Shown: positions 1 to 60,503 of the stretch, piece by piece | Layout of the letters: every line of letters begins with the position of its first letter | Numbering within the stretch: position 1 is the stretch's first letter | NCBI GenBank assembly: GCA_026388655.1 | Contig: JAPLJI010000109.1 | Coordinates: 1 to 60,503, forward strand | Source: Pseudomonadota bacterium | GTDB lineage: Bacteria > Desulfobacterota > JAPLJL01 | Direction: 5' to 3' | Length of the DNA stretch: 60,503 nucleotides | Program-made: the position numbers and the translations under genes | Notes under the pieces: generated by a model | What the model was told of the DNA's origin: nothing | The model's input: the letters and a program-made list of their open reading frames with translations, nothing else | Database searches by the model: none

Positions 1-182
1 AAATAGAGCTGGTCCCCGGAAAGCGATCCCGCGAACGCCGCCACGATCACCATGCTTAGATGGAGATATCCCTGGTGGGCGGCGAACCCGCCCATGATCA
101 GGATGGTTTCCGCCTCCAGGAATGTCCCGATCAGAACGATGACATACCCCAGATAATTGTAATTCTCAATCAGCGATTGCAT
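1..182 (-). CDS. DedA-family membrane protein, N-terminal part
   Basis: Only the first 60 codons lie in the window; the rest runs off the left edge. The start ATG is at 182-180 and the reading begins MQSLIENYNYLGYVIVLIG, then a hydrophobic stretch containing GTFLEAETILIMGG and later GSLSGDQLYF. This matches the amino end of DedA/SNARE-associated membrane proteins, inner-membrane proteins linked to membrane homeostasis and lipid flipping, which typically start with a short amphipathic segment followed by a re-entrant helix with a conserved FLE(A/S/N) motif. No strong ribosome site is visible before the ATG (the upstream sequence is A/T rich). Family assignment is fairly safe; the substrate is unknown. 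Confidence 0.75.
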   Translation of the reverse strand, partial: MQSLIENYNYLGYVIVLIGTFLEAETILIMGGFAAHQGYLHLSMVIVAAFAGSLSGDQLY

Positions 183-788
183 TTATTTATCTTAATAAAT
201 AATGATTAAATTTGTTTTGAAAATCTCCCTGCTGATTGCCATGGATTAGAACCCATAATATGAATTTCCCGATCGATTGGCAAATGAAGGACGGCATCCT
301 GATTTCCTGATAACCCGATTTCCGAATTTATATATTTATTTGCGCCGTGCCCTTTGCGGTTTGCACCCTGCTCTTTGCTTGCGCAGGCTAAAGCCTGCGG
401 CTACCCGGTTTATTTGCAAGGCTGAAGCCTTGCCCTACATTCTGGTTAATCTGGTTTGTTTGGTTTCTTTGGTTAACTCGAAACTCGAAACCAGAAACCC
501 GAGACTCTTTTTCATTCCTCATTCCGCAATCCGAAATCCGCATTCCGCAATCTGTGTTGATCGTCCATTCAACCCCGGAAATTAACCGAAAATTACCAAA
601 ATCAACCAGTTAAGCCCCGACAACTTGCCGGTATGCGTTACCTGACCATACTATATGATGCATTGCGTATACCTTATGGCGATTAGATTACGGGCAAATT
701 AAAAATGACCCCCTTACTCAATTTTTTCTCAAAAGGGGAGAGGGAAATTTATAAGCGTAAAAGGAAGATGGATTAATGATCAGGAGAA
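183..788. other. Intergenic region with repeats
   Basis: I see no credible gene. A short plus-strand open frame at 277-585 is a translation of repeat phrases. The stretch holds two neighbouring palindromes (382-432), phrase-like runs such as 'gaaactcgaaaccagaaacc' near 480 and 'cattccgcaatccgaaatcc' near 520, and an A/T-rich leader before the activase gene. Confidence 0.5.
382..432. repeat. REP-like palindromes (GCAGGCT/AGCCTGC family)
   Basis: Positions 382-399 read CGCAGGCTAAAGCCTGCG, an 8-bp perfect stem with an AA loop, followed by GGCTAC at 399-404. A sister palindrome CAAGGCTGAAGCCTTG follows at 417-432. The same module recurs near 5068, 5331, 8458, 8605, 10013, 23671, 23799, 25502, 51036, 51885 and 57466, almost always with a GGCTAC or GTAGCC tail, which defines an interspersed family. 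Confidence 0.85.
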
Positions 789-794
789 ATGAAA

Positions 795-3700
795 ATGGAT
801 AAAGCCATGGATTCCAAATCTACCCACGAAATAAGCTTTGGACTCGATATCGGCGGGGTTTCGATCAAGGCGGTCCGTCTGGAAAAAGGGGAGGTCCGGG
901 AGACCCGCTACCTCCGGCACCAGGGAAACATCTCCGGGCTGGCCCATTCGCTTTTAAATGAACTGGGTTACCAATCCGGCACCCCCCTGGGCCTGACCGG
1001 GACCGGGTCCGGCGTGATTAAAGACAAACTCGGCGTCGAGCCGATTGACGATACCCGCGCCCAGATCTCCGGGGTGAACAAGTTCTGCTCTTCCCCCCGG
1101 AACATCTTCAACCTGGGCGGAAGTTCGACCGCCATGATCCGGCTGGATGATGCTGGGAGGCTCGCCACCATCGTCACCAACTCGCTCTGCGCCGCCGGGA
1201 CCGGTGCTTTTCTTGATCACCAGGTCACGCGCCTGGGTTTCAACCTGGAGGATTCCGTCAATTTTCCCGAGGTGGAAAAACCCCCCGCCATCGCCACCCG
1301 CTGTTCGGTCTTCGCCAAGACCGACCTGATTCACCGCCAGCAGGAGGGGCACACCGTTCCCGAGCTCTGGTCCGGCCTCTGCCGGGGCATGGCCGAAACC
1401 TCCATGAATACCCTCCTCCGGGGCAGGTCCTGGGAAGGCCAGGCGGTAGTAATCGGGGGCGTGACGAAAAATACCGAGATCATGCGCTGGCTCAAGTGCC
1501 GGTTCGGGGAAAAAATCCAGACCTTTGAATTCGCCCCCTTCGCCCAGGCCATCGGGGCCGCCCTCCTGGCCACCAACGGCCAGGAACCTGCGGCATCGTC
1601 CAGCGGGGCGGAAGCCGGCACGGAGCGCAAGACCAAAACCCGGCCCGCACTCACGCTTGAGCACTCCCGGTTTCCCGAAATGAACGCGGGAGATTTCTCC
1701 GTGGACCGGAGAGGAAACGAAATCCGGCTCCTGGACATGCCTCGCGGAAAAGACCTGGACGTGTATATGGGCCTGGACATCGGCTCCACCAGCACCAAGC
1801 TCGCGGTTGTTTCCGGGGACCAGGTCATCTTCGACATCTACCGGCAGACCATGGGCGATCCCCTGGGAGCCACCCGCCTGCTCTTCGAGTCGGTGGAGGA
1901 AATCCAGCAGGAGTACAACCTTGGTCTTAACTTCAAGGGGGTGGGAACCACCGGGTCGGGCCGGAAATTCATGGGGATGGTGATCGGGGCCGACCGGATC
2001 ATCAACGAGATCACCGCGCACCTGCAGGGAACCCAGAACTTTTTCTCGGGGATCGAGACCATTTTTGAGATCGGGGGCCAGGATTCCAAGTACATGTACC
2101 TCAAGAACGGGATGATCCACGAGGCCAACATGAATTACGTCTGCGCCGCCGGGACCGGCTCCTTCATCGAGGAAATCGCCAACCGGCTGGGCTTCTCGAT
2201 CGGGGAGGTGGGCCAGGCGGTCATGGACATCGCCCCTCCCTATACCTCGGAACGTTGCACCGTTTTTATGGAACAGGACGCCACCGACCTGCTCCGGCAG
2301 GGATATTCCCGGCCGGAGGTCATGGCCGCGGTGATCTATTCCATCGCCGCCAACTACCTGAACATGGTGGTCGGAACCCGGCCGATCAGCGGTAACCGGA
2401 TCTTTTTCCAGGGGGCCACGGCCCGGAACCGGGGCCTGGTGGCGGCCTTCGAAAAAATCCTGAACCGCGAGATCGTCGTCTCCCCCCACTGCCATATCAT
2501 GGGGGCGATCGGCGCGGCCCTGGCCGCCCGCGAGACGGTGAAGGAGAGCCGCTCCGCCTCCAGTTTCCGCGGCCTCGAGGTCACCCGCAGGGAGATCCAT
2601 ACCCTCCAGGAGGAGTGCGCCATCTGTTCCAACCGCTGCCGGATAACCAAGATCAAGATCGAGGGGAAACCGGAAGAGCCGTCCTGGGGCTACGCCTGCG
2701 GGCGGGAGCCGGGGGAAAAGGGAAAGAAAGAAGACATCTATTTCCAGCCCTTCCGGGAACGCGAAAAAATCCTAGCCAAATATCTCAAGGGCAACCCGCC
2801 GGAAAAACCCATTGCCACCATCGGTATTCCCATGGCTCTTACTTCTTACCTCTTCCTGCCTTTCTATGTCCGCTTTCTCCAGGAGCTGGGGTTCCGGGCC
2901 CGGTTCTCCCTGGTGGGGGAAAAGAACGTGATCGCCCGCGGGAACGAGATTGCCGGCGGCGATTTCTGTCTCCCGGTCAAGGCCCTCTACGGCGAGCTCT
3001 CCCAGTTGCTGGATAATTCCAAGCTGGACTTCATCTTTCTTCCCCATTTCCTCCGGGCCGAGGCCCGCAAGGATTTTTCCAACAGCCACCTCTGCCCTTA
3101 TGTCCAGACCGCACCTTCCTACCTGAAATCGTTCCTCCGGGTCAATCGGGTTTCTACGGATAAAATCATCTCGCCGGTTCTGGACTTGAGCTCCAGTACC
3201 CGGGTGAACGTCGAAGAGCTGCGGCAGGCGTTTCGCGGCTTCCAATTCAGCCCCGACCGGATCCGCTCGGCCTGGGACCTGGCCCTGGAAGCCCAGGCCG
3301 GTTTCCAGAAGGAATGCACCGAGAAAGGGAAAGAGATCCTGGCCGACCTGGAAAAGACCGGCCGGAAGGGAATCGTCATCCTGGGCCGGGGCTACAACGT
3401 TTATGACCAGCGGCTTTCCCTCCAGATCCCCCTCCAGGTTTCCGAGCACCAGATCACCGTGATTCCCTACGACTTTTTCCCCTTCGTGGCCGAGAATATC
3501 GCCGAGGACTTCTCCAACCTCTTCTGGTACAACAGCCAGAACATCCTGAACGCGGTCCAGGAGCTGAAGAAGCATCCCAACCTTTTCGCGATTTACATCT
3601 CCAATTTCGGCTGCGGGCCGGATTCCTTCACCACCAGCTACGCCGAAGAGCTGATGAACCAGCGCCCCCTGCTTTTCCTGGAGCTGGACGAGCACGGCTC

Positions 3701-4967
3701 CGCCACCGGCTACCTCACCCGGATCGAGGCCTTCCTGGACGTGATCAAGAACTACCAGACCGAGGCCCCCCTGCCCGCCAAGCACTGGCGGCAATCGCAG
3801 GAGGACTTCCAGAAAAAAAAGCTCTGGTTCCCGAACATGCACCCGACCGCCAACCGGCTCTTCGAGGCCACTTTCCGGAAATTCGGCTTCGAGGCCGAGT
3901 CGATGCCGAGCGAAACCCAGGAAAGCCTGGAGCTCGGGAGGAAATACAGCCGGGGGAGCGAGTGTTTACCCCTGGCGGTCACCCTGGGTAATTTCATCAA
4001 GCTGATCAAGGAAGAGAAATTTGACCCCGAGAAGCACGCCCTTTTCTTTGTTTCCTCCGACGGCCCCTGCCGCTTCGGGCAGTATGAATTTTTCTTCCGG
4101 ATCATCATGGACCGCTTCGGATACAAACAGGTTCCGATCTTCGCGCCCTCGGCCCGCAACGCCTACCAGGGCATGCCGAACCGGCTCCGGATCGGGCTCG
4201 GAAAAGCGATGCTGGCCGCCGATGTCATTTACAAGCTCCGCTGCCGGACCCGGCCCTACGAGATAAACCCGGGCCAGGTCGACCGGGTCACTGCCGAGGC
4301 CCTGGAGGAAGGAGCCCGGAAGATCGAGCAGGGCGGGGATTACCTGGATTCCATCCGGGTCGCGGCGGAGAAATTCAACTCCGTCCCGATCCTGGATGTC
4401 CGAAAACCCCTGGTCGGGATCGTGGGCGAGATCTTCGTCCGCTGTAACCCCTTCAGCAACGACTATGTGGTGCAGGCGGTGGAACGCTACGGCGGGGAGG
4501 CCTGGCTTTCCCCGCTCTTTGAATGGATCTTTTTCGTCGACTTCAACAACCGCTGGCGCTCCCGGCGGGACCGGAACTACAAGGAACTGGCCAAGGCGTA
4601 CCTTTACAACCGCTGGCTGCGTAAATACGATCACGAGGCCTACGCGGCGGCCGGCCCGCTCCTCTCTGAGCGGCATGAGCCTTCGATCGAGGATGCGGTC
4701 ATGGCCGGCACCTATTTCCTGCCGGTCCAGCACACGACCGAAGCCATGCTCACCCTGGGCCGGGCCGTGCTCTTCATCACCCGGAACCAGGCCAAGATGG
4801 TGGTCAGCGCCTCCCCCTTCACCTGCATGCCGGGGACGATTTCCACCGCCATATTCTCGGAGATCGAAAAAATCTACGGGGTGCCCGTCCTGAACCAATT
4901 TTACGACGGGGAAGAAGGCTTGAACCAGAAAATATGCACCTATTTGCAAAATCTGCCGGCGGCGTAA
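795..4967 (+). CDS. Two-headed BadF/HgdC-type acyl-CoA dehydratase activase with DUF2229 and HgdB-like C-terminus
   Basis: A 1390-residue protein with two ASKHA ATPase units (GLDIGGVSIKAVRL near residue 16 and YMGLDIGSTSTKLAVV near 325). Each carries the activase signatures CAAGTG and RC(S/T)VF that in HgdC-type activases ligate the dimer-bridging [4Fe-4S] cluster. A CAICSNRC motif follows near residue 607, then a DUF2229 region from about 672 and an HgdB-like tail. Family knowledge: ATP-driven single-electron activation of 2-hydroxyacyl-CoA dehydratases or benzoyl-CoA reductases; the role of the very long fused forms is unsettled. No dehydratase subunits lie beside it. An ATG also exists at 789, but AGGAG (782-786) is 2 nt from it and 8 nt from the ATG at 795, so 795 is preferred. 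A perfect bidirectional terminator hairpin lies downstream. Confidence 0.9.
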   Translation: MDKAMDSKSTHEISFGLDIGGVSIKAVRLEKGEVRETRYLRHQGNISGLAHSLLNELGYQSGTPLGLTGTGSGVIKDKLGVEPIDDTRAQISGVNKFCSSPRNIFNLGGSSTAMIRLDDAGRLATIVTNSLCAAGTGAFLDHQVTRLGFNLEDSVNFPEVEKPPAIATRCSVFAKTDLIHRQQEGHTVPELWSGLCRGMAETSMNTLLRGRSWEGQAVVIGGVTKNTEIMRWLKCRFGEKIQTFEFAPFAQAIGAALLATNGQEPAASSSGAEAGTERKTKTRPALTLEHSRFPEMNAGDFSVDRRGNEIRLLDMPRGKDLDVYMGLDIGSTSTKLAVVSGDQVIFDIYRQTMGDPLGATRLLFESVEEIQQEYNLGLNFKGVGTTGSGRKFMGMVIGADRIINEITAHLQGTQNFFSGIETIFEIGGQDSKYMYLKNGMIHEANMNYVCAAGTGSFIEEIANRLGFSIGEVGQAVMDIAPPYTSERCTVFMEQDATDLLRQGYSRPEVMAAVIYSIAANYLNMVVGTRPISGNRIFFQGATARNRGLVAAFEKILNREIVVSPHCHIMGAIGAALAARETVKESRSASSFRGLEVTRREIHTLQEECAICSNRCRITKIKIEGKPEEPSWGYACGREPGEKGKKEDIYFQPFREREKILAKYLKGNPPEKPIATIGIPMALTSYLFLPFYVRFLQELGFRARFSLVGEKNVIARGNEIAGGDFCLPVKALYGELSQLLDNSKLDFIFLPHFLRAEARKDFSNSHLCPYVQTAPSYLKSFLRVNRVSTDKIISPVLDLSSSTRVNVEELRQAFRGFQFSPDRIRSAWDLALEAQAGFQKECTEKGKEILADLEKTGRKGIVILGRGYNVYDQRLSLQIPLQVSEHQITVIPYDFFPFVAENIAEDFSNLFWYNSQNILNAVQELKKHPNLFAIYISNFGCGPDSFTTSYAEELMNQRPLLFLELDEHGSATGYLTRIEAFLDVIKNYQTEAPLPAKHWRQSQEDFQKKKLWFPNMHPTANRLFEATFRKFGFEAESMPSETQESLELGRKYSRGSECLPLAVTLGNFIKLIKEEKFDPEKHALFFVSSDGPCRFGQYEFFFRIIMDRFGYKQVPIFAPSARNAYQGMPNRLRIGLGKAMLAADVIYKLRCRTRPYEINPGQVDRVTAEALEEGARKIEQGGDYLDSIRVAAEKFNSVPILDVRKPLVGIVGEIFVRCNPFSNDYVVQAVERYGGEAWLSPLFEWIFFVDFNNRWRSRRDRNYKELAKAYLYNRWLRKYDHEAYAAAGPLLSERHEPSIEDAVMAGTYFLPVQHTTEAMLTLGRAVLFITRNQAKMVVSASPFTCMPGTISTAIFSEIEKIYGVPVLNQFYDGEEGLNQKICTYLQNLPAA

Positions 4968-5140
4968 TCGCAAAGCGCAAAGCGCATAGAGCATAGCGCA
5001 TAGAGCAAAAGAAAGCTCAAAGCTGAAAGGTCAAAGGTCAAAGTTGAAAGGATAAAGGCAAAAATAGGTAGCCGCAGGCTTAAGCCTGCGAAAAAAGTTT
5101 TTTCCGACCAGTGCTTCTCTTCGGGGCCCCACCCCCAGAG
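4968..5140. repeat. Phrase repeat plus REP palindrome after the activase gene
   Basis: Right after the stop codon comes a run of near-identical words (gcaaagcgcaaagcgcatag, then aaaggtcaaaggtcaaag) that reappears in inverted form near 33170-33245, 39880-39975 and 51840-51950. A REP palindrome GCAGGCTTAAGCCTGC with GTAGCC before it is at 5068-5090. No gene is visible. Confidence 0.6.
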
Positions 5141-5175
5141 AAAAATCCCCTCCCCGATCCGGAGGGGATTTTTTT
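5141..5175. terminator. Bidirectional intrinsic terminator
   Basis: A perfect 13-bp stem (5141-5153 AAAAATCCCCTCC with 5161-5173 GGAGGGGATTTTT) encloses a 7-nt loop, and T-tracts result on both strands. It lies between the convergent activase (plus) and hflC (minus) genes, so it can stop transcripts from both sides. Confidence 0.85.
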
Positions 5176-5179
5176 AACT

Positions 5180-5353
5180 TGTCCTCGAGGGATTAAATCG
5201 GGGAGCAGGGATCCAGCAAAATAAAAAATCTGGATTCCGCATCAAGCATGTCCTCGACTTGATCGGGGATGCGGAATGACGGAAATAAGGCAACCCCGTG
5301 GCAAGACCACGAGGAATTGCAAGTTAAATACGCAGGCTAAAGCCTGCGCCTAC
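5180..5353. repeat. 'GGATTC..GAATGAC' repeat and REP palindrome
   Basis: The words 'tgtcctcgagggattaaatc' and 'gaatgacggaaat' recur with changes at 28264-28370 and, in part, at 50841-50960 and 57421-57451. The segment ends in a REP palindrome CGCAGGCTAAAGCCTGCG at 5331-5348, 20 bp from the hflC stop codon. Confidence 0.6.
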
Positions 5354-5373
5354 CAGTAGTATTTTTTACTTGC

Positions 5374-6231
5374 TCAGCGTGAACTTTTAAGATAGTGGAA
5401 GAATTCGCTGGAGGGATCAAGAATGATGGTGGTCTTTTCCTTCAGGGATTTCTGGTAGCTGTCCAGGCTTCGAACCAGGGCGAAAAACTGCGGATCCTGG
5501 TTGTAAGCCCCGGCGTAAATCCGGGCGGCCTTGGCATCCCCTTCCCCGCGCAGGATCTGGGCCGAGCGGTAGGCCTCGGCCAGGATCACGGATTTTTCCC
5601 GTTCCGCCTCCGCGCGGATCCGCTGGGCCCCTTCCTCGCCTTCTGAACGATACTGCTTGGCCTGGCGTTCCCGCTCGGCCTTCATCCGGCCGAAGACCGC
5701 CTTCTCGTTCTCGGGGGGAAGATCGGCGCGCTTGATCCTGACGTCCAGAACCTGGATCCCGTAGGCGAGGGCCTGCTGGTTCGAGAGCTCGGTGATTTTA
5801 CCCATGATCTTCGACCGGTCCTCGGAAACGATCTGGGTCAGGGTATAGCGCCCCAGTTCCTGGCGGACGTTGGAATAAATGATGTCATCGAGACGGGCCC
5901 GGGCCCCGGCCTCGTTCCGGATGGACTGGAAATACTTGAGGGGGTCCGTAATTCGCCAGCGCGTGTAATTGTCCACGATCAGGTTCTTCTTGTCCTGGGT
6001 GATGATCTCGGAGGACTCGGCGTCATATTCCAGGAGGCGGAGGTCGAACAGGGTCACCTGCTGCAGAAAGGGGATTTTGAACTTAAGCCCGGGATCTTTT
6101 ATGTCCCGTTTGGGCTTGCCGAGTTCGAGAATCAGGGCCTGCTGGGTCTGGTCCACGGTAAAGATGGTGGCGGAAAGAATCACCACGGCCAGAAGAGCCA
6201 GGCTGATTATCAGTAAAAGGTTTCGCTTCAT
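5374..6231 (-). CDS. hflC: HflC, SPFH/prohibitin subunit of the FtsH modulator
   Basis: A 285-residue protein with one N-terminal membrane helix (LLLIISLALLAVVILSATIF), then the SPFH domain (TVDQTQQALILELGKPKRDI, 'FDLRLLEYDAE') and a long charged coiled coil (RMKAERERQAKQYRSEGEEG), ending in the HflC core FFALVRSLDSYQKSL. HflC pairs with HflK in a large periplasmic-face assembly that caps the FtsH protease and limits its access to membrane substrates. It is the last gene of the minus-strand series nfeD - slipin - hflK - hflC. It looks intact, but its partner HflK upstream is broken, so the complex may be non-functional unless the hflK lesion is an assembly error. Confidence 0.92.
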   Translation of the reverse strand: MKRNLLLIISLALLAVVILSATIFTVDQTQQALILELGKPKRDIKDPGLKFKIPFLQQVTLFDLRLLEYDAESSEIITQDKKNLIVDNYTRWRITDPLKYFQSIRNEAGARARLDDIIYSNVRQELGRYTLTQIVSEDRSKIMGKITELSNQQALAYGIQVLDVRIKRADLPPENEKAVFGRMKAERERQAKQYRSEGEEGAQRIRAEAEREKSVILAEAYRSAQILRGEGDAKAARIYAGAYNQDPQFFALVRSLDSYQKSLKEKTTIILDPSSEFFHYLKSSR

Positions 6232-6551
6232 TTTATATGTTCCAACAAACGTTTATGCTCCATGAAGGAAATCCAAAATCCAAAGTTCAAATGCCAAATG
6301 AAACCCCACGCCCCTGCAGAATAAATCCCAAATCCAAAATCCAAATACTACCAAACAAATCCCAAATCCCAATTTCCAAACTGAAAACTTGAAACCCGAA
6401 ACCTTTAAGCATTTAGACTTTGACATTTATTTGACATTTGGATTTTGAACTTTGAACTTTTAACCTCTCAATTAATTACCCCTCACCCTGACCTCTCCCT
6501 TCAGGGTGAATCCCCTCAGGATGAACCCCACCAGGGGGAGAGGAATAATAT
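6232..6551. repeat. Intergenic phrase repeats between hflK and hflC
   Basis: No gene. From 6262 to 6470 the sequence is built of words such as 'aatcccaaatccaaaatcc' and 'tttgaactttgaactttt'. The same words occur, in the same plus-strand orientation, at 21755-21905. From about 6478 comes 'cctcaccctgacctctccc' and 'agggggagaggaata', partly repeated near 57370-57410. These 320 bp separate two genes that are normally tightly linked. Confidence 0.6.
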
Positions 6552-7507
6552 TTATGGTTTTTCCGGCGTCGCTTCCGCTTTCGGTTTGCGCTCGAGGGGA
6601 AGATAGGGAACTATGCTCTTCCCGAAATCCTTTTCCAGGATGAATTTATCCAGGTTGGGCAGCAGTTCCTCCATGGCTTCCAGGTAAACCCGTTTCCGGG
6701 TGACCTCCGGGGCCCGCTGGAATTCCCCGAGCAATTTAAGAAACCGCTGGGCGTCTCCATCGGCCCGGTCGATCCGGACTTCCTTGTAAGCCTCGGCTTC
6801 TTTGACCAGCTTGGCCGCCTCCCCCCGGGCCTTGGGCACGACATCATTCCGGTATCCCTCGGCCTCGTTCGTCAGCCGGCTCTTGTCCTCCTTGGCGCTG
6901 GCCACGTCGCGGAAGGCCTGGAGGACCTCGTCGGGCGGATGCACGTCCTGGAGCTGGACCGGATCTCGGCCTTCCCCTCGGTCAGGGCCTCGTCGATCTT
7001 TCTCTTCCCGATCACCTCGCGCATGGCGGCCTCGGCGGCCTGCTTGATCGTGGCCACCTGGTCCCGCACCCGGAAAAGGTAATCCATCGGGTCCTTGATC
7101 CGGTACTGGACGATAAATTCGAGCTTGACGATATTCTCGTCCCCGGTCAGCATCAGGGCTTCCGCCGGCTCCGACCGATACTGGCCGGGGGCGCCTCCCG
7201 CGTAGGTCCGGAACCCGATCTCGAGCCGCTCGACCTTGGTCACCCGGGGCTTGGTCACCTGCTCGATCGGCCAGGGCAGACGCCAGTGCGGTCCCGGGTT
7301 GGTGGTGTAGCGGTAGGCTCCGAAGCGCTGGACCACCCCGATCTGGTCGGGATTGACGATGTAAATTCCACTCCCGAGCCAGAGGGCGAAAATCACCAAA
7401 AAGATCATCCACCAGCCGGGCAGGCGGGTCCGCCATTGGCCCAGGCGGGCCAGCAACTGATCCAGCTCGGGGAGATTAAAGTCCTGTCCGGGTTCGCGCC
7501 GCATCAA
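6552..7507 (-). pseudogene. hflK: HflK, interrupted by a small out-of-frame deletion
   Basis: The 5' part (7507 to about 6962) encodes an HflK N-terminus: PGWWMIFLVIFALWLGSG membrane helix, IVNPDQIGVVQRFGAY, VQYRIKDPMDYLFRVRD and EALTEGKAEI. The 3' part (about 6960 to 6552) resumes in another frame with VQLQDVHPPDEVLQAFRDV and KSRLTNEAEGYRNDVVPKA. Compared with the usual family spacing, about 23 residues between TEGKAEI and VQLQDV are missing, so roughly 68-70 bp not divisible by three were lost near 6958-6964. Read literally, translation ends 29 residues after the junction. It could be genuine decay, or an assembly collapse. Both halves are otherwise well conserved. Confidence 0.85.
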
Positions 7508-7651
7508 CTTAAATTATAGATTTCAGATTGACGATTGTAGATTGTGAATTTCGAACCCGCAAATGTACGCTGTCCAACTTTCATTCTTCGTTCGTCAATT
7601 CAAATTCGTCATTCTTCATTCGTCATTCGTCAATCGTAAATCGTCAATTCT
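7508..7651. repeat. Phrase repeat ('cgtcattcgtcattcg')
   Basis: The whole gap between slipin and hflK consists of words like 'ttcgtcaattcaaattcgtc' and 'gattgacgattgtagattg'. The same type recurs at 8581-8603 and 38065-38145. I see no promoter or gene in it. Confidence 0.55.
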
Positions 7652-8413
7652 TCACTGGCCTTCTTTTTTCTTCATCAGGTTCAGGAACGGGGTGAGGAGA
7701 TCCATCGGAAACGGGAAGATGGTGGTGGAATTGTTCTCGGAAGCCACCTCGGAAAGGGTCTGGAGATAGCGGAGCTGGAGGGCGACCGGCTGGGTGCTCA
7801 TGATCTCGGCGGCCGCGCGGAGCTTCTCGGCGGCCTGGAATTCCCCGTCGGCGTGGATGACCTTGGCCCGCCTGACCCGCTCGGCCTCGGCCTGCTTGGC
7901 AATCGCCCGCTGCATCTCCTGCGGGAGGTCGATTTGCTTCACCTCGACGGTGGAAACCTTGATTCCCCAGGGATCGGCATGGCGATCGAGAATGGTCTGG
8001 AGCTTCTGGTTGATGTGCTCCCGCTCGGCCAGGATCTGGTCCAGCTCGGCCTCGCCGCAGACGCTCCGGAGGGTGGTCTGGGCCAGCTGGGAAGTGGCGT
8101 AATGATAGTTTTCCACCTGGATGATCGATTTGAAGGGATCTATCACCCGGAAGTAAACCACCGCGTTGACCTTGATCGAGACGTTGTCGCGGGTGATGAC
8201 ATCCTGGGGCGGAACTTCCATGGCCACGATCCGGAGGGTGACCTTCGCCATCCGGTCAATCACCGGAATCAGGATGATCAGACCCGGGCCCTTGACCCCG
8301 ATGGCCCGCCCGAGGCGGAAGATGACCCCCCGCTCGTACTCGTTCAAAATCCGCAGGGCGCTCGCCAGGATCGCGATTACGACCACTACCAGAATCACTG
8401 CACCCATACCCAT
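7652..8413 (-). CDS. Slipin (stomatin-like SPFH protein)
   Basis: A 253-residue protein with a single N-terminal hydrophobic segment ([18 protein letters not shown]) followed by the stomatin/SPFH domain: [60 protein letters not shown] and [20 protein letters not shown]. The C-terminal [14 protein letters not shown]-type helix oligomerises. Slipins are commonly paired with NfeD proteases, as here (nfeD lies just upstream). Known family members are cleaved by the partner protease and organise membrane microdomains. The start is supported by GAGGAGGAGCTT directly before the ATG at 8413. Confidence 0.92.
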
Positions 8414-8457
8414 AAGCTCCTCCTCTTTTAAGTTACCTTAATCTTTATCGTTTCCCG

Positions 8458-8627
8458 CAAGGCTGAAGCCTTGCCCTCTCCGAGCCGTAGGCTCTTCCGA
8501 GCCGGAGGCTACATTCTGGTTAATCTGGTTTGTTGGGTTTCTTTGGTTTAACCCGAGACCAGAAACCCGAAACCGTCTTTTACATTCGTCAATCGTCAAT
8601 CAAACGCAGGCTAAAGCCTGCGGCTAC
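8458..8627. repeat. REP palindromes between nfeD and slipin
   Basis: CAAGGCTGAAGCCTTG lies at 8458-8473, and CGCAGGCTAAAGCCTGCG with its GGCTAC tail at 8605-8627. The tail overlaps the 3' end of nfeD: the CTA at 8624-8626 is, on the minus strand, the TAG stop codon of nfeD. The words 'ctggttaatctggtttgttg' (near 8516) repeat the segment at 440-462. Confidence 0.8.
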
Positions 8628-9922
8628 CGGCTTACTTTGCTGACCCTGAGCACCATCCCCTTCACTTCCTCCACCCTTACCGGCCGGCCGTCCTCAACGG
8701 GCTCGGAACTTTCCGCGTCCCATAACTCCCCGTTGACAAAGACCTTGCCCTTCGGATCGAGCCGGCTGGAGGCCGTTCCTTCCATCCCGATCATACCCTC
8801 CTGCCCGGTAGTCGGTTTCCGGAGCTGGGCCCGGAGCGCCAGGGTCAGGGCCGCGACGAAGAAAGCCGCGGTGGCGAGCACCGACGGGATGATCACCTTC
8901 CAGGAAGCGTGCAGTCCCTCCGCCGGGGACTCAAAGAGCATAATCGAACCCAGGATCATGGAAATAATCCCTCCTACGGTCAAGAGACCGTAACTGGTTA
9001 TTTTAACCTCGGCGATAAACAGGACCAAGGCCAGGACGATCAAAAGCAGACCGGCGTAATTAATCGGCAGGGTTTGGAATGCCACGAAGGCGAGAAGCAG
9101 GGAGATCCCGCCGATCACCCCGGGGACGATGGAACCGGGGTTGGAAAGTTCGAAGAAGATCCCCCACATCCCGATAATCATTAATATGTAGGCGAGGTTG
9201 GGATTGACGATGGTGGTGAGGATCCGGTGGCGCATACCCATCTGGACGCGCTCCACCCGGGCCTCCTTGGTTTTCAACACCACTTCCCCCGTCGAAACCT
9301 CGACCTTCCGACCGTCGATCCGGGTCAGGAGGTCGGTCAGGCTGGGGGAAATCAGGTCGATGACTTTCTGTTTCAGGGCCTCCTCGGACTGGGTGGAAAT
9401 GCTTTTCCGGACCGCGTTCTCCGCCCAATCCTGGTTCCGGCCCCGCTTGGCGGCCAGTCCGCGGACGTAAGCGGCGGCGTCGTTCTCCACCTTCTTCATC
9501 ATCGCCTCGTCCATGCCCTTTTCCCCGATCGCCACCGGGTGGGCCGCCCCGATATTGGTCCCGGGGGCCATCGCGGCGACATGGGCGGCCAGGGTGATGA
9601 CGGCCCCGGCCGAGGCCGACCGCGCCCCGCTCGGGTAAACGTAAACCACCACCGGCACTTTGGATCCCAGGATGGCCTTAACGATATCGCGCATCGCCTC
9701 GTCCAGCCCGCCCGGGGTATCCAGCTCGATCACCAGGCAGGCGGCATTTTCCTTCTCGGCCGCGGCCAGGTTGTCCAGGATGAATTCGGCGGATATCGGG
9801 GTGATGGCGGCCGCCACGGTGATGACCCGGACCACGCCGGACGGCTCCGCCGTCCGCCCCGGGGAAGCGAACAGAAAAACCAGAAACAATCCCAAAATTA
9901 TTTTTTCCAGATGTCTCATCAT
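8624..9922 (-). CDS. nfeD: NfeD-type membrane serine protease (ClpP-like)
   Basis: A 432-residue protein with a signal peptide (LEKIILGLFLVFLFASPGRT) and a ClpP/SppA-like domain with LVIELDTPGGLDEAMRDIVK and the nucleophile context SGARSASAGAVITLAA. Four to five membrane helices follow (for example YILMIIGMWGIFFELSNPG), and a C-terminal OB-fold (GMEGTASSRLDPKGKVFVNG). Family members cleave the C-terminus of stomatin partners; the slipin gene is immediately downstream. The open frame extends to 9979, but the first 19 codons lie in an intergenic phrase (aaccacctaac type) found at three other places, so the ATG at 9922 is preferred. The stop codon is provided by a REP element. Confidence 0.9.
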   Translation of the reverse strand: MMRHLEKIILGLFLVFLFASPGRTAEPSGVVRVITVAAAITPISAEFILDNLAAAEKENAACLVIELDTPGGLDEAMRDIVKAILGSKVPVVVYVYPSGARSASAGAVITLAAHVAAMAPGTNIGAAHPVAIGEKGMDEAMMKKVENDAAAYVRGLAAKRGRNQDWAENAVRKSISTQSEEALKQKVIDLISPSLTDLLTRIDGRKVEVSTGEVVLKTKEARVERVQMGMRHRILTTIVNPNLAYILMIIGMWGIFFELSNPGSIVPGVIGGISLLLAFVAFQTLPINYAGLLLIVLALVLFIAEVKITSYGLLTVGGIISMILGSIMLFESPAEGLHASWKVIIPSVLATAAFFVAALTLALRAQLRKPTTGQEGMIGMEGTASSRLDPKGKVFVNGELWDAESSEPVEDGRPVRVEEVKGMVLRVSKVSR

Positions 9923-9939
9923 TTTAAAATCTTGATTGA

Positions 9940-10054
9940 TTTCTTTTCTAACCACCCAGCCACCTAACATCCTAGCCACCTTCTCCCCGGCTCCTGGTTA
10001 CCGGCTATTTGCCACGCAGGCCAAAGCCTTCGCCTACGCTGGAACCCGGAAGGT
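9940..10054. repeat. Phrase repeat and degenerate REP
   Basis: 'tctaaccacccagccaccta' (about 9947-9970) belongs to a family seen at 39838, 51790 and 52930. It is followed by 'ggctcctggttaccggctat' and a degraded REP (cgcaggccaaagccttcg, 10014-10031). Confidence 0.6.
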
Positions 10055-13009
10055 TCAAGGAAGTCTGATGATCAGACTTTCCGAACCGTTTACCCAAATA
10101 TTTTGCGTGTATTCTACTCCACTGCTGGTGTTTATGGTATGGGCCCCGGGAGAAAGCCCGGCGAAGATTATATTTCCCGACTGGTCGGTCTCCCCGGTCT
10201 CGGAAAAAACCGGATCGGTAAAACGCGAATTCAGGGCAACCTCGAGCGCGGACCGGCCGGACCCATCCGGGTTCAAAACCCGCAGGGAAAGGTTGAAGCG
10301 GGGGTGCCGGTTGAAATCATCCCCCTGGCGGTAAAGCGAAAGCCCGAGGGGTGGATCAAATACTTTCGGATCGGGGACGGAAAGGAAATGGTACCAGTTC
10401 CGGCTTAATTCCTCCCCGCCCGGCCCGGTCAGGGCGAGGGTCAGGTGATAATGATGAACCGCCGGGAGTATGTCGAAGGGCTGAGAAAAGTCCAGGGGTT
10501 CGGCCTGGTAAACACTGTCGGGGGAAAGGTCAAAAACGCTCTCGCGCTCCGCCCAGTTCATTACTTTTACCGAGGTCCCGGTGGAAATCAGGATCGGCTT
10601 CGCGGGAGGCAGGCTGAAATACGAGGGGGAATCGCCCCAGGCGGCCGGGTCGCCCCGGATGATCAGGGAATCCTCTTCTTCTTCGAGCAGAACACGCAGT
10701 TTGACCCCCGCGAGCGCCAGGTGACGGTCATTGACGATCGAGAGGGGGATATGCAAGGACTCCCCGGAGGAAAATATCCGTTTCGGGAGCTCCGCGGCCG
10801 CCAGGATCGGCTGGTTTAGGCGTTTAAACCACTCGTAGGCGAGGAGCGGCTCGCGCCGGTAATCCACGAACCCCCAGGTGATCGAGGGCCACCACTGCAG
10901 GAAGGTGAACTGGAGGAAGGCCCCGGTCGGGTTGTACTTCGTGATCCGGAAGCGCTCGACATACATCCGGTTGACCTCGGCCTGGTAAACCTGGGAGGCG
11001 AAAGCGAATTCGCGGAAATCCGTGTAGGTCTCCCCGTCCGGGCGGCCGAGATACACCCCGAGGCTGGCGAGCTGGGCGTCGTGGAAGAGCCAGGCCCGGC
11101 GGATCTCCTCCCCCGCGTCCTTCGAGAGAGGCGGGAAAAATTTCGGGCCCAGCTCCGTCCGCAGCCATTCCTCGGAGCTGTAAGCCACCCCCTGCGTCCC
11201 GAACTCGGTGGGAAAGGGTGCCTTCACCCCGGCGATGTCGTCGGCGGTGCCCTGGTACCAGCCCAGGTAAAGGTGCTGATCCCCCACCCCGGAGGCAAGC
11301 CGGACGGGGCGGGTGGGATCAATCCCCTGGGCCGTTTTCAGCAATTCCTGGTCCAGGGAATAGTTCAAACTGCTGTCGGTAAAAGGAACATACTGCCCCT
11401 CCCGGAACGGCTCGGCGGGACATACGGCGGGTTGGCTCTCGGGATTGATCCCGGCGGCAAAATAATAAGGCTCGTTGTGGACCGACCAGGCCAGGATGGA
11501 GGGATGGTTGTAATGCAGGTACATCGCCTCGGCCAGCATCCGGGCGATTACCTTCGGATTGCCGGCGAGATCCGGGTCCCCGTTCGACCGGGAAAAACCG
11601 CAGGGTGAATATTCCCACTGGAGGCTGAACTCGGAAACGATCCCGACCCCGAAGCGGTCGGCGTAGTCATAAAAAACCGGGGGATCCACATGGGAATAGG
11701 GCCGGAGAAAGTTGATCCCCGCTTCCCGCAGGAGTTCGAAGTCCCGGGGATAAAGGGCGTCGGCCTCGGCCAGGTAACCGGTCGGGATCAGGGTGGTGGA
11801 GCCCCGGAGGAAAAGGCGCTCCCCGTTGACATACCAGATAAATGATTCCGGCCCGGTCTCGGTCATCCGGACCGTCCGGATCCCGAAGTTGTCCGCCCGG
11901 CGGTCGGAGACCTCCGTGGGCGAGTAAATCCAGGTCTCGGCCCGGTAAAGATCGGGGTCCCCGAGTTCCGGGTAGCCGGCCGGCCACCAGAGCGTCGGGT
12001 CATCCACCGGGACGGAGAGGGAAAGGCGGTGGGGTCCCGGGGTCACCCGGACCCGGGCCAGCACCGTCCGGGTGACCGGGGAGGCAAAGGTTTCCCCGGA
12101 GATGCTGGTCATCACGCTGGCGCTCTCGGTTTTGCCGGTGCGGTTGGAAATGATGTATTCAAGCTTTACCGTGGCCCGGGAATTATCCGGGGAAAGCTCG
12201 GGGGTGATGAAAACCTGATCGAGGGTCAGCGGCCCGTAAGCCTTCAGGAACACCGGCCGGATGATCCCGCCGGTTCCCCGGGTCTGGGCCTCCCGGGCCG
12301 AAAGCATGATCCCCCCGGGGCGGCAGTCGTGAAAATTCAAAACCCCCTTGATCCAGATCTTCTCGGAAAGGGCGAGGAAGGGGGCCTCCCCTTTCAAACC
12401 GTAATCATAGGGATTGGTCACCTCGACGACGAGCAGGTTGTCCCCGGTTTGGAGCAGCCCGCTTACTTCGAAACGGAAGGGATTAAAGTAACCCTCATGC
12501 TCGCCCAAAAATCTGCCGTTCAGCCAGACCCGGGCGAAGTAATCCACCCCCTCGAAAACCAGGTCGAAGGCCCGGGACCGGGAGATGGCTTCCTCTTCGA
12601 GGGCGAAGTGGCGGCGAAACCAGACCGGCCGGTAAAAGTCGGAGAGCCGGGAATCGAAACGGGCAAAGTGGCTGGGCACGGGAATCCTGTCCCAGTCGGA
12701 ATCGTCACGCCCAGGGGAAAACCACGGGGGGGAATCCTCCTCCCCCCGCGAGCGGGGGTCGGGCAGGTAGCGCCACTCCCCCGAAAGATCCCGGGACGAT
12801 TCCACCTCCCGGAAGGGCACGATCTCCGCCGCCTGGCTCACCTCGGAGGGATTGACCGGCGGGGCCAGGACCGCGGACGCGAAAACCGAACCGGGCATGA
12901 CCGGGTAACGGGTGCCGGGAAGGCCGACCGGGCCGGGACCGGATTTCTCCCGGCAGGAAAGGCAGGAAACCAGCAAAAAGGCCAAAAGGTATTTGGATGA
13001 AATTCGCAT
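10055..13009 (-). CDS. GH2-family glycoside hydrolase, lipoprotein
   Basis: A 984-residue protein with a lipoprotein signal (MRISSKYLLAFLLVSCLSC). The layout is that of GH2 enzymes: jelly-roll sugar-binding domain (GRDDSDWDRIPVPSHF, YRPVWFRRHFALEEE), Ig-like domain, then a TIM barrel with NHPSILAWSVHNEPYYF near residue 511. In that motif the Glu of HNEP matches the acid/base of beta-galactosidases, glucuronidases and mannosidases. A second Glu in FPTEFGTQG (about 602) is the likely nucleophile. The C-terminal tail resembles a beta-sandwich (LSPGAHTINTSSGVEYTQNI). It is probably anchored on the periplasmic or outer leaflet. Substrate cannot be read from sequence. It is a single gene with no sugar transporter beside it. 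Start at 13009 is the ATG that opens the signal peptide. Confidence 0.85.
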   Translation of the reverse strand: MRISSKYLLAFLLVSCLSCREKSGPGPVGLPGTRYPVMPGSVFASAVLAPPVNPSEVSQAAEIVPFREVESSRDLSGEWRYLPDPRSRGEEDSPPWFSPGRDDSDWDRIPVPSHFARFDSRLSDFYRPVWFRRHFALEEEAISRSRAFDLVFEGVDYFARVWLNGRFLGEHEGYFNPFRFEVSGLLQTGDNLLVVEVTNPYDYGLKGEAPFLALSEKIWIKGVLNFHDCRPGGIMLSAREAQTRGTGGIIRPVFLKAYGPLTLDQVFITPELSPDNSRATVKLEYIISNRTGKTESASVMTSISGETFASPVTRTVLARVRVTPGPHRLSLSVPVDDPTLWWPAGYPELGDPDLYRAETWIYSPTEVSDRRADNFGIRTVRMTETGPESFIWYVNGERLFLRGSTTLIPTGYLAEADALYPRDFELLREAGINFLRPYSHVDPPVFYDYADRFGVGIVSEFSLQWEYSPCGFSRSNGDPDLAGNPKVIARMLAEAMYLHYNHPSILAWSVHNEPYYFAAGINPESQPAVCPAEPFREGQYVPFTDSSLNYSLDQELLKTAQGIDPTRPVRLASGVGDQHLYLGWYQGTADDIAGVKAPFPTEFGTQGVAYSSEEWLRTELGPKFFPPLSKDAGEEIRRAWLFHDAQLASLGVYLGRPDGETYTDFREFAFASQVYQAEVNRMYVERFRITKYNPTGAFLQFTFLQWWPSITWGFVDYRREPLLAYEWFKRLNQPILAAAELPKRIFSSGESLHIPLSIVNDRHLALAGVKLRVLLEEEEDSLIIRGDPAAWGDSPSYFSLPPAKPILISTGTSVKVMNWAERESVFDLSPDSVYQAEPLDFSQPFDILPAVHHYHLTLALTGPGGEELSRNWYHFLSVPDPKVFDPPLGLSLYRQGDDFNRHPRFNLSLRVLNPDGSGRSALEVALNSRFTDPVFSETGETDQSGNIIFAGLSPGAHTINTSSGVEYTQNIWVNGSESLIIRLP

Positions 13010-13055
13010 TGGGCCCGACGTACTCGGTAGTGATTATTTTAGATCATTTTACCAC

Positions 13056-13083
13056 TTGATTTCTGATTTTCACCTGATATAGT
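13056..13083 (+). promoter_or_regulatory. Sigma-70 type promoter for HU gene
   Basis: TTGATT (13056-13061), 16 bp, TATAGT (13078-13083). The leader of about 60 nt ends in a very strong ribosome site, AAAGGAGGTG (13133-13142), 7 nt before the HU start. Confidence 0.6.
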
Positions 13084-13149
13084 AATGATCCTAAACTTTA
13101 AGATTGAACAATATTCCGGCCCGGAAATATGTAAAGGAGGTGAAGATCC

Positions 13150-13428
13150 ATGACCAAGGCCGATTTAGTCGATGCGGTGGCGAAGAGCAACAAGAAATTA
13201 GAGATTTCCAAGAAAGACATGAACGCCATCATTGACAATATTTTCGCCGAAATCGTCAAGGCGATTAAAAAGGACAAGCGTTTTGTCTATCCCGATTTCG
13301 GCACCTTCGTCGTGAAATCCCTGAAAGCCCGCAAAGGGCGCAATCCCCAGACGGGAAAGGAGATCCGGATCCAGGCCAGCAAGACGGTCCGGTTCCGCCC
13401 GGCTCCCCGCCTCAAGAAAAACCTGTAA
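13150..13428 (+). CDS. HU-family DNA-binding protein
   Basis: A 92-residue HU/IHF-type nucleoid protein: MTKADLVDAVAKSN at the N-terminus, the core FVYPDFGTFVVKSLKARKGR, and the arm NPQTGKEIRIQASKTVRFRP ending PAPRLKKNL. The RNPQTG motif and the intercalating-proline position are those of HU. It has its own promoter, near-perfect ribosome site and terminator, so it is a monocistronic, probably highly expressed gene. Confidence 0.93.
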   Translation: MTKADLVDAVAKSNKKLEISKKDMNAIIDNIFAEIVKAIKKDKRFVYPDFGTFVVKSLKARKGRNPQTGKEIRIQASKTVRFRPAPRLKKNL

Positions 13429-13472
13429 AAAAATTTTTCGGCTGTCGAGGATTCCCGGGTTTTAGCTATATT

Positions 13473-13502
13473 ACATCCGCCTTCACGGGCGGATGTTTTT
13501 TT
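13473..13502 (+). terminator. Intrinsic terminator of HU gene
   Basis: 9-bp stem ACATCCGCC (13473-13481) with GGCGGATGT (13488-13496), 6-nt loop, followed by seven T. A second hairpin TTATCCGCCT / AGGCGGATAA (13501-13510 with 13519-13528) follows at once. Confidence 0.85.
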
Positions 13503-13528
13503 ATCCGCCTGCAAAAGAAGGCGGATAA

Positions 13529-13659
13529 CCCTACGTAGCCTTGGCGAAGTAGGGTAAGCTCCCGCAAGTCAGCTAATCGTATAACTACATACCCTCCTCC
13601 TTGATGGCTTGCTCGAGGGGAAATTAAATTTGAAAAAGTTTTTACTTACTGAAGGCCCG
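13529..13659. other. Intergenic remnant
   Basis: Contains 'cctacgtagccttggcgaag', a word related to repeats near 20710, 25560, 33125 and 41050. The short plus-strand frame starting at 13609 has no ribosome site and no family features, so I do not call it. Confidence 0.4.
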
Positions 13660-13686
13660 CTTGATCAGCGGGGCGATTTAGGCGGG

Positions 13687-13822
13687 CTCTCCCGCCGCCC
13701 CTTTTTGCTTCCGGGCCCGGGAGCGGGCGTCATACCAGTTCATGAATCCCAGGATAAGCCCGAGCGCCAGGAAGGCCCACCCGGCTCAGGGATAAAACCA
13801 ACGCGAAAAAAATGAGGGGAAT
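13687..13822 (-). pseudogene. Small membrane-protein remnant downstream of the Fe-S oxidoreductase
   Basis: On the minus strand, immediately after the stop codon of the Fe-S oxidoreductase (same frame), the sequence reads IPLIFFALVLSLSRVG. After a one-base shift near 13790 it reads WAFLALGLILGFMNWYDARS, then RARKQKGAAGEPA and a TAA at 13687-13689. Together these would give a short protein with two hydrophobic stretches and a basic tail. No start codon or ribosome site is clear. It may be a frameshifted small membrane subunit. The call is speculative. Confidence 0.25.
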
Positions 13823-15808
13823 CTAGCCGAGACCGGAGACGACGATCTCGGCGATATCCTTGACCCGAACGTTTTCCGCTTTTTCATCCTTCAACCCATC
13901 TTCAAACATGGTCATGCAGTAAGGGCAGGTGATGCAGAGGGTATCGGGTTTCAGGGCTAAAGCCTCTTGAACGCGGGTCAGGTTGATTCTGGTGCCGAGA
14001 CTTTCCTCCATCCACATGCGGCCCCCCCCGGCGCCGCAGCAGAAGGAATTTTCCCGGTTTCTTTTCATCTCGGCCGGAGCGGTGTCAGTCACGAGTTTTA
14101 TTATCTGGCGCGGGGCGTTGTAGATGCCATTGTGTCGCCCCAGGTAGCAGGAATCATGAAAAACGATCCTCCCCAGGCTCGTTGCTTTTTGGCCCAGCCT
14201 GATTTTTCTTTCCTTCAAAAGGCGGTGAATGAGCTCACTGTGGTGGATGACTTCGAGCTTGAGCCCGTACTGTTGGTAATCGTTTTTCAAGGTATTAAAG
14301 CAATGGGGACACTGGGTGATAACCTTTTGGACCCCTTTTTCCTGAAAGATTCTGACATTTTCTTTTGCGATTTTCTCGAAAATAAATTCATTTCCCAGCC
14401 TTCTGACGCTGTCCCCGCAGCACTTCTCCTCTTTCCCGAAAATTCCCCAGGATATACCGGCAGCGTTAAGGATCGTGGCGATGGCCGAGGTAACCTGCTT
14501 GGTGCGGGAATCAAAGGCGCCGGCGCATCCCACGAAGAAAAGATATTCGGTTTCCCCGGCCGCAAACTGCGTGATTTCCAGGCCGGAGGCCCATTTCGAA
14601 CGCTCGGTGGGAGCAATTCCCCAGGGGTTGTGCCGCTGCTCCAGGTTTTCAAAAAAGTTGAGAAGTTCCTCGGGAAATTTTGACTCCATTTCCACCAGAT
14701 GGCGCCGCATTTGGATAATTTTGGGGACATGTTCGATCAGAACGGGGCAGACCTCCATGCAAGCTCCGCAAGTGGTACAGGACCAGAGGGAATTTTCGGG
14801 GTTGCTGCCTTCCTCGTTATCTCCGATTAAGGGAAGCCCGGCCTTCCCGCCTGCTTTTAGAACCGGCCCGTTTTCGAGAAGATTGATTTTGATCGCGTGA
14901 ACAATCTGGCGGGGATTAAGCGGCTTCCCCGTATTCGTCGCCGGGCAGACATCCTGGCATCTCCCGCATTCGGTGCAGGAGTAGGAATCGAGCAAGTCTT
15001 TCCAGGAGAAGGAATCCACCCGGCCCGCCCCGAAGGTATTGCCCTTGACGAATACCTCCCGGGGCAGGAGGCCCGGCTGATCCAGGTTCCGGAAGAAGCA
15101 ATTGGGAATGGCGGTCAGGATATGCATGTGCTTGCTCAGCGGGAGGACGTTGAAAAAAGCCAGCAGCACGAGAGCGTGGAGCCACCAGAAGACCCCCCCC
15201 AGAAGTTCCAAGCCCGGAGGGGAAATCCCCGCCAGCGATCCGGCCAGCAGGGAAGAGATGGGCCGGGCGGAGCCGGCCGATTCTTTTCCCAAGGCGATTT
15301 CGGTGGAATGCAGACCGAAAAAGGCAATCATCAGTAAAGTGATAAATCCCAGGATGAGAAAAGCCTCGAAGCTCCTTGCCTTGACATAGGGGGTAGTCAG
15401 GTACGGGGGCGGGGAAAAGGTCCTGCGGGCCAGGGACACGAGCATGCTGAGCAGGGTAACCAGAGAAACAGCCTCGAAGAAAAATGACAAGGGTAGAAAG
15501 ACGAAGGGAGGCAGCAAGAAAAGGCTGATTGCCGGGAAAAGCCCGTGGAGGAGGAACTCGCCGTTCGCGGCGAGGAGGATCAGGAATGACCAAAAAATAA
15601 CAAAATGATTGAGGCCGAAAAGACGGGCCACCACTCTTCTTTGGCCAAAGGCATAGACGAGCATAGCCCGGACTCTGGGGAAAAAAGGGCGAAAGCGGTC
15701 TTCGGGTTTCCCCAGCAAGATCAAGCTGAAACGTTGGTAACAGCTCCGGGCGAATAAAATCATCGCCACCACGAACAAAAAGATGAAAATAGCTTGTTTT
15801 AACTGCAT
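13823..15808 (-). CDS. Membrane-bound Fe-S oxidoreductase, ETF:(mena)quinone oxidoreductase type
   Basis: A 661-residue protein. The N-terminal third holds about six membrane helices (for example FVIFWSFLILLAANGEFLL). Two [4Fe-4S] motifs follow (CTECGRCQDVCP and CTTCGACMEVCP), then two CCG-type cysteine domains (EEKCCGDSVRRLGNE with CPHCFNTL; FCCGAGGGRMWMEE with CPYCMTMF). This is the DUF224/HdrD-like enzyme that accepts electrons from ETF and passes them to menaquinone during acyl-CoA oxidation. It is the third gene of etfB-etfA-this gene (21-bp gap after etfA), which supports that role. It looks complete. Confidence 0.9.
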   Translation of the reverse strand: MQLKQAIFIFLFVVAMILFARSCYQRFSLILLGKPEDRFRPFFPRVRAMLVYAFGQRRVVARLFGLNHFVIFWSFLILLAANGEFLLHGLFPAISLFLLPPFVFLPLSFFFEAVSLVTLLSMLVSLARRTFSPPPYLTTPYVKARSFEAFLILGFITLLMIAFFGLHSTEIALGKESAGSARPISSLLAGSLAGISPPGLELLGGVFWWLHALVLLAFFNVLPLSKHMHILTAIPNCFFRNLDQPGLLPREVFVKGNTFGAGRVDSFSWKDLLDSYSCTECGRCQDVCPATNTGKPLNPRQIVHAIKINLLENGPVLKAGGKAGLPLIGDNEEGSNPENSLWSCTTCGACMEVCPVLIEHVPKIIQMRRHLVEMESKFPEELLNFFENLEQRHNPWGIAPTERSKWASGLEITQFAAGETEYLFFVGCAGAFDSRTKQVTSAIATILNAAGISWGIFGKEEKCCGDSVRRLGNEFIFEKIAKENVRIFQEKGVQKVITQCPHCFNTLKNDYQQYGLKLEVIHHSELIHRLLKERKIRLGQKATSLGRIVFHDSCYLGRHNGIYNAPRQIIKLVTDTAPAEMKRNRENSFCCGAGGGRMWMEESLGTRINLTRVQEALALKPDTLCITCPYCMTMFEDGLKDEKAENVRVKDIAEIVVSGLG

Positions 15809-15829
15809 GCGGAACCCATTTTTAGAACT

Positions 15830-17161
15830 TCATTTCCGATCCTGGGTGAATTGTTTTTTCAATGCCCGGATGCGTTGGGAGAGCGCGGGCACAACTTCAA
15901 AGAGATTCCCCACAATCCCATAGTGAGCCACCTGGAAAATCGGCGCATCTTTATCGCGGTTAATCGCGATGATGGTATCGGAGTCCTGCATCCCGACGAG
16001 ATGCTGAATGGCCCCCGAAATTCCGCAGGCGATGTAGACTTTAGGCCTCACCGTCTTTCCGGTCTGCCCGACCTGGCGCTCCGGCGGCATCCAGCCGGCA
16101 TCCACCGCGCTGCGGGAAGCCCCCACCACCCCGCCCAACTCGTTGGCCAGTTCCTGGAGGAGGGCGAAGTTTTCCTTGGCCATAACCCCCCGTCCGCCCG
16201 AGATGATGAAATCCGCGCCGGTAATATCAATTGATCCTTTGTGCTTGGCATCGGATAAAATTTCCAGGACCTTGGTCGGGATCCTTTCTTCCTGAATGGG
16301 ACAGGTTTCCCTGACGATTTCCCCTTGTTGTCCGGGTTTATATTCCGGCACCGGCATAACGTGAGGACGCACCGTGGCCATCTGAGGCCGGAACTTTTCG
16401 CAGAGGATGCTGGCCATGATATTGCCACCGAAGGCCGGACGGGTTTGCAGGAGGTGTCCTTTATCGGTGATAGAGAGGCCCGTGCAGTCCGCCGTCAGAC
16501 CCGTTTTCAGCTTGGTCGCCACCGCCCCCCCCAGGTCTCGACCGAGCCCGGTGGCGCCCAGGAGCAAGATTTCCGGCTGGTATTTTTCCACCAGATAGCA
16601 AACCCCTTCAAGATAAGAGGCCGTGCGGTAATATTTGAAAATCGGGGCCTCGAGGAGGTAGGCCTTCTGCGCCCCATAGGCGAAACCCTGGTGGCAGAGG
16701 CCTTCGACCCCATGGCCGATCACGACGGCGGCCAGCTCCACCTTCAGGCTCTGGGCCAGATTAGCGCCAACTCCGAGCAGCTCCCAAGAGACCTTGGCCG
16801 GTTCTCCCTCGGTCTGCTCGACAAAAACCCATACGCCCCGGTAGGAAGAGATTTTCGGAGCCCCCGCCTCCGGTTCTTCCTCAACTTCCTCCGCCAGCGC
16901 ACCCGGCTTGGCCTGCTTTTTGAGTTCTTCCAAAATTTTCAGTTCTTCGGGAGTGAAGAATATTTCCAGGGCCTGAGACGGACAGATTTTGATGCACTTG
17001 CTACATCCGATACACTTGGCGACGCCGATGACCGGCTCGCCGCGCTCATTCATCTCGATGGCGTCGGTGGGACAAGCACTCTGGCAGCGCGCACCGCAGG
17101 CGATGCATTTGCCGTCAATCAGCCTGGCTTTGCCCCGAGGTTTTTTAACCGGTTTTTCCAT
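15830..17161 (-). CDS. etfA: Electron transfer flavoprotein alpha subunit with N-terminal ferredoxin domain
   Basis: A 443-residue protein: a two-cluster ferredoxin domain (residues about 15-70), a linker rich in Glu, then ETF alpha. The FAD-binding core is SGGRGVMAKENFALLQELAN, GGVVGASRSAVDAGW and VYIACGISGAIQHLVGM, then INRDKDAPIFQVAHYGIVGN. Canonical EtfA is about 320 residues, the difference being the ferredoxin module. The second cluster motif is standard (CIGCSKCIKICP); the first is spaced CX2CX3CX3CP (CIACGARCQSACP), one residue longer than usual. ETF moves electrons from acyl-CoA dehydrogenases to the membrane oxidoreductase encoded next. 12-bp gap to etfB. Confidence 0.92.
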   Translation of the reverse strand: MEKPVKKPRGKARLIDGKCIACGARCQSACPTDAIEMNERGEPVIGVAKCIGCSKCIKICPSQALEIFFTPEELKILEELKKQAKPGALAEEVEEEPEAGAPKISSYRGVWVFVEQTEGEPAKVSWELLGVGANLAQSLKVELAAVVIGHGVEGLCHQGFAYGAQKAYLLEAPIFKYYRTASYLEGVCYLVEKYQPEILLLGATGLGRDLGGAVATKLKTGLTADCTGLSITDKGHLLQTRPAFGGNIMASILCEKFRPQMATVRPHVMPVPEYKPGQQGEIVRETCPIQEERIPTKVLEILSDAKHKGSIDITGADFIISGGRGVMAKENFALLQELANELGGVVGASRSAVDAGWMPPERQVGQTGKTVRPKVYIACGISGAIQHLVGMQDSDTIIAINRDKDAPIFQVAHYGIVGNLFEVVPALSQRIRALKKQFTQDRK

Positions 17162-17173
17162 CGGAAATATAAG

Positions 17174-17986
17174 TCAAAAAACGATGATTTCCTTCTGCCT
17201 GAGCTTTTGCAGCAGGAGCTCGGCCGCGTTTCCGGGATCCTTGATTCCATCCCCGAGAATTTCCCCGATCTGGCGTTCGGGGGAGAAGATTTTTACCACC
17301 GTGGTGGGTGACCCCTTTAAACCGACGGCGGAAGGGTCCAGACCCAGCGCCTTGATATCCCAGAGCTTGACCTCCGCTTCCTCCGCGAGAATTCTCCGGG
17401 GAACCTTCGGGTAGCGGGGATGGTTGATTTCCCTGAGCACGGTGAGCAGGGCCGGGAGAGGGGCTTCCACGATTTCGTGCCGGCCTTCGAGTTTTCTTCT
17501 CACCCGGATTTTCCTGGCGGCGACATCAAGATGTTCGATCCGATCCACCAGGGTAAGCTGCTGATAACCGAGGCGGGTGGCGATCCCCGGCCCGACCTGG
17601 GCCGTGTCACCGTCGATCGTCTGTTTGCCGCAAATCACCAGTCCAACTTCCGCTTCCCGAGACAGCTTTTGGATGGCGGCGGAAATGACGAAGCTGGTTG
17701 CGAGGGTATCCGCTCCCGCGAAACCCCGGTCGGAAAGGAGGATGGCCTCATCCACTCCCAAGGCCAGGGCTTTTCTCAAGGTTGCTTCGGTGTTGGGCGG
17801 GCCCATGGAGATCACCGCCACCTTGAATCCAAAACGTTCTTTCAGTCTGAGACTCTCTTCCAGGGCATGGGTGTCATAAGGGTTGATGATGAAGGGAATC
17901 CCCTCGCGAACCAGGGTGTTAGTTACCGGATCTATCTTCACCTGGGTGGTGTCGGGGACCTGTTTGACACAAACGACGATATACAT
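17174..17986 (-). CDS. etfB: Electron transfer flavoprotein beta subunit
   Basis: A 270-residue protein starting MYIVVCVKQVPDTTQVKID, with INPYDTHALEESLRLKERFG, SMGPPNTEATLRKALALGVD, LVICGKQTIDGDTAQVGPGI and the AMP-site region RKLEGRHEIVEAPLPALLTV. Length and motifs are those of EtfB. It is the first gene of the etfB-etfA-oxidoreductase operon. The start is preceded by GAGAGGAATTCGCT. The gene is divergent from a MarR regulator about 240 bp away, which is the most obvious candidate controller. Confidence 0.93.
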   Translation of the reverse strand: MYIVVCVKQVPDTTQVKIDPVTNTLVREGIPFIINPYDTHALEESLRLKERFGFKVAVISMGPPNTEATLRKALALGVDEAILLSDRGFAGADTLATSFVISAAIQKLSREAEVGLVICGKQTIDGDTAQVGPGIATRLGYQQLTLVDRIEHLDVAARKIRVRRKLEGRHEIVEAPLPALLTVLREINHPRYPKVPRRILAEEAEVKLWDIKALGLDPSAVGLKGSPTTVVKIFSPERQIGEILGDGIKDPGNAAELLLQKLRQKEIIVF

Positions 17987-18224
17987 AGCGAATTCCTCTC
18001 GATAAAAATCTTCATAATAATTACAGAAATACTATTTTTCTACAACTGATTCCGCCTCGACCCAACACCACTTATATCTTCTCCCCTCCGCAACTTGGAA
18101 TTCATGGGGAAAATATGAGCCCCGGAAAAAACGGGATTTTCAACAGTTTTAACCGCCCATCTTGACTATCATCCGCGCCCGGAAGAAAATGTTTCTTGTC
18201 CCAAATTTCCGGGCGAGAAATATT
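17987..18224. other. Divergent control region between etfB and marR
   Basis: About 240 bp, A/T rich next to etfB ('acagaaatactatttttcta'). No clear repeat elements. A TTGACT at 18163-18168 could be the -35 of the MarR gene, but I find no convincing -10 at the right distance. A MarR operator is likely here, yet I could not single out a clean palindrome. Confidence 0.35.
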
Positions 18225-18695
18225 ATGAAAAAAATCACCGATGGCGAAGAAATCTTTCAGTTTATCGACACCTTTAACCTGTGGATGTCGGAAACCCGCC
18301 GCTACTCCTCCGAGCTTCTCAGCCGCTACCGGATCACCACTCCCCAGCTGACGGTCCTCCGCGTGCTGAAAACCGCCGGCGACCTCCGGCTTTCCGATCT
18401 CTCCGTGAAAATCAACCTGACCAACTCCACCGTCACCGGGATCATCGACCGCCTGGAACGGGCGGGGCTGGTCAGCCGCCAGCGTTCCACCGATGACCGC
18501 CGCGTCATCCTGGTAAAAATCACGGCCAAGGGAAGGGAGACGGCGGACCAGGTCCCGGCCCCCCACCTGGAATTGATCCGGAACGCTTTTTTCGCCTTGT
18601 CGGAAGAAGACCGGGCGGAACTGTTTCGCCTTCTCCGCAAATTCCACCAGGCTATTACCGCCCTCCTTCCTCAGCCGCCGAAATCCAACGCCTGA
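18225..18695 (+). CDS. MarR-family transcriptional regulator
   Basis: A 156-residue protein from ATG 18225 (MKKITDGEEIFQFIDTF). The open frame runs 63 bp further upstream without a ribosome site. Winged-helix core: ITTPQLTVLRVLKTAGDLRL, SVKINLTNSTVTGIIDRLER and the wing RQRSTDDRRVILVKITAKGR, followed by the dimerisation helix FRLLRKFHQAITALL. It is divergent from etfBA, so it may respond to an acyl-CoA or aromatic ligand and control the operon (inference from position only). Confidence 0.88.
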   Translation: MKKITDGEEIFQFIDTFNLWMSETRRYSSELLSRYRITTPQLTVLRVLKTAGDLRLSDLSVKINLTNSTVTGIIDRLERAGLVSRQRSTDDRRVILVKITAKGRETADQVPAPHLELIRNAFFALSEEDRAELFRLLRKFHQAITALLPQPPKSNA

Positions 18696-18771
18696 TGAGA
18701 ATCATTGAAGAGACTACCCATGGTAAAAAATTCATCATATAATTTTTAACCAAGTTAGAGGATATTAAACC

Positions 18772-19578
18772 ATGAAAAAGATTTCCCAATTGACGCTTTT
18801 CGTCCTGGTCCTTTTCCTCTGCAACTTTTCCGGGGCCGCCCCGGAAGACCACGCGCTCGCGGGCCTGAAAGCCGAGGCGGAAAAGATCTTCCCGCAGCGT
18901 TACGAAGTCGAAAAAGCCCGGCAGCTGATCCAGGTTTACGAAAAGATCCTGGCCCAGGTTCCGAATTCGGAGGAATACTGGGTCAGGCTTTCCTACGCCC
19001 ACTTCTGGCTGGGCGACCGTCTGGCGGTCGAGAAAGTCCAAAAGAAAGAGCTCCTGGACGCCTACGACAAATCCAGCCAGGCCGCCCGGGAGGCGATCCG
19101 GGTCCATCCCGACAGCATCGGCGGCAATTTCTGGATGACGGTCAGCCAGGGCCGCCTCACCCTGGTAAAAGGAATCCTGGGAGGAAGTTTCAGCCTGGGC
19201 ACTTCCATCCAGGGCATGATGGTGGTGAGCCGGGACAATATCAATTTCTACTTCGGCGGGGTCTACCGCTACTGGGGCCGGTTTGTTTTCGAGATCCCGA
19301 AAATCGCCCGGAGGATCATCGACTTCAAGCTGGTGGAATCCGTTTACTTCCTCAAGAAAGCCATCGAGGTCGAACCCAACTTCTTCATGAACCGCGTTTA
19401 CCTGGCGGAGACCTACCTGGCGATGAGCCAGAAGGACCTGGCCCGGGAAGAGCTGGCCTGGGTTCTGAAGTCCCAGCCGAACGTTCTCCCCCTCGCCGAG
19501 CCCGAGAACCGGCTCGAGCAGGATCGCGCCCGCCTGATCTGGAAGGAAAATTTTAAGGATTTGCCCCCCGGGCCGTAG
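18772..19578 (+). CDS. TatT-like (TRAP T-component family) TPR protein, exported
   Basis: A 268-residue protein with a signal peptide (ISQLTLFVLVLFLCNFSGAA). The body is helical with TPR-like repeats: KARQLIQVYEKILAQVPNSE, SSQAAREAIRVHPDSIGGNF, YFLKKAIEVEPNFFMNRVYL and LAREELAWVLKSQPNVLPL. The gap with a GILGGSFSLG loop and the overall order fit TatT proteins, periplasmic TPR proteins seen with some TRAP transporters. No TRAP transporter is nearby, so the partner is unknown. Confidence 0.7.
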   Translation: MKKISQLTLFVLVLFLCNFSGAAPEDHALAGLKAEAEKIFPQRYEVEKARQLIQVYEKILAQVPNSEEYWVRLSYAHFWLGDRLAVEKVQKKELLDAYDKSSQAAREAIRVHPDSIGGNFWMTVSQGRLTLVKGILGGSFSLGTSIQGMMVVSRDNINFYFGGVYRYWGRFVFEIPKIARRIIDFKLVESVYFLKKAIEVEPNFFMNRVYLAETYLAMSQKDLAREELAWVLKSQPNVLPLAEPENRLEQDRARLIWKENFKDLPPGP

Positions 19579-19698
19579 GTCCTGACATCTCGATTGGTCG
19601 GGTTACGTTGATCGGTTGCGCCGCTGGTTTCGTCAAACGGGTAACGTCCGGCGGATTAATTTAACCCGAAAAATGCAGTTGTTATTTTCTAATGCTTC
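19579..19698. other. Intergenic, no gene seen
   Basis: Short spacer before the structured repeat. It contains 'acgtccggcggattaattta' and no recognisable motif. Confidence 0.4.
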
Positions 19699-19803
19699 GT
19701 AGTTGCCCGATTTACTTGTCCCGACTTCAGAGGGATTTATCCCGACAACGGAGGGATCGGGCGATTTTGAAAACCGCCGATGAATCGGCAGACTACAAAA
19801 AAA
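19699..19803. repeat. Structured GTAGT/ACTAC repeat, copy A
   Basis: Outer stem GTAGT (19699-19703) / ACTAC (19792-19796) encloses two hairpins: GCCCGAT (19705-19711) with ATCGGGC (19756-19762), and GCCGAT (19776-19781) with ATCGGC (19784-19789). The same stems occur in copies B (41374) and C (51126). Here the first loop is expanded to 44 nt; in the other copies it is TT. A conserved tail ACTACAAAA follows. Confidence 0.85.
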
Positions 19804-19887
19804 TCCATCCGCGAAGGACGGAAGAACGGATTCAATCGCATTTTTCGGGATAAATAATGACCGAAAAAATCGGTCGGTGGACACCCG

Positions 19888-20523
19888 CTATGTTTTAGTA
19901 GCGGGCTCGGAGGCCTTAACCGCGAGGCCGGAGATAAAGATATTCGCCAGGAGGTCCGACCGCTTCTCGAGGTCGTGACCGTTGCCCTCGACCAGCCAGA
20001 AAGAAAAAGCCCCGCTGACTAGGCCGGCCACGGCCACGGCCAGTTCCTCCGGGGGAATCCCGGCCTCGCCGCTTTTCAGGGACCCGTTGAAACTTTCCCG
20101 CAGGAAAAAAATGAAGCGTTTGAACTCCTGCCGGATTTCCTCCACCAGGGGATCGTTGCTTTTCTGCTTGACCAGCGCCCGGGCGAAGAAAAGCAGTTTG
20201 AAAGCCCCCTGGTTGTTCCGGAAAAATTGCAGCTGTCCCTGGATCAGGAGCTTGATCCGGTCGGGGAGATCGCCGGTTTCCTGGACCCGGATTTTCATGC
20301 TGTCGATTAGCTCATCGGTCGAATGCCGGACCAGATATACAATCAGGTGCATCTTGCTTTCGAAGTGACCGTAAAGGGTTCCCTTCCCAATATCCGCCGC
20401 CTCCGCTATTTCTTCCAGGGTGGCCTGGGACAGGCCCCGGGAAGAAAAAACTTCATAAGAAGCCTTTACGATTTTATCTAAAGTTCTCTTCTTTTTTCTT
20501 TGTGATCTGCTTATTTCTTCCAT
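19888..20523 (-). CDS. TetR/AcrR-family regulator
   Basis: A 211-residue protein from ATG 20523. The DNA-binding part reads RTLDKIVKASYEVFSSRGLS, ATLEEIAEAADIGKGTLYGH and FESKMHLIVYLV. The C-terminal ligand domain (LIQGQLQFFRNNQGAFKLLF, LAVAVAGLVSGAFSFWLVEG) resembles the AcrR/FadR-like group. The open frame extends to 20574, but the predicted transcription start is near 20575 and two operator-like boxes lie within 20546-20573, so the internal ATG is preferred. Boxes between promoter and gene suggest autorepression. Confidence 0.85.
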   Translation of the reverse strand: MEEISRSQRKKKRTLDKIVKASYEVFSSRGLSQATLEEIAEAADIGKGTLYGHFESKMHLIVYLVRHSTDELIDSMKIRVQETGDLPDRIKLLIQGQLQFFRNNQGAFKLLFFARALVKQKSNDPLVEEIRQEFKRFIFFLRESFNGSLKSGEAGIPPEELAVAVAGLVSGAFSFWLVEGNGHDLEKRSDLLANIFISGLAVKASEPATKT

Positions 20524-20545
20524 AGTAGATTTGATTTTTAAAAAC

Positions 20546-20573
20546 TGACTGGTCATTCGAAACCGACTGGTCA
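20546..20573 (-). promoter_or_regulatory. Two TGACTGGTCA operator boxes
   Basis: Plus-strand boxes TGACTGGTCA (20546-20555, itself a TGAC-TG-GTCA palindrome) and CGACTGGTCA (20564-20573) are spaced 18 bp apart, between the TetR promoter and its start codon. A related palindrome, GACTGATCAGTC, lies at 28227 over the thiolase promoter. Confidence 0.6.
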
Positions 20574-20581
20574 ATGACTAA

Positions 20582-20611
20582 ATTTTAAAGTAAAGATATC
20601 CCTTTTGTCAA
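20582..20611 (-). promoter_or_regulatory. Sigma-70 promoter of the TetR gene
   Basis: On the minus strand TTGACA (20611-20606), 18 bp, TAAAAT (20587-20582). A start site near 20575 places the two operator boxes in the early transcribed region. Confidence 0.65.
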
Positions 20612-20639
20612 TAATAATAAGGAAGGTATTGAATATGAT

Positions 20640-20757
20640 TTCAGTTCAGGGTTCACGGTTCAGGGTTTTTAACTTTGAACCCATGTCCTCCGAAGCCCAT
20701 GTCCTCCGTAGCTTTAGCGAAGGATGGATTGGCGAAGGAGGATTGAACTTGGAACCT
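20640..20757. repeat. Phrase repeat ('gtagctttagcgaagga')
   Basis: 'catgtcctccgtagctttag' and 'gaaggaggattgaac' are variants of words near 13530, 25555, 33125 and 41040. There is no gene. Confidence 0.45.
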
Positions 20758-21732
20758 TTATTTGGAGATTCCCGTGATGGAATTGCGCGGGAAATCGAAA
20801 AGCAGTTCCCTTTCCCCTTCATATTCAAGCCAGAGGCGTTTTTCCTTTAGCACCTTTCCAATTACCACGGCGCTTATCCCCCTCCGGTCAAACATCCGGA
20901 CTATCCGGCGGGATTTCGGAGGTGGAGCGGTAATCACGAATCCAAAGGACGGAAAGGTCAAAAGCCAATCGGCCATGGAGAACTTTTGGACCGGGTAAAG
21001 GACCGATTCAAGCGTGATCACCGCGCCCCGGCCCGACGCTTCGAGGAGCATGCCCAGGCTGGTCACCACCCCTCCATTGCTTATGTCCTTGGCCGCGTGG
21101 GCGAGTTTCTTCCCGGCTATCCGGGACAGTAATCCGAGATCCCCCAGGATTTGATCCGGTTTCTTCCAGTAATGAGTATCCCAGGTGCGCGCCCCGCCCT
21201 TACCCCTGCGCCCGCGCCTCAAGTCCATCGCCAGGATCACGTCGTCCCGAACCCGGGCCTCGCTGCTCATCAATAAATGCCTGGCCAAGCCCACCGCCGC
21301 CCCGGCCAGGCCGGGAGCGGGTGCGTCGGGATGCAAATGGCCCCCGACCACCGGGAGCCGGAGCCGCCGGATCTCGGTTTTTATCCCTCTCAAGATTGGT
21401 TCCGCCAGCCTGGGATTGGGGACCGAGATCACATCCACCAGCCCCAGGGGTTTCCCCCCCATCGCGTAGATGTCATTGGTGTTGGCGATGACCAGGGCCC
21501 GGCCGGCCGCAAAAGGATCCTTCTGGAGATAAAGGGGCCAAATCCCATCCGCCGACAGGAGAAGGTAGCCGCCCCGGACCCGAATGGCGCCGGCATCCTC
21601 GCCCATCCCGGCCTTGACCAGGAACTCGCCCGCCGGGTTGGCCAGCCGGGCCACCGCTCCCCCGATCGGGGATTTTCTTTTCAGTTCCGGCGCGGACCGG
21701 ATGGTCCGGATTATTTTTGCCAGCGAATCCAT
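20758..21732 (-). CDS. AIR synthase-related (PurM/SelD/HypE superfamily) ATP-binding protein
   Basis: A 324-residue protein with the superfamily's ATP-binding features: AGMGEDAGAIRVRGGYLLLS, NTNDIYAMGGKPLGLVDVIS (the N-D-(I/L)-x-AMG motif), PVVGGHLHPDAPAPGLAGAA and AHAAKDISNGGVVTSLGMLL. It resembles stand-alone PurM-like proteins of unknown substrate (methanogenesis-marker or sll0787-like groups) rather than true PurM or ThiL. It lacks the N-terminal Cys/Sec loop of SelD, so it is not selenophosphate synthetase. Monocistronic; the substrate cannot be inferred. Confidence 0.75.
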   Translation of the reverse strand: MDSLAKIIRTIRSAPELKRKSPIGGAVARLANPAGEFLVKAGMGEDAGAIRVRGGYLLLSADGIWPLYLQKDPFAAGRALVIANTNDIYAMGGKPLGLVDVISVPNPRLAEPILRGIKTEIRRLRLPVVGGHLHPDAPAPGLAGAAVGLARHLLMSSEARVRDDVILAMDLRRGRRGKGGARTWDTHYWKKPDQILGDLGLLSRIAGKKLAHAAKDISNGGVVTSLGMLLEASGRGAVITLESVLYPVQKFSMADWLLTFPSFGFVITAPPPKSRRIVRMFDRRGISAVVIGKVLKEKRLWLEYEGERELLFDFPRNSITGISK

Positions 21733-21754
21733 TTGTTAAGCATACAAAATATTG

Positions 21755-21905
21755 TCATAAATCCAAATGCCAAAATCCAAAGTTCAAACAAATAAAAGTT
21801 TTGACATTTGAGCTTTGAACTTTATTTGAAATTTGAACTTTAATATTTGAACTTGTTTTGAACATTGGGCTTTGAAATTTGAAACAAGATGTCCAGTTTT
21901 GATTA
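21755..21905. repeat. Phrase repeat ('ccaaatgccaaaatccaaag')
   Basis: Words such as 'ccaaatgccaaaatccaaag' and 'tttgaactttatttgaaatt' repeat the 6262-6470 block in the same orientation. No gene. Confidence 0.6.
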
Positions 21906-21969
21906 ATCTGAACTGAGTTTCGAGAATTGTATGCAAATCCCCCGAACCCCCGCAATTTCATAGTAAATC

Positions 21970-21998
21970 TTGACGATAGCCTAGTGATTAATTAATAA
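21970..21998 (+). promoter_or_regulatory. Promoter of GntR gene, near-leaderless
   Basis: TTGACG (21970-21975), 17 bp, TAATAA (21993-21998). A start site at about 22005 would give a leader of 0-2 nt before the ATG at 22007, and no ribosome-binding sequence is present, so a leaderless transcript is expected. Confidence 0.6.
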
Positions 21999-22006
21999 TT
22001 CAATCT

Positions 22007-22660
22007 ATGGCTAAAGCCCCGCTCAGAACAATCAGCGAACAGATCGCCGACCAGCTCCGGGATGCCATCCTGAAAGGCCAGGTCCGGCCCGGGGAAAAAT
22101 TGAGCGAGCCCCAGTGGGCGGAAAAGCTGAAGGTCAGCCGGACCCCCCTGCGGGAAGCCATCCGTTCCCTGGGAGCCGAGGGGTTTCTTACGGTTACCCC
22201 CCGGAAGGGCGCGGTGGTCAGCCCCCTGACCGTGCAGGATGTCCGGGAATTTTATGAAGTGAAGGGTCTCCTGGAAGGCTACGCCGCGCGCCTGGCCTGC
22301 CCCCGGCTCATCCCGGCCCAGATCGACCGGATGGATCAGATCAACGAGGAAATCAACCGCAAGCGGGAGATCAGCCACTGGCGCTCGCTCTTCAACCTGC
22401 ACAACGAATTCCACAATATTTTCCTGCAGGCCGCCGGCAATTCGAAGCTTGGCCAGATCGTCACCCAGCTCGTGCAGCAATTCCAGCGCTTCCGGATCGC
22501 CCTGACCATGAGCGGAAGGATGGAGGGTTCCATTACCCAGCACCGTGATATAATTCAAGCCTTTCGCGACCACGATGCCGACCGGGCCGAGATCCTGGTC
22601 CGGGAAAACGCGGTCTGCGGAGGAGAGGTAATCATTCAGGAGATCCTCAGCAAGTGCTGA
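22007..22660 (+). CDS. GntR-family regulator, FCD (FadR) subgroup
   Basis: A 217-residue protein with an N-terminal winged helix (LRTISEQIADQLRDAILKGQ, EPQWAEKLKVSRTPLREAIR, TVTPRKGAVVSPL) and a C-terminal helical FCD ligand domain. Metal-site residues are in LFNLHNEFHNIFLQAAGN and SITQHRDIIQAFRDHDADRA (conserved His in QHRDI). FCD regulators sense carboxylic acids or sugar acids. No target operon is adjacent. The start is defined by the promoter just upstream. Confidence 0.9.
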   Translation: MAKAPLRTISEQIADQLRDAILKGQVRPGEKLSEPQWAEKLKVSRTPLREAIRSLGAEGFLTVTPRKGAVVSPLTVQDVREFYEVKGLLEGYAARLACPRLIPAQIDRMDQINEEINRKREISHWRSLFNLHNEFHNIFLQAAGNSKLGQIVTQLVQQFQRFRIALTMSGRMEGSITQHRDIIQAFRDHDADRAEILVRENAVCGGEVIIQEILSKC

Positions 22661-22728
22661 GCGAGCATTATTCTTAGTTCGGTTTTAAAAAATACGTTAC
22701 CGTAGCTGCGAATCGAAGCACTAAGGCC

Positions 22729-23337
22729 ATGCCGCAAGTAATCGCCTACACCAATGTCTTGGTCCTGAACCGTTCTTTCATCCCCCTCCACATGACCACG
22801 GTCCGGAGGGCCTTCTCCCTCCTTTACCAGGACCTGGCCCGGGCGGTGAATGAGGAGTTCCGCACCTTCGATTTCCAGAGCTGGAGCGAGCTCTCGGTAG
22901 CCACCCACTCCGATACGATCGGCCTGGTGGACCGGGCCATCCGGGTCCCGCGGGTGATCGCCCTGACCTCCTTTGACCGCTTCCCCAGACGGACCGTCCG
23001 TTTCAGCCGGATCAACATTCTGGCCCGGGACCAGAATACCTGCCAGTACTGCGGCAAGCGTTTCACCCGGACCGACCTGAACCTGGATCATGTCAACCCC
23101 CGTTCCCGCGGCGGTCTTTCCACCTGGGAGAACGTGGTGACCAGCTGCATCGCCTGCAACCGGAAAAAGGCCGGGCGCACCCCCGCCGAGGCGGGAATGA
23201 AGCTGATCAAGAAGCCGGTCCGTCCCAAGTGGACCCCGCTTTACCGCCTGCCCCTGGTTAACACCCCCTACAAGGAATGGCAGCTTTTCCTGGATTTCGT
23301 GGACGCTGCCTATTGGCATGTCGAGCTCGAAGCCTAA
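22729..23337 (+). CDS. HNH endonuclease-family protein
   Basis: A 202-residue protein. The N-terminal part (VIAYTNVLVLNRSFIPLHMT, VRRAFSLLYQDLARAV) is the usual head of this group, and the HNH core is ILARDQNTCQYCGKRF, LNLDHVNPRSRGGLSTWENV, TSCIACNRKKAGRTPAEAG, with the zinc pair CQYC/CIAC and catalytic H in LDHV. It belongs to the widespread chromosomal 'HNH endonuclease' family of unknown cellular role, not a homing enzyme. Its end overlaps the next gene by 20 bp, so the two are translated together. Confidence 0.88.
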   Translation: MPQVIAYTNVLVLNRSFIPLHMTTVRRAFSLLYQDLARAVNEEFRTFDFQSWSELSVATHSDTIGLVDRAIRVPRVIALTSFDRFPRRTVRFSRINILARDQNTCQYCGKRFTRTDLNLDHVNPRSRGGLSTWENVVTSCIACNRKKAGRTPAEAGMKLIKKPVRPKWTPLYRLPLVNTPYKEWQLFLDFVDAAYWHVELEA

Positions 23338-23632
23338 AGTCGAACTCAAGCATTCCTGCCAGCTCTGCGGTTCCACTTTGACTACGGGATCCCTGAAGTA
23401 CATCCTCAAGCTCGAGATCTGGGCCGACTTCGACGGCCATCTTCCCGAAGTCGACGACCCCTCCAAGGTCCAGGCCATCCTCCGAGAAATGGAAGAAGCC
23501 GACCCCATCGAACTGGAGGAGGAGGTCCACCTGACCCGCTACCTGTTGATCTGCCCGACCTGCCGGCTGAACATTATGTTGGGGTTGAAAAACCGGGAAA
23601 CCGCCGAGGACAACCTCTCCATCCTCCACTAG
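23318..23632 (+). CDS. Small double-CXXC zinc-ribbon-like protein
   Basis: A 104-residue acidic protein with CQLCGSTLTTGSLKYIL near the start and ICPTCRLNIMLGLKNRE near the end, forming a split zinc ribbon around an acidic helix (EEADPIELEEEVHL). I do not recognise a named family. The 20-bp overlap with the HNH nuclease suggests a partner or regulator of that protein. Confidence 0.7.
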   Translation: MSSSKPKVELKHSCQLCGSTLTTGSLKYILKLEIWADFDGHLPEVDDPSKVQAILREMEEADPIELEEEVHLTRYLLICPTCRLNIMLGLKNRETAEDNLSILH

Positions 23633-23910
23633 AACAACGATTCAAAATACCATGGCAAATCATAAACGATAGCCGCAGGCTTCAGCCTGCGTGTAGTGGT
23701 CTGGCTTGCCCGACATCCAAAGCCGACCAAGGTCGGCCACAACAAATTAAGGATGGCAGATAAAAATTTATGGTGGCCTCTTTAGCCTGCGAAAATGGCG
23801 CAACCTGAAGGTTGCGGCTACCCATCTTATTGATATTCCGAAGTCATCAGTCTTAATTAATTTTTTTTCTTTTAACTTTTAACTTTTCACTTTTCACTTT
23901 TTACTAACCT
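23633..23910. repeat. Repeat-filled gap before the candidate selenoprotein
   Basis: Contains REP palindromes at 23671-23692 (CGCAGGCTTCAGCCTGCG) and 23799-23821 (CGCAACCTGAAGGTTGCG then GGCTAC), the phrase 'aaagccgaccaaggtcggcc', and 'cttttaacttttaacttttc' runs up to the ribosome site. No gene is seen. Confidence 0.65.
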
Positions 23911-23919
23911 GGAGGTTTT

Positions 23920-25290
23920 ATGCCCGAAAGACTTTTAATCATCGGCGGGGTGGCCGGGGGAACCAGCGCGGCGAGCCGCGCCCGGCGGATCAACCCCGGC
24001 CTGGAAATCGTCCTGTTCGAAAAGGGCCCCTTCGTCTCCTACTCGGCCTGAAGCGAGCCCTATTACATCGGGGATGTAATAAAATCGCCAGAAAAACTGA
24101 TCGCCCGCGCTCCCGAGGTCTTCCGGGAAAAGCAGAAAATCGATATCCGCCTTAAACACGAAGTGGCCGGGATCGACCCGGGGGCGAAAAAACTCCGGGT
24201 CCGGAATCTCGAGAACGGGAAGGAAATCGAGGAAGCCTACGACCGCCTGATCATCGCCACCGGGGCCAAGCCCCGGGAGCTGGATCTTCCGGGGAGCAAT
24301 CTTGCCAATGTCTTCCGGCTTAAATTCCTGGAAGAGGCGATCCGGCTGAAAAAATTCCTGGATACCGAGAAACCGGCGCGGGCGGTCTCGATCGGGGCCG
24401 GGTTTATCGCCCTCGAGATGGCGGAAGCCTTCCGCGGTCGCGGATTGGAAAACACCATCCTGCACAACGATGCTCTGCCCGGGGGCAAGCTTGAGCCCGA
24501 GATCGCCGGGCTGGTCCGGAAGGAGCTCGAGGAGCACGGGGTCAAATATGTCCCCAATGTAGTGGTCAAGGAATTCAAGGAGGGCGCGCAGGGACGGGTC
24601 GGGGAAGTCGTCACCGCCGGGGGGAATTACCCGGCCGATCTCGTCCTTTTAAGTGTCGGGGTGGTCCCGGAGGTGAAACTCGCGAAAGACGCCGGCGTGG
24701 CCCTGGGGCCGACCGGCGCGATCGCGGTCAATGAGCGCCAGGAAACCAGCCTGCCCGGCATCTACGCCGCCGGGGACTGCTGCGAAGTGAGACACCGGGT
24801 TTCCGGCCGGCCGGTTTTCCTGCCCCTCGGGGATGTCGCCAACAAGCAGGGCTGGGTGGCGGGTGAAAACGCCGCCGGGGGAAAAGTCACTTATCCGGGA
24901 GTTCTGGGTTCCGCCCAGTTCAAGTGCTTCGACCTCGAGATCGGGCAGACCGGCCTCCTGGTTCAGGAAGCGGAGAAGCTTGGTTTCTCCGTTTATGCCC
25001 AGCTGATCGAGGACGCCAGCCGGACCCGGATCTATCCCGGGAGCCGGTCCATCCTGGTCAAATTAATCATCGACCGGAAATCCCATGTCCTCTTGGGCGC
25101 CCAGATCGCGGGGAAGGACGGCGCCGCCCTGCGGATCAATACCCTGGCGGTGGCGGTTTATAAAAAGATGACGGTGGAGGAGCTGGCGGAGCTGGATTTT
25201 GCCTACGCCCCGCCCTTCTCGCCGGCGATCGATCCGATCCTGGTCGCCGCCCGCGCCGCGGAAAAAGAACTGGCAGGAAAAAAAGACTAA
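23920..25290 (+). CDS. CoA-disulfide reductase / NADH oxidase family, candidate selenoprotein (Sec44 = TGA)
   Basis: From ATG 23920 (GGAGG at 23911-23915) one frame runs 456 codons with a single in-frame TGA at 24049-24051. The N-terminus is an FAD Rossmann motif (LLIIGGVAGGTSAASRARR). The sequence around the stop is FEKGPFVSYSA-U-SEPYYIGDV, which aligns with [21 protein letters not shown] of Staphylococcus CoA-disulfide reductase: the TGA sits exactly on the redox-active Cys43. Downstream are the NAD motif (SIGAGFIALEMAEAFRGRG), YAAGDCCEVRHRVSG, GDVANKQGWVAGENAAGG and DFAYAPPFSPAIDPILVAAR, so the rest is intact. A hairpin fitting bacterial SECIS rules follows the TGA. Likely role: flavin-dependent reduction of a disulfide, persulfide or oxygen with NAD(P)H. 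A nonsense pseudogene is the alternative, but the exact catalytic position argues against it. Confidence 0.82.
24053..24088 (+). promoter_or_regulatory. Candidate bacterial SECIS element
   Basis: Starting 1 nt after the TGA: lower stem GCGA (24053-24056) / TCGC (24085-24088), an internal loop, then a perfect 8-bp stem TATTACAT (24061-24068) / ATGTAATA (24074-24081) with apical loop CGGGG. The distance from TGA to apical loop is 17 nt, and a G is among the first two loop bases; both fit the known constraints for SelB-dependent elements. Confidence 0.72.
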
Positions 25291-25295
25291 AACCT

Positions 25296-25348
25296 GTAGG
25301 GGCTCAATTCATTGAGCCCGAATCGGGTTCGATAAATCGAACCCCTAC
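25296..25348. repeat. Structured GTAG/CTAC repeat with two hairpins
   Basis: Outer GTAG (25296-25299) / CTAC (25345-25348) encloses GGGCTCAAT-TC-ATTGAGCCC (25300-25319) and GGGTTCGAT-AA-ATCGAACCC (25325-25344), both perfect 9-bp stems with 2-nt loops. The architecture is the same as the GTAGT/ACTAC family, but the stem sequences differ. Confidence 0.85.
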
Positions 25349-25654
25349 CCTAATTTGAATGAAGCAGGTTGCGTGGAATGTCCTTGCGAGCGAATGGAGA
25401 GAGTGAAGCAATCTCGTTTTATCCAACCATTCCTTTTCCTATCTTTTGCCCATAACCTATCACCTATCACCCATCACCTCCCTGCCCGTGCTCTTTGCTT
25501 TCGCAGGCTAAAGCCTGCGGCTACCGAGCTCTGCGAGCCCGACGAAGCTCCTGTCCGCCGAAGCCTTGGCGAAGGCTGGATAGCGAAGTCTGGGCCACAA
25601 GTTTCATTTCCTATCTTTTGCCTTTGCCCTATGCTCTTTGCTCTATGCTATCAA
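25349..25654. repeat. Repeat-filled gap
   Basis: Contains 'ccttgcgagcgaatggagag' followed by 'gaagcaatctcg' (25381-25414; also at 51085-51120), a REP palindrome at 25502-25524, then 'gagctctgcgagcccgacg' (25526-25544; also at 57490-57508). A plus-strand frame at 25355-26056 is made of these words and the nitroreductase antisense; it is not a gene. Confidence 0.65.
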
Positions 25655-26689
25655 TCACACCCAGCTGATCCTGGCCTGCTCCCGTTCCACCACATTATCC
25701 ACCTTGCCCAGGGGATAGCCGAGGGCGATGGAGGTAACGATCTTCCACTGGTCGCCGATCCCGAGCTGCTTCCGGTATTTCGGGAAGAACCTGAGGGCGG
25801 TGATGATCGCGACATAGCAGGTTCCGAGCCCCAGGGAATGGGCGGCGAGCACGATGTTCTGGCCGCAGATCCCGGAATCGAGCTCGATACTCCCCACCCC
25901 CCGCTTGTCCGCGAGGATGATGATGAGGGCCGGGGCGTGGAAGAAGGTATGGTACTTGGGATCGCTCGCCACCGAGTTGATCCCGCCCCGGGCCCGCGGG
26001 TCGGTCTCACCCGGGTTGAGGCGGACGAAGATGGGCAGGAAGAGCTTCTGCCATAGAGAAAGCCGGGCGTTCTGATCCCCCGGGGTCTGTTTCTCCCGCC
26101 AGGCCTGGGGGAACATCAGGAAGGTCCCGAAACGGCAGACCTTCCGGCAGAGGACATCGATCTCGTCGATGATTTTCGGGTTGTCGATCACCACGAATTT
26201 CCAGGGCTGGTTGTTTCCCGCCGAGGGGGCGAAGCGCCCCGCTTCGATCACCCGTTTGACCACTTCCCGGCTGACCGGCTTTTTCTGAAAGAGGCGCACG
26301 CTCCTTCTTTTAAAAATCACCCTCTCGGTCTCGGTCAGCTCCTTTTCATATTCGGAAAACTTGCGGTCCCGCGAGCCCGGCAGGGGCTCCGGCCAGGTCT
26401 TCCCGCCCGCGAAAAGATCGGCGTTCTTCCAGAAGCCCTTCTCCACCCGGTATTCCCCCTCGATCCGGATCGCGCCCCGGGGGCAGACCGCCATGCAGTT
26501 CTCGCAGGCGATGCAGCGGAAATGATCGTAGCGCCGGTTGGGCCGCGCCTTTTTGTCCACGATCTCGGTCAGCTGGATCGGGCAGGCCTCCGCGCACCGC
26601 CCGCACCCGGTGCATTTTCCCGGGTCCAGCTGGAAACGCGGGAAAGCGGCCGGGGGCAGGCTCGCCCATCTCCATTTTTCGAGTCCCAT
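25655..26689 (-). CDS. Ferredoxin-nitroreductase fusion
   Basis: A 344-residue protein. Residues about 20-80 hold two [4Fe-4S] motifs (CTGCGRCAEACP and CIACENCMAVCP). From about 125 a nitroreductase domain follows: FKRRSVRLFQKKPVSREVVK (FMN-binding RRSVR), AGRFAPSAGNNQPWKFVVID, GICGQNIVLAAHSLGLGTCY and IALGYPLGKVDNVV. Such fusions are common in anaerobes and are thought to pass ferredoxin electrons to the FMN for reducing nitro-aromatics, quinones or other unsaturated substrates. The true substrate is unknown. Single gene on the minus strand. Confidence 0.88.
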   Translation of the reverse strand: MGLEKWRWASLPPAAFPRFQLDPGKCTGCGRCAEACPIQLTEIVDKKARPNRRYDHFRCIACENCMAVCPRGAIRIEGEYRVEKGFWKNADLFAGGKTWPEPLPGSRDRKFSEYEKELTETERVIFKRRSVRLFQKKPVSREVVKRVIEAGRFAPSAGNNQPWKFVVIDNPKIIDEIDVLCRKVCRFGTFLMFPQAWREKQTPGDQNARLSLWQKLFLPIFVRLNPGETDPRARGGINSVASDPKYHTFFHAPALIIILADKRGVGSIELDSGICGQNIVLAAHSLGLGTCYVAIITALRFFPKYRKQLGIGDQWKIVTSIALGYPLGKVDNVVEREQARISWV

Positions 26690-27045
26690 TGTCTCTCCCT
26701 TCTCAAAGGATATTGGGAAAAATATATGCGATAATTGACTACCTTGTCAAGAAATACTCAAACCCATGATTTCCGCTTTCCCGACCATCCCCCCGCCGGT
26801 TTTTTTCGGCCGAACGGAAAACACGATGTCAGTTATTGAGATTATAAACCCTTTGCAAAACCCGCTGTCTGTCATCCTGAGCGGCAACGAAGGATCTGGA
26901 TTTTTAAGTTCTCCATCGGAAAAGAGATTCTTCACCCTTCGACAAGCTCAGGGTTCAGAATGACAACGCGAGTGTTTTGCCACGGACTCATTAAAAGATT
27001 ATTTTTCACACATTCTTCGCCTGGCCGCACAGTTTCCGCTGGTTC
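26690..27045. repeat. Intergenic with 'TCATCCTGAGC' repeat
   Basis: Between 26866 and 26968 lies a copy of the 'tgtcatcctgagcggcaacg' ... 'caagctcagggttcagaatg' element, whose two ends are roughly inverted. Related copies are around 34690-34860 and 35200-35363. No gene is seen. Confidence 0.65.
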
Positions 27046-27074
27046 TTGTCTTCCTTATTCTTATCCATTATTAT
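27046..27074 (+). promoter_or_regulatory. Promoter of MerR-TetR regulator
   Basis: TTGTCT (27046-27051), 17 bp, TATTAT (27069-27074). The leader would be about 17 nt, with only a weak GGATAG before the ATG at 27098. Confidence 0.5.
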
Positions 27075-27097
27075 GTACAGTTACTGGATAGCAACCA

Positions 27098-28015
27098 ATG
27101 GCCCCCCGGGAAATAAAGCATTATAAAATCGCCGAGCTCGAGAAATTATCCGGTCTGCCCCGCCGCACGATCCACTTCTACCTGGCCGGGAAGCTTCTGC
27201 ATTCCCCGGCGCGCACCGGGAAGACCATGGCTTACTACGATGAAGCCCACCTGAAAAAACTCCGCTTCATCCGGGAGGTGAAAGGCCGGGGGGTTCCGCT
27301 CCTGGCCGTCCGCCGGATGATCGCCGACCGCGAAGCGGAAAACGCGGAGGCCTTCGGGGCCAGGCTCGACCCCGCCTTCGCCCGGGAAAAAGCCGCCCTG
27401 CCCCGTTCCCGGGAACCCCGGAAGCCGAAGGGAATAAAGACCCGGGAAACCATTTTGGAGGCAGGCTCCCGCCTCTTCCGCGAAAAGGGGTACCGCAACA
27501 CCCGGGTCAGCGACGTGACCCGGGGCCTGAACATCGGCAAGGGAACTTTTTATTTTTATTTCTCCGACAAGAAGGAGCTTTTCCTCGAATGCGCCCCCCA
27601 GATCTTCCGGGAGCTTTTCTCCCGGGGCCTGGCCGAGATCCGGGAGGAAAAGGATCCCCTGAAGCGGCTCATCCTCCGGGCCGAGACCGTCCTCCCCGTC
27701 CTCTCCGAATTCGCGGTGATCATCGATCTCGCCCGGGAGGCGCTCCTGGACCCGGATCCCAAGGTCCGGAAGCTCGGCCAGGACATCATCCTTTCCATCC
27801 GCCGTCCCCTCGAATCCGACTTCGAGAATGGCATTCAGCGGGGCCTCTTCTCGCCCGGGGACAAGCGGATCGTGGGCACGCTTCTGATCGGGATTTTCGA
27901 AAGCCTCTCTTACCTCCAGGCGGTCAACCCCGAGATTTCCCCGGACGAGATCAAAAAAACCCTTTTCGGGCTCCTGACCCGCGGATTGTCGGTTCCGGAA
28001 AAGCGAAAAGGCTGA
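27098..28015 (+). CDS. MerR-TetR hybrid transcriptional regulator
   Basis: A 305-residue protein with two DNA-binding modules. Residues 5-75 are MerR-like (HYKIAELEKLSGLPRRTIHF, HLKKLRFIREVKGRGVPLLA). From about 110 a complete TetR domain follows (TRETILEAGSRLFREKGYRN, RVSDVTRGLNIGKGTFYFYF, SDKKELFLECAPQIF) with a C-terminal ligand domain. These hybrids are typical of deltaproteobacteria near acyl-CoA metabolism genes. The gene precedes the thiolase-ligase operon, whose promoter is overlapped by a perfect palindrome, so it is a good candidate for its controller. Which module binds that site cannot be read from sequence. Confidence 0.88.
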   Translation: MAPREIKHYKIAELEKLSGLPRRTIHFYLAGKLLHSPARTGKTMAYYDEAHLKKLRFIREVKGRGVPLLAVRRMIADREAENAEAFGARLDPAFAREKAALPRSREPRKPKGIKTRETILEAGSRLFREKGYRNTRVSDVTRGLNIGKGTFYFYFSDKKELFLECAPQIFRELFSRGLAEIREEKDPLKRLILRAETVLPVLSEFAVIIDLAREALLDPDPKVRKLGQDIILSIRRPLESDFENGIQRGLFSPGDKRIVGTLLIGIFESLSYLQAVNPEISPDEIKKTLFGLLTRGLSVPEKRKG

Positions 28016-28224
28016 TCCCCCGCCAGCCATCCGGAAACTATTCACTAACTATACATTGAATACGCCCCGCCGTCCCGCGCCCGGCCCGGTCCCGGTTTAT
28101 TCCCCTCTCCGCCCGGGAAATCCCCGTATTTACTGACGATGTAACCGGCGAGACCCGGCGCGGATACCCGGCCGGATTTTGAACCTTATCCAGTAAATAT
28201 CCGGCGGGAAGATACTTTTCCTAC
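28016..28224. other. Intergenic, no gene seen
   Basis: GC-rich spacer (for example 'cgcccggcccggtcccggtt') with no clear terminator or gene. Confidence 0.35.
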
Positions 28225-28253
28225 TTGACTGATCAGTCCAATTCGTTTATGCT
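28225..28253 (+). promoter_or_regulatory. Thiolase operon promoter with overlapping operator
   Basis: TTGACT (28225-28230), 17 bp, TATGCT (28248-28253). A perfect 12-bp palindrome GACTGATCAGTC (28227-28238) covers the -35 and early spacer, a standard position for repression. The motif TGACTGATCA matches the boxes upstream of the TetR gene at 20546. Confidence 0.75.
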
Positions 28254-28263
28254 TCCACTCAGT

Positions 28264-28372
28264 CAGTTTGTTCATTGTCATCCCCGCGAAACTTGTCCTC
28301 GAGAGATTAAATCGGGGAGGGGGATCCAGAAAAAAACAAATGGATTCCCGATCAGGTCGGGAATGACGGAAA
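28264..28372. repeat. 'GGATTC..GAATGAC' repeat inside the operon leader
   Basis: 'acttgtcctcgagagattaa' and 'gtcgggaatgacgg' match the 5180-5281 block. It lies between the promoter and the thiolase start, so it is transcribed as part of a roughly 140-nt leader. Confidence 0.6.
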
Positions 28373-28402
28373 AAGGTAATCGCGAAACCGAAGGGAAAAA
28401 TC

Positions 28403-29626
28403 ATGAGAGACGTAGCCATCGTCGGCGTGGGCATGACCCGCTTCGGGAAGCACCTCGAGCGGGGGATCAAGGATCTGGTTCGGGAGGCGGTGGAAAAGGT
28501 GACCGCGGACGCCGGGGTCTCCTACCCCGAAATCGAGGCCGCCTATGTGGGGAGCGGGGTGCCGGGACTGATGACCGGCCAGGAGATGATCAAGGCCCAG
28601 GTCACCCTCTCGCCCCTCGGGATCGAAGGCATCCCCATGTACAATGTCGAGAACGCCTGCGCCAGTTCCTCCACCGCCCTGCACCTCGGGTGGAACGCAG
28701 TCGGGTCCGGGCTTTACGACCTGGTCCTGATCGTCGGCTTCGAGAAGCTCTACGACCAGGACAAGAAAAAATCCTTCGCGGCCCTGGGGACGGCGGTGGA
28801 CATCGAGATGTTCAAGGCCTACCTGGAAAGCTTCCAGGCCAGCCGGGGCTCGGACGAGGAGATTCTCAAGACGGGGAGCGGGGAGAAACGCTCCGTGTTC
28901 ATGGACATGTACGCCTACTACACCCGGATCGTGATGGAACAGTATGGGCTCACCCAGAACCACTTCGCCCGGATCGCAGTCAAGAGCCACCGGAACGGCG
29001 CCCGGAACCCGAACGCCCAGTACCAGGAGGAGGTCACCCTCGAGCAGGTACTCCAGTCGGGCGATGTCTCCTTCCCCCTGACCCGGATGATGTGCGCCCC
29101 CATCGGCGACGGGGCCGCGGCCGCCATCCTCTGCTCCCGGGAAAAGGCGGCCCGCTTCACGGATAAGCCGGTCTGGATCGCGGCCAGCGTGGTCGGGAGC
29201 GGCAAGCTCTCCGCCGGGCTGGACGATTCCCTGACCAAGCGCCTCGGGCCCCGGGCCTTCCGGATGGCCGGGGTGGGGCCGGACGAGATCGATGTAATCG
29301 AGGTGCACGACACCACCTCGCCCTCGGAGATTATTACCCTGATCGAACTCGGGATCTGCCCGGGCGGAGAGGCGGCCCGCTGGATCGACGAGGGCTACCT
29401 CGAGATCGAGGGGAAAAAGCCCGCCAACACCTCCGGCGGCCTCGCCTCCAAGGGCCACCCGATCGGGGCCACCGGCCTGGGACAGATCCACGAGGTCGTC
29501 CACCAGCTCCGGGGCTCCGCGGGGCCGCGCCAGACCCGGAACCCCCGGATCGGGATGACCCATAACGGCGGAGGCATCCTGGGGGTGGACGCGGCCGCCA
29601 TGGCTCTGCATATACTTAAAAAGTAA
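28403..29626 (+). CDS. Thiolase-family acyl-CoA acyltransferase (SCP2-thiolase-like)
   Basis: A 407-residue thiolase. The acyl-accepting Cys is in VENACASSSTALHLGWNAVG (about residue 90). The second active-site His is in NTSGGLASKGHPIGATGLGQ. The usual C-terminal Cys-GGG motif is replaced by THNGGGILGVDAAAMAL, as in SCP2/archaeal-type thiolases rather than classical degradative ones. The role is condensation or cleavage of 3-oxoacyl-CoA, or a lipid-transfer-like acyltransferase. It is the first gene of an operon with an acyl-CoA ligase (10-bp gap) and possibly the SDR-ferredoxin protein. AAGGG before the ATG at 28403. Confidence 0.88.
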   Translation: MRDVAIVGVGMTRFGKHLERGIKDLVREAVEKVTADAGVSYPEIEAAYVGSGVPGLMTGQEMIKAQVTLSPLGIEGIPMYNVENACASSSTALHLGWNAVGSGLYDLVLIVGFEKLYDQDKKKSFAALGTAVDIEMFKAYLESFQASRGSDEEILKTGSGEKRSVFMDMYAYYTRIVMEQYGLTQNHFARIAVKSHRNGARNPNAQYQEEVTLEQVLQSGDVSFPLTRMMCAPIGDGAAAAILCSREKAARFTDKPVWIAASVVGSGKLSAGLDDSLTKRLGPRAFRMAGVGPDEIDVIEVHDTTSPSEIITLIELGICPGGEAARWIDEGYLEIEGKKPANTSGGLASKGHPIGATGLGQIHEVVHQLRGSAGPRQTRNPRIGMTHNGGGILGVDAAAMALHILKK

Positions 29627-29636
29627 AGAGGTGAAC

Positions 29637-31001
29637 ATGGACAATCCGGACCGCAAGTACTGGAACATGGAAATCGAGCCCCGGCTCAACACCCCGGGGA
29701 TACGCGACCTCCAGTGGCGGAAGCTCCAGGAAGCGCTGGAGTGGCAGTACGAGAACACCCCCTTCCACCGGAAGCACTTCGACCAGGCCGGGCTGAAACC
29801 CGGGGACATCCGGAGCTTCGACGACTTCACCCGGATGATCCCGGTAGTCGGCCAGGCCGAGATCCGCGAGGCGATGGCCGAACTCGGCTTCGACATGGAA
29901 AAGCTCATGCTCCACCTCTTCGGCGAGAAGCGGATGCGCGACCTTTACCTCCTCACCACCACCTCGGGGACGACCGGCATCCCCACCCCCTACCCCAACT
30001 TCGGGGCCGCCCTCGACGACTCCCAGGAGATCATGGCCCGGGCCGCCTGGCGGATCGGGGTCCGCCCCGGCGACCGGATCGGCCTCTGCTTCGGCCTTTC
30101 CATGCACGCTGCCGGCACCCCCCAGATCCTCTGGTACCGCAGGTTCCCGGGAATCACCCTCCTCCCCATCGGGGCGGAGGCGGGCACCGAAAAGATTCTC
30201 CAGTTCATGAAGATGTTCCATGTCAACATTTTCACCGGCACCCCCTCGCTGGCCCTGCACCTGATCGAGCGCTGCCCCGAGGTCCTGGGCGAGCCGGTGA
30301 AAACCCTGGGGCTCAAGATCCTGATGCTGGGAGCCGAGCCCGGGGCCGGGATCCCCGATGTCCGCGCCCGGCTCGAGCGCGAGTACGGGGCCCGGGTCTT
30401 CGACCTGGGCGCGGGCTACGGCTGTTCCTGCGACCACCCGGTCTACCAGGGCATGCACTGGCTGGCCGACGACTTGGCCTACTACGAGCTCCTCGACCCG
30501 GAGACCAAAAAGCCCGTGCCCCTCGAGCACGGGGCCACCGGGATCATGGTCGGCACCTCCCTCCACCCCGAGGCGGCGGTCTGGTTCGACCTCCGCTTCA
30601 CCATGAACGACATCCACCAGGTCTTCACCGAGCCCTGCCCCTGCGGCCTGAGCGGCTTCCGCTATAAGGTGGTAGGCCGGGCCGACGACATGCTCAAGAT
30701 CAAGGGCGTGCCGGTCTACCCCGCCGCGATCGAGGGCGTGATCCACTCCTTCCCGGAAAAACTCACCGGCTCCTTCCGGATCGTCCTGGACGAGCCGCCC
30801 CCCCGGGTGGTCCCGCCCCTGAAGCTCAAGGTCGAATACGCCGAAGGGGTGCGGGAAGAGGAACTCCCGGGGCTGGAAAAGGAAATCCTGGAAAAGATGC
30901 ATAAGCTTTTGAAAATCCGGCCCGCCTTAACCTGGCTCAAGCCCGGGACGCTCGAGCGGGCTACCAAGAAAACCCAGTTGGTGGAAAAAACCTACGAGTA
31001 A
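29637..31001 (+). CDS. PaaK-like phenylacetate/acyl-CoA ligase
   Basis: A 454-residue adenylate-forming enzyme. P-loop-like motif LYLLTTTSGTTGIPTPYPN near residue 108; tetrahedral motifs LKILMLGAEPGAGIPDVRAR and GYGCSCDHPVY; A8 hinge VVGRADDMLKIKGVPVYPAA; C-terminal lid KIRPALTWLKPGTLERATKK. PaaK-type ligases activate aromatic or short carboxylic acids to CoA thioesters. An upstream GTG (29631) is in frame, but AGAGGTGA sits best for the ATG at 29637. Coupled to the thiolase, suggesting activation and then thiolytic handling of one acid. The substrate is unknown. Confidence 0.88.
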   Translation: MDNPDRKYWNMEIEPRLNTPGIRDLQWRKLQEALEWQYENTPFHRKHFDQAGLKPGDIRSFDDFTRMIPVVGQAEIREAMAELGFDMEKLMLHLFGEKRMRDLYLLTTTSGTTGIPTPYPNFGAALDDSQEIMARAAWRIGVRPGDRIGLCFGLSMHAAGTPQILWYRRFPGITLLPIGAEAGTEKILQFMKMFHVNIFTGTPSLALHLIERCPEVLGEPVKTLGLKILMLGAEPGAGIPDVRARLEREYGARVFDLGAGYGCSCDHPVYQGMHWLADDLAYYELLDPETKKPVPLEHGATGIMVGTSLHPEAAVWFDLRFTMNDIHQVFTEPCPCGLSGFRYKVVGRADDMLKIKGVPVYPAAIEGVIHSFPEKLTGSFRIVLDEPPPRVVPPLKLKVEYAEGVREEELPGLEKEILEKMHKLLKIRPALTWLKPGTLERATKKTQLVEKTYE

Positions 31002-31003
31002 AC

Positions 31004-31076
31004 AAAATCGCCCCGTGAGACCTATCCCCACTGCAAGCAGTGGGGCATTACGGCCTCACTAAAACCCGGCGATTTT
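31004..31076. repeat. Nested hairpin repeat after the ligase gene
   Basis: Three nested stems: AAAATCGCC (31004-31012)/GGCGATTTT (31068-31076), GTGAG (31015-31019)/CTCAC (31055-31059) and CCCCACTGC (31026-31034)/GCAGTGGGG (31037-31045) with an AA loop. It could act as a weak terminator or RNA structure. A cousin 'ccccccagcaagctgagggg' lies just upstream of the next gene at 31130-31149. Confidence 0.75.
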
Positions 31077-31182
31077 CGAAGATGATATTGAACGTCATGA
31101 CATCCATTTTAAACACAATGCCGATTCATCCCCCCAGCAAGCTGAGGGGTATTCTCAGCATATTTCTATAAAGGGGGCAACC

Positions 31183-32991
31183 ATGGGAAAGACCGTCGCG
31201 ATCACCGGGGTGAACAGCTATTTCGCCGGCACCCTCCTGCCCCGGCTCGACCGGGATCCGGAGATCGAGAAAATCATCGGGATTGATGTCGCCCCCTGGA
31301 AAGGCACCTCGCCCAAGGTGACTTTCTTCCGGGAGGACATCCGCAGCCCGAAAATCGCCGGCCTCCTCCAGGGCGTGGACGCGGTCTACCACCTGGCCTT
31401 CATCGTCGGGGAGATCGCCGACAAGGAAAAGACCCGGGACATCAACATCAACGGCTCGAAGAATCTCTTCTCCGCCTGCCTCCAGAACGGGGTTAAAAAA
31501 GTCATCTACACGAGTTCGATGACCGTCTACGGCTCCCACCCGTTCCAGCCCCTGGGCCTGACCGAGGAATCCCCCCTGATCGAAAACCGGGACAGCTATT
31601 ACAACTCGAACAAGATCGCAGTGGAAAGCTTCGTGAAGGATTTCTTCAAGCCCCACCCCGGGATCACGCTTACCATTTTCCGCGCCGGCCTCCTCTGCGG
31701 CCCCCGCATCAACAACATGTTCTCAAAGCTCTGGTCCCTCAAGGTCTCGAGCCTCCCCGCCGGCCGGCAGTCCTACAACCAGTTCATCCACGAGGAGGAC
31801 CTGGGGGAGGCCCTGCATCTGGCGCTGAAGAAGGATATTCCGGGGGTCTACAACCTCACCGCCGACGACGCCATCTCGACCTTGGGGTGCTTCCGGGCCG
31901 CCGGGGTCAAGATCATTCCCCTGCCCACGCCCCTCCTGAAGGTGGTCTCCCGGATCGGTTTCGCCCTCGGGCTTTTCCCCGCCGGCTCGGGCTGGGTCAC
32001 CCTGGGCGAGTACACCATCTTCGGCCTGAACCAGAAGTTCAAGGCCGCCACCGGCTGGCGCCCGAAATATTCCTCCGAGCAGACCTTCCGGTCCTTTCTC
32101 CAGGCCCGCGCGGAACGGGCGGAGAAGAACACCGCCAAGCAGTCCCTTTTGACCTGGTTTTACCGGACCCCGGCCGTTTCCAAGCGGGGGCTGCAGGGCA
32201 TCGAAGGCCTGATCGCGCTGATCAGCAAGGTCCCCGGCCTCCGGATGGCCTGGCCCTGGCTGAGCCCCAAGAAGAACAGCATTACCTACCTGCCGACCAA
32301 CCGGAAAATCGAGCCGATCGCGCCCATGACCATCAAGGTGGGAAAGGATGTCGGATCCACCTCCAACGAAATCCTCCCGGAAAACATCCTGCACGAGCTG
32401 ATCGACCGGGCCAAGCATCACATGATCATGGACGAGTGTATCTGCCGGACTGCCTTCAAGTGCGAACATTTCACCAAGGACGTGGGCTGCATCTTCATGG
32501 GCGAGACGGCCATGTCATTCCCCCCCGGACTCGGGCGGATCGCCACCAAGGAAGAGGCGCACCGGCACGTGGACCGGGCCGTCTCGCTCGGCCTCCTGCC
32601 CCTGGCCGGCAAGGTTAACGTGGACAACACCGGTTTCCTGGTGCCCGACCGGAAGAAGCTCCTGAGCGTGTGCTTTTGCTGTCACTGCTGCTGCATGATG
32701 GGATATTTCCGCCACGCCTCCCCCGATCATCTCCGCCAGATCTTCCCACCGGTGGAGGGAATGAGCGTCACGGTCACGGAGAAATGCAAAGGTTGCGGAA
32801 CCTGCGTGGAGACCTGCGTCTTCGACGCCATCACCCTGAAGGACGGCCGGGCGGTGCACTCGGAAAAATGCCGGGCCTGCGGGCGCTGCGTAACCTACTG
32901 CCCGAACGGGGCGGTGCGGATAACCATCTCAAACCCCAATTATAAGGAGGACGTCCTCCGCCGGATCGGGTCGTTCGTGGACCTGTCTTGA
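31183..32991 (+). CDS. SDR (NAD-dependent epimerase-like) fused to cysteine-rich ferredoxin module
   Basis: A 602-residue fusion. Residues 1-300 form an extended SDR: TVAITGVNSYFAGTLLPRL (degenerate glycine motif), DAVYHLAFIVGEIADKE, VIYTSSMTVYG and the YNSNK catalytic pair (DSYYNSNKIAVESF). After a linker comes a region typical of stand-alone Fe-S proteins of anaerobes: DECICRTAFKCEHFTKDVGC, then SVCFCCHCCCMMGYFRH, then two [4Fe-4S] motifs (CKGCGTCVETC and CRACGRCVTYCP). A flavin-free link between NAD(P)H chemistry and ferredoxin is suggested, but the activity is unknown. It starts after AAAGGGGGCAACC. It is downstream of the thiolase and ligase, with a hairpin between them. Confidence 0.8.
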   Translation: MGKTVAITGVNSYFAGTLLPRLDRDPEIEKIIGIDVAPWKGTSPKVTFFREDIRSPKIAGLLQGVDAVYHLAFIVGEIADKEKTRDININGSKNLFSACLQNGVKKVIYTSSMTVYGSHPFQPLGLTEESPLIENRDSYYNSNKIAVESFVKDFFKPHPGITLTIFRAGLLCGPRINNMFSKLWSLKVSSLPAGRQSYNQFIHEEDLGEALHLALKKDIPGVYNLTADDAISTLGCFRAAGVKIIPLPTPLLKVVSRIGFALGLFPAGSGWVTLGEYTIFGLNQKFKAATGWRPKYSSEQTFRSFLQARAERAEKNTAKQSLLTWFYRTPAVSKRGLQGIEGLIALISKVPGLRMAWPWLSPKKNSITYLPTNRKIEPIAPMTIKVGKDVGSTSNEILPENILHELIDRAKHHMIMDECICRTAFKCEHFTKDVGCIFMGETAMSFPPGLGRIATKEEAHRHVDRAVSLGLLPLAGKVNVDNTGFLVPDRKKLLSVCFCCHCCCMMGYFRHASPDHLRQIFPPVEGMSVTVTEKCKGCGTCVETCVFDAITLKDGRAVHSEKCRACGRCVTYCPNGAVRITISNPNYKEDVLRRIGSFVDLS

Positions 32992-33285
32992 AAAACATAG
33001 GGCAGAGCGCAAAACCGAAAATCCCCCTCAATCCCCCTTTCGACAAAGGGGGATATCTATATATATGAGGAGGACTTTCAAACTCCCCTCTTTATGAAAA
33101 GAGGGGCGGGGGGCCTGCCCTTCGAAGCTTCAGCGAAGTAGGGAGATTTTCAAAACTCCTTACCCTCAGCTCCATGCTCCCTGCTCCTTGCTCCCTGTAC
33201 TCTTCCCTTTCACCTTTCACCTTTGACCTTTGACCTATCACCTGTTTTTAAAAACCCTCTTTCTTTTGACTTTATTTTCTGGTAA
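32992..33285. repeat. Repeat-filled gap
   Basis: No gene. It contains 'aaatccccctcaatccccct' with its fold-back 'acaaagggggat' (33020-33052), 'actcccctctttatgaaaag' with 'aggggcggggg' (33083-33112), 'cttcgaagcttcagcgaagt' (33121-33140), and phrase runs 'ctccatgctccctgctcctt' and 'tttcacctttgacctttgac' (33170-33240). Confidence 0.65.
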
Positions 33286-33351
33286 AAACATATAAATCGA
33301 AACTTCGGATGGAAATCTTTCGTAAACCAAATAAAAAAGGAGCGGGTTATA

Positions 33352-34638
33352 CTGAAGAAAGATGAAGCGGTTCGCAAGCCCAAATTAAATGTCATCTGTT
33401 TTGGCTATAACGGCGTGAATAATACCGGCTCGGAGGCCAAGCTTTACACCACCCTGATGGACTTGAAGGAGGTGTTCGGCCCCCGGCTCGGCCAGGTGGC
33501 CATCCTGACCCAGAGCATCGACCAGCAGAGGCGATACACCCCCGACCCGGCCTACAAGCTGGTCGAGGTCGGCCCGGGCACGGTTTTTTCCCCCGCGCAG
33601 TGGTTCGTCATGCGCGACACCGACATCCTGATGCTCTCCGAGGGTTCCACCTTCATCGACCACTTCTCCCCCCTCTTCCTGGGGATGTTCTGCTTCGCCG
33701 CCATCGCCGCCAAGGGCCGCGGGCACAGCGTGGTGGCCTACGCCAACGATTGCGGTCACCTGAAGCCCTCGAGCCAGAAGCTCCTCAAGTACACCCTGAA
33801 CAACAAGGTCGACCTGGTGATGCTCCGCAACCCCGACGCCTACAAGCGGATGCGGGAATACGGGGTCACCGTTCCCATCACCGTGACCGCCGACGGCGCC
33901 TACGAATATCCCACCCCGCCCCCGGAGCACAAGGAAAAGGTCCTGAAACGCCTCAACCTGGACCCGGCCCGGAAGAAGATCGTCGGGATCGCCCCCAAGG
34001 AATTTTTCTGGTGGCCGATCAAGCCCCGGCTCTACGGGGCCAAGTCCGACCTCTACAAGTGGCCCTTCTACCAGTCCTGGACCCCCGAGGCCCGGAAATC
34101 GAGCCGGCAATACGTGGACGAATCCGCCCGTTATTCCGACTGGCTGGTGGACACCTACGACGTGGACATCGCCATGATCGCGATGGAGCACATGGATTCC
34201 CCCCCCGCCATCCAGATCGTCGAGAAAATGAAGCATAAAGACCGGGTCCACTTCGTCCACAGCGACGACAATACCGTGGACGACATCGTCTGCGTCCTCT
34301 CCGCGCTCTGGTTCCAGGTGACCACCCGGTACCACACCACCGTGCTGGCCTCGCCCTTCGGCATCCCGATGATCTCGGTCAGCTCCGATACCCGCTGCGA
34401 GGCCGTTTTCCGCGAGCTCGGGATCATGGACCTCTACATCGACTACGTCGGCCACCCCGAGCGGGTCCCCCGGATCAAGGACCTCTACGGCACCCTGGTG
34501 GACATGACCAAGAAGCTGGTCGGCCGGGAAAAAGACCTGAGGCAGAAAGCCATTGAAATGCACCCCAAGTTCTACGAGCGGGCCCGGATGAACGTGAAGC
34601 TCCTGAAGGAGTGGGTGGAGAAAAACCTCCCGGTCTAA
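33352..34638 (+). CDS. Polysaccharide pyruvyl transferase family protein with non-standard start
   Basis: The conserved N-terminus of the family, KLNVICFGYNGVNNTGSEA, begins upstream of the first GTG (33415), so the gene must start earlier. Between the upstream in-frame TAA (33283-33285) and 33415 there is no ATG, GTG or TTG. AAGGAG (33337-33342) points to CTG at 33352 (or ATA at 33349). The body has DILMLSEGSTFIDHF, AAKGRGHSVVAYANDCGHLK, PITVTADGAYEY and VTTRYHTTVLASPFGIPMI, as in CsaB/WcaK-type enzymes that add ketal pyruvate to surface glycans. Length is about 428 residues. It is alone, so the glycan is unknown. A strong terminator follows. Confidence 0.82.
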   Translation: MKKDEAVRKPKLNVICFGYNGVNNTGSEAKLYTTLMDLKEVFGPRLGQVAILTQSIDQQRRYTPDPAYKLVEVGPGTVFSPAQWFVMRDTDILMLSEGSTFIDHFSPLFLGMFCFAAIAAKGRGHSVVAYANDCGHLKPSSQKLLKYTLNNKVDLVMLRNPDAYKRMREYGVTVPITVTADGAYEYPTPPPEHKEKVLKRLNLDPARKKIVGIAPKEFFWWPIKPRLYGAKSDLYKWPFYQSWTPEARKSSRQYVDESARYSDWLVDTYDVDIAMIAMEHMDSPPAIQIVEKMKHKDRVHFVHSDDNTVDDIVCVLSALWFQVTTRYHTTVLASPFGIPMISVSSDTRCEAVFRELGIMDLYIDYVGHPERVPRIKDLYGTLVDMTKKLVGREKDLRQKAIEMHPKFYERARMNVKLLKEWVEKNLPV

Positions 34639-34656
34639 AGCCGGATCGATTATCCC

Positions 34657-34684
34657 GGGCGGGCTCTCGAGCCCGCCCTTTTTA
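34657..34684 (+). terminator. Intrinsic terminator
   Basis: 10-bp GC-rich stem GGGCGGGCTC (34657-34666) / GAGCCCGCCC (34669-34678), followed by TTTTTA. Confidence 0.88.
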
Positions 34685-34689
34685 TTCGG

Positions 34690-34860
34690 CTCCCGTCATC
34701 CTGATCCCGCCTTCGGCGGGAGAAGGATCTACTATAATAGTTATTAAACTAAACCAAGATTCTTCACTCCGTTCAGAATGACATATTGTTATTTGTCATC
34801 TTGATCCCCTCCCCTCTTGTCATCCTGAGCACAGCGAAGGATCTCGACTTTGATTTTTCC
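34690..34860. repeat. 'TCATCCTGAGC..GAATGACA' repeats, left flank of GIY-YIG gene
   Basis: 'aaggatctactataatagtt' ... 'cagaatgacata' (34725-34785), then 'gtcatcctgagcacagcgaa' (34819-34838). The segment 34725-34784 is a near copy of 35288-35363 on the other side of the nuclease gene. Confidence 0.75.
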
Positions 34861-34876
34861 GAACCGAAGCTATCAA

Positions 34877-35161
34877 ATGGAAAATTACTATATTTATATC
34901 ATGACAAATAAATCCAGAACGCTTTACATCGGGGTGACCAATGATCTTATACGTCGTGTTTATGAACATAAAAACCACCTGATCGAAGGATTCACAAAAA
35001 AATATCAAATAACAAAATTGGTTTATTATGAAGAAACCAACGATATCCAAGAAGCAATTTCCCGAGAAAAACAGCTAAAAGGTTGGTTGAGAAAAAAGAA
35101 AATTGATTTGATAGAATCAATAAATCCGGATTGGCAAGATTTATCGGATGGCTGGTATTAA
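34877..35161 (+). CDS. Small GIY-YIG nuclease-domain protein
   Basis: A 94-residue protein from ATG 34877 (MENYYIYIMTNKSRTLYIG). It has the GIY-YIG elements YYIYIMT and LYIGVTNDLIRRVYEHKNH (catalytic Arg in IRRVYEHK), then YYEETNDIQEAISREKQLKG and the C-terminal INPDWQDLSDGWY. This is the UPF0213/YhbQ-like size class. Its A/T-rich codon use differs from neighbours, and it is embedded between direct copies of an interspersed repeat, which suggests a mobile cassette. No partner transposase is present. Confidence 0.88.
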   Translation: MENYYIYIMTNKSRTLYIGVTNDLIRRVYEHKNHLIEGFTKKYQITKLVYYEETNDIQEAISREKQLKGWLRKKKIDLIESINPDWQDLSDGWY

Positions 35162-35179
35162 GAAAAAATATTAATGCGA

Positions 35180-35363
35180 GATTCTTCGGCTGGCGCCTCA
35201 GAATGACAGAATGATGCCTGTCATCTTGATTTTGCCCCTCTCCCTGTCATCCTGAGTGCTTCTCTCCTTGTCATCCTGAGCGAAGCGAAGGATCTACTAT
35301 AATATTTATTAAAACAAACCGAGATTCTTCGCCCTTCGACAAGCTCAGAGCTCAGAATGACAA
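35180..35363. repeat. 'TCATCCTGAGC..GAATGACA' repeats, right flank; supplies polA start
   Basis: Includes 'ctcagaatgacagaatgatg', 'tgtcatcctgagcgaagcga' and the second copy of the 'aaggatctactataatattt' ... 'agctcagaatgaca' element (35288-35363). Its last bases, AGAATGACA, contain the ATG (35357-35359) of polA. Confidence 0.78.
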
Positions 35364-38050
35364 ACACAGTTAAAAAACTTTATCTGATCGACGGCAGCTC
35401 CTACATCTACCGGGCCTTTCACGCCATCCGCGACCTCCGCACCTCCAAGGGTTTCCCCACCAACGCCATTTACGGATTCGTCGGGATGATCCTGAAAATC
35501 ATCCGGGAGGTGAAGCCGGATTATTTTGCCATCGTGTTCGACAGCCGGGGGCCGACCTTCCGCGACGAGCTTTTCCGCGAATACAAGGCCAACCGCCCCG
35601 AGATGCCCGACGAACTCGTGCCCCAGATCCCCAAAATCCACCAGGTAGTCGAGGCCTTCCGCATCCCCGCCATTTCCCGCGAGGGCTACGAAGCGGACGA
35701 CCTGATTGCCACCCTGGTAAAAAAGCTGGATCAGCCCGGCCTCGAATTCGTGGTGGTCACCGGCGACAAGGACATGATGCAGCTCGTTTCCGACCGGGTC
35801 CGGCTCTACGACCCGATGAAGGAAAAGTTCTCCGGGCCCGAAGAGGTCCGGGAAAAATTCGGGGTGGGGCCGGAAAAGGTGGTCGAGATCCTGGGCCTGG
35901 CCGGCGACGCGATCGACAACATCCCCGGGGTGCCCGGGATCGGGGATAAAACCGCGAAGGATCTGATCCAGGCCTTCGGCTCGATCGAGGGGGTCCTGGA
36001 AAACCTGGACCGGATCCCCGGGGAAAAGAAAAAGCAAAACCTGCGGGAGCACGCCGAAACGGCCCGGCTCTCGAAAAAACTCGCCACCCTGGCGGACGAC
36101 GTGCCCCTGGAAATCTCCCTCCCGGCCCTGGCTCCGGCCGAGCCCGACCGGGCCCGGCTCTCCGAGCTCTTCCGGGAGCTCGAGTTCTCCCGCTTCGCCC
36201 GCGAGCTCGCCCCGGAAAAAACCATCTCCTACCAGGAATATAAAACCGTCTTGGCCGAGGAGGAGCTGGACCGGATCATCCGGGAGCTGGCGCAGGCCCC
36301 CCGGTTTTCGGTGGACCTCGAAACCGTCAATCCAGCCACCCCGGTCGTAACCCCGGTGGGGGCCGAGATCGTGGGGATCTCCCTTTCCTGGAAGGAGCAC
36401 GAGGCCTATTACCTCCCCGTCGCCCACCGCTACCTCGGCGCCCCCCGCCAGCTCGCCCGCGACCTGGTCCTCGAAAAGCTCAAGCCTATCCTCGAAAACC
36501 CCGCGGTCGAAAAGGTCGGGCAGAACATCAAATACGACTACGAGGTTTTTAAGAACTACGGTATCACCCTGGCCGGGATCGGCTTCGACCCGATGGTAGC
36601 CTCCTACCTGCTCAACCCCGGGAAGGCGATCCACGGCCTCGCGGAGCTGGCCCTCGAATACCTGGGTCACACCATCATCTCCTATAAAGAAGTCACCGGC
36701 ACGGGGAAGAAATCCCCGCCGCGGAGCTTCGACGAGGTCGAGGTGGAGCGGGCCGCGGTTTATTCCGGCGAGGACGCCGACCTGGCCCTGATTTTATCCG
36801 GCCTCCTGGAAAAGAAACTCCGGGAGGAGGGCCTGGACGGGCTTTTCCGGGAGCTCGAGCTGCCCCTGATCCCCGTCCTGGCCGAGATGGAATGGGCCGG
36901 GGTCAAGCTCGACCTGGAGCTTTTAAAAAAGCTCTCCGCCGAATTTGCCGCCGAGCTCAAGATCCGGGAGGAAGAGATTCACCGCCTGGCCGGGGAGGTA
37001 TTTAACATCAATTCGCCCAAGCAGCTCGCCGAGATTCTCTTTGAAAAGCTCAAGCTCCCGGCCAAGAAGAAAACCAAGACCGGCTACTCCACCGACGTGG
37101 AGGTTCTCTCCGAGCTCTCCCTGGTCCACCCCCTGCCCAAGAATCTCGTGGAATACCGCAACTTCTTCAAGCTGAAATCCACCTACGTCGACGCCCTGCC
37201 CACCCTGGTCAACCGCAGGACCGGCCGGGTCCACGCCTCCTTCAACCAGGCGGTGACCGCCACCGGCCGGCTTTCCTCGAGCGATCCCAACCTCCAGAAC
37301 ATCCCCATCCGCACCCCCGAGGGCCGGAAAATCCGCCGGGCTTTCATCGCGGAGGCCGGCCACCTGCTCCTTTCCGCCGATTACTCCCAGATCGAGCTCC
37401 GGATCCTGGCCCACCTATCCGGGGACCCCCTGCTGATCGAATCCTTCGAGAAGGGGGAGGATGTGCACAAGCGCACCGCCGCCCTGATTTTCGGGAACGC
37501 GGCGGAATCCCTGGACGAGCTCCGGCGCCGGGCCAAGGTAATCAATTTCGGGATCGTTTACGGGATGAGCGCCTACGGGCTGGCCCGGGAGCTCGGGGTG
37601 GAGGTGAGGCTGGCCCAGGCGATCATTGATGATTACTTCCAGCGCTACCGGGGGGTGAAAACCTACCTGGATGAAACCCTGGCCGCGGCCCGGGAAAAGG
37701 GCGCGGTCTCAACCCTCTGGGGCCGGCGCCGGCCCCTCCCCGAGCTCAAGAGCCCCGATAAAAACACCCGGAATTTCGCGGAGAGGATGGCGATCAACAC
37801 CCCCATCCAGGGGAGCGCCGCCGACCTGATCAAGGCCGCGATGATCCGGATCTCCAAGAGTTTGCCGGAAAAAGGCGCTCAAGCCCGGATGATCATCCAG
37901 GTGCATGACGAACTGGTTTTCGAGGTTCCAGAAAAGGAACTGGACGCGGTCCGGGAACTCGTCCGGGAGGAGATGGAAGGGGTGATCAAGCTCCGGGTTC
38001 CCCTGAAGGTGGACATCAATTCCGGCCCGAACTGGGCGGAAGCGCATTAA
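35357..38050 (+). CDS. polA: DNA polymerase I
   Basis: A full-length 897-residue Pol I. 5' nuclease domain: YLIDGSSYIYRAFHAIRDLR, REGYEADDLIATLV, VVTGDKDMMQLVSD, GVPGIGDKTAKDLI. The 3'-5' exonuclease looks active: D and E in FSVDLETVNP, the Asp in GQNIKYDYEVFKNYG, and YSGEDADLAL. Polymerase motifs A (LLSADYSQIELRILAHLSGD, about 674), B (RRRAKVINFGIVYGMSAYG, about 723) and C (MIIQVHDELVFEVPE, about 844). The product replaces primers and fills gaps. There is no ribosome site before the ATG; the start codon lies inside an interspersed repeat, so expression may depend on that repeat's leader. Confidence 0.95.
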   Translation: MTNTVKKLYLIDGSSYIYRAFHAIRDLRTSKGFPTNAIYGFVGMILKIIREVKPDYFAIVFDSRGPTFRDELFREYKANRPEMPDELVPQIPKIHQVVEAFRIPAISREGYEADDLIATLVKKLDQPGLEFVVVTGDKDMMQLVSDRVRLYDPMKEKFSGPEEVREKFGVGPEKVVEILGLAGDAIDNIPGVPGIGDKTAKDLIQAFGSIEGVLENLDRIPGEKKKQNLREHAETARLSKKLATLADDVPLEISLPALAPAEPDRARLSELFRELEFSRFARELAPEKTISYQEYKTVLAEEELDRIIRELAQAPRFSVDLETVNPATPVVTPVGAEIVGISLSWKEHEAYYLPVAHRYLGAPRQLARDLVLEKLKPILENPAVEKVGQNIKYDYEVFKNYGITLAGIGFDPMVASYLLNPGKAIHGLAELALEYLGHTIISYKEVTGTGKKSPPRSFDEVEVERAAVYSGEDADLALILSGLLEKKLREEGLDGLFRELELPLIPVLAEMEWAGVKLDLELLKKLSAEFAAELKIREEEIHRLAGEVFNINSPKQLAEILFEKLKLPAKKKTKTGYSTDVEVLSELSLVHPLPKNLVEYRNFFKLKSTYVDALPTLVNRRTGRVHASFNQAVTATGRLSSSDPNLQNIPIRTPEGRKIRRAFIAEAGHLLLSADYSQIELRILAHLSGDPLLIESFEKGEDVHKRTAALIFGNAAESLDELRRRAKVINFGIVYGMSAYGLARELGVEVRLAQAIIDDYFQRYRGVKTYLDETLAAAREKGAVSTLWGRRRPLPELKSPDKNTRNFAERMAINTPIQGSAADLIKAAMIRISKSLPEKGAQARMIIQVHDELVFEVPEKELDAVRELVREEMEGVIKLRVPLKVDINSGPNWAEAH

Positions 38051-38248
38051 AATCGCTAATGTGCCAATTGACGATTTCAGATTGACGATTGACGATTATT
38101 TTGATTTTCAATCTACAATCGTCATTCGTCATTCGTAAATTATCCATAGCCTGATTTTCCCTGCCTTGCCCCATCCTGGTTTTTAGATTTTAATTTATGC
38201 GTTCATTAAAACTTGCGGTTCGGAAATAGACCGAACCAGGAGGAAAAA
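38051..38248. other. Intergenic with phrase repeat and a hairpin before the next ribosome site
   Basis: 'gattgacgattgacgattat' and 'cgtcattcgtcattcg' (38070-38140) belong to the 7527-7655 family. GGTTCGG (38217-38223) / CCGAACC (38231-38237) forms a hairpin that ends directly at the AGGAGG ribosome site of the next gene. Confidence 0.55.
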
Positions 38249-39103
38249 ATGAAAAACCTGCACCTGAGAAAATATGGCATCCTGCTGGCGGGAATCCTGT
38301 TCCTGGGCTGTTCCGGAATCCTGGGCCAGGTGACCGACCGGGCCATGAACCGGGCCGGGGAGAAAGCCGGTGAGGCGGTGGCCAAGAAGCTTCTCACCCC
38401 CATGCGCCAGGCCATGGTCAAGGCCTCCTTCGCGATGGCCTTCTACAGCTACGGGACCCCGATCGTGCTGGACAACCATCCTTACAATGTAGGCGACTGG
38501 ACCGAGTGGCAGTACCAGGCCACCGATAATAAGAAGGAAAAACCCGCCGCCAACATCGCCTGGATCAAAAAGGGCCTGGCCCAGAAGACCCAGGCCGACG
38601 AGGAATGGTGGCACCTGGAGGTCAGGGGGCAGGAAAACAATGATATCACCATCTACGAGGGACTCTTCGCCGCCAAGCAGAAACAGCTGCTTCGCCTCCT
38701 GGCCCAGTTCCCGGGTGAAGCCCCGGAGGAAATCCCCCTGGAAAAGGAAAATGTTTATCAGACCGAAAGCGGCAAGGGCGAGAAGCCAGAAAAAGGCAAG
38801 GAGCCCAAGCCCGATGTGAATGTCAGCGTGGGCCGGGCCACGGTGCAAACCCCCGCCGGCCGTTTTGACGCCCAAAAACTTCAGATCTCCGGAAAATCCG
38901 AGCAGGGCGACACCTTCGAAATCGACTTTTACACCTCCGAGAAGGTCCCTGGAGGCTTGGTGGCCTACGATATGAAAGGAAAATCCCGGGCCAAGGACGA
39001 TTCCGGGAAGGAAACCACCGTCGAAGGCACCGTTCGCTTCGAGCTCAAGGCTTACGGGAAAGGGATAAACCTCACCTTGCTGCCGCAGATCAAGGAAAAA
39101 TAG
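38249..39103 (+). CDS. Lipoprotein of unknown function
   Basis: A 284-residue protein from ATG 38249, 5 nt after AGGAGG (38238-38243). Lipoprotein signal LRKYGILLAGILFLGC. A helical segment rich in Ala/Arg follows (TDRAMNRAGEKAGEAVAKKL), then a beta-rich body (VGDWTEWQYQATDNKKEK, GRATVQTPAGRFDAQKLQIS, EIDFYTSEKVPGGLVAYDMK) with a Lys/Glu/Pro linker (GKGEKPEKGKEPKP). I do not recognise a family. The C-terminal part resembles proteins that report bulk polar-lipid or polymer binding, but this is only a shape impression. Confidence 0.8.
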   Translation: MKNLHLRKYGILLAGILFLGCSGILGQVTDRAMNRAGEKAGEAVAKKLLTPMRQAMVKASFAMAFYSYGTPIVLDNHPYNVGDWTEWQYQATDNKKEKPAANIAWIKKGLAQKTQADEEWWHLEVRGQENNDITIYEGLFAAKQKQLLRLLAQFPGEAPEEIPLEKENVYQTESGKGEKPEKGKEPKPDVNVSVGRATVQTPAGRFDAQKLQISGKSEQGDTFEIDFYTSEKVPGGLVAYDMKGKSRAKDDSGKETTVEGTVRFELKAYGKGINLTLLPQIKEK

Positions 39104-39167
39104 TTTAGATTGAGATAATAAATGTAGCCGTAGCCTTAATGCTGCGGGTAATGAGAAAAATCGTCGC

Positions 39168-39755
39168 ATGATGCCCATCGACCCCCTCATGAGCGAGCAC
39201 CGTTTGATCGAACGCATGCTCAAACTGCTGGCCGAAGAGCTGAAAACCGTTCAACAGCTCAAGCGGGTGAACCTTTCCCTCCTGGAAACGGCGGCGGATT
39301 TCTTTCGGACCTACGCCGACCGGTGTCATCACGGCAAGGAGGAATTTATTCTTTTCCGGAGACTGGAGAAGAAAGACCTATCCCCCGAACATCAGAAGAT
39401 CATGGAGGAATTGGCCGAGGATCATGTCAAGATCCGGGAATGGGTTGATAGTCTGCTCAGCGTAAAGACGCGCTATGCCAAGGGGGAAAAGGGCGCGATC
39501 CATGAAATCCAGCAGCTCCTGCAGGAAATAACTGATTTCGCCCCGAAACACATGGGGAAGGAAGAAAAACATTTCCTGGCCCCGGTCATGGAGTATTTCA
39601 GCCAGGAAGAAAAGGATGCCCTGTTACAGGAAGAATTCGACTTCGACCGCGCCCTGATCCACGAGAAATACAAGGTGATCATCGATAAACTAGAGCCCGC
39701 TCAGCCCAAGACACTCCCAATATCTAAAATGACAAAATCCGGCCGCGCCTCCTAA
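39168..39755 (+). CDS. Hemerythrin HHE-domain protein
   Basis: A 195-residue four-helix protein: PLMSEHRLIERMLKLL (His), TYADRCHHGKEEFILFRRLE (HHxxEE), LAEDHVKIREWVDSLL (His) and APKHMGKEEKHFLAPVMEYF (HxxxEEKHF), the iron-ligand pattern of HHE proteins. Cytosolic; family roles include oxygen or NO sensing and di-iron storage. Useful for an anaerobe facing oxygen. Single gene with a weak ribosome site. Confidence 0.88.
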   Translation: MMPIDPLMSEHRLIERMLKLLAEELKTVQQLKRVNLSLLETAADFFRTYADRCHHGKEEFILFRRLEKKDLSPEHQKIMEELAEDHVKIREWVDSLLSVKTRYAKGEKGAIHEIQQLLQEITDFAPKHMGKEEKHFLAPVMEYFSQEEKDALLQEEFDFDRALIHEKYKVIIDKLEPAQPKTLPISKMTKSGRAS

Positions 39756-40020
39756 TTCCTTCCCCCCGTGAGTCGTTCATTTTCTCTTGAATCTTTCCCC
39801 CTTCTTTTTCCATCTTCTGTATTTGTTTTCTTCTTCTCTAACCACCTAACAACCCAGCCACCTTCTTTTCCAATTTTTTGCCTTTGCTCTTTGCTCTCTG
39901 CGCTTTGCGCTTTGCGCTTTGCCCCTTACCCTTTCACCTTTCAGCTTTCACCTGTTACCTGCTGCCGACTCCCGGCTCCTAAAAATCCCTTGAAACTGCC
40001 CGAATCGGTAATGCGGCGGG
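39756..40020. repeat. Phrase repeats
   Basis: 'tctaaccacctaacaaccca' (39838-39857) and 'tttgctctctgcgctttgcg' runs (39885-39930), then 'ccctttcacctttcagcttt' (39938-39957). A plus-strand frame across 39768-40055 is repeat translation except perhaps its last 17 codons. Confidence 0.6.
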
Positions 40021-40032
40021 TCCGCACCGAAT

Positions 40033-40179
40033 ATGATGAAACGGGTCAGGAATGATTACCGGAACATAATTTTCTGGGTGGAAAATCCCGTGGAGGCGAA
40101 ACTCGACACCCCCGAAAAAATCGATGAATTCAATAAAATGCTGAAGCGATTAGACGCGAACTGGCAGTTTAAAAAATAG
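40033..40179 (+). pseudogene. Small ORF, probably a frameshifted short gene
   Basis: From ATG 40033 a 48-residue frame reads KRVRNDYRNIIFWVENPVEA then KLDTPEKIDEFNKMLKRLDA and ends NWQFKK. Just upstream, the neighbouring frame reads LPESVMRRVRTEYDETGQE and stops at 40052-40054. The two pieces look like one short protein split by a one-base shift near 40050. No ribosome site is obvious. No family recognised. Confidence 0.35.
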
Positions 40180-40265
40180 ATTCTTTCTTTAATATAGATT
40201 TCCCCGCAAATATTATGACTTCCTTTAAATCATGTATATTGAGAAATAACGTCCCGAAAATTCTT

Positions 40266-40613
40266 TTATTGCTTCTCCGACCCGGTGGTGGGACTTAAAA
40301 GCTTAAGCCGAATAAGTTTCTTGGTTAACTCGTATATATCGGATTTACTTTTTTCCCGCCGGATCCCGACGGCCATGATCACCACCAACCTTCTTCCCGC
40401 TTCGATCCGATAGATAATCCGGTAACGCTCTCCCGCCGCCCGAACGCTTCGAAAACCGGCCAGCTCACCCAACAAGGGTTTTCCCTGCTTATCGGGATCC
40501 TGGGAAAGACTTTTCATTTTGTCAAAGAGTATACGCTGGATCCGCCGGTCGGCGATCTCCGTGAGCATCGCCTCGGCCGTGCGCGTAAGAACAACCCGGT
40601 GGAGAGCTTCCAT
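40266..40613 (-). CDS. RelE/ParE-type toxin
   Basis: A 115-residue basic protein: VVLTRTAEAMLTEIADRRIQ, DKMKSLSQDPDKQGKPLLGE, LAGFRSVRAAGERYRIIYRI and VVIMAVGIRREKSKSDIYEL. The fold pattern (helix pair, then GFRSVRAGxxRIIY strand) is that of RelE-superfamily ribosome-dependent mRNA interferases or gyrase toxins. It lies 3 bp after the antitoxin gene on the minus strand, in the usual antitoxin-first order. Confidence 0.88.
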   Translation of the reverse strand: MEALHRVVLTRTAEAMLTEIADRRIQRILFDKMKSLSQDPDKQGKPLLGELAGFRSVRAAGERYRIIYRIEAGRRLVVIMAVGIRREKSKSDIYELTKKLIRLKLLSPTTGSEKQ

Positions 40614-40616
40614 CGC

Positions 40617-40892
40617 TTAAAGGCCGATGCGGCGGCCCACCTTTTCCAGCGGGATGAGCCGGTCATGCTTGATTTCCTGGAGGCTTTTTCGGAAGGCATC
40701 CATGAGATCCGGGTCGGAAATTATTTCGATGGTTTCGAGGATAGACTCATAAAACTCCCAGGAAAGAATCGCCATGACCGGTGTTCCCCGCCGAGTAACC
40801 GCGATGGCCTCGCCGTCGGGTTCTTTGAAGAATTTCTCGGGAAGCTCGGTCAATTTGTTCCGGGCTTCGGTGATGGACAAGGATTTAGGCAT
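40617..40892 (-). CDS. Phd/YefM-type antitoxin
   Basis: A 91-residue protein starting MPKSLSITEARNKLTELPEK, with GEAIAVTRRGTPVMAILSWE and FYESILETIEII, the Phd/YefM DNA-binding dimer fold, and a C-terminal toxin-neutralising helix (DAFRKSLQEIKHDRLIPLEK). AAGGAGGGATAA precedes the ATG. A nearly identical second copy is at 43614. Antitoxins of this type repress their own promoter. Confidence 0.9.
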   Translation of the reverse strand: MPKSLSITEARNKLTELPEKFFKEPDGEAIAVTRRGTPVMAILSWEFYESILETIEIISDPDLMDAFRKSLQEIKHDRLIPLEKVGRRIGL

Positions 40893-40952
40893 TTATCCCT
40901 CCTTAATCGGTTTTGTCTATTTAAATGTACAAAAAGAAGGGCAATTAATCAA
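40642..40952. repeat. Duplicated 311-bp segment, copy 1
   Basis: From TTTTCCAGCGGGATGAGCC (40642) to GCAATTAATCAA (40952) this segment matches 43663-43973 base for base in length (311 bp each) with few substitutions. It covers most of the antitoxin gene and its upstream region. Homology resumes after an insertion at GGGTAAAAGCATGATCAG (about 41141). Confidence 0.9.
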
Positions 40953-41373
40953 GAGAGCAGTGGAGCCCCTCGGCTAAAGCCGTGGCACCTCCACCAAGCT
41001 TACGGCGGGCGGAACCCGCCGAAGCTTACCCTCCTTCGCCAACCTGTCCGACATAGCTTTAGCGAAGTCGGAAGCTACGGAGGGTTACCCGCTTAAAGAG
41101 CATTCATCCACGGGTAAACCCGTGGTCTTCTGCGAAGGCGGGTAAAAGCATGATCAGAAAAAAGGGGCCAAGGGCCTAAAAGTCCGAAGCCCGTTGCGTA
41201 ATTCGATCATGTCCATCGGTTTTTAAACCGCAACCGAATAACGTTGCCAAAACGGGCAGCGTCACCGATTACCGAAATACGGAAGGCATGGCAATAGTAT
41301 CCGGAGAGGTGTTCTGAAATCAGAATATTGACAGATTAAATCGAAAATTGCAGTTGATGCTCTCCGTCTGAAT
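40893..41373. repeat. Intergenic with a compound repeat insertion
   Basis: Relative to copy 2 of the duplication, about 178 bp are extra here between CAGTGG (about 40962) and GGGTAAAAGC (about 41141). The extra DNA is a string of palindromes: CGGCTAAAGCCG (40971-40982), GGCGGGCGGAACCCGCC (41004-41020), and CCACGGGTAAACCCGTGG (41109-41126). No gene is seen. Confidence 0.7.
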
Positions 41374-41438
41374 GTAGTTGCCCGATTTATCGGGCTTTTT
41401 TAAAAACCGCCGATGAATCGGCACACTACAAAAGAATC
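41374..41438. repeat. Structured GTAGT/ACTAC repeat, copy B (compact form)
   Basis: GTAGT (41374-41378) / ACTAC (41425-41429) encloses GCCCGAT-TT-ATCGGGC (41380-41395) and GCCGAT-GA-ATCGGC (41409-41422). Both loops are 2 nt. The tail ACTACAAAAGAATCC matches the other copies. Confidence 0.88.
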
Positions 41439-41600
41439 CACGCATGGAAGACGAAGAAACAAATCCAACTGAGGATTTCGGGTTAATCCGGCTCGTCCCG
41501 CAAATTTTATTTTTTCCTTAAAATTATCCAGCTTAAGAAACAACGTCCCGGAAATACTCAGGCAAAGGGAGAGATCGCTTAACCATTGATTATTTTTTAC
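41439..41600. other. Intergenic, no gene seen
   Basis: It holds 'aagaaacaacgtcccggaaa' (41536-41555), resembling 'gagaaataacgtcccgaaaa' at 40242. No other motif is seen. Confidence 0.4.
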
Positions 41601-41891
41601 TTAATACTCGCATTCTCTTTGTCCAAGCGTATCATGGAGGACCCCCCCCGATCCCTCCTGCTCAACAAAACAATATTGTTCCTGATAACTTGAGCAAGCG
41701 TAGCCAATAGGCGTGCAAGTCCACCACCCCGTCATCAAATCGGGCGTATGTTCATAATTCTGTTCGTAAAATTGAACGCAAACCCCGCTTAGGCACTCGG
41801 TGCTATCCGAACAAACCTCGCAATCTTTTAATTTATCACTACCACAACCGAACAAAAACAAACTCACGGCTAAAATCAAAATATTTTTCAT
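41601..41891 (-). CDS. Small cysteine-rich lipoprotein
   Basis: A 96-residue protein from ATG 41891 (the frame extends two codons to a TTG). Lipobox in NILILAVSLFLFGCGS. The mature part has nine Cys after the lipid Cys (KDCEVCSDSTECLSGVCVQF, TCTPIGYACSSYQEQYCF, RECEY), a pattern of small disulfide-rich knots that recalls eukaryote-like short Cys modules in delta-proteobacterial lipoproteins. GGGAG lies 7 nt upstream. Function unknown. Lower GC than core genes. Confidence 0.75.
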   Translation of the reverse strand: MKNILILAVSLFLFGCGSDKLKDCEVCSDSTECLSGVCVQFYEQNYEHTPDLMTGWWTCTPIGYACSSYQEQYCFVEQEGSGGVLHDTLGQRECEY

Positions 41892-41972
41892 TGGCAATCT
41901 CCCGAACAGACTGTCAGCCCTTTATTCTCCCAGCAATAACACCAAAAGAAAATGGGGGCGACCTTTGATATT

Positions 41973-47615: not shown

Positions 47616-49612
47616 TTGGCCGGCCGAACGCAACGAAACCCGTAGCCGTTGAGCCGGAGCGACGGGAGGTTGTGGCTGCGGTTCGCGACGCGCAGGTAGT
47701 TGGTGAAGTCCCACGACCCGCCGCGCAAAACCCGGTAGCGGCCAGACGAAGGCCCCTGCGGATTCTGCGCCGGGGAATTCTTGTAATAACCTCCCTCATA
47801 CCAGTCCTGAACCCACTCCCAAACATTCCCGGCCATATCCATCACCCCATACAGACTCGCTCCGGCTGTCTTACTCCCCACCGACCAAGTGGAATCACAC
47901 CCGCATCCATTCCCTCCCTGGCTCATCACCGCATAATCACAGGTGGCCGTCTGATTCCCCCAGGGATATTTCCTCCCGTCCGTTCCCCGCGCCGCCTTCT
48001 CCCATTCCGCCTCCGTGGGCAATCGCTTCCCCGCCCATCCGCAATAAGAATCGGCTTGATCCCAGTCCACGCAGTTGACCGGATGATTCCCCCGGCCCGA
48101 GTTCCCCCAATTGCAGTATTGACCGGTGCCCGGGTTCGAGCACTTCCCCGCCTGTACACATTGGGCATACTGATCCACCGTCAGCTCGTATTTATCTATG
48201 TAATAAGAATCCAAGGAAATCCGGTGATAGGGTTTCTCATTGTTACCGCATTGATTGTCCACCGCGCTATTGCAGCCCATCATGAATTCCCCGGCGGGGA
48301 TGAGAATCATATCCCGGGAGGGGGCAAGCCCCTCCCCTACATCCACCTGCCCCTTTGGCAAAGCTTCCAAACCAAAATTGAGGCTCAAAGACTTGTTCGG
48401 ATTGATTTCGATCTCTTTTTCCTGAGATTTATATCCCGACAACACCACAATGATTTTGTGTTTGCCCGGAGGCAAGGATGCCGAATATGGCGTTTCCCCT
48501 CCCTCCACCCCATCCACCGATACCTTCGCTTTCAAAGGGGTCGAAACAACCAGAATCTTCCCCGGCTTGCCGGCGAGCTCTACGCTCATTTCCTCGGTAG
48601 AGTTATTACGGACTACGATCTCCTCCTCTTTTGTTTGATAATCCGGATGCTCGATTTTCACCGTATGAGCACCGACCAAAATTCCCTTTATTTCAAAAGG
48701 GTTCTCCGCGGCTAAAACACCTTTGTACTTCCCGTCTAAATAAATCTGAGGTTTTTGTTTCTCCTGGGGGCTGAAGACCGGCGACAAGAGACTGATTTTT
48801 ATGCTTCCCATCTGCGGGGCCAGATTTTTATTCAAAACAACCCTCTGGCCTTTCAGCATCCGGATCACCTCAGTTGTTGTCGAAAAACCATCCTTGGCTA
48901 AAACAATGGTTCTGTCTCCTGCGGGAACTTTTTGAATGGTTTGGGGAGTAACTCCATAGCCTTCGGAATCAATGTAGATCTGACATTCTTCCGGATTGGT
49001 GTCTAATACCAAGGTTCCGTAACCTTCATCAATTGGTTTTTTTAGTTCCAAGTCCTTTCCCGGTGATAAGGGAGAAGATGTCGTTTTTTCTCCTTTTACT
49101 ACTTCGAGACCGGAAAGCCTCATCCCCATAAGTCCGGCTGATTTCTTTAAATCTTCAGCCTTACAAGGAGAATCATTAGTCTCGGTTTGCTCGACGAAAT
49201 AAAGTAACGTTCCTGGTTTGCGTTTATAAAGCTTTGAGGAAATACTGCACTTATCCCCGGATTTATTTACCTCCGTTACAATATAAAATCCGGCATCGAG
49301 CTGGGCTGCCAGGTCGGTCAAACACTCCACATCATCACAGGATTTTTTGGTCTTTTCCTGAATCTGTTTGAAGTAATAGTAGATGGTGCCTCGGTCCACG
49401 ATGCTAAAATTACCCGCTTTAGCGAATTCGGCAGTGATAGCATCCGTCAAAACTTCCGGCTGAACAGGCTTGGGAGCTATGCCTTTTAATTCCACATTAA
49501 AAATAATCAGGACTTCTTTATCTTCCCCCGAAGAAAACCGGGGAAAAGAAAAAAATACAAAAACCGTTAATAATAGGAATAATAATTTCAGAGGGATTTT
49601 ATTATTTTTCAT
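47612..49612 (-). CDS. Exported PEGA-repeat protein with C-terminal FGE-sulfatase (C-type-lectin-like) domain
   Basis: A 666-residue protein. Signal peptide LLFLLLTVFVFFSFPRFSSG; a CsgG/TolB-like N-terminal region (LTDAITAEFAKAGNFSIVDR, CDDVECLTDLAAQLDAGFYI); three PEGA-like modules (LDTNPEECQIYIDSEGYGVT; PQIYLDGKYKGVLAAENPFE; VVSTPLKAKVSVDGVEGGET); then a formylglycine-generating-enzyme fold from about residue 438 (MILIPAGEFMMGCNSAVDNQ, RLPTEAEWEKAARG, MAGNVWEWVQDWY, RVLRGGSWDF, GFRCVRPAK). This is a surface or periplasmic display protein, not a true FGE. The last 23 variable codons look like a retroelement-diversified region. VDVGEGLAPSRD at the PEGA-FGE border is encoded by a palindromic repeat. 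Confidence 0.85.
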   Translation of the reverse strand: MKNNKIPLKLLFLLLTVFVFFSFPRFSSGEDKEVLIIFNVELKGIAPKPVQPEVLTDAITAEFAKAGNFSIVDRGTIYYYFKQIQEKTKKSCDDVECLTDLAAQLDAGFYIVTEVNKSGDKCSISSKLYKRKPGTLLYFVEQTETNDSPCKAEDLKKSAGLMGMRLSGLEVVKGEKTTSSPLSPGKDLELKKPIDEGYGTLVLDTNPEECQIYIDSEGYGVTPQTIQKVPAGDRTIVLAKDGFSTTTEVIRMLKGQRVVLNKNLAPQMGSIKISLLSPVFSPQEKQKPQIYLDGKYKGVLAAENPFEIKGILVGAHTVKIEHPDYQTKEEEIVVRNNSTEEMSVELAGKPGKILVVSTPLKAKVSVDGVEGGETPYSASLPPGKHKIIVVLSGYKSQEKEIEINPNKSLSLNFGLEALPKGQVDVGEGLAPSRDMILIPAGEFMMGCNSAVDNQCGNNEKPYHRISLDSYYIDKYELTVDQYAQCVQAGKCSNPGTGQYCNWGNSGRGNHPVNCVDWDQADSYCGWAGKRLPTEAEWEKAARGTDGRKYPWGNQTATCDYAVMSQGGNGCGCDSTWSVGSKTAGASLYGVMDMAGNVWEWVQDWYEGGYYKNSPAQNPQGPSSGRYRVLRGGSWDFTNYLRVANRSHNLPSLRLNGYGFRCVRPAK
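47642..47710 (-). other. Candidate DGR variable region in the FGE domain
   Basis: From TGG (47713-47711) to GGGTTT (47641-47636) the codons alternate between fixed ones (CTG CGC GTC GCG, CGC, CCG TCG, CGG) and variable ones, and every variable one ends in C: GAC TTC ACC AAC TAC; AAC; AGC CAC AAC CTC; CTC; CTC AAC GGC TAC. That is what adenine-directed mutagenesis of AAC codons yields. GC at codon position 3 is 100 percent here, unlike the rest of the gene. Confidence 0.5.
48316..48336. repeat. Palindromic repeat in frame in the FGE/PEGA gene
   Basis: GGGAGGGG (48316-48323) / CCCCTCCC (48329-48336) with a GCAAG loop, followed by CTAC. On the coding strand it gives GEGLAPSR between the PEGA and FGE parts. 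Confidence 0.7.
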
Positions 49613-49676
49613 GCCTTTTTACCTGTGCCTTGATCCAGTCTGGACGTTTGATTCTATAATTTTGTAAGTTCCATAA

Positions 49677-49835
49677 TCACAATCAATTCTATCTTTATAG
49701 GGGAGATGTTTAGGACATTCATCTGGTGAGCATATTATGTTTTCCATGATTGACTCCTTTAATTATAAGTTTAACCCCAAAATTGAAAAGTAATCTTAGG
49801 GCTTTTTTTGCCTCCATTAATTCTTTTAACTTCAT
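49677..49835 (-). CDS. Small hypothetical protein, 52 residues
   Basis: ATG 49835-49833 lies one base after the TAA of the upstream gene (TAATATG), with AAAAGGATAAC as ribosome site. It reads MKLKELMEAKKALRLLFNFG, VKLIIKGVNHGNIICSPDEC and ends PKHLPYKDRIDW with TGA. An amphipathic basic helix followed by a Cys/His-containing tail. Not recognised. Its coupling to the 99-residue gene before it and position ahead of the FGE gene suggest one operon. Confidence 0.5.
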
Positions 49836-49836
49836 A

Positions 49837-50136
49837 TTAGTTATCCTTTTTACTTGGTGATTTCTTGTCCTTAACTGCCTCATCCATTAACGATGCAATT
49901 TGACGCTGAGTGTTTCGAAGGGAACTCGGATCTGCAGCTTGTTTCCGAGCATATTCTTCAAATTCTGTCTCGGATGCAAAATTTTCCGTTAACGAATTCA
50001 TGCTCCAGGCGGTGCGCAGATCGTGGTTATACCACTTCATCTCTGCCGGATTGTACACATACCCGCATTCGCGCATAATCCGGTCAATATTATCCCACTT
50101 GCCCAGCGGCTTCTCCGACGCTTCTAATTTCTTCAA
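49837..50136 (-). CDS. Hypothetical protein with TTG start
   Basis: A 99-residue, charged, probably helical protein: GKWDNIDRIMRECGYVYNPA, EMKWYNHDLRTAWSMNSLTE and a Lys-rich C-terminus (DEAVKDKKSPSKKDN). The start codon is TTG, 7 nt after a strong AAAGGAG. The family is not recognised. It is followed at 1 bp by the 52-residue gene. Confidence 0.6.
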   Translation of the reverse strand: MKKLEASEKPLGKWDNIDRIMRECGYVYNPAEMKWYNHDLRTAWSMNSLTENFASETEFEEYARKQAADPSSLRNTQRQIASLMDEAVKDKKSPSKKDN

Positions 50137-50157
50137 GATCGCACTCCTTTTCCATTT

Positions 50158-50571
50158 TTAATCATTAGGAAATTGACCCATCGGAAGATTCGGGACAGTC
50201 TTGAAATGGCCGGATCGGTCGATTGTCGGCCGATTCAGACGCGCCCTCAGCGTGCCCATCGATAGATTCTGGCATCTGATCGATAGATTATCGATTGATT
50301 CATGCCTACCTGAGCGCGTGGAAATCCGGACCATCGGATGATTATGACGAGTCATCTGACGATTATCTGACGATTTGTGGCCCACGTTTCGGCGGCCACA
50401 TCGGCAGATTCCGCAGAAAATTCGGTAGATTATCGGCAGATTCGCAGCTTGGGTCGGATGAATTGCCGGAATAGCCGGACGATTATCGGATGAATCGTCC
50501 ATGCTGCTTGGAGTTGGAATCGTCGGATGATTCCGATAAAACATCGGATGATTATCGGATGATTCAGGCAT
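50158..50571 (-). CDS. Repetitive ORF across a tandem array, doubtful as a gene
   Basis: A 137-residue frame that translates the array below: ESSDNHPMFYRNHPT, DSSDNRPAIPAIHPT, KSSDNRQMTRHNHPM, ESIDNLSIRCQNLSM. GGGGGT precedes the ATG at 50571. Either a small repeat protein rich in Ser, Asp, Asn, His and Pro or an accidental frame through a DNA-level repeat. The unequal unit length argues for the latter. Confidence 0.3.
   Translation of the reverse strand: MPESSDNHPMFYRNHPTIPTPSSMDDSSDNRPAIPAIHPTQAANLPIIYRIFCGICRCGRRNVGHKSSDNRQMTRHNHPMVRISTRSGRHESIDNLSIRCQNLSMGTLRARLNRPTIDRSGHFKTVPNLPMGQFPND
50165..50566 (-). repeat. Decayed tandem array of AATCNNCCGAT modules
   Basis: On the minus strand six units start near 50564, 50495, 50442, 50375, 50300 and 50236 (spacing 53-75 bp). 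Each has the plan AATCNNCCGAT, AATCNNCCGATN, about 9 nt, AATCNNCCGATGG, then a 14-30 nt spacer. Within a unit the three modules tend to share the same variant (for example AATCGTCAGAT twice in the fourth unit). Confidence 0.65.
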
Positions 50572-50576
50572 TAGTA

Positions 50577-51125
50577 CCCCCTGGTTTCAAAACGTAGTTT
50601 GCGCCGCGTCCTGCTCCTTTCGGCACCAAGACACAATACCAGTGGATTTTCCGGAATTAATTTATATTCTTTTTGGGAATCGAAAATCACCAACTCTTCC
50701 CTTCAAGGTATATATAAAATGATCTTCTGCTGGTTTTAAATAAATGTCAAACTGGGGGACAAAAGGTCGGAAACCGGTAGGCGGCAGCCAGAGCGGCGGG
50801 GCAAGAAAAAAGCAGGGAGCAATAATAGCCGATTCTTTCAGGAAACCTGGATTCCCGCTTTCGCGGGAATGACGGCATGGGCGGATTCCCGCTGGAGTTT
50901 ATCCCGCACTCTGATGCGGGACGGGAATGACATCACCATTGGAATGCGGAATGACAGATAGCCGGCAGCCAGAGCGGCGGGGCAGGCAAGTTTTTTTACT
51001 TTTTACTTCTGTCTTTGTGCTTTGTTCTTTGCTTGCGCAGGCTAAAGCCTGCGGCTTTTTTTTAAACGAATCTTCGTGAAGGGTCATTGCGAGCGAACGG
51101 AGGGAGCGAAGCAATCTCGCCTTTC
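50577..51125. repeat. Repeat-filled gap
   Basis: No gene. 'ggcagccagagcggcggggc' occurs twice (50782 and 50964). 'ggattcccgctttcgcggga' and 'atgcgggacgggaatgac' (50850-50930) are of the GGATTC family. A REP palindrome is at 51036-51055 and 'cattgcgagcgaacggaggg' at 51085. Confidence 0.65.
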
Positions 51126-51210
51126 GTAGTTGCCCGATTTATCGGGCTTTCAAAAACCGCCGATCCCGCCCAGTAACGGGACACGTGAATCGGCATACTA
51201 CAAAAAAATC
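51126..51210. repeat. Structured GTAGT/ACTAC repeat, copy C
   Basis: GTAGT (51126-51130) / ACTAC (51197-51201) encloses GCCCGAT-TT-ATCGGGC (51132-51147) and GCCGAT (51159-51164) with ATCGGC (51189-51194). Here the second loop is enlarged to 24 nt and contains its own CCCG/CGGG. Confidence 0.85.
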
Positions 51211-51225
51211 CGTGCCTCTTGTCTA

Positions 51226-51691
51226 TTAGCTCTCGCCTCTTGCCGGTTTTTGAAGAACGACGGAAGTCTCGATCTGCCGGGGCGATATTTTCCAGTATCT
51301 TTTCAATAACCGGTCCTTTTCTTCCGGTGTCACCAGGCTGAACCCGTTTTTCTCATAGAAACTAATCGCCCAGGTCGCGGCCGCCCAGGTTCCCACCAGG
51401 AGCGGGCGCTTGGTCTGATTCACCATATGCCGCGACAATCTTCTCCCGATTCCCTGGTTTTGCCAGGCGGTCATCGATGACATGCTGGATCCCCATCACG
51501 CCCAGCAATTCTTTCTTTTTTTCATACCCCCAGAGAATCACCCCTGAATCGATCTCGATCCTGAGTTCGGATTTGAGCATATAAGGTTCTTTCCAGCAAT
51601 CCGCCGGGATGACTCCCTTATAAACCTCTGCGGCGTCGTTAACAATCTGGAAGATCGCCTTGAAATCTTTACTGACACACGGTCGGATCAT
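51226..51691 (-). pseudogene. GNAT acetyltransferase, frameshifted
   Basis: 5' part from ATG 51691: MIRPCVSKDFKAIFQIVNDA, VYKGVIPADCWKEPYMLKSE, ILWGYEKKKELLGVMGIQHV. 3' part in another frame: TAWQNQGIGRRLSRHMVNQT (acetyl-CoA loop Q-N-Q-G-I-G) and GTWAAATWAISFYEKNGFSL. Compared with normal relatives, about nine residues (the DVTLIRHAYVR-type strand) are missing between them near 51470-51490, with loss of frame. Decay or assembly error. Confidence 0.8.
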
Positions 51692-51718
51692 GTCTGGTCT
51701 ATGAATGGCAAGGGGCAA

Positions 51719-51942
51719 GGGGCATAGCCTCCGGCCCGTATGGGCCTACGGCCCGGAGGGAGCATGGCGTTAATAACATTTTCTGGTCTATCTGATTTTT
51801 CTAACCACCAAACTACCTCACCACCTTCTTTTCCTGTCTTTTGCCCTTGCACCGTGCTCCCTGCCCTCTGCTTTTTCGCCACCACGCAGGCTAAAGCCTG
51901 CGGCTACCCCTTTGCTCTTTGCTCCGTGCTCCCTGCTCCCTG
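51719..51942. repeat. Repeat-filled gap
   Basis: 'gcctccggcccgtatgggcc' with its fold-back (51727-51760), 'tctaaccaccaaactacctc' (51790-51809), phrase runs 'accgtgctccctgccctctg' and a REP palindrome at 51885-51907. No gene. Confidence 0.6.
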
Positions 51943-52900
51943 CTATTTCGCCTCTTCCCACCTCTCCCACCCCGGCCTGCAAGTCCCGTCACTCCGGCAT
52001 AAACCCATGGTCTGGAAAGGCACGGTGGTATTCGGGTCGAAAAGAAAGCTCCAGATCGCCATCTCCGGTTCTACCTCTTTGATCAGGTTGAAAAAGGTAT
52101 CGACAAACCGGGCCTGTTCCTCGTCACTGCTCTCCCAGCCGGCCGGGCTGGCCGCGGCATACCAGCCGATCTCGGTGAAGGCGACCGGGTTCACGGTGTG
52201 GGAGATGATTTCCGCGTAGTAGCCCGCTGGGATATCCGCGGGGTCCTTGTAGATCAGGCATGGATACGTGGTAAAGGCGGCCAGGTCAGATTTCGGGAAC
52301 CGGTCGAGGAGCGGCCACTCAGCCTGCGCTGGGTCATTTACGCCCCCAAAAAGGCCGCCGGAAAGCCCCTTCATTTTTTCCAGCTGGAAAACGGTAAACA
52401 CCTTGGTATCCGGGGATACCGCCTTCACGGCGTCGTAAACCTCGCTGAAAAAGGCGGCAAAATCATCAAAATCCCCCGGGGATTTCTCGAAGAGGATATT
52501 CACCTCGATTCCAAAGGCCATGTAAGCGGGCTGGTATTTCTCGGCATAGCCGGCCGCGTAAGCGAGGTAGTTATTCTTGTTGGCGGTATCAAAAACTGTG
52601 AGATGGTGAGCGGGGTATAATCGTAGGTAGAGGCCATCTCCGCCAGGACATTCGGGGCCCCGCTCCTTGAGGGATCGAGCTCGTTCCAGTCGCCGGCCCA
52701 GGTGATGATCTCCCCGCCCCCGGCGGCCTTTTCAAAGAAAGCGGTCACATCGGCGGCTGAGAAACTCCTGGGGAGATGCTCACCCCCTTAAGAATCTTGT
52801 GCGTAACCGGCGGGGTATTATTCCCATTGCCGCAGGCAAACAGCGCCCCGGCGCAGAAAACCCCCAGAACCGCCTGCGTTATCCATAGTCTTTTCATCAT
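51943..52900 (-). pseudogene. Lipoprotein with TIM-barrel glycosidase-like fold, two frameshifts
   Basis: Three frames join into one protein: signal and lipobox (LWITQAVLGVFCAGALFAC), HKILKGVSISP, then ADVTAFFEKAAGGGEIITWA and STYDYTPLTISQF, then AYMAFGIEVNILFEKSPGDF, VAFTEIGWYAAASPAGW and AIWSFLFDPNTTVPF. Glu in FGIEVN and FTEIGW are at the acid/base and nucleophile places of clan-A glycosidases (GH53/GH5-like). Both shifts are one-base losses in homopolymers: four G at 52770-52773 and five A at 52591-52595. The exact family is uncertain. Confidence 0.7.
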
Positions 52901-53042
52901 TATTTTCTTTTTTTTTGTCCTCTTCTTCTCTAACCACCTAACAACCAAACAACCTTGTTTTTCTACCTTTTGCTCTTTGCTCTATGCTCCCTGCTCTTTT
53001 CTATCGGCGGTCAGCGGTCGGCCGTCGGCGGTCAATCAATCT
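52901..53042. repeat. Phrase repeats
   Basis: 'tctaaccacctaacaaccaa' (52932-52951) and 'tttgctctttgctctatgct' (52970-52989), then 'cggtcagcggtcggccgtcg'. No gene. Confidence 0.55.
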
Positions 53043-54755
<1,713 letters not shown>

Positions 54756-54873
54756 TTAACAAGATATTCTGGATTTTAAACATGGCTCCCTTCTCTGGCT
54801 TCCTCGTTAAAGAATATTTCTGTTCTGGCCCCCGCCGGTTATAATCCCTGGCGACAAATATGGAAACAATTAG

Positions 54874-54901
54874 TTGACAATTAAGCTGCGGTTTTTATAG
54901 A
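54874..54901 (+). promoter_or_regulatory. Promoter of Fic gene, near-leaderless
   Basis: TTGACA (54874-54879), 16 bp, TATAGA (54896-54901). A start at about 54908 leaves 0-2 nt before the ATG at 54910, with no ribosome-binding sequence. Confidence 0.68.
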
Positions 54902-54909
54902 ATTTAATC

Positions 54910-55938
54910 ATGACCGTAAAATACGAGCCCCGCTTCCAGCGCTCGGCCTGGCTGGTCCAAGACCTGGGCCGGGCTTCCGCCTTATGCGCCTGGATCCAGG
55001 AGCAGTCCGTGGATGTCTCCTGGATTGCGCCGACCCAGCGCGACGCCCTGGTGCGCCTGGCGCATTACTCCACCCGCATCGAAGGGAACCCCTTAACCCT
55101 ACCGGAAGTTCAAGATCTCGCCCGGGGAAGGCAGAACCTGGAGACAGCTGATCCGGCCCGGAGAGAGGTTTTGAATTATTTTGCCGCGCTCCGCTGGATC
55201 TGGAAAAGAAGCCCTTCCCGGCTGATCGGAGAAAGAGATCTGCTCCATCTCCACAAACTCCTGTCCCAGGGAATCCTCCCGGGATCGGAATCCGGCGCCT
55301 ACAAGACCCGGCCGAACGCCGTCTTTCGGGGGAACCGGATAATTTATCAACCGCCTCCCCCTGAGGCAGCTCCTATTCTCACTCGGTCTCTGTTAAAATG
55401 GCCGTATTCCCGCCCCGCCTGGAGAGAACACGCGGTGATTGTGGCCGCCGTCGCCCATCACCGCCTGGTTTCGATCCATCCGTTCAGCGACGGGAACGGC
55501 CGGGCGGCCCGGCTCCTGGAATCCTGGATCCTTTTCAGCCGGGGATTCGATACCAACCACATCTTTGCCCTGGACGAATTCTTCGACCAAGATCGGGAAC
55601 GATACTATCGTGAAATCCAGAAGGTGCGGGGTCAGGCGGATGATCTCACTTCCTGGCTGGAGTACGTAGGGGAAGGAATCGTCGAAACCCTCCGGAAAAC
55701 CCAGCAGCGCATTCAAACCCTGCGCACGCAAGGTCCGGAGACAAAAATCACCCTCAATCGGAAACAGGAAAGAATCCTGCGGATCCTCGCTGAGTCGCCC
55801 CGTCTGGGCGGAGGCGAGCTGGCACGCTCGCTGGGGATGACCCGCAGTCATCTCAGCAAACTTATGAAACCTTTGGTCCAGGCCGGGCTGATTAAAAAAG
55901 AGGGGTCCACCAAGGCCGCCGTTTATCGTTTATCCTAA
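54910..55938 (+). CDS. Fic-family AMP transferase with C-terminal winged helix
   Basis: A 342-residue protein. Inhibitory helix motif STRIEGN (about residue 56, class with inhibition helix N-terminal), Fic core HHRLVSIHPFSDGNGRAARL (His about 189), and a C-terminal winged helix (RKQERILRILAESPRLGGGE, LARSLGMTRSHLSKLMKPLV). Fic enzymes modify target proteins with AMP. The HTH suggests self-regulation or DNA-linked targets. No antitoxin gene is adjacent, consistent with built-in inhibition. Confidence 0.93.
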   Translation: MTVKYEPRFQRSAWLVQDLGRASALCAWIQEQSVDVSWIAPTQRDALVRLAHYSTRIEGNPLTLPEVQDLARGRQNLETADPARREVLNYFAALRWIWKRSPSRLIGERDLLHLHKLLSQGILPGSESGAYKTRPNAVFRGNRIIYQPPPPEAAPILTRSLLKWPYSRPAWREHAVIVAAVAHHRLVSIHPFSDGNGRAARLLESWILFSRGFDTNHIFALDEFFDQDRERYYREIQKVRGQADDLTSWLEYVGEGIVETLRKTQQRIQTLRTQGPETKITLNRKQERILRILAESPRLGGGELARSLGMTRSHLSKLMKPLVQAGLIKKEGSTKAAVYRLS

Positions 55939-56079
55939 GCAAGATAAGCTCAATAACCGATTTTTTCTTCGGCCTGGCAAAAAGCAGCAAGAAGTAACCC
56001 CGGTTACCCAGATTTTCAATCCCCTCCCCTGCTACGAGGCGGAAAACATCCTCTTTATCTCCTCTCCCCACCGCAAAAT
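55939..56079. other. Intergenic, no feature seen
   Basis: Short spacer between the Fic gene and RAYT unit 2. No terminator with a clear T-tract is seen. Confidence 0.35.
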
Positions 56080-57128
56080 AAGGGGTCAGCCCTTGACATT
56101 GGACAAAAGCGCCTCGATTTTCTTCCCCAGCTTCCGATCTTCTGCAACCCGCGGGGAATATCGCTTAACCAACTTCGATACCGCCGAAAAACTGATACCC
56201 CCGAACATGTCTCCAATCTGACGATTCGTCAAACCGGAATACCTCTTCAAAAGATAAATCGCCAGATTCCGGATCTCCCCTCTCTTCAGCAAAACCTCTT
56301 CCCGGGGAACTTTATAAGCATCGCAAATGAGTTCCAGAATCTCCTCCGACCCCGACACCGGATTCATCTTCCTCCGGTGCGATATCTCCTGCTTTCCCTC
56401 CCACGTCTCCTTCGCCCGCTTCAGGGCCGACTTGATAAATCGCTCCTCACCCAAAATCATCCCCGCGTATACCTTCTTCAAAGGATTCTCAACTTCCTGC
56501 CCGATCTCCCGTTCCGTAAAATACCGGTATCTCTCGAACGCCTCCTTGGGCTTATTAGATACCATCCCCAGGATCATATCCCGATCCACGATGCTCTCTC
56601 CCGCCGGAAATATGTATGATCGGTAACTTGAATAAGCATAATCCTCCGGCTTTTCTACCATCCTGGCCCGCACCGGGTTCAAATGCATATACCGGCTCAA
56701 TTCCTCCAGATAATTATCTCGATCCACCAGGATTGCCTTATATCTCCCCTGTAACAAATGCCCCACCCGCCGGTTATGACGATTGAAATATCCCGTATAC
56801 GATCCGTTAATATAATGCATCAGCCGATTCAGGTTGGCCTCCGGCGTCTCGATCAATAAATGAAAATGATTGGTCATCAAAACATAGGCATGGAGTTTAT
56901 AACCGAACTTCTCCCGGGCCTCGTAAAGATAGGTCTTAAACTGCTCGTAATCCTCCGGCGCGGAAAAGATCTCCTTCTTCTCATTCCCCCGGGAGGTCAC
57001 ATGATAAAATGCCCCCTCATATTCAACCCGCAACGGTCTGGCCATGGCGTTTATCCCTCCTGATGTTGTTTTCTTAATTTTCCATCATTCTATCCCCAAC
57101 AATATCCAATATCAAGGGCTGACCCCTT
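56080..57128 (-). mobile_element. RAYT unit 2 with 17-bp perfect inverted repeats
   Basis: AAGGGGTCAGCCCTTGA (56080-56096) and TCAAGGGCTGACCCCTT (57112-57128) bracket a single transposase gene; with two mismatches the match extends inward to ATTGGA. The left repeat holds the stop codon and last residues of the gene, just as in unit 1, though the repeat sequence is different. Confidence 0.88.
56086..57045 (-). CDS. REP-associated tyrosine transposase (Y1_Tnp) with C-terminal HTH
   Basis: A 319-residue protein: MARPLRVEYEGAFYHVTSRG, HUH motif in AYVLMTNHFHLLIETPEANL, LMHYINGSYTGYFNRHNRRV, GHLLQGRYKAILVDRDNYLE and YMHLNPVRARMVEKPEDYAY. The C-terminal part (LAIYLLKRYSGLTNRQIGDM, GGISFSAVSKLVKRYSPRV) is the DnaA-C-like HTH. 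It is a different subfamily from the copy at 42579. GAGGGATAA precedes the ATG. It probably acts on its own flanking repeats in trans. Confidence 0.92.
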   Translation of the reverse strand: MARPLRVEYEGAFYHVTSRGNEKKEIFSAPEDYEQFKTYLYEAREKFGYKLHAYVLMTNHFHLLIETPEANLNRLMHYINGSYTGYFNRHNRRVGHLLQGRYKAILVDRDNYLEELSRYMHLNPVRARMVEKPEDYAYSSYRSYIFPAGESIVDRDMILGMVSNKPKEAFERYRYFTEREIGQEVENPLKKVYAGMILGEERFIKSALKRAKETWEGKQEISHRRKMNPVSGSEEILELICDAYKVPREEVLLKRGEIRNLAIYLLKRYSGLTNRQIGDMFGGISFSAVSKLVKRYSPRVAEDRKLGKKIEALLSNVKG

Positions 57129-57556
57129 CTTTTTCTCACTTTCTGGCCGCGGATCAGGAGGATCGATCGCTCAATCCTTTCGGTGGGGATAACTTTGATT
57201 TTCTTTTTCATTAGTATGAGTTCTAGTTTCGGGTTGAAATAAAACCGGCGTCGGGGTCTGCCATAGTTCTTTTGAATATTATATGACAGAAGCGGGGAAA
57301 GTGGGACAAGTTTAATTTTCAGGTGACAGGTGATGGGTGACAGGCATAAGTGAAAAGGATTTTAAATGGCCCCCTCACCTCGCCTCTCCCCACAAGGGGG
57401 AGAGGAATATTATCAAATGATTTCTGGATTCCCGTTTCCACGGGAATGACAATTAAGAAAAGGGACGCAACCTAAAGGTTGCGGCTACCGAGCTCTGCGA
57501 GCCCGACGTAGCCGTGAAAAAGTCTGAGCCACCCATCACCCATCACCTATGACCTA
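57129..57556. repeat. Repeat-filled gap
   Basis: 'ggtgacaggtgatgggtgac' (57320-57339), 'gcctctccccacaagggg' (57381-57398), 'ggattcccgtttccacggga' (57426-57445), REP palindrome CGCAACCTAAAGGTTGCG (57466-57483) with GGCTAC, 'gagctctgcgagcccgacg' (57490-57508) and 'cccatcacccatcacctatg'. No gene. Confidence 0.6.
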
Positions 57557-60503
57557 TCACCTATCAAGGGATTTTTCCTTCCAAAGATGATAGATCGCGG
57601 GATAGACGAGAAGCTCCATCAAGGCGGAGGTCAAAATGCCGCCGATCATCGGGGCGGCGATTCGTTTCATCACCTCCGCCCCCGTCCCCTGGCTCCACAT
57701 GATCGGCAGAAGGCCCAGGGCGATCGCGGCCACGGTCATGATCTTGGGCCTGATCCTCTGGACTGCGCCCTCCGAGACGGCCCGGGTCAGGTCGGCCAGG
57801 CTTGAGAGTCGCCCCTCGCTCTTATGGCGGTTGTATGACTCATCCAAATAGATGAGCATCACCACCCCGGTTTCGGCGTCCACCCCGAGCAAGGCGATAA
57901 TCCCCACCCAGACCGCCACGCTCAGGTTGTAGTCAAGAATGTATAAAATCCAGATCGCCCCCACCAGGGAGAAGGGCACGGCCAGGAGAACGATCAAAAC
58001 CTCGGGGACCGATTTCTTGTTGAAATACAAAAGGAGAAATACGAGTAAAAGCACCAGGGGAATAACCAGGGTGAGCCTTTTCTTGACCCTCTCCAGGTTT
58101 TCATACTGCCCCGTCCAGTTAAGCGTGTAACCGGTGGGCATCTGCAGATGCTCGGCAATTTTGGCGTTGGCCTCCTTCACATAGTCGGCGATATCGCGTC
58201 CGCCCGCATCAATATATATATACGCGGTCCGAAACCCGTTTTCATCCCGAATCATGGCGGGCCCGGTGGCCTGCTTGATCTCCGCCAATTGCTCCAGGGG
58301 AATAAACCGGCCCCCGCCCGCGGGCACCTGAACCCGCTTTAATCTTTCGATGTCATCCCTGAATTCGCGGCTCAAGCGGACATTTACCGGGTAACGCTCC
58401 CGGCCCTCGATCGTGGTGGTGACGTTCATTCCCCCGATGGCCGACTGGATCACCTCTTCCACGTCATCAATCGTCAGCCCATAACGCGCGATCGCCTCCC
58501 GCAAGATTCCGATATCCACGAAATAACCTTCCGCCGCCTTTTCGGCGTAAACGCTCTTCGTCCCCTTCACCACCTGCAAGGCCATGCTGATGTGCTCCCC
58601 GAGCCGCTGGACCATTTCGAGGTCATCACCCGAGATCCTGATCCCCAGGGGCGACCTGATCCCGGTGCTGAGCATATCCACCCGGGCCTTGATCGGCATC
58701 GTGAAGGCCCCCGCGTTGGAAACCCCGGGCAGGGTGAGGGCCTGGTTCATCTCCGCGATCAGTTTTTCCAGGGTCATCCCCTTCCGCCATTCCTTCTTTG
58801 GCTTCAGGACGATCGTGGTCTCCATCATGCTGAAGGGGGCCGGATCGGTGGCGGTATCCGCCCGCCCGGATTTCCCGAAAACCGACTGGACCTCGGGGAA
58901 GCTCTTGATAATCTTGTCCTGCACCTGGAGCAGGCGGCCCGCCTCGGTTACAGAGATGCCGGGGCTGGTCATCGGCATGTAAAGAATGGTTCCTTCATTT
59001 AAAGGAGGCATGAACTCGGAATGCCGGGGGAAAACGAGCCAGCAGACCGCGCTGGCCAGCAGGACGGCCCCGGCGATTGCCACCGTGGCCCCTCGGTGCG
59101 CGAGAACCTTTTCCACCAGGGGATGGTAGAGCCGGATCAGCCCGCGGGTGACCGGGTTTTTCGCCTCGGGGGTGATCTTGCCCCGGACGAAGAAATCCAT
59201 GATCGCCGGCACCAGGCTCACGGACAAAAGCGCGGCGAAGAACATGGCGAAGACCTTGGTAAAGGCCAGGGGGCGGAAGAGCCGGCCCTCCTGGGCCTCC
59301 AGGACGAAAACCGGGAGGAAGGAAACCGTAATCACCAGGAGAGACAAGAAAAGGGGACGCCCCACCTGCTGAGCGGCCCGGAGGATGATCTCCTTCCGGT
59401 CCGCTCCGGGTCCCGCGCGCTCGAGATGCTTGTGGGCGTTCTCGATCATCACGATCGCGGCGTCCACCATCGCCCCGATCGCGATCGCGATCCCGCCGAG
59501 CGACATGATGTTGGCGGTGACCTTCAGGAAGAACATCGGGATAAAGGCCAGGAGAACCGCGATCGGGAGCATGATGATGACCACCAGCGCCGAACGGAAG
59601 TGGTAGAGGAAGAGGATGCTGACCAGGCTGACGATGACACCCTCCTCGATCAGTTTCTGTTTCAGGGTGGAAATCGCCCTTTTCACCAGTTCCGAACGGT
59701 CGTAGGTGGTGACGATCTCCACGCCCTCCGGAAGGGAACCCTTGATGCTCTCGATCCGGGTCTTGACCCGGTTGATGACCGCGAGGGCGTTCTCGCCTGT
59801 CCGCATCACCACAATCCCGCCCACCACCTCGCCCTCGCCGTTCAGCTCCACCACCCCGCGGCGGAGGTCGGAACCCACCACCACACTGGCGACGTCACCC
59901 AGGAGGACGGGGGTCCCGTTGGAGCTTACCCCCACCACGACTTGCTGCAAATCGGAAATTGACTTGAGATAACCCCGGCCCCGGACCATGTATTCCCGGC
60001 CGGAGAATTCCAGGACCCTCCCATCCACGTCCCGGTTCGAGGCCTGGATCTTCATGATCACGTCGCGGATGGAGAGGTTGTAGGCCACCAGCTTGTTGGG
60101 ATCGAGATTCACCTGGTATTGCTTGACGAACCCGCCCACCGAGGCCACCTCGGCCACCCCTTCCACGGAGGAAAGCTCGTAACGCAGGTAGCAGTCCTGG
60201 AGCGTGCGGAGGGAACCCAGGTCGGAATTCCCGGTCCGGTCCACCAGGGCGTATTCGTAAACCCAGCCCAGGCCGGTGGCGTCCGGGCCCAGGGCCGGGC
60301 TCACCCCCGGCGGAAGCTTGCCGCCGATCTGCTGGAGGTATTCCAGAACCCGCGAGCGGGCCCAGTAGATGTCCGTCCCCTCGTTGAAAATCACGTAGAC
60401 GTAGGAGAAGCCCAGGTCGGAGATCCCCCGGACGGTTTTCACCCCGGGGGTGGAGACCAAGGCCGAGACGATCGGGTAGGTGATCTGGTCCTCGACCAGG
60501 TCG
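57557..60503 (-). CDS. cusA: CusA-type Cu/Ag-efflux RND permease, 5' end outside window
   Basis: 982 codons of a heavy-metal RND pump. The frame is open to the window edge and the first residues, DLVEDQITYPIVSALVSTPG, are the typical CzcA/CusA start region, so the gene begins beyond 60503. Membrane and porter motifs: ITANIMSLGGIAIAIGAMVD-like block (VTANIMSLGGIAIAIGAMVD), FGKSGRADTATDPAPFSMME, KARVDMLSTGIRSPLGIRIS (Met of the CusA metal path) and GIIALLGVDAETGVVMLIYL. It pumps Cu(I)/Ag(I) from periplasm or cytosol with CusBC partners, which are expected upstream, outside the window. Confidence 0.9.
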   Translation of the reverse strand, partial: DLVEDQITYPIVSALVSTPGVKTVRGISDLGFSYVYVIFNEGTDIYWARSRVLEYLQQIGGKLPPGVSPALGPDATGLGWVYEYALVDRTGNSDLGSLRTLQDCYLRYELSSVEGVAEVASVGGFVKQYQVNLDPNKLVAYNLSIRDVIMKIQASNRDVDGRVLEFSGREYMVRGRGYLKSISDLQQVVVGVSSNGTPVLLGDVASVVVGSDLRRGVVELNGEGEVVGGIVVMRTGENALAVINRVKTRIESIKGSLPEGVEIVTTYDRSELVKRAISTLKQKLIEEGVIVSLVSILFLYHFRSALVVIIMLPIAVLLAFIPMFFLKVTANIMSLGGIAIAIGAMVDAAIVMIENAHKHLERAGPGADRKEIILRAAQQVGRPLFLSLLVITVSFLPVFVLEAQEGRLFRPLAFTKVFAMFFAALLSVSLVPAIMDFFVRGKITPEAKNPVTRGLIRLYHPLVEKVLAHRGATVAIAGAVLLASAVCWLVFPRHSEFMPPLNEGTILYMPMTSPGISVTEAGRLLQVQDKIIKSFPEVQSVFGKSGRADTATDPAPFSMMETTIVLKPKKEWRKGMTLEKLIAEMNQALTLPGVSNAGAFTMPIKARVDMLSTGIRSPLGIRISGDDLEMVQRLGEHISMALQVVKGTKSVYAEKAAEGYFVDIGILREAIARYGLTIDDVEEVIQSAIGGMNVTTTIEGRERYPVNVRLSREFRDDIERLKRVQVPAGGGRFIPLEQLAEIKQATGPAMIRDENGFRTAYIYIDAGGRDIADYVKEANAKIAEHLQMPTGYTLNWTGQYENLERVKKRLTLVIPLVLLLVFLLLYFNKKSVPEVLIVLLAVPFSLVGAIWILYILDYNLSVAVWVGIIALLGVDAETGVVMLIYLDESYNRHKSEGRLSSLADLTRAVSEGAVQRIRPKIMTVAAIALGLLPIMWSQGTGAEVMKRIAAPMIGGILTSALMELLVYPAIYHLWKEKSLDR

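Follow-up and report, generated by a model that had tools for sequence, protein, structure and literature searches.

Selenocysteine (Sec) in flavin-linked disulfide reductases has been documented thinly. Zhang et al. (2006) described an 'NADH oxidase' selenoprotein family whose one member came from Geobacter metallireducens (PMC1794560), and the GOS survey added one more (PMC2398784). Reviews of 2022 (PMC9312934) and 2026 (PMC13188914) list the family as an FAD-dependent oxidoreductase (CoA-disulfide reductase; TIGR03385/COG0446, WP_011365774.1), the latter giving its motif as UGxP. In the cysteine-containing CoA-disulfide reductase (CoADR) of Pyrococcus horikoshii, Cys48 is the catalytic cysteine (PMC6026696).

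Here we analysed a stretch of 60,503 nucleotides (the window) that carries a new member of this selenoprotein family, known in the literature since 2006. The window gene and the G. metallireducens family share the protein family, Sec at the redox Cys, a deltaproteobacterial distribution and a UGA followed by a downstream hairpin. Compared by catalogued motif, however, they differ: UGxP is catalogued, whereas the window protein has USEP and most of its clade UPTP or UExP, which would place the new member in a subgroup distinguished by the residue that follows Sec. With the Cys CoADRs of Thermus (6ruz), P. horikoshii (3kd9/5l1n) and Staphylococcus aureus (1yqz), it has in common the full-length fold with FAD, NAD(P)H and dimerisation domains, a single redox residue and the Tyr in AYAPPFSP, but the redox residue is Cys in those enzymes and Sec in the predicted window protein. 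NADH-dependent persulfide reductases (3nt6, 8a56) contain the same reductase module and, unlike the window protein, a rhodanese tail.

A CoADR-like frame with one in-frame TGA

The features of the locus are collected in Table 1. Translation with TGA read as Sec bore out the sequence-only reading, which had described a frame of 456 codons broken only by this TGA: the frame runs from the ATG to a TAA at 25288–25290, and its sole internal TGA, codon 44, lies in the segment SYSA-U-SEPYYIGD. Immediately upstream of the ATG is a Shine–Dalgarno-like GGAGG, for which both congeners have purine-rich equivalents. A mechanical gene caller returned only 24163–25290 (GTG start, 375 aa), just as had been expected of a standard caller, and the Sec reading restores a gene of which standard annotation would keep 375 codons. 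Other frames of the window that stay open across a TGA were screened as well; none was a convincing selenoprotein, although this screen would miss a Sec located among the first ~35 codons of a frame.

Table 1. Coordinates of the predicted selenoprotein gene and its Sec-insertion signals in the window
Feature	Position	Strand	Basis or detail
Predicted selenoprotein gene	23920..25290	+	TGA=U translation; TIGR03385, Pyr_redox_2, Pyr_redox_dim and 6ruz matches
UGA codon, predicted selenocysteine 44, redox-active Cys site	24049..24051	+	homologue counts; 3kd9/6ruz alignment; PMC6026696
GGAGG ribosome-binding site before ATG	23911..23915	+	sequence; congeners' upstream regions
Bacterial SECIS-type hairpin	24053..24088	+	folding, shuffles, conservation among TGA relatives
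Lower stem, GCGA/UCGC	24053-24056/24085-24088	+	hairpin fold; 4 bp
Upper stem, UAUUACAU/AUGUAAUA	24061-24069/24073-24081	+	8 bp; 9 with C-G closing GGG

The protein matched the TIGR03385 CoA-disulfide reductase model at 440.8 bits (E 4.9e-132; residues 4–444) over its full length (1–439 of 439). Since the equivalog cut-off of that model, 578.8 bits, is not reached, we call the protein CoADR-like. It contains Pyr_redox_2 and Pyr_redox_dim domains together with a single redox residue in the ~42–48 region rather than a CxxxxC pair, the combination that marks the CoADR/NADH oxidase/NADH peroxidase superfamily. The solved relative 6ruz, in the 45%-identical class, aligned over the full length (E 9e-113). 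That the TGA occupies the redox-Cys position of the family had been claimed from the sequence alone; codon 44 indeed aligns to the redox Cys of both 6ruz and 3kd9. No rhodanese domain was matched in the 456-aa protein, which ends at residue 456, and it is therefore not an Npsr.

TGA alternates with cysteine codons among homologues

The homologue set comprised 110 loci, 80 from a contig collection, 29 from genomes of relatives and the window itself; some represent the same genome twice (e.g. L019/L107 and L020/L108), and a distant paralogue (L002) was set aside. Codon 44 was TGA in 46 loci, TGC in 39 and TGT in 25, with no other residue encoded, which answers whether relatives carry Cys or TGA here: they have only these two (46 TGA, 64 Cys), and a hairpin accompanies the TGA. 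The same TGA is present in two congeners (L019 and L020), whose proteins are 91% and 89% identical to that of the window, and in another 43 loci, without exception at codon 44. A family represented by one protein in the 2006 survey is thereby extended to dozens of members. Comparison with L019 and L020 gave dN of 0.01–0.04 and dS of 0.20–0.40 on both sides of the TGA; the codons before and after it are under purifying selection. Values against L109 and L112 downstream of the TGA were left out because of an indel shift.

Other stop codons in the set were considered and discarded. A TAG inside L116 lies outside the aligned frame (codon 44 of this locus is TGC), and extra TAA codons in L071 and L122 coincide with the end of the gene, at the C-terminal limit of the match.

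A hairpin downstream of the UGA is conserved with Sec

The hairpin was present as the sequence-only reading had drawn it, with a 4-bp lower stem, an 8-bp upper stem and the loop CGGGG, which becomes GGG if the closing pair is counted into the stem. Its folding energy is −15.0 kcal/mol (z −2.74), and none of 200 dinucleotide shuffles folded equally well. Because 472 of 20,000 synonymous-codon reshuffles (2.4%) reached the native energy, however, this single hairpin is by itself only moderately unlikely and would be weak evidence if taken alone.

We take the strong evidence to be the conservation of the hairpin across TGA relatives and its loss in Cys relatives. Folding z-scores 3' of codon 44 averaged −2.1 in 32 TGA loci compared with +0.1 in 50 others (Mann–Whitney p = 3e-12, a value that ignores the relatedness of the loci). 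In the upper stem, from pair 13–31 inward, 92–100% of 37 distinct TGA sequences are paired at each position, whereas four of these pairs fall to 33–59% in 64 Cys sequences. Pair 17–27 shows a compensatory change from C-G to U-A in L071 and L122, and pair 14–30 changes from U-A to C-G in nine rows. The 4-bp lower stem of the window is not conserved, pair 6–37 being formed in 5% of TGA sequences. In the Smithella Cys rows that lie within the Sec clade the helix is eroded (e.g. GATGTA to GACATG).

The genome encodes the Sec-decoding machinery

The genome that contains the window (194 contigs, 94% complete) was searched family by family for the Sec machinery, the absence of which had been named beforehand as fatal to the selenoprotein assignment. 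All of it was found: tRNA-Sec (76.1 bits, above cut-off; tRNA-SeC with anticodon tca according to ARAGORN), selB (373.9 bits), a full selA match on contig 118 (556.7 bits) and selD (380.1 bits; contig 189, 41466–42386). The selD gene carries its own in-frame TGA (LARASG-U-AAK), at what we take to be the usual Sec/Cys site of the SelD active site, and is a second selenoprotein of the genome and a built-in positive control for Sec decoding. The locus in the window combines the features by which bacterial selenoproteins are recognised: UGA at a redox Cys, a Sec-linked 3' hairpin, and tRNA-Sec, selA, selB and selD in the genome. We conclude from its sequence that 23920–25290 is a genuine selenoprotein gene, with Sec predicted as the active-site residue of a thiol-reducing flavoenzyme.

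A partial second selA match (contig 155, 20549–21010; model positions 298–454, 130 bits) adjoins selB and may be either the remains of a selA or a gene truncated in assembly. Nearly every member of the phylum sample (51 of 59) has selB, which therefore does not set the TGA forms apart. No selB match above cut-off was obtained in three of 15 TGA-form relatives (G001, 82% complete; G011, 85%; G034, 94%). The last of these carries the TGA form SYSAUGIPYNIA (L127).

Distribution of Sec on the protein tree

On a tree of 105 proteins the Sec label requires seven changes, at least six of these changes being forced by well-supported branches, compared with 32.7 in shuffles. The clade of the window holds 37 Sec and seven Cys rows, and its hairpins share a core around UUACAUC-GG-GAUGUAA; the Cys rows (Smithella and L097) are apparently reversions. 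Another Sec clade, a small one made up of L119, L120 and L123, has its hairpin in a different register, AUCGGCAG...GUCGAU, with G-C in place of A-U in L120, and L127 is a lone Sec case. Constraining the two Sec clades to group as one costs 42 log units with a borderline AU p of 0.04, where the tested group comprises all Sec forms except L127 and was named after the tree was seen. The tree and the hairpin registers suggest separate gains of Sec in the two clades. For the fuller history, in which Sec would have arisen more than once (in the large clade, in L119/L120/L123 and in L127) and later reverted to Cys several times in Smithella, and in which the clade of the window would be distinct from the catalogued UGxP form, we consider the chances evenly balanced. 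The close Sec/Cys pairs of Smithella provide natural material for studying what selenium brings to a flavin-linked disulfide reductase.

Alternative explanations of the TGA and of the activity

As the assembly is metagenome-like and consists of 194 contigs, the stop codon could be a true nonsense codon in a pseudogene, or a TGC or TGT misread during sequencing or assembly, but nothing beyond its presence in such an assembly speaks for this. The TGA is not a read error, since the two congeners carry it as well; its recurrence at one codon in 43 further loci, the purifying selection on both flanks, the linkage of the hairpin to TGA and the full Sec machinery likewise argue against a pseudogene or an error, and we regard both as scarcely credible. 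It is also very improbable, if marginally less so, that the UGA is never read through and that translation of a shorter, working protein begins at GTG 24163 instead. That frame of 375 aa is open, but its product would lack two elements maintained by purifying selection upstream of the TGA, the redox residue and the GG-A-GG segment that binds FAD, and it is the ATG at 23920 that has the GGAGG site.

A different question is whether the same selenoprotein might work as an NADH oxidase or peroxidase, with a Sec-SeOH form serving in defence against O2 or peroxide. The nearest solved relative, 6ruz, was deposited as an NADH oxidase, NADH oxidases and peroxidases belong to the same superfamily, and the 2006 paper uses the name 'NADH oxidase' (PMC1794560). 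On the other hand, the scores of CoADR models (440.8 and 419.1 bits) lie far above those of the Streptococcus H2O-forming oxidase model (258.5 bits) and of NADH peroxidases (~214 bits). Moreover, the position of the catalytic Tyr429 does not vary in any of the 110 homologues, which, from general knowledge of the family, we take to fit a CoADR-type active site. An oxidase or peroxidase role thus seems unlikely, though less remote than either reading without Sec.

Proposed mechanism and substrate

The locus very probably encodes a flavoenzyme of the CoADR/NADH oxidase group that is homodimeric, depends on FAD and NAD(P)H and has its single redox Cys replaced by Sec. SelB carrying Sec-tRNA-Sec would bind the hairpin just 3' of the UGA, and Sec would be inserted instead of termination, the machinery and the hairpin being the observed elements of this step. 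By analogy with the family, NAD(P)H would reduce FAD, which would in turn reduce the selenosulfide of the enzyme, and the Sec44 selenolate would attack a CoA-linked disulfide, persulfide or polysulfide at its S–S bond, releasing a thiol or sulfide. The sequence-only reading had proposed a selenium-dependent NAD(P)H:disulfide or polysulfide reductase. Its selenium part is upheld by the TGA, the hairpin and the machinery, whereas the substrate is suggested by family resemblance, with the TIGR03385 score below cut-off (440.8 versus 578.8 bits). The most likely role, by analogy, would be low-molecular-weight thiol or sulfane-sulfur reduction in an anaerobic, selenoprotein-using bacterium.

In P. 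horikoshii CoADR, Y65, Y66, P67 and H367 narrow the channel (PMC6026696). In the alignment of the 6ruz/3kd9 set these correspond to A62, R63, A64 and R370 of the window protein, Arg63 being present in all 42 Sec rows of the main clade, and these residues could leave room for CoA disulfide. The window locus and its distant relatives have no flanking genes in common, and the neighbourhood yields no operon clue, so that context says nothing firm on the substrate; in one congener only a nitroreductase-ferredoxin gene and the next gene recur beside the locus.

Other genes of the window

Upstream of the selenoprotein gene, 20758–21732 (minus strand) encodes an AIR-synthase-like protein whose closest match is methanogenesis marker 2 (259 bits against a cut-off of 365). 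Its weak look-alike match to selD (55 bits) was rejected, and it is not selD. At 22729–23337 (plus strand) lies a short HNH endonuclease of 202 aa with a weak match (53 bits) to the HNH part of IscB/Cas9d. Downstream, the plus strand encodes a regulator with an unusual fusion of MerR and TetR DNA-binding domains (27098–28015) and a single-frame fusion in which an NAD-dependent epimerase domain is followed at the C-terminus by a 4Fe-4S ferredoxin domain (31183–32991).
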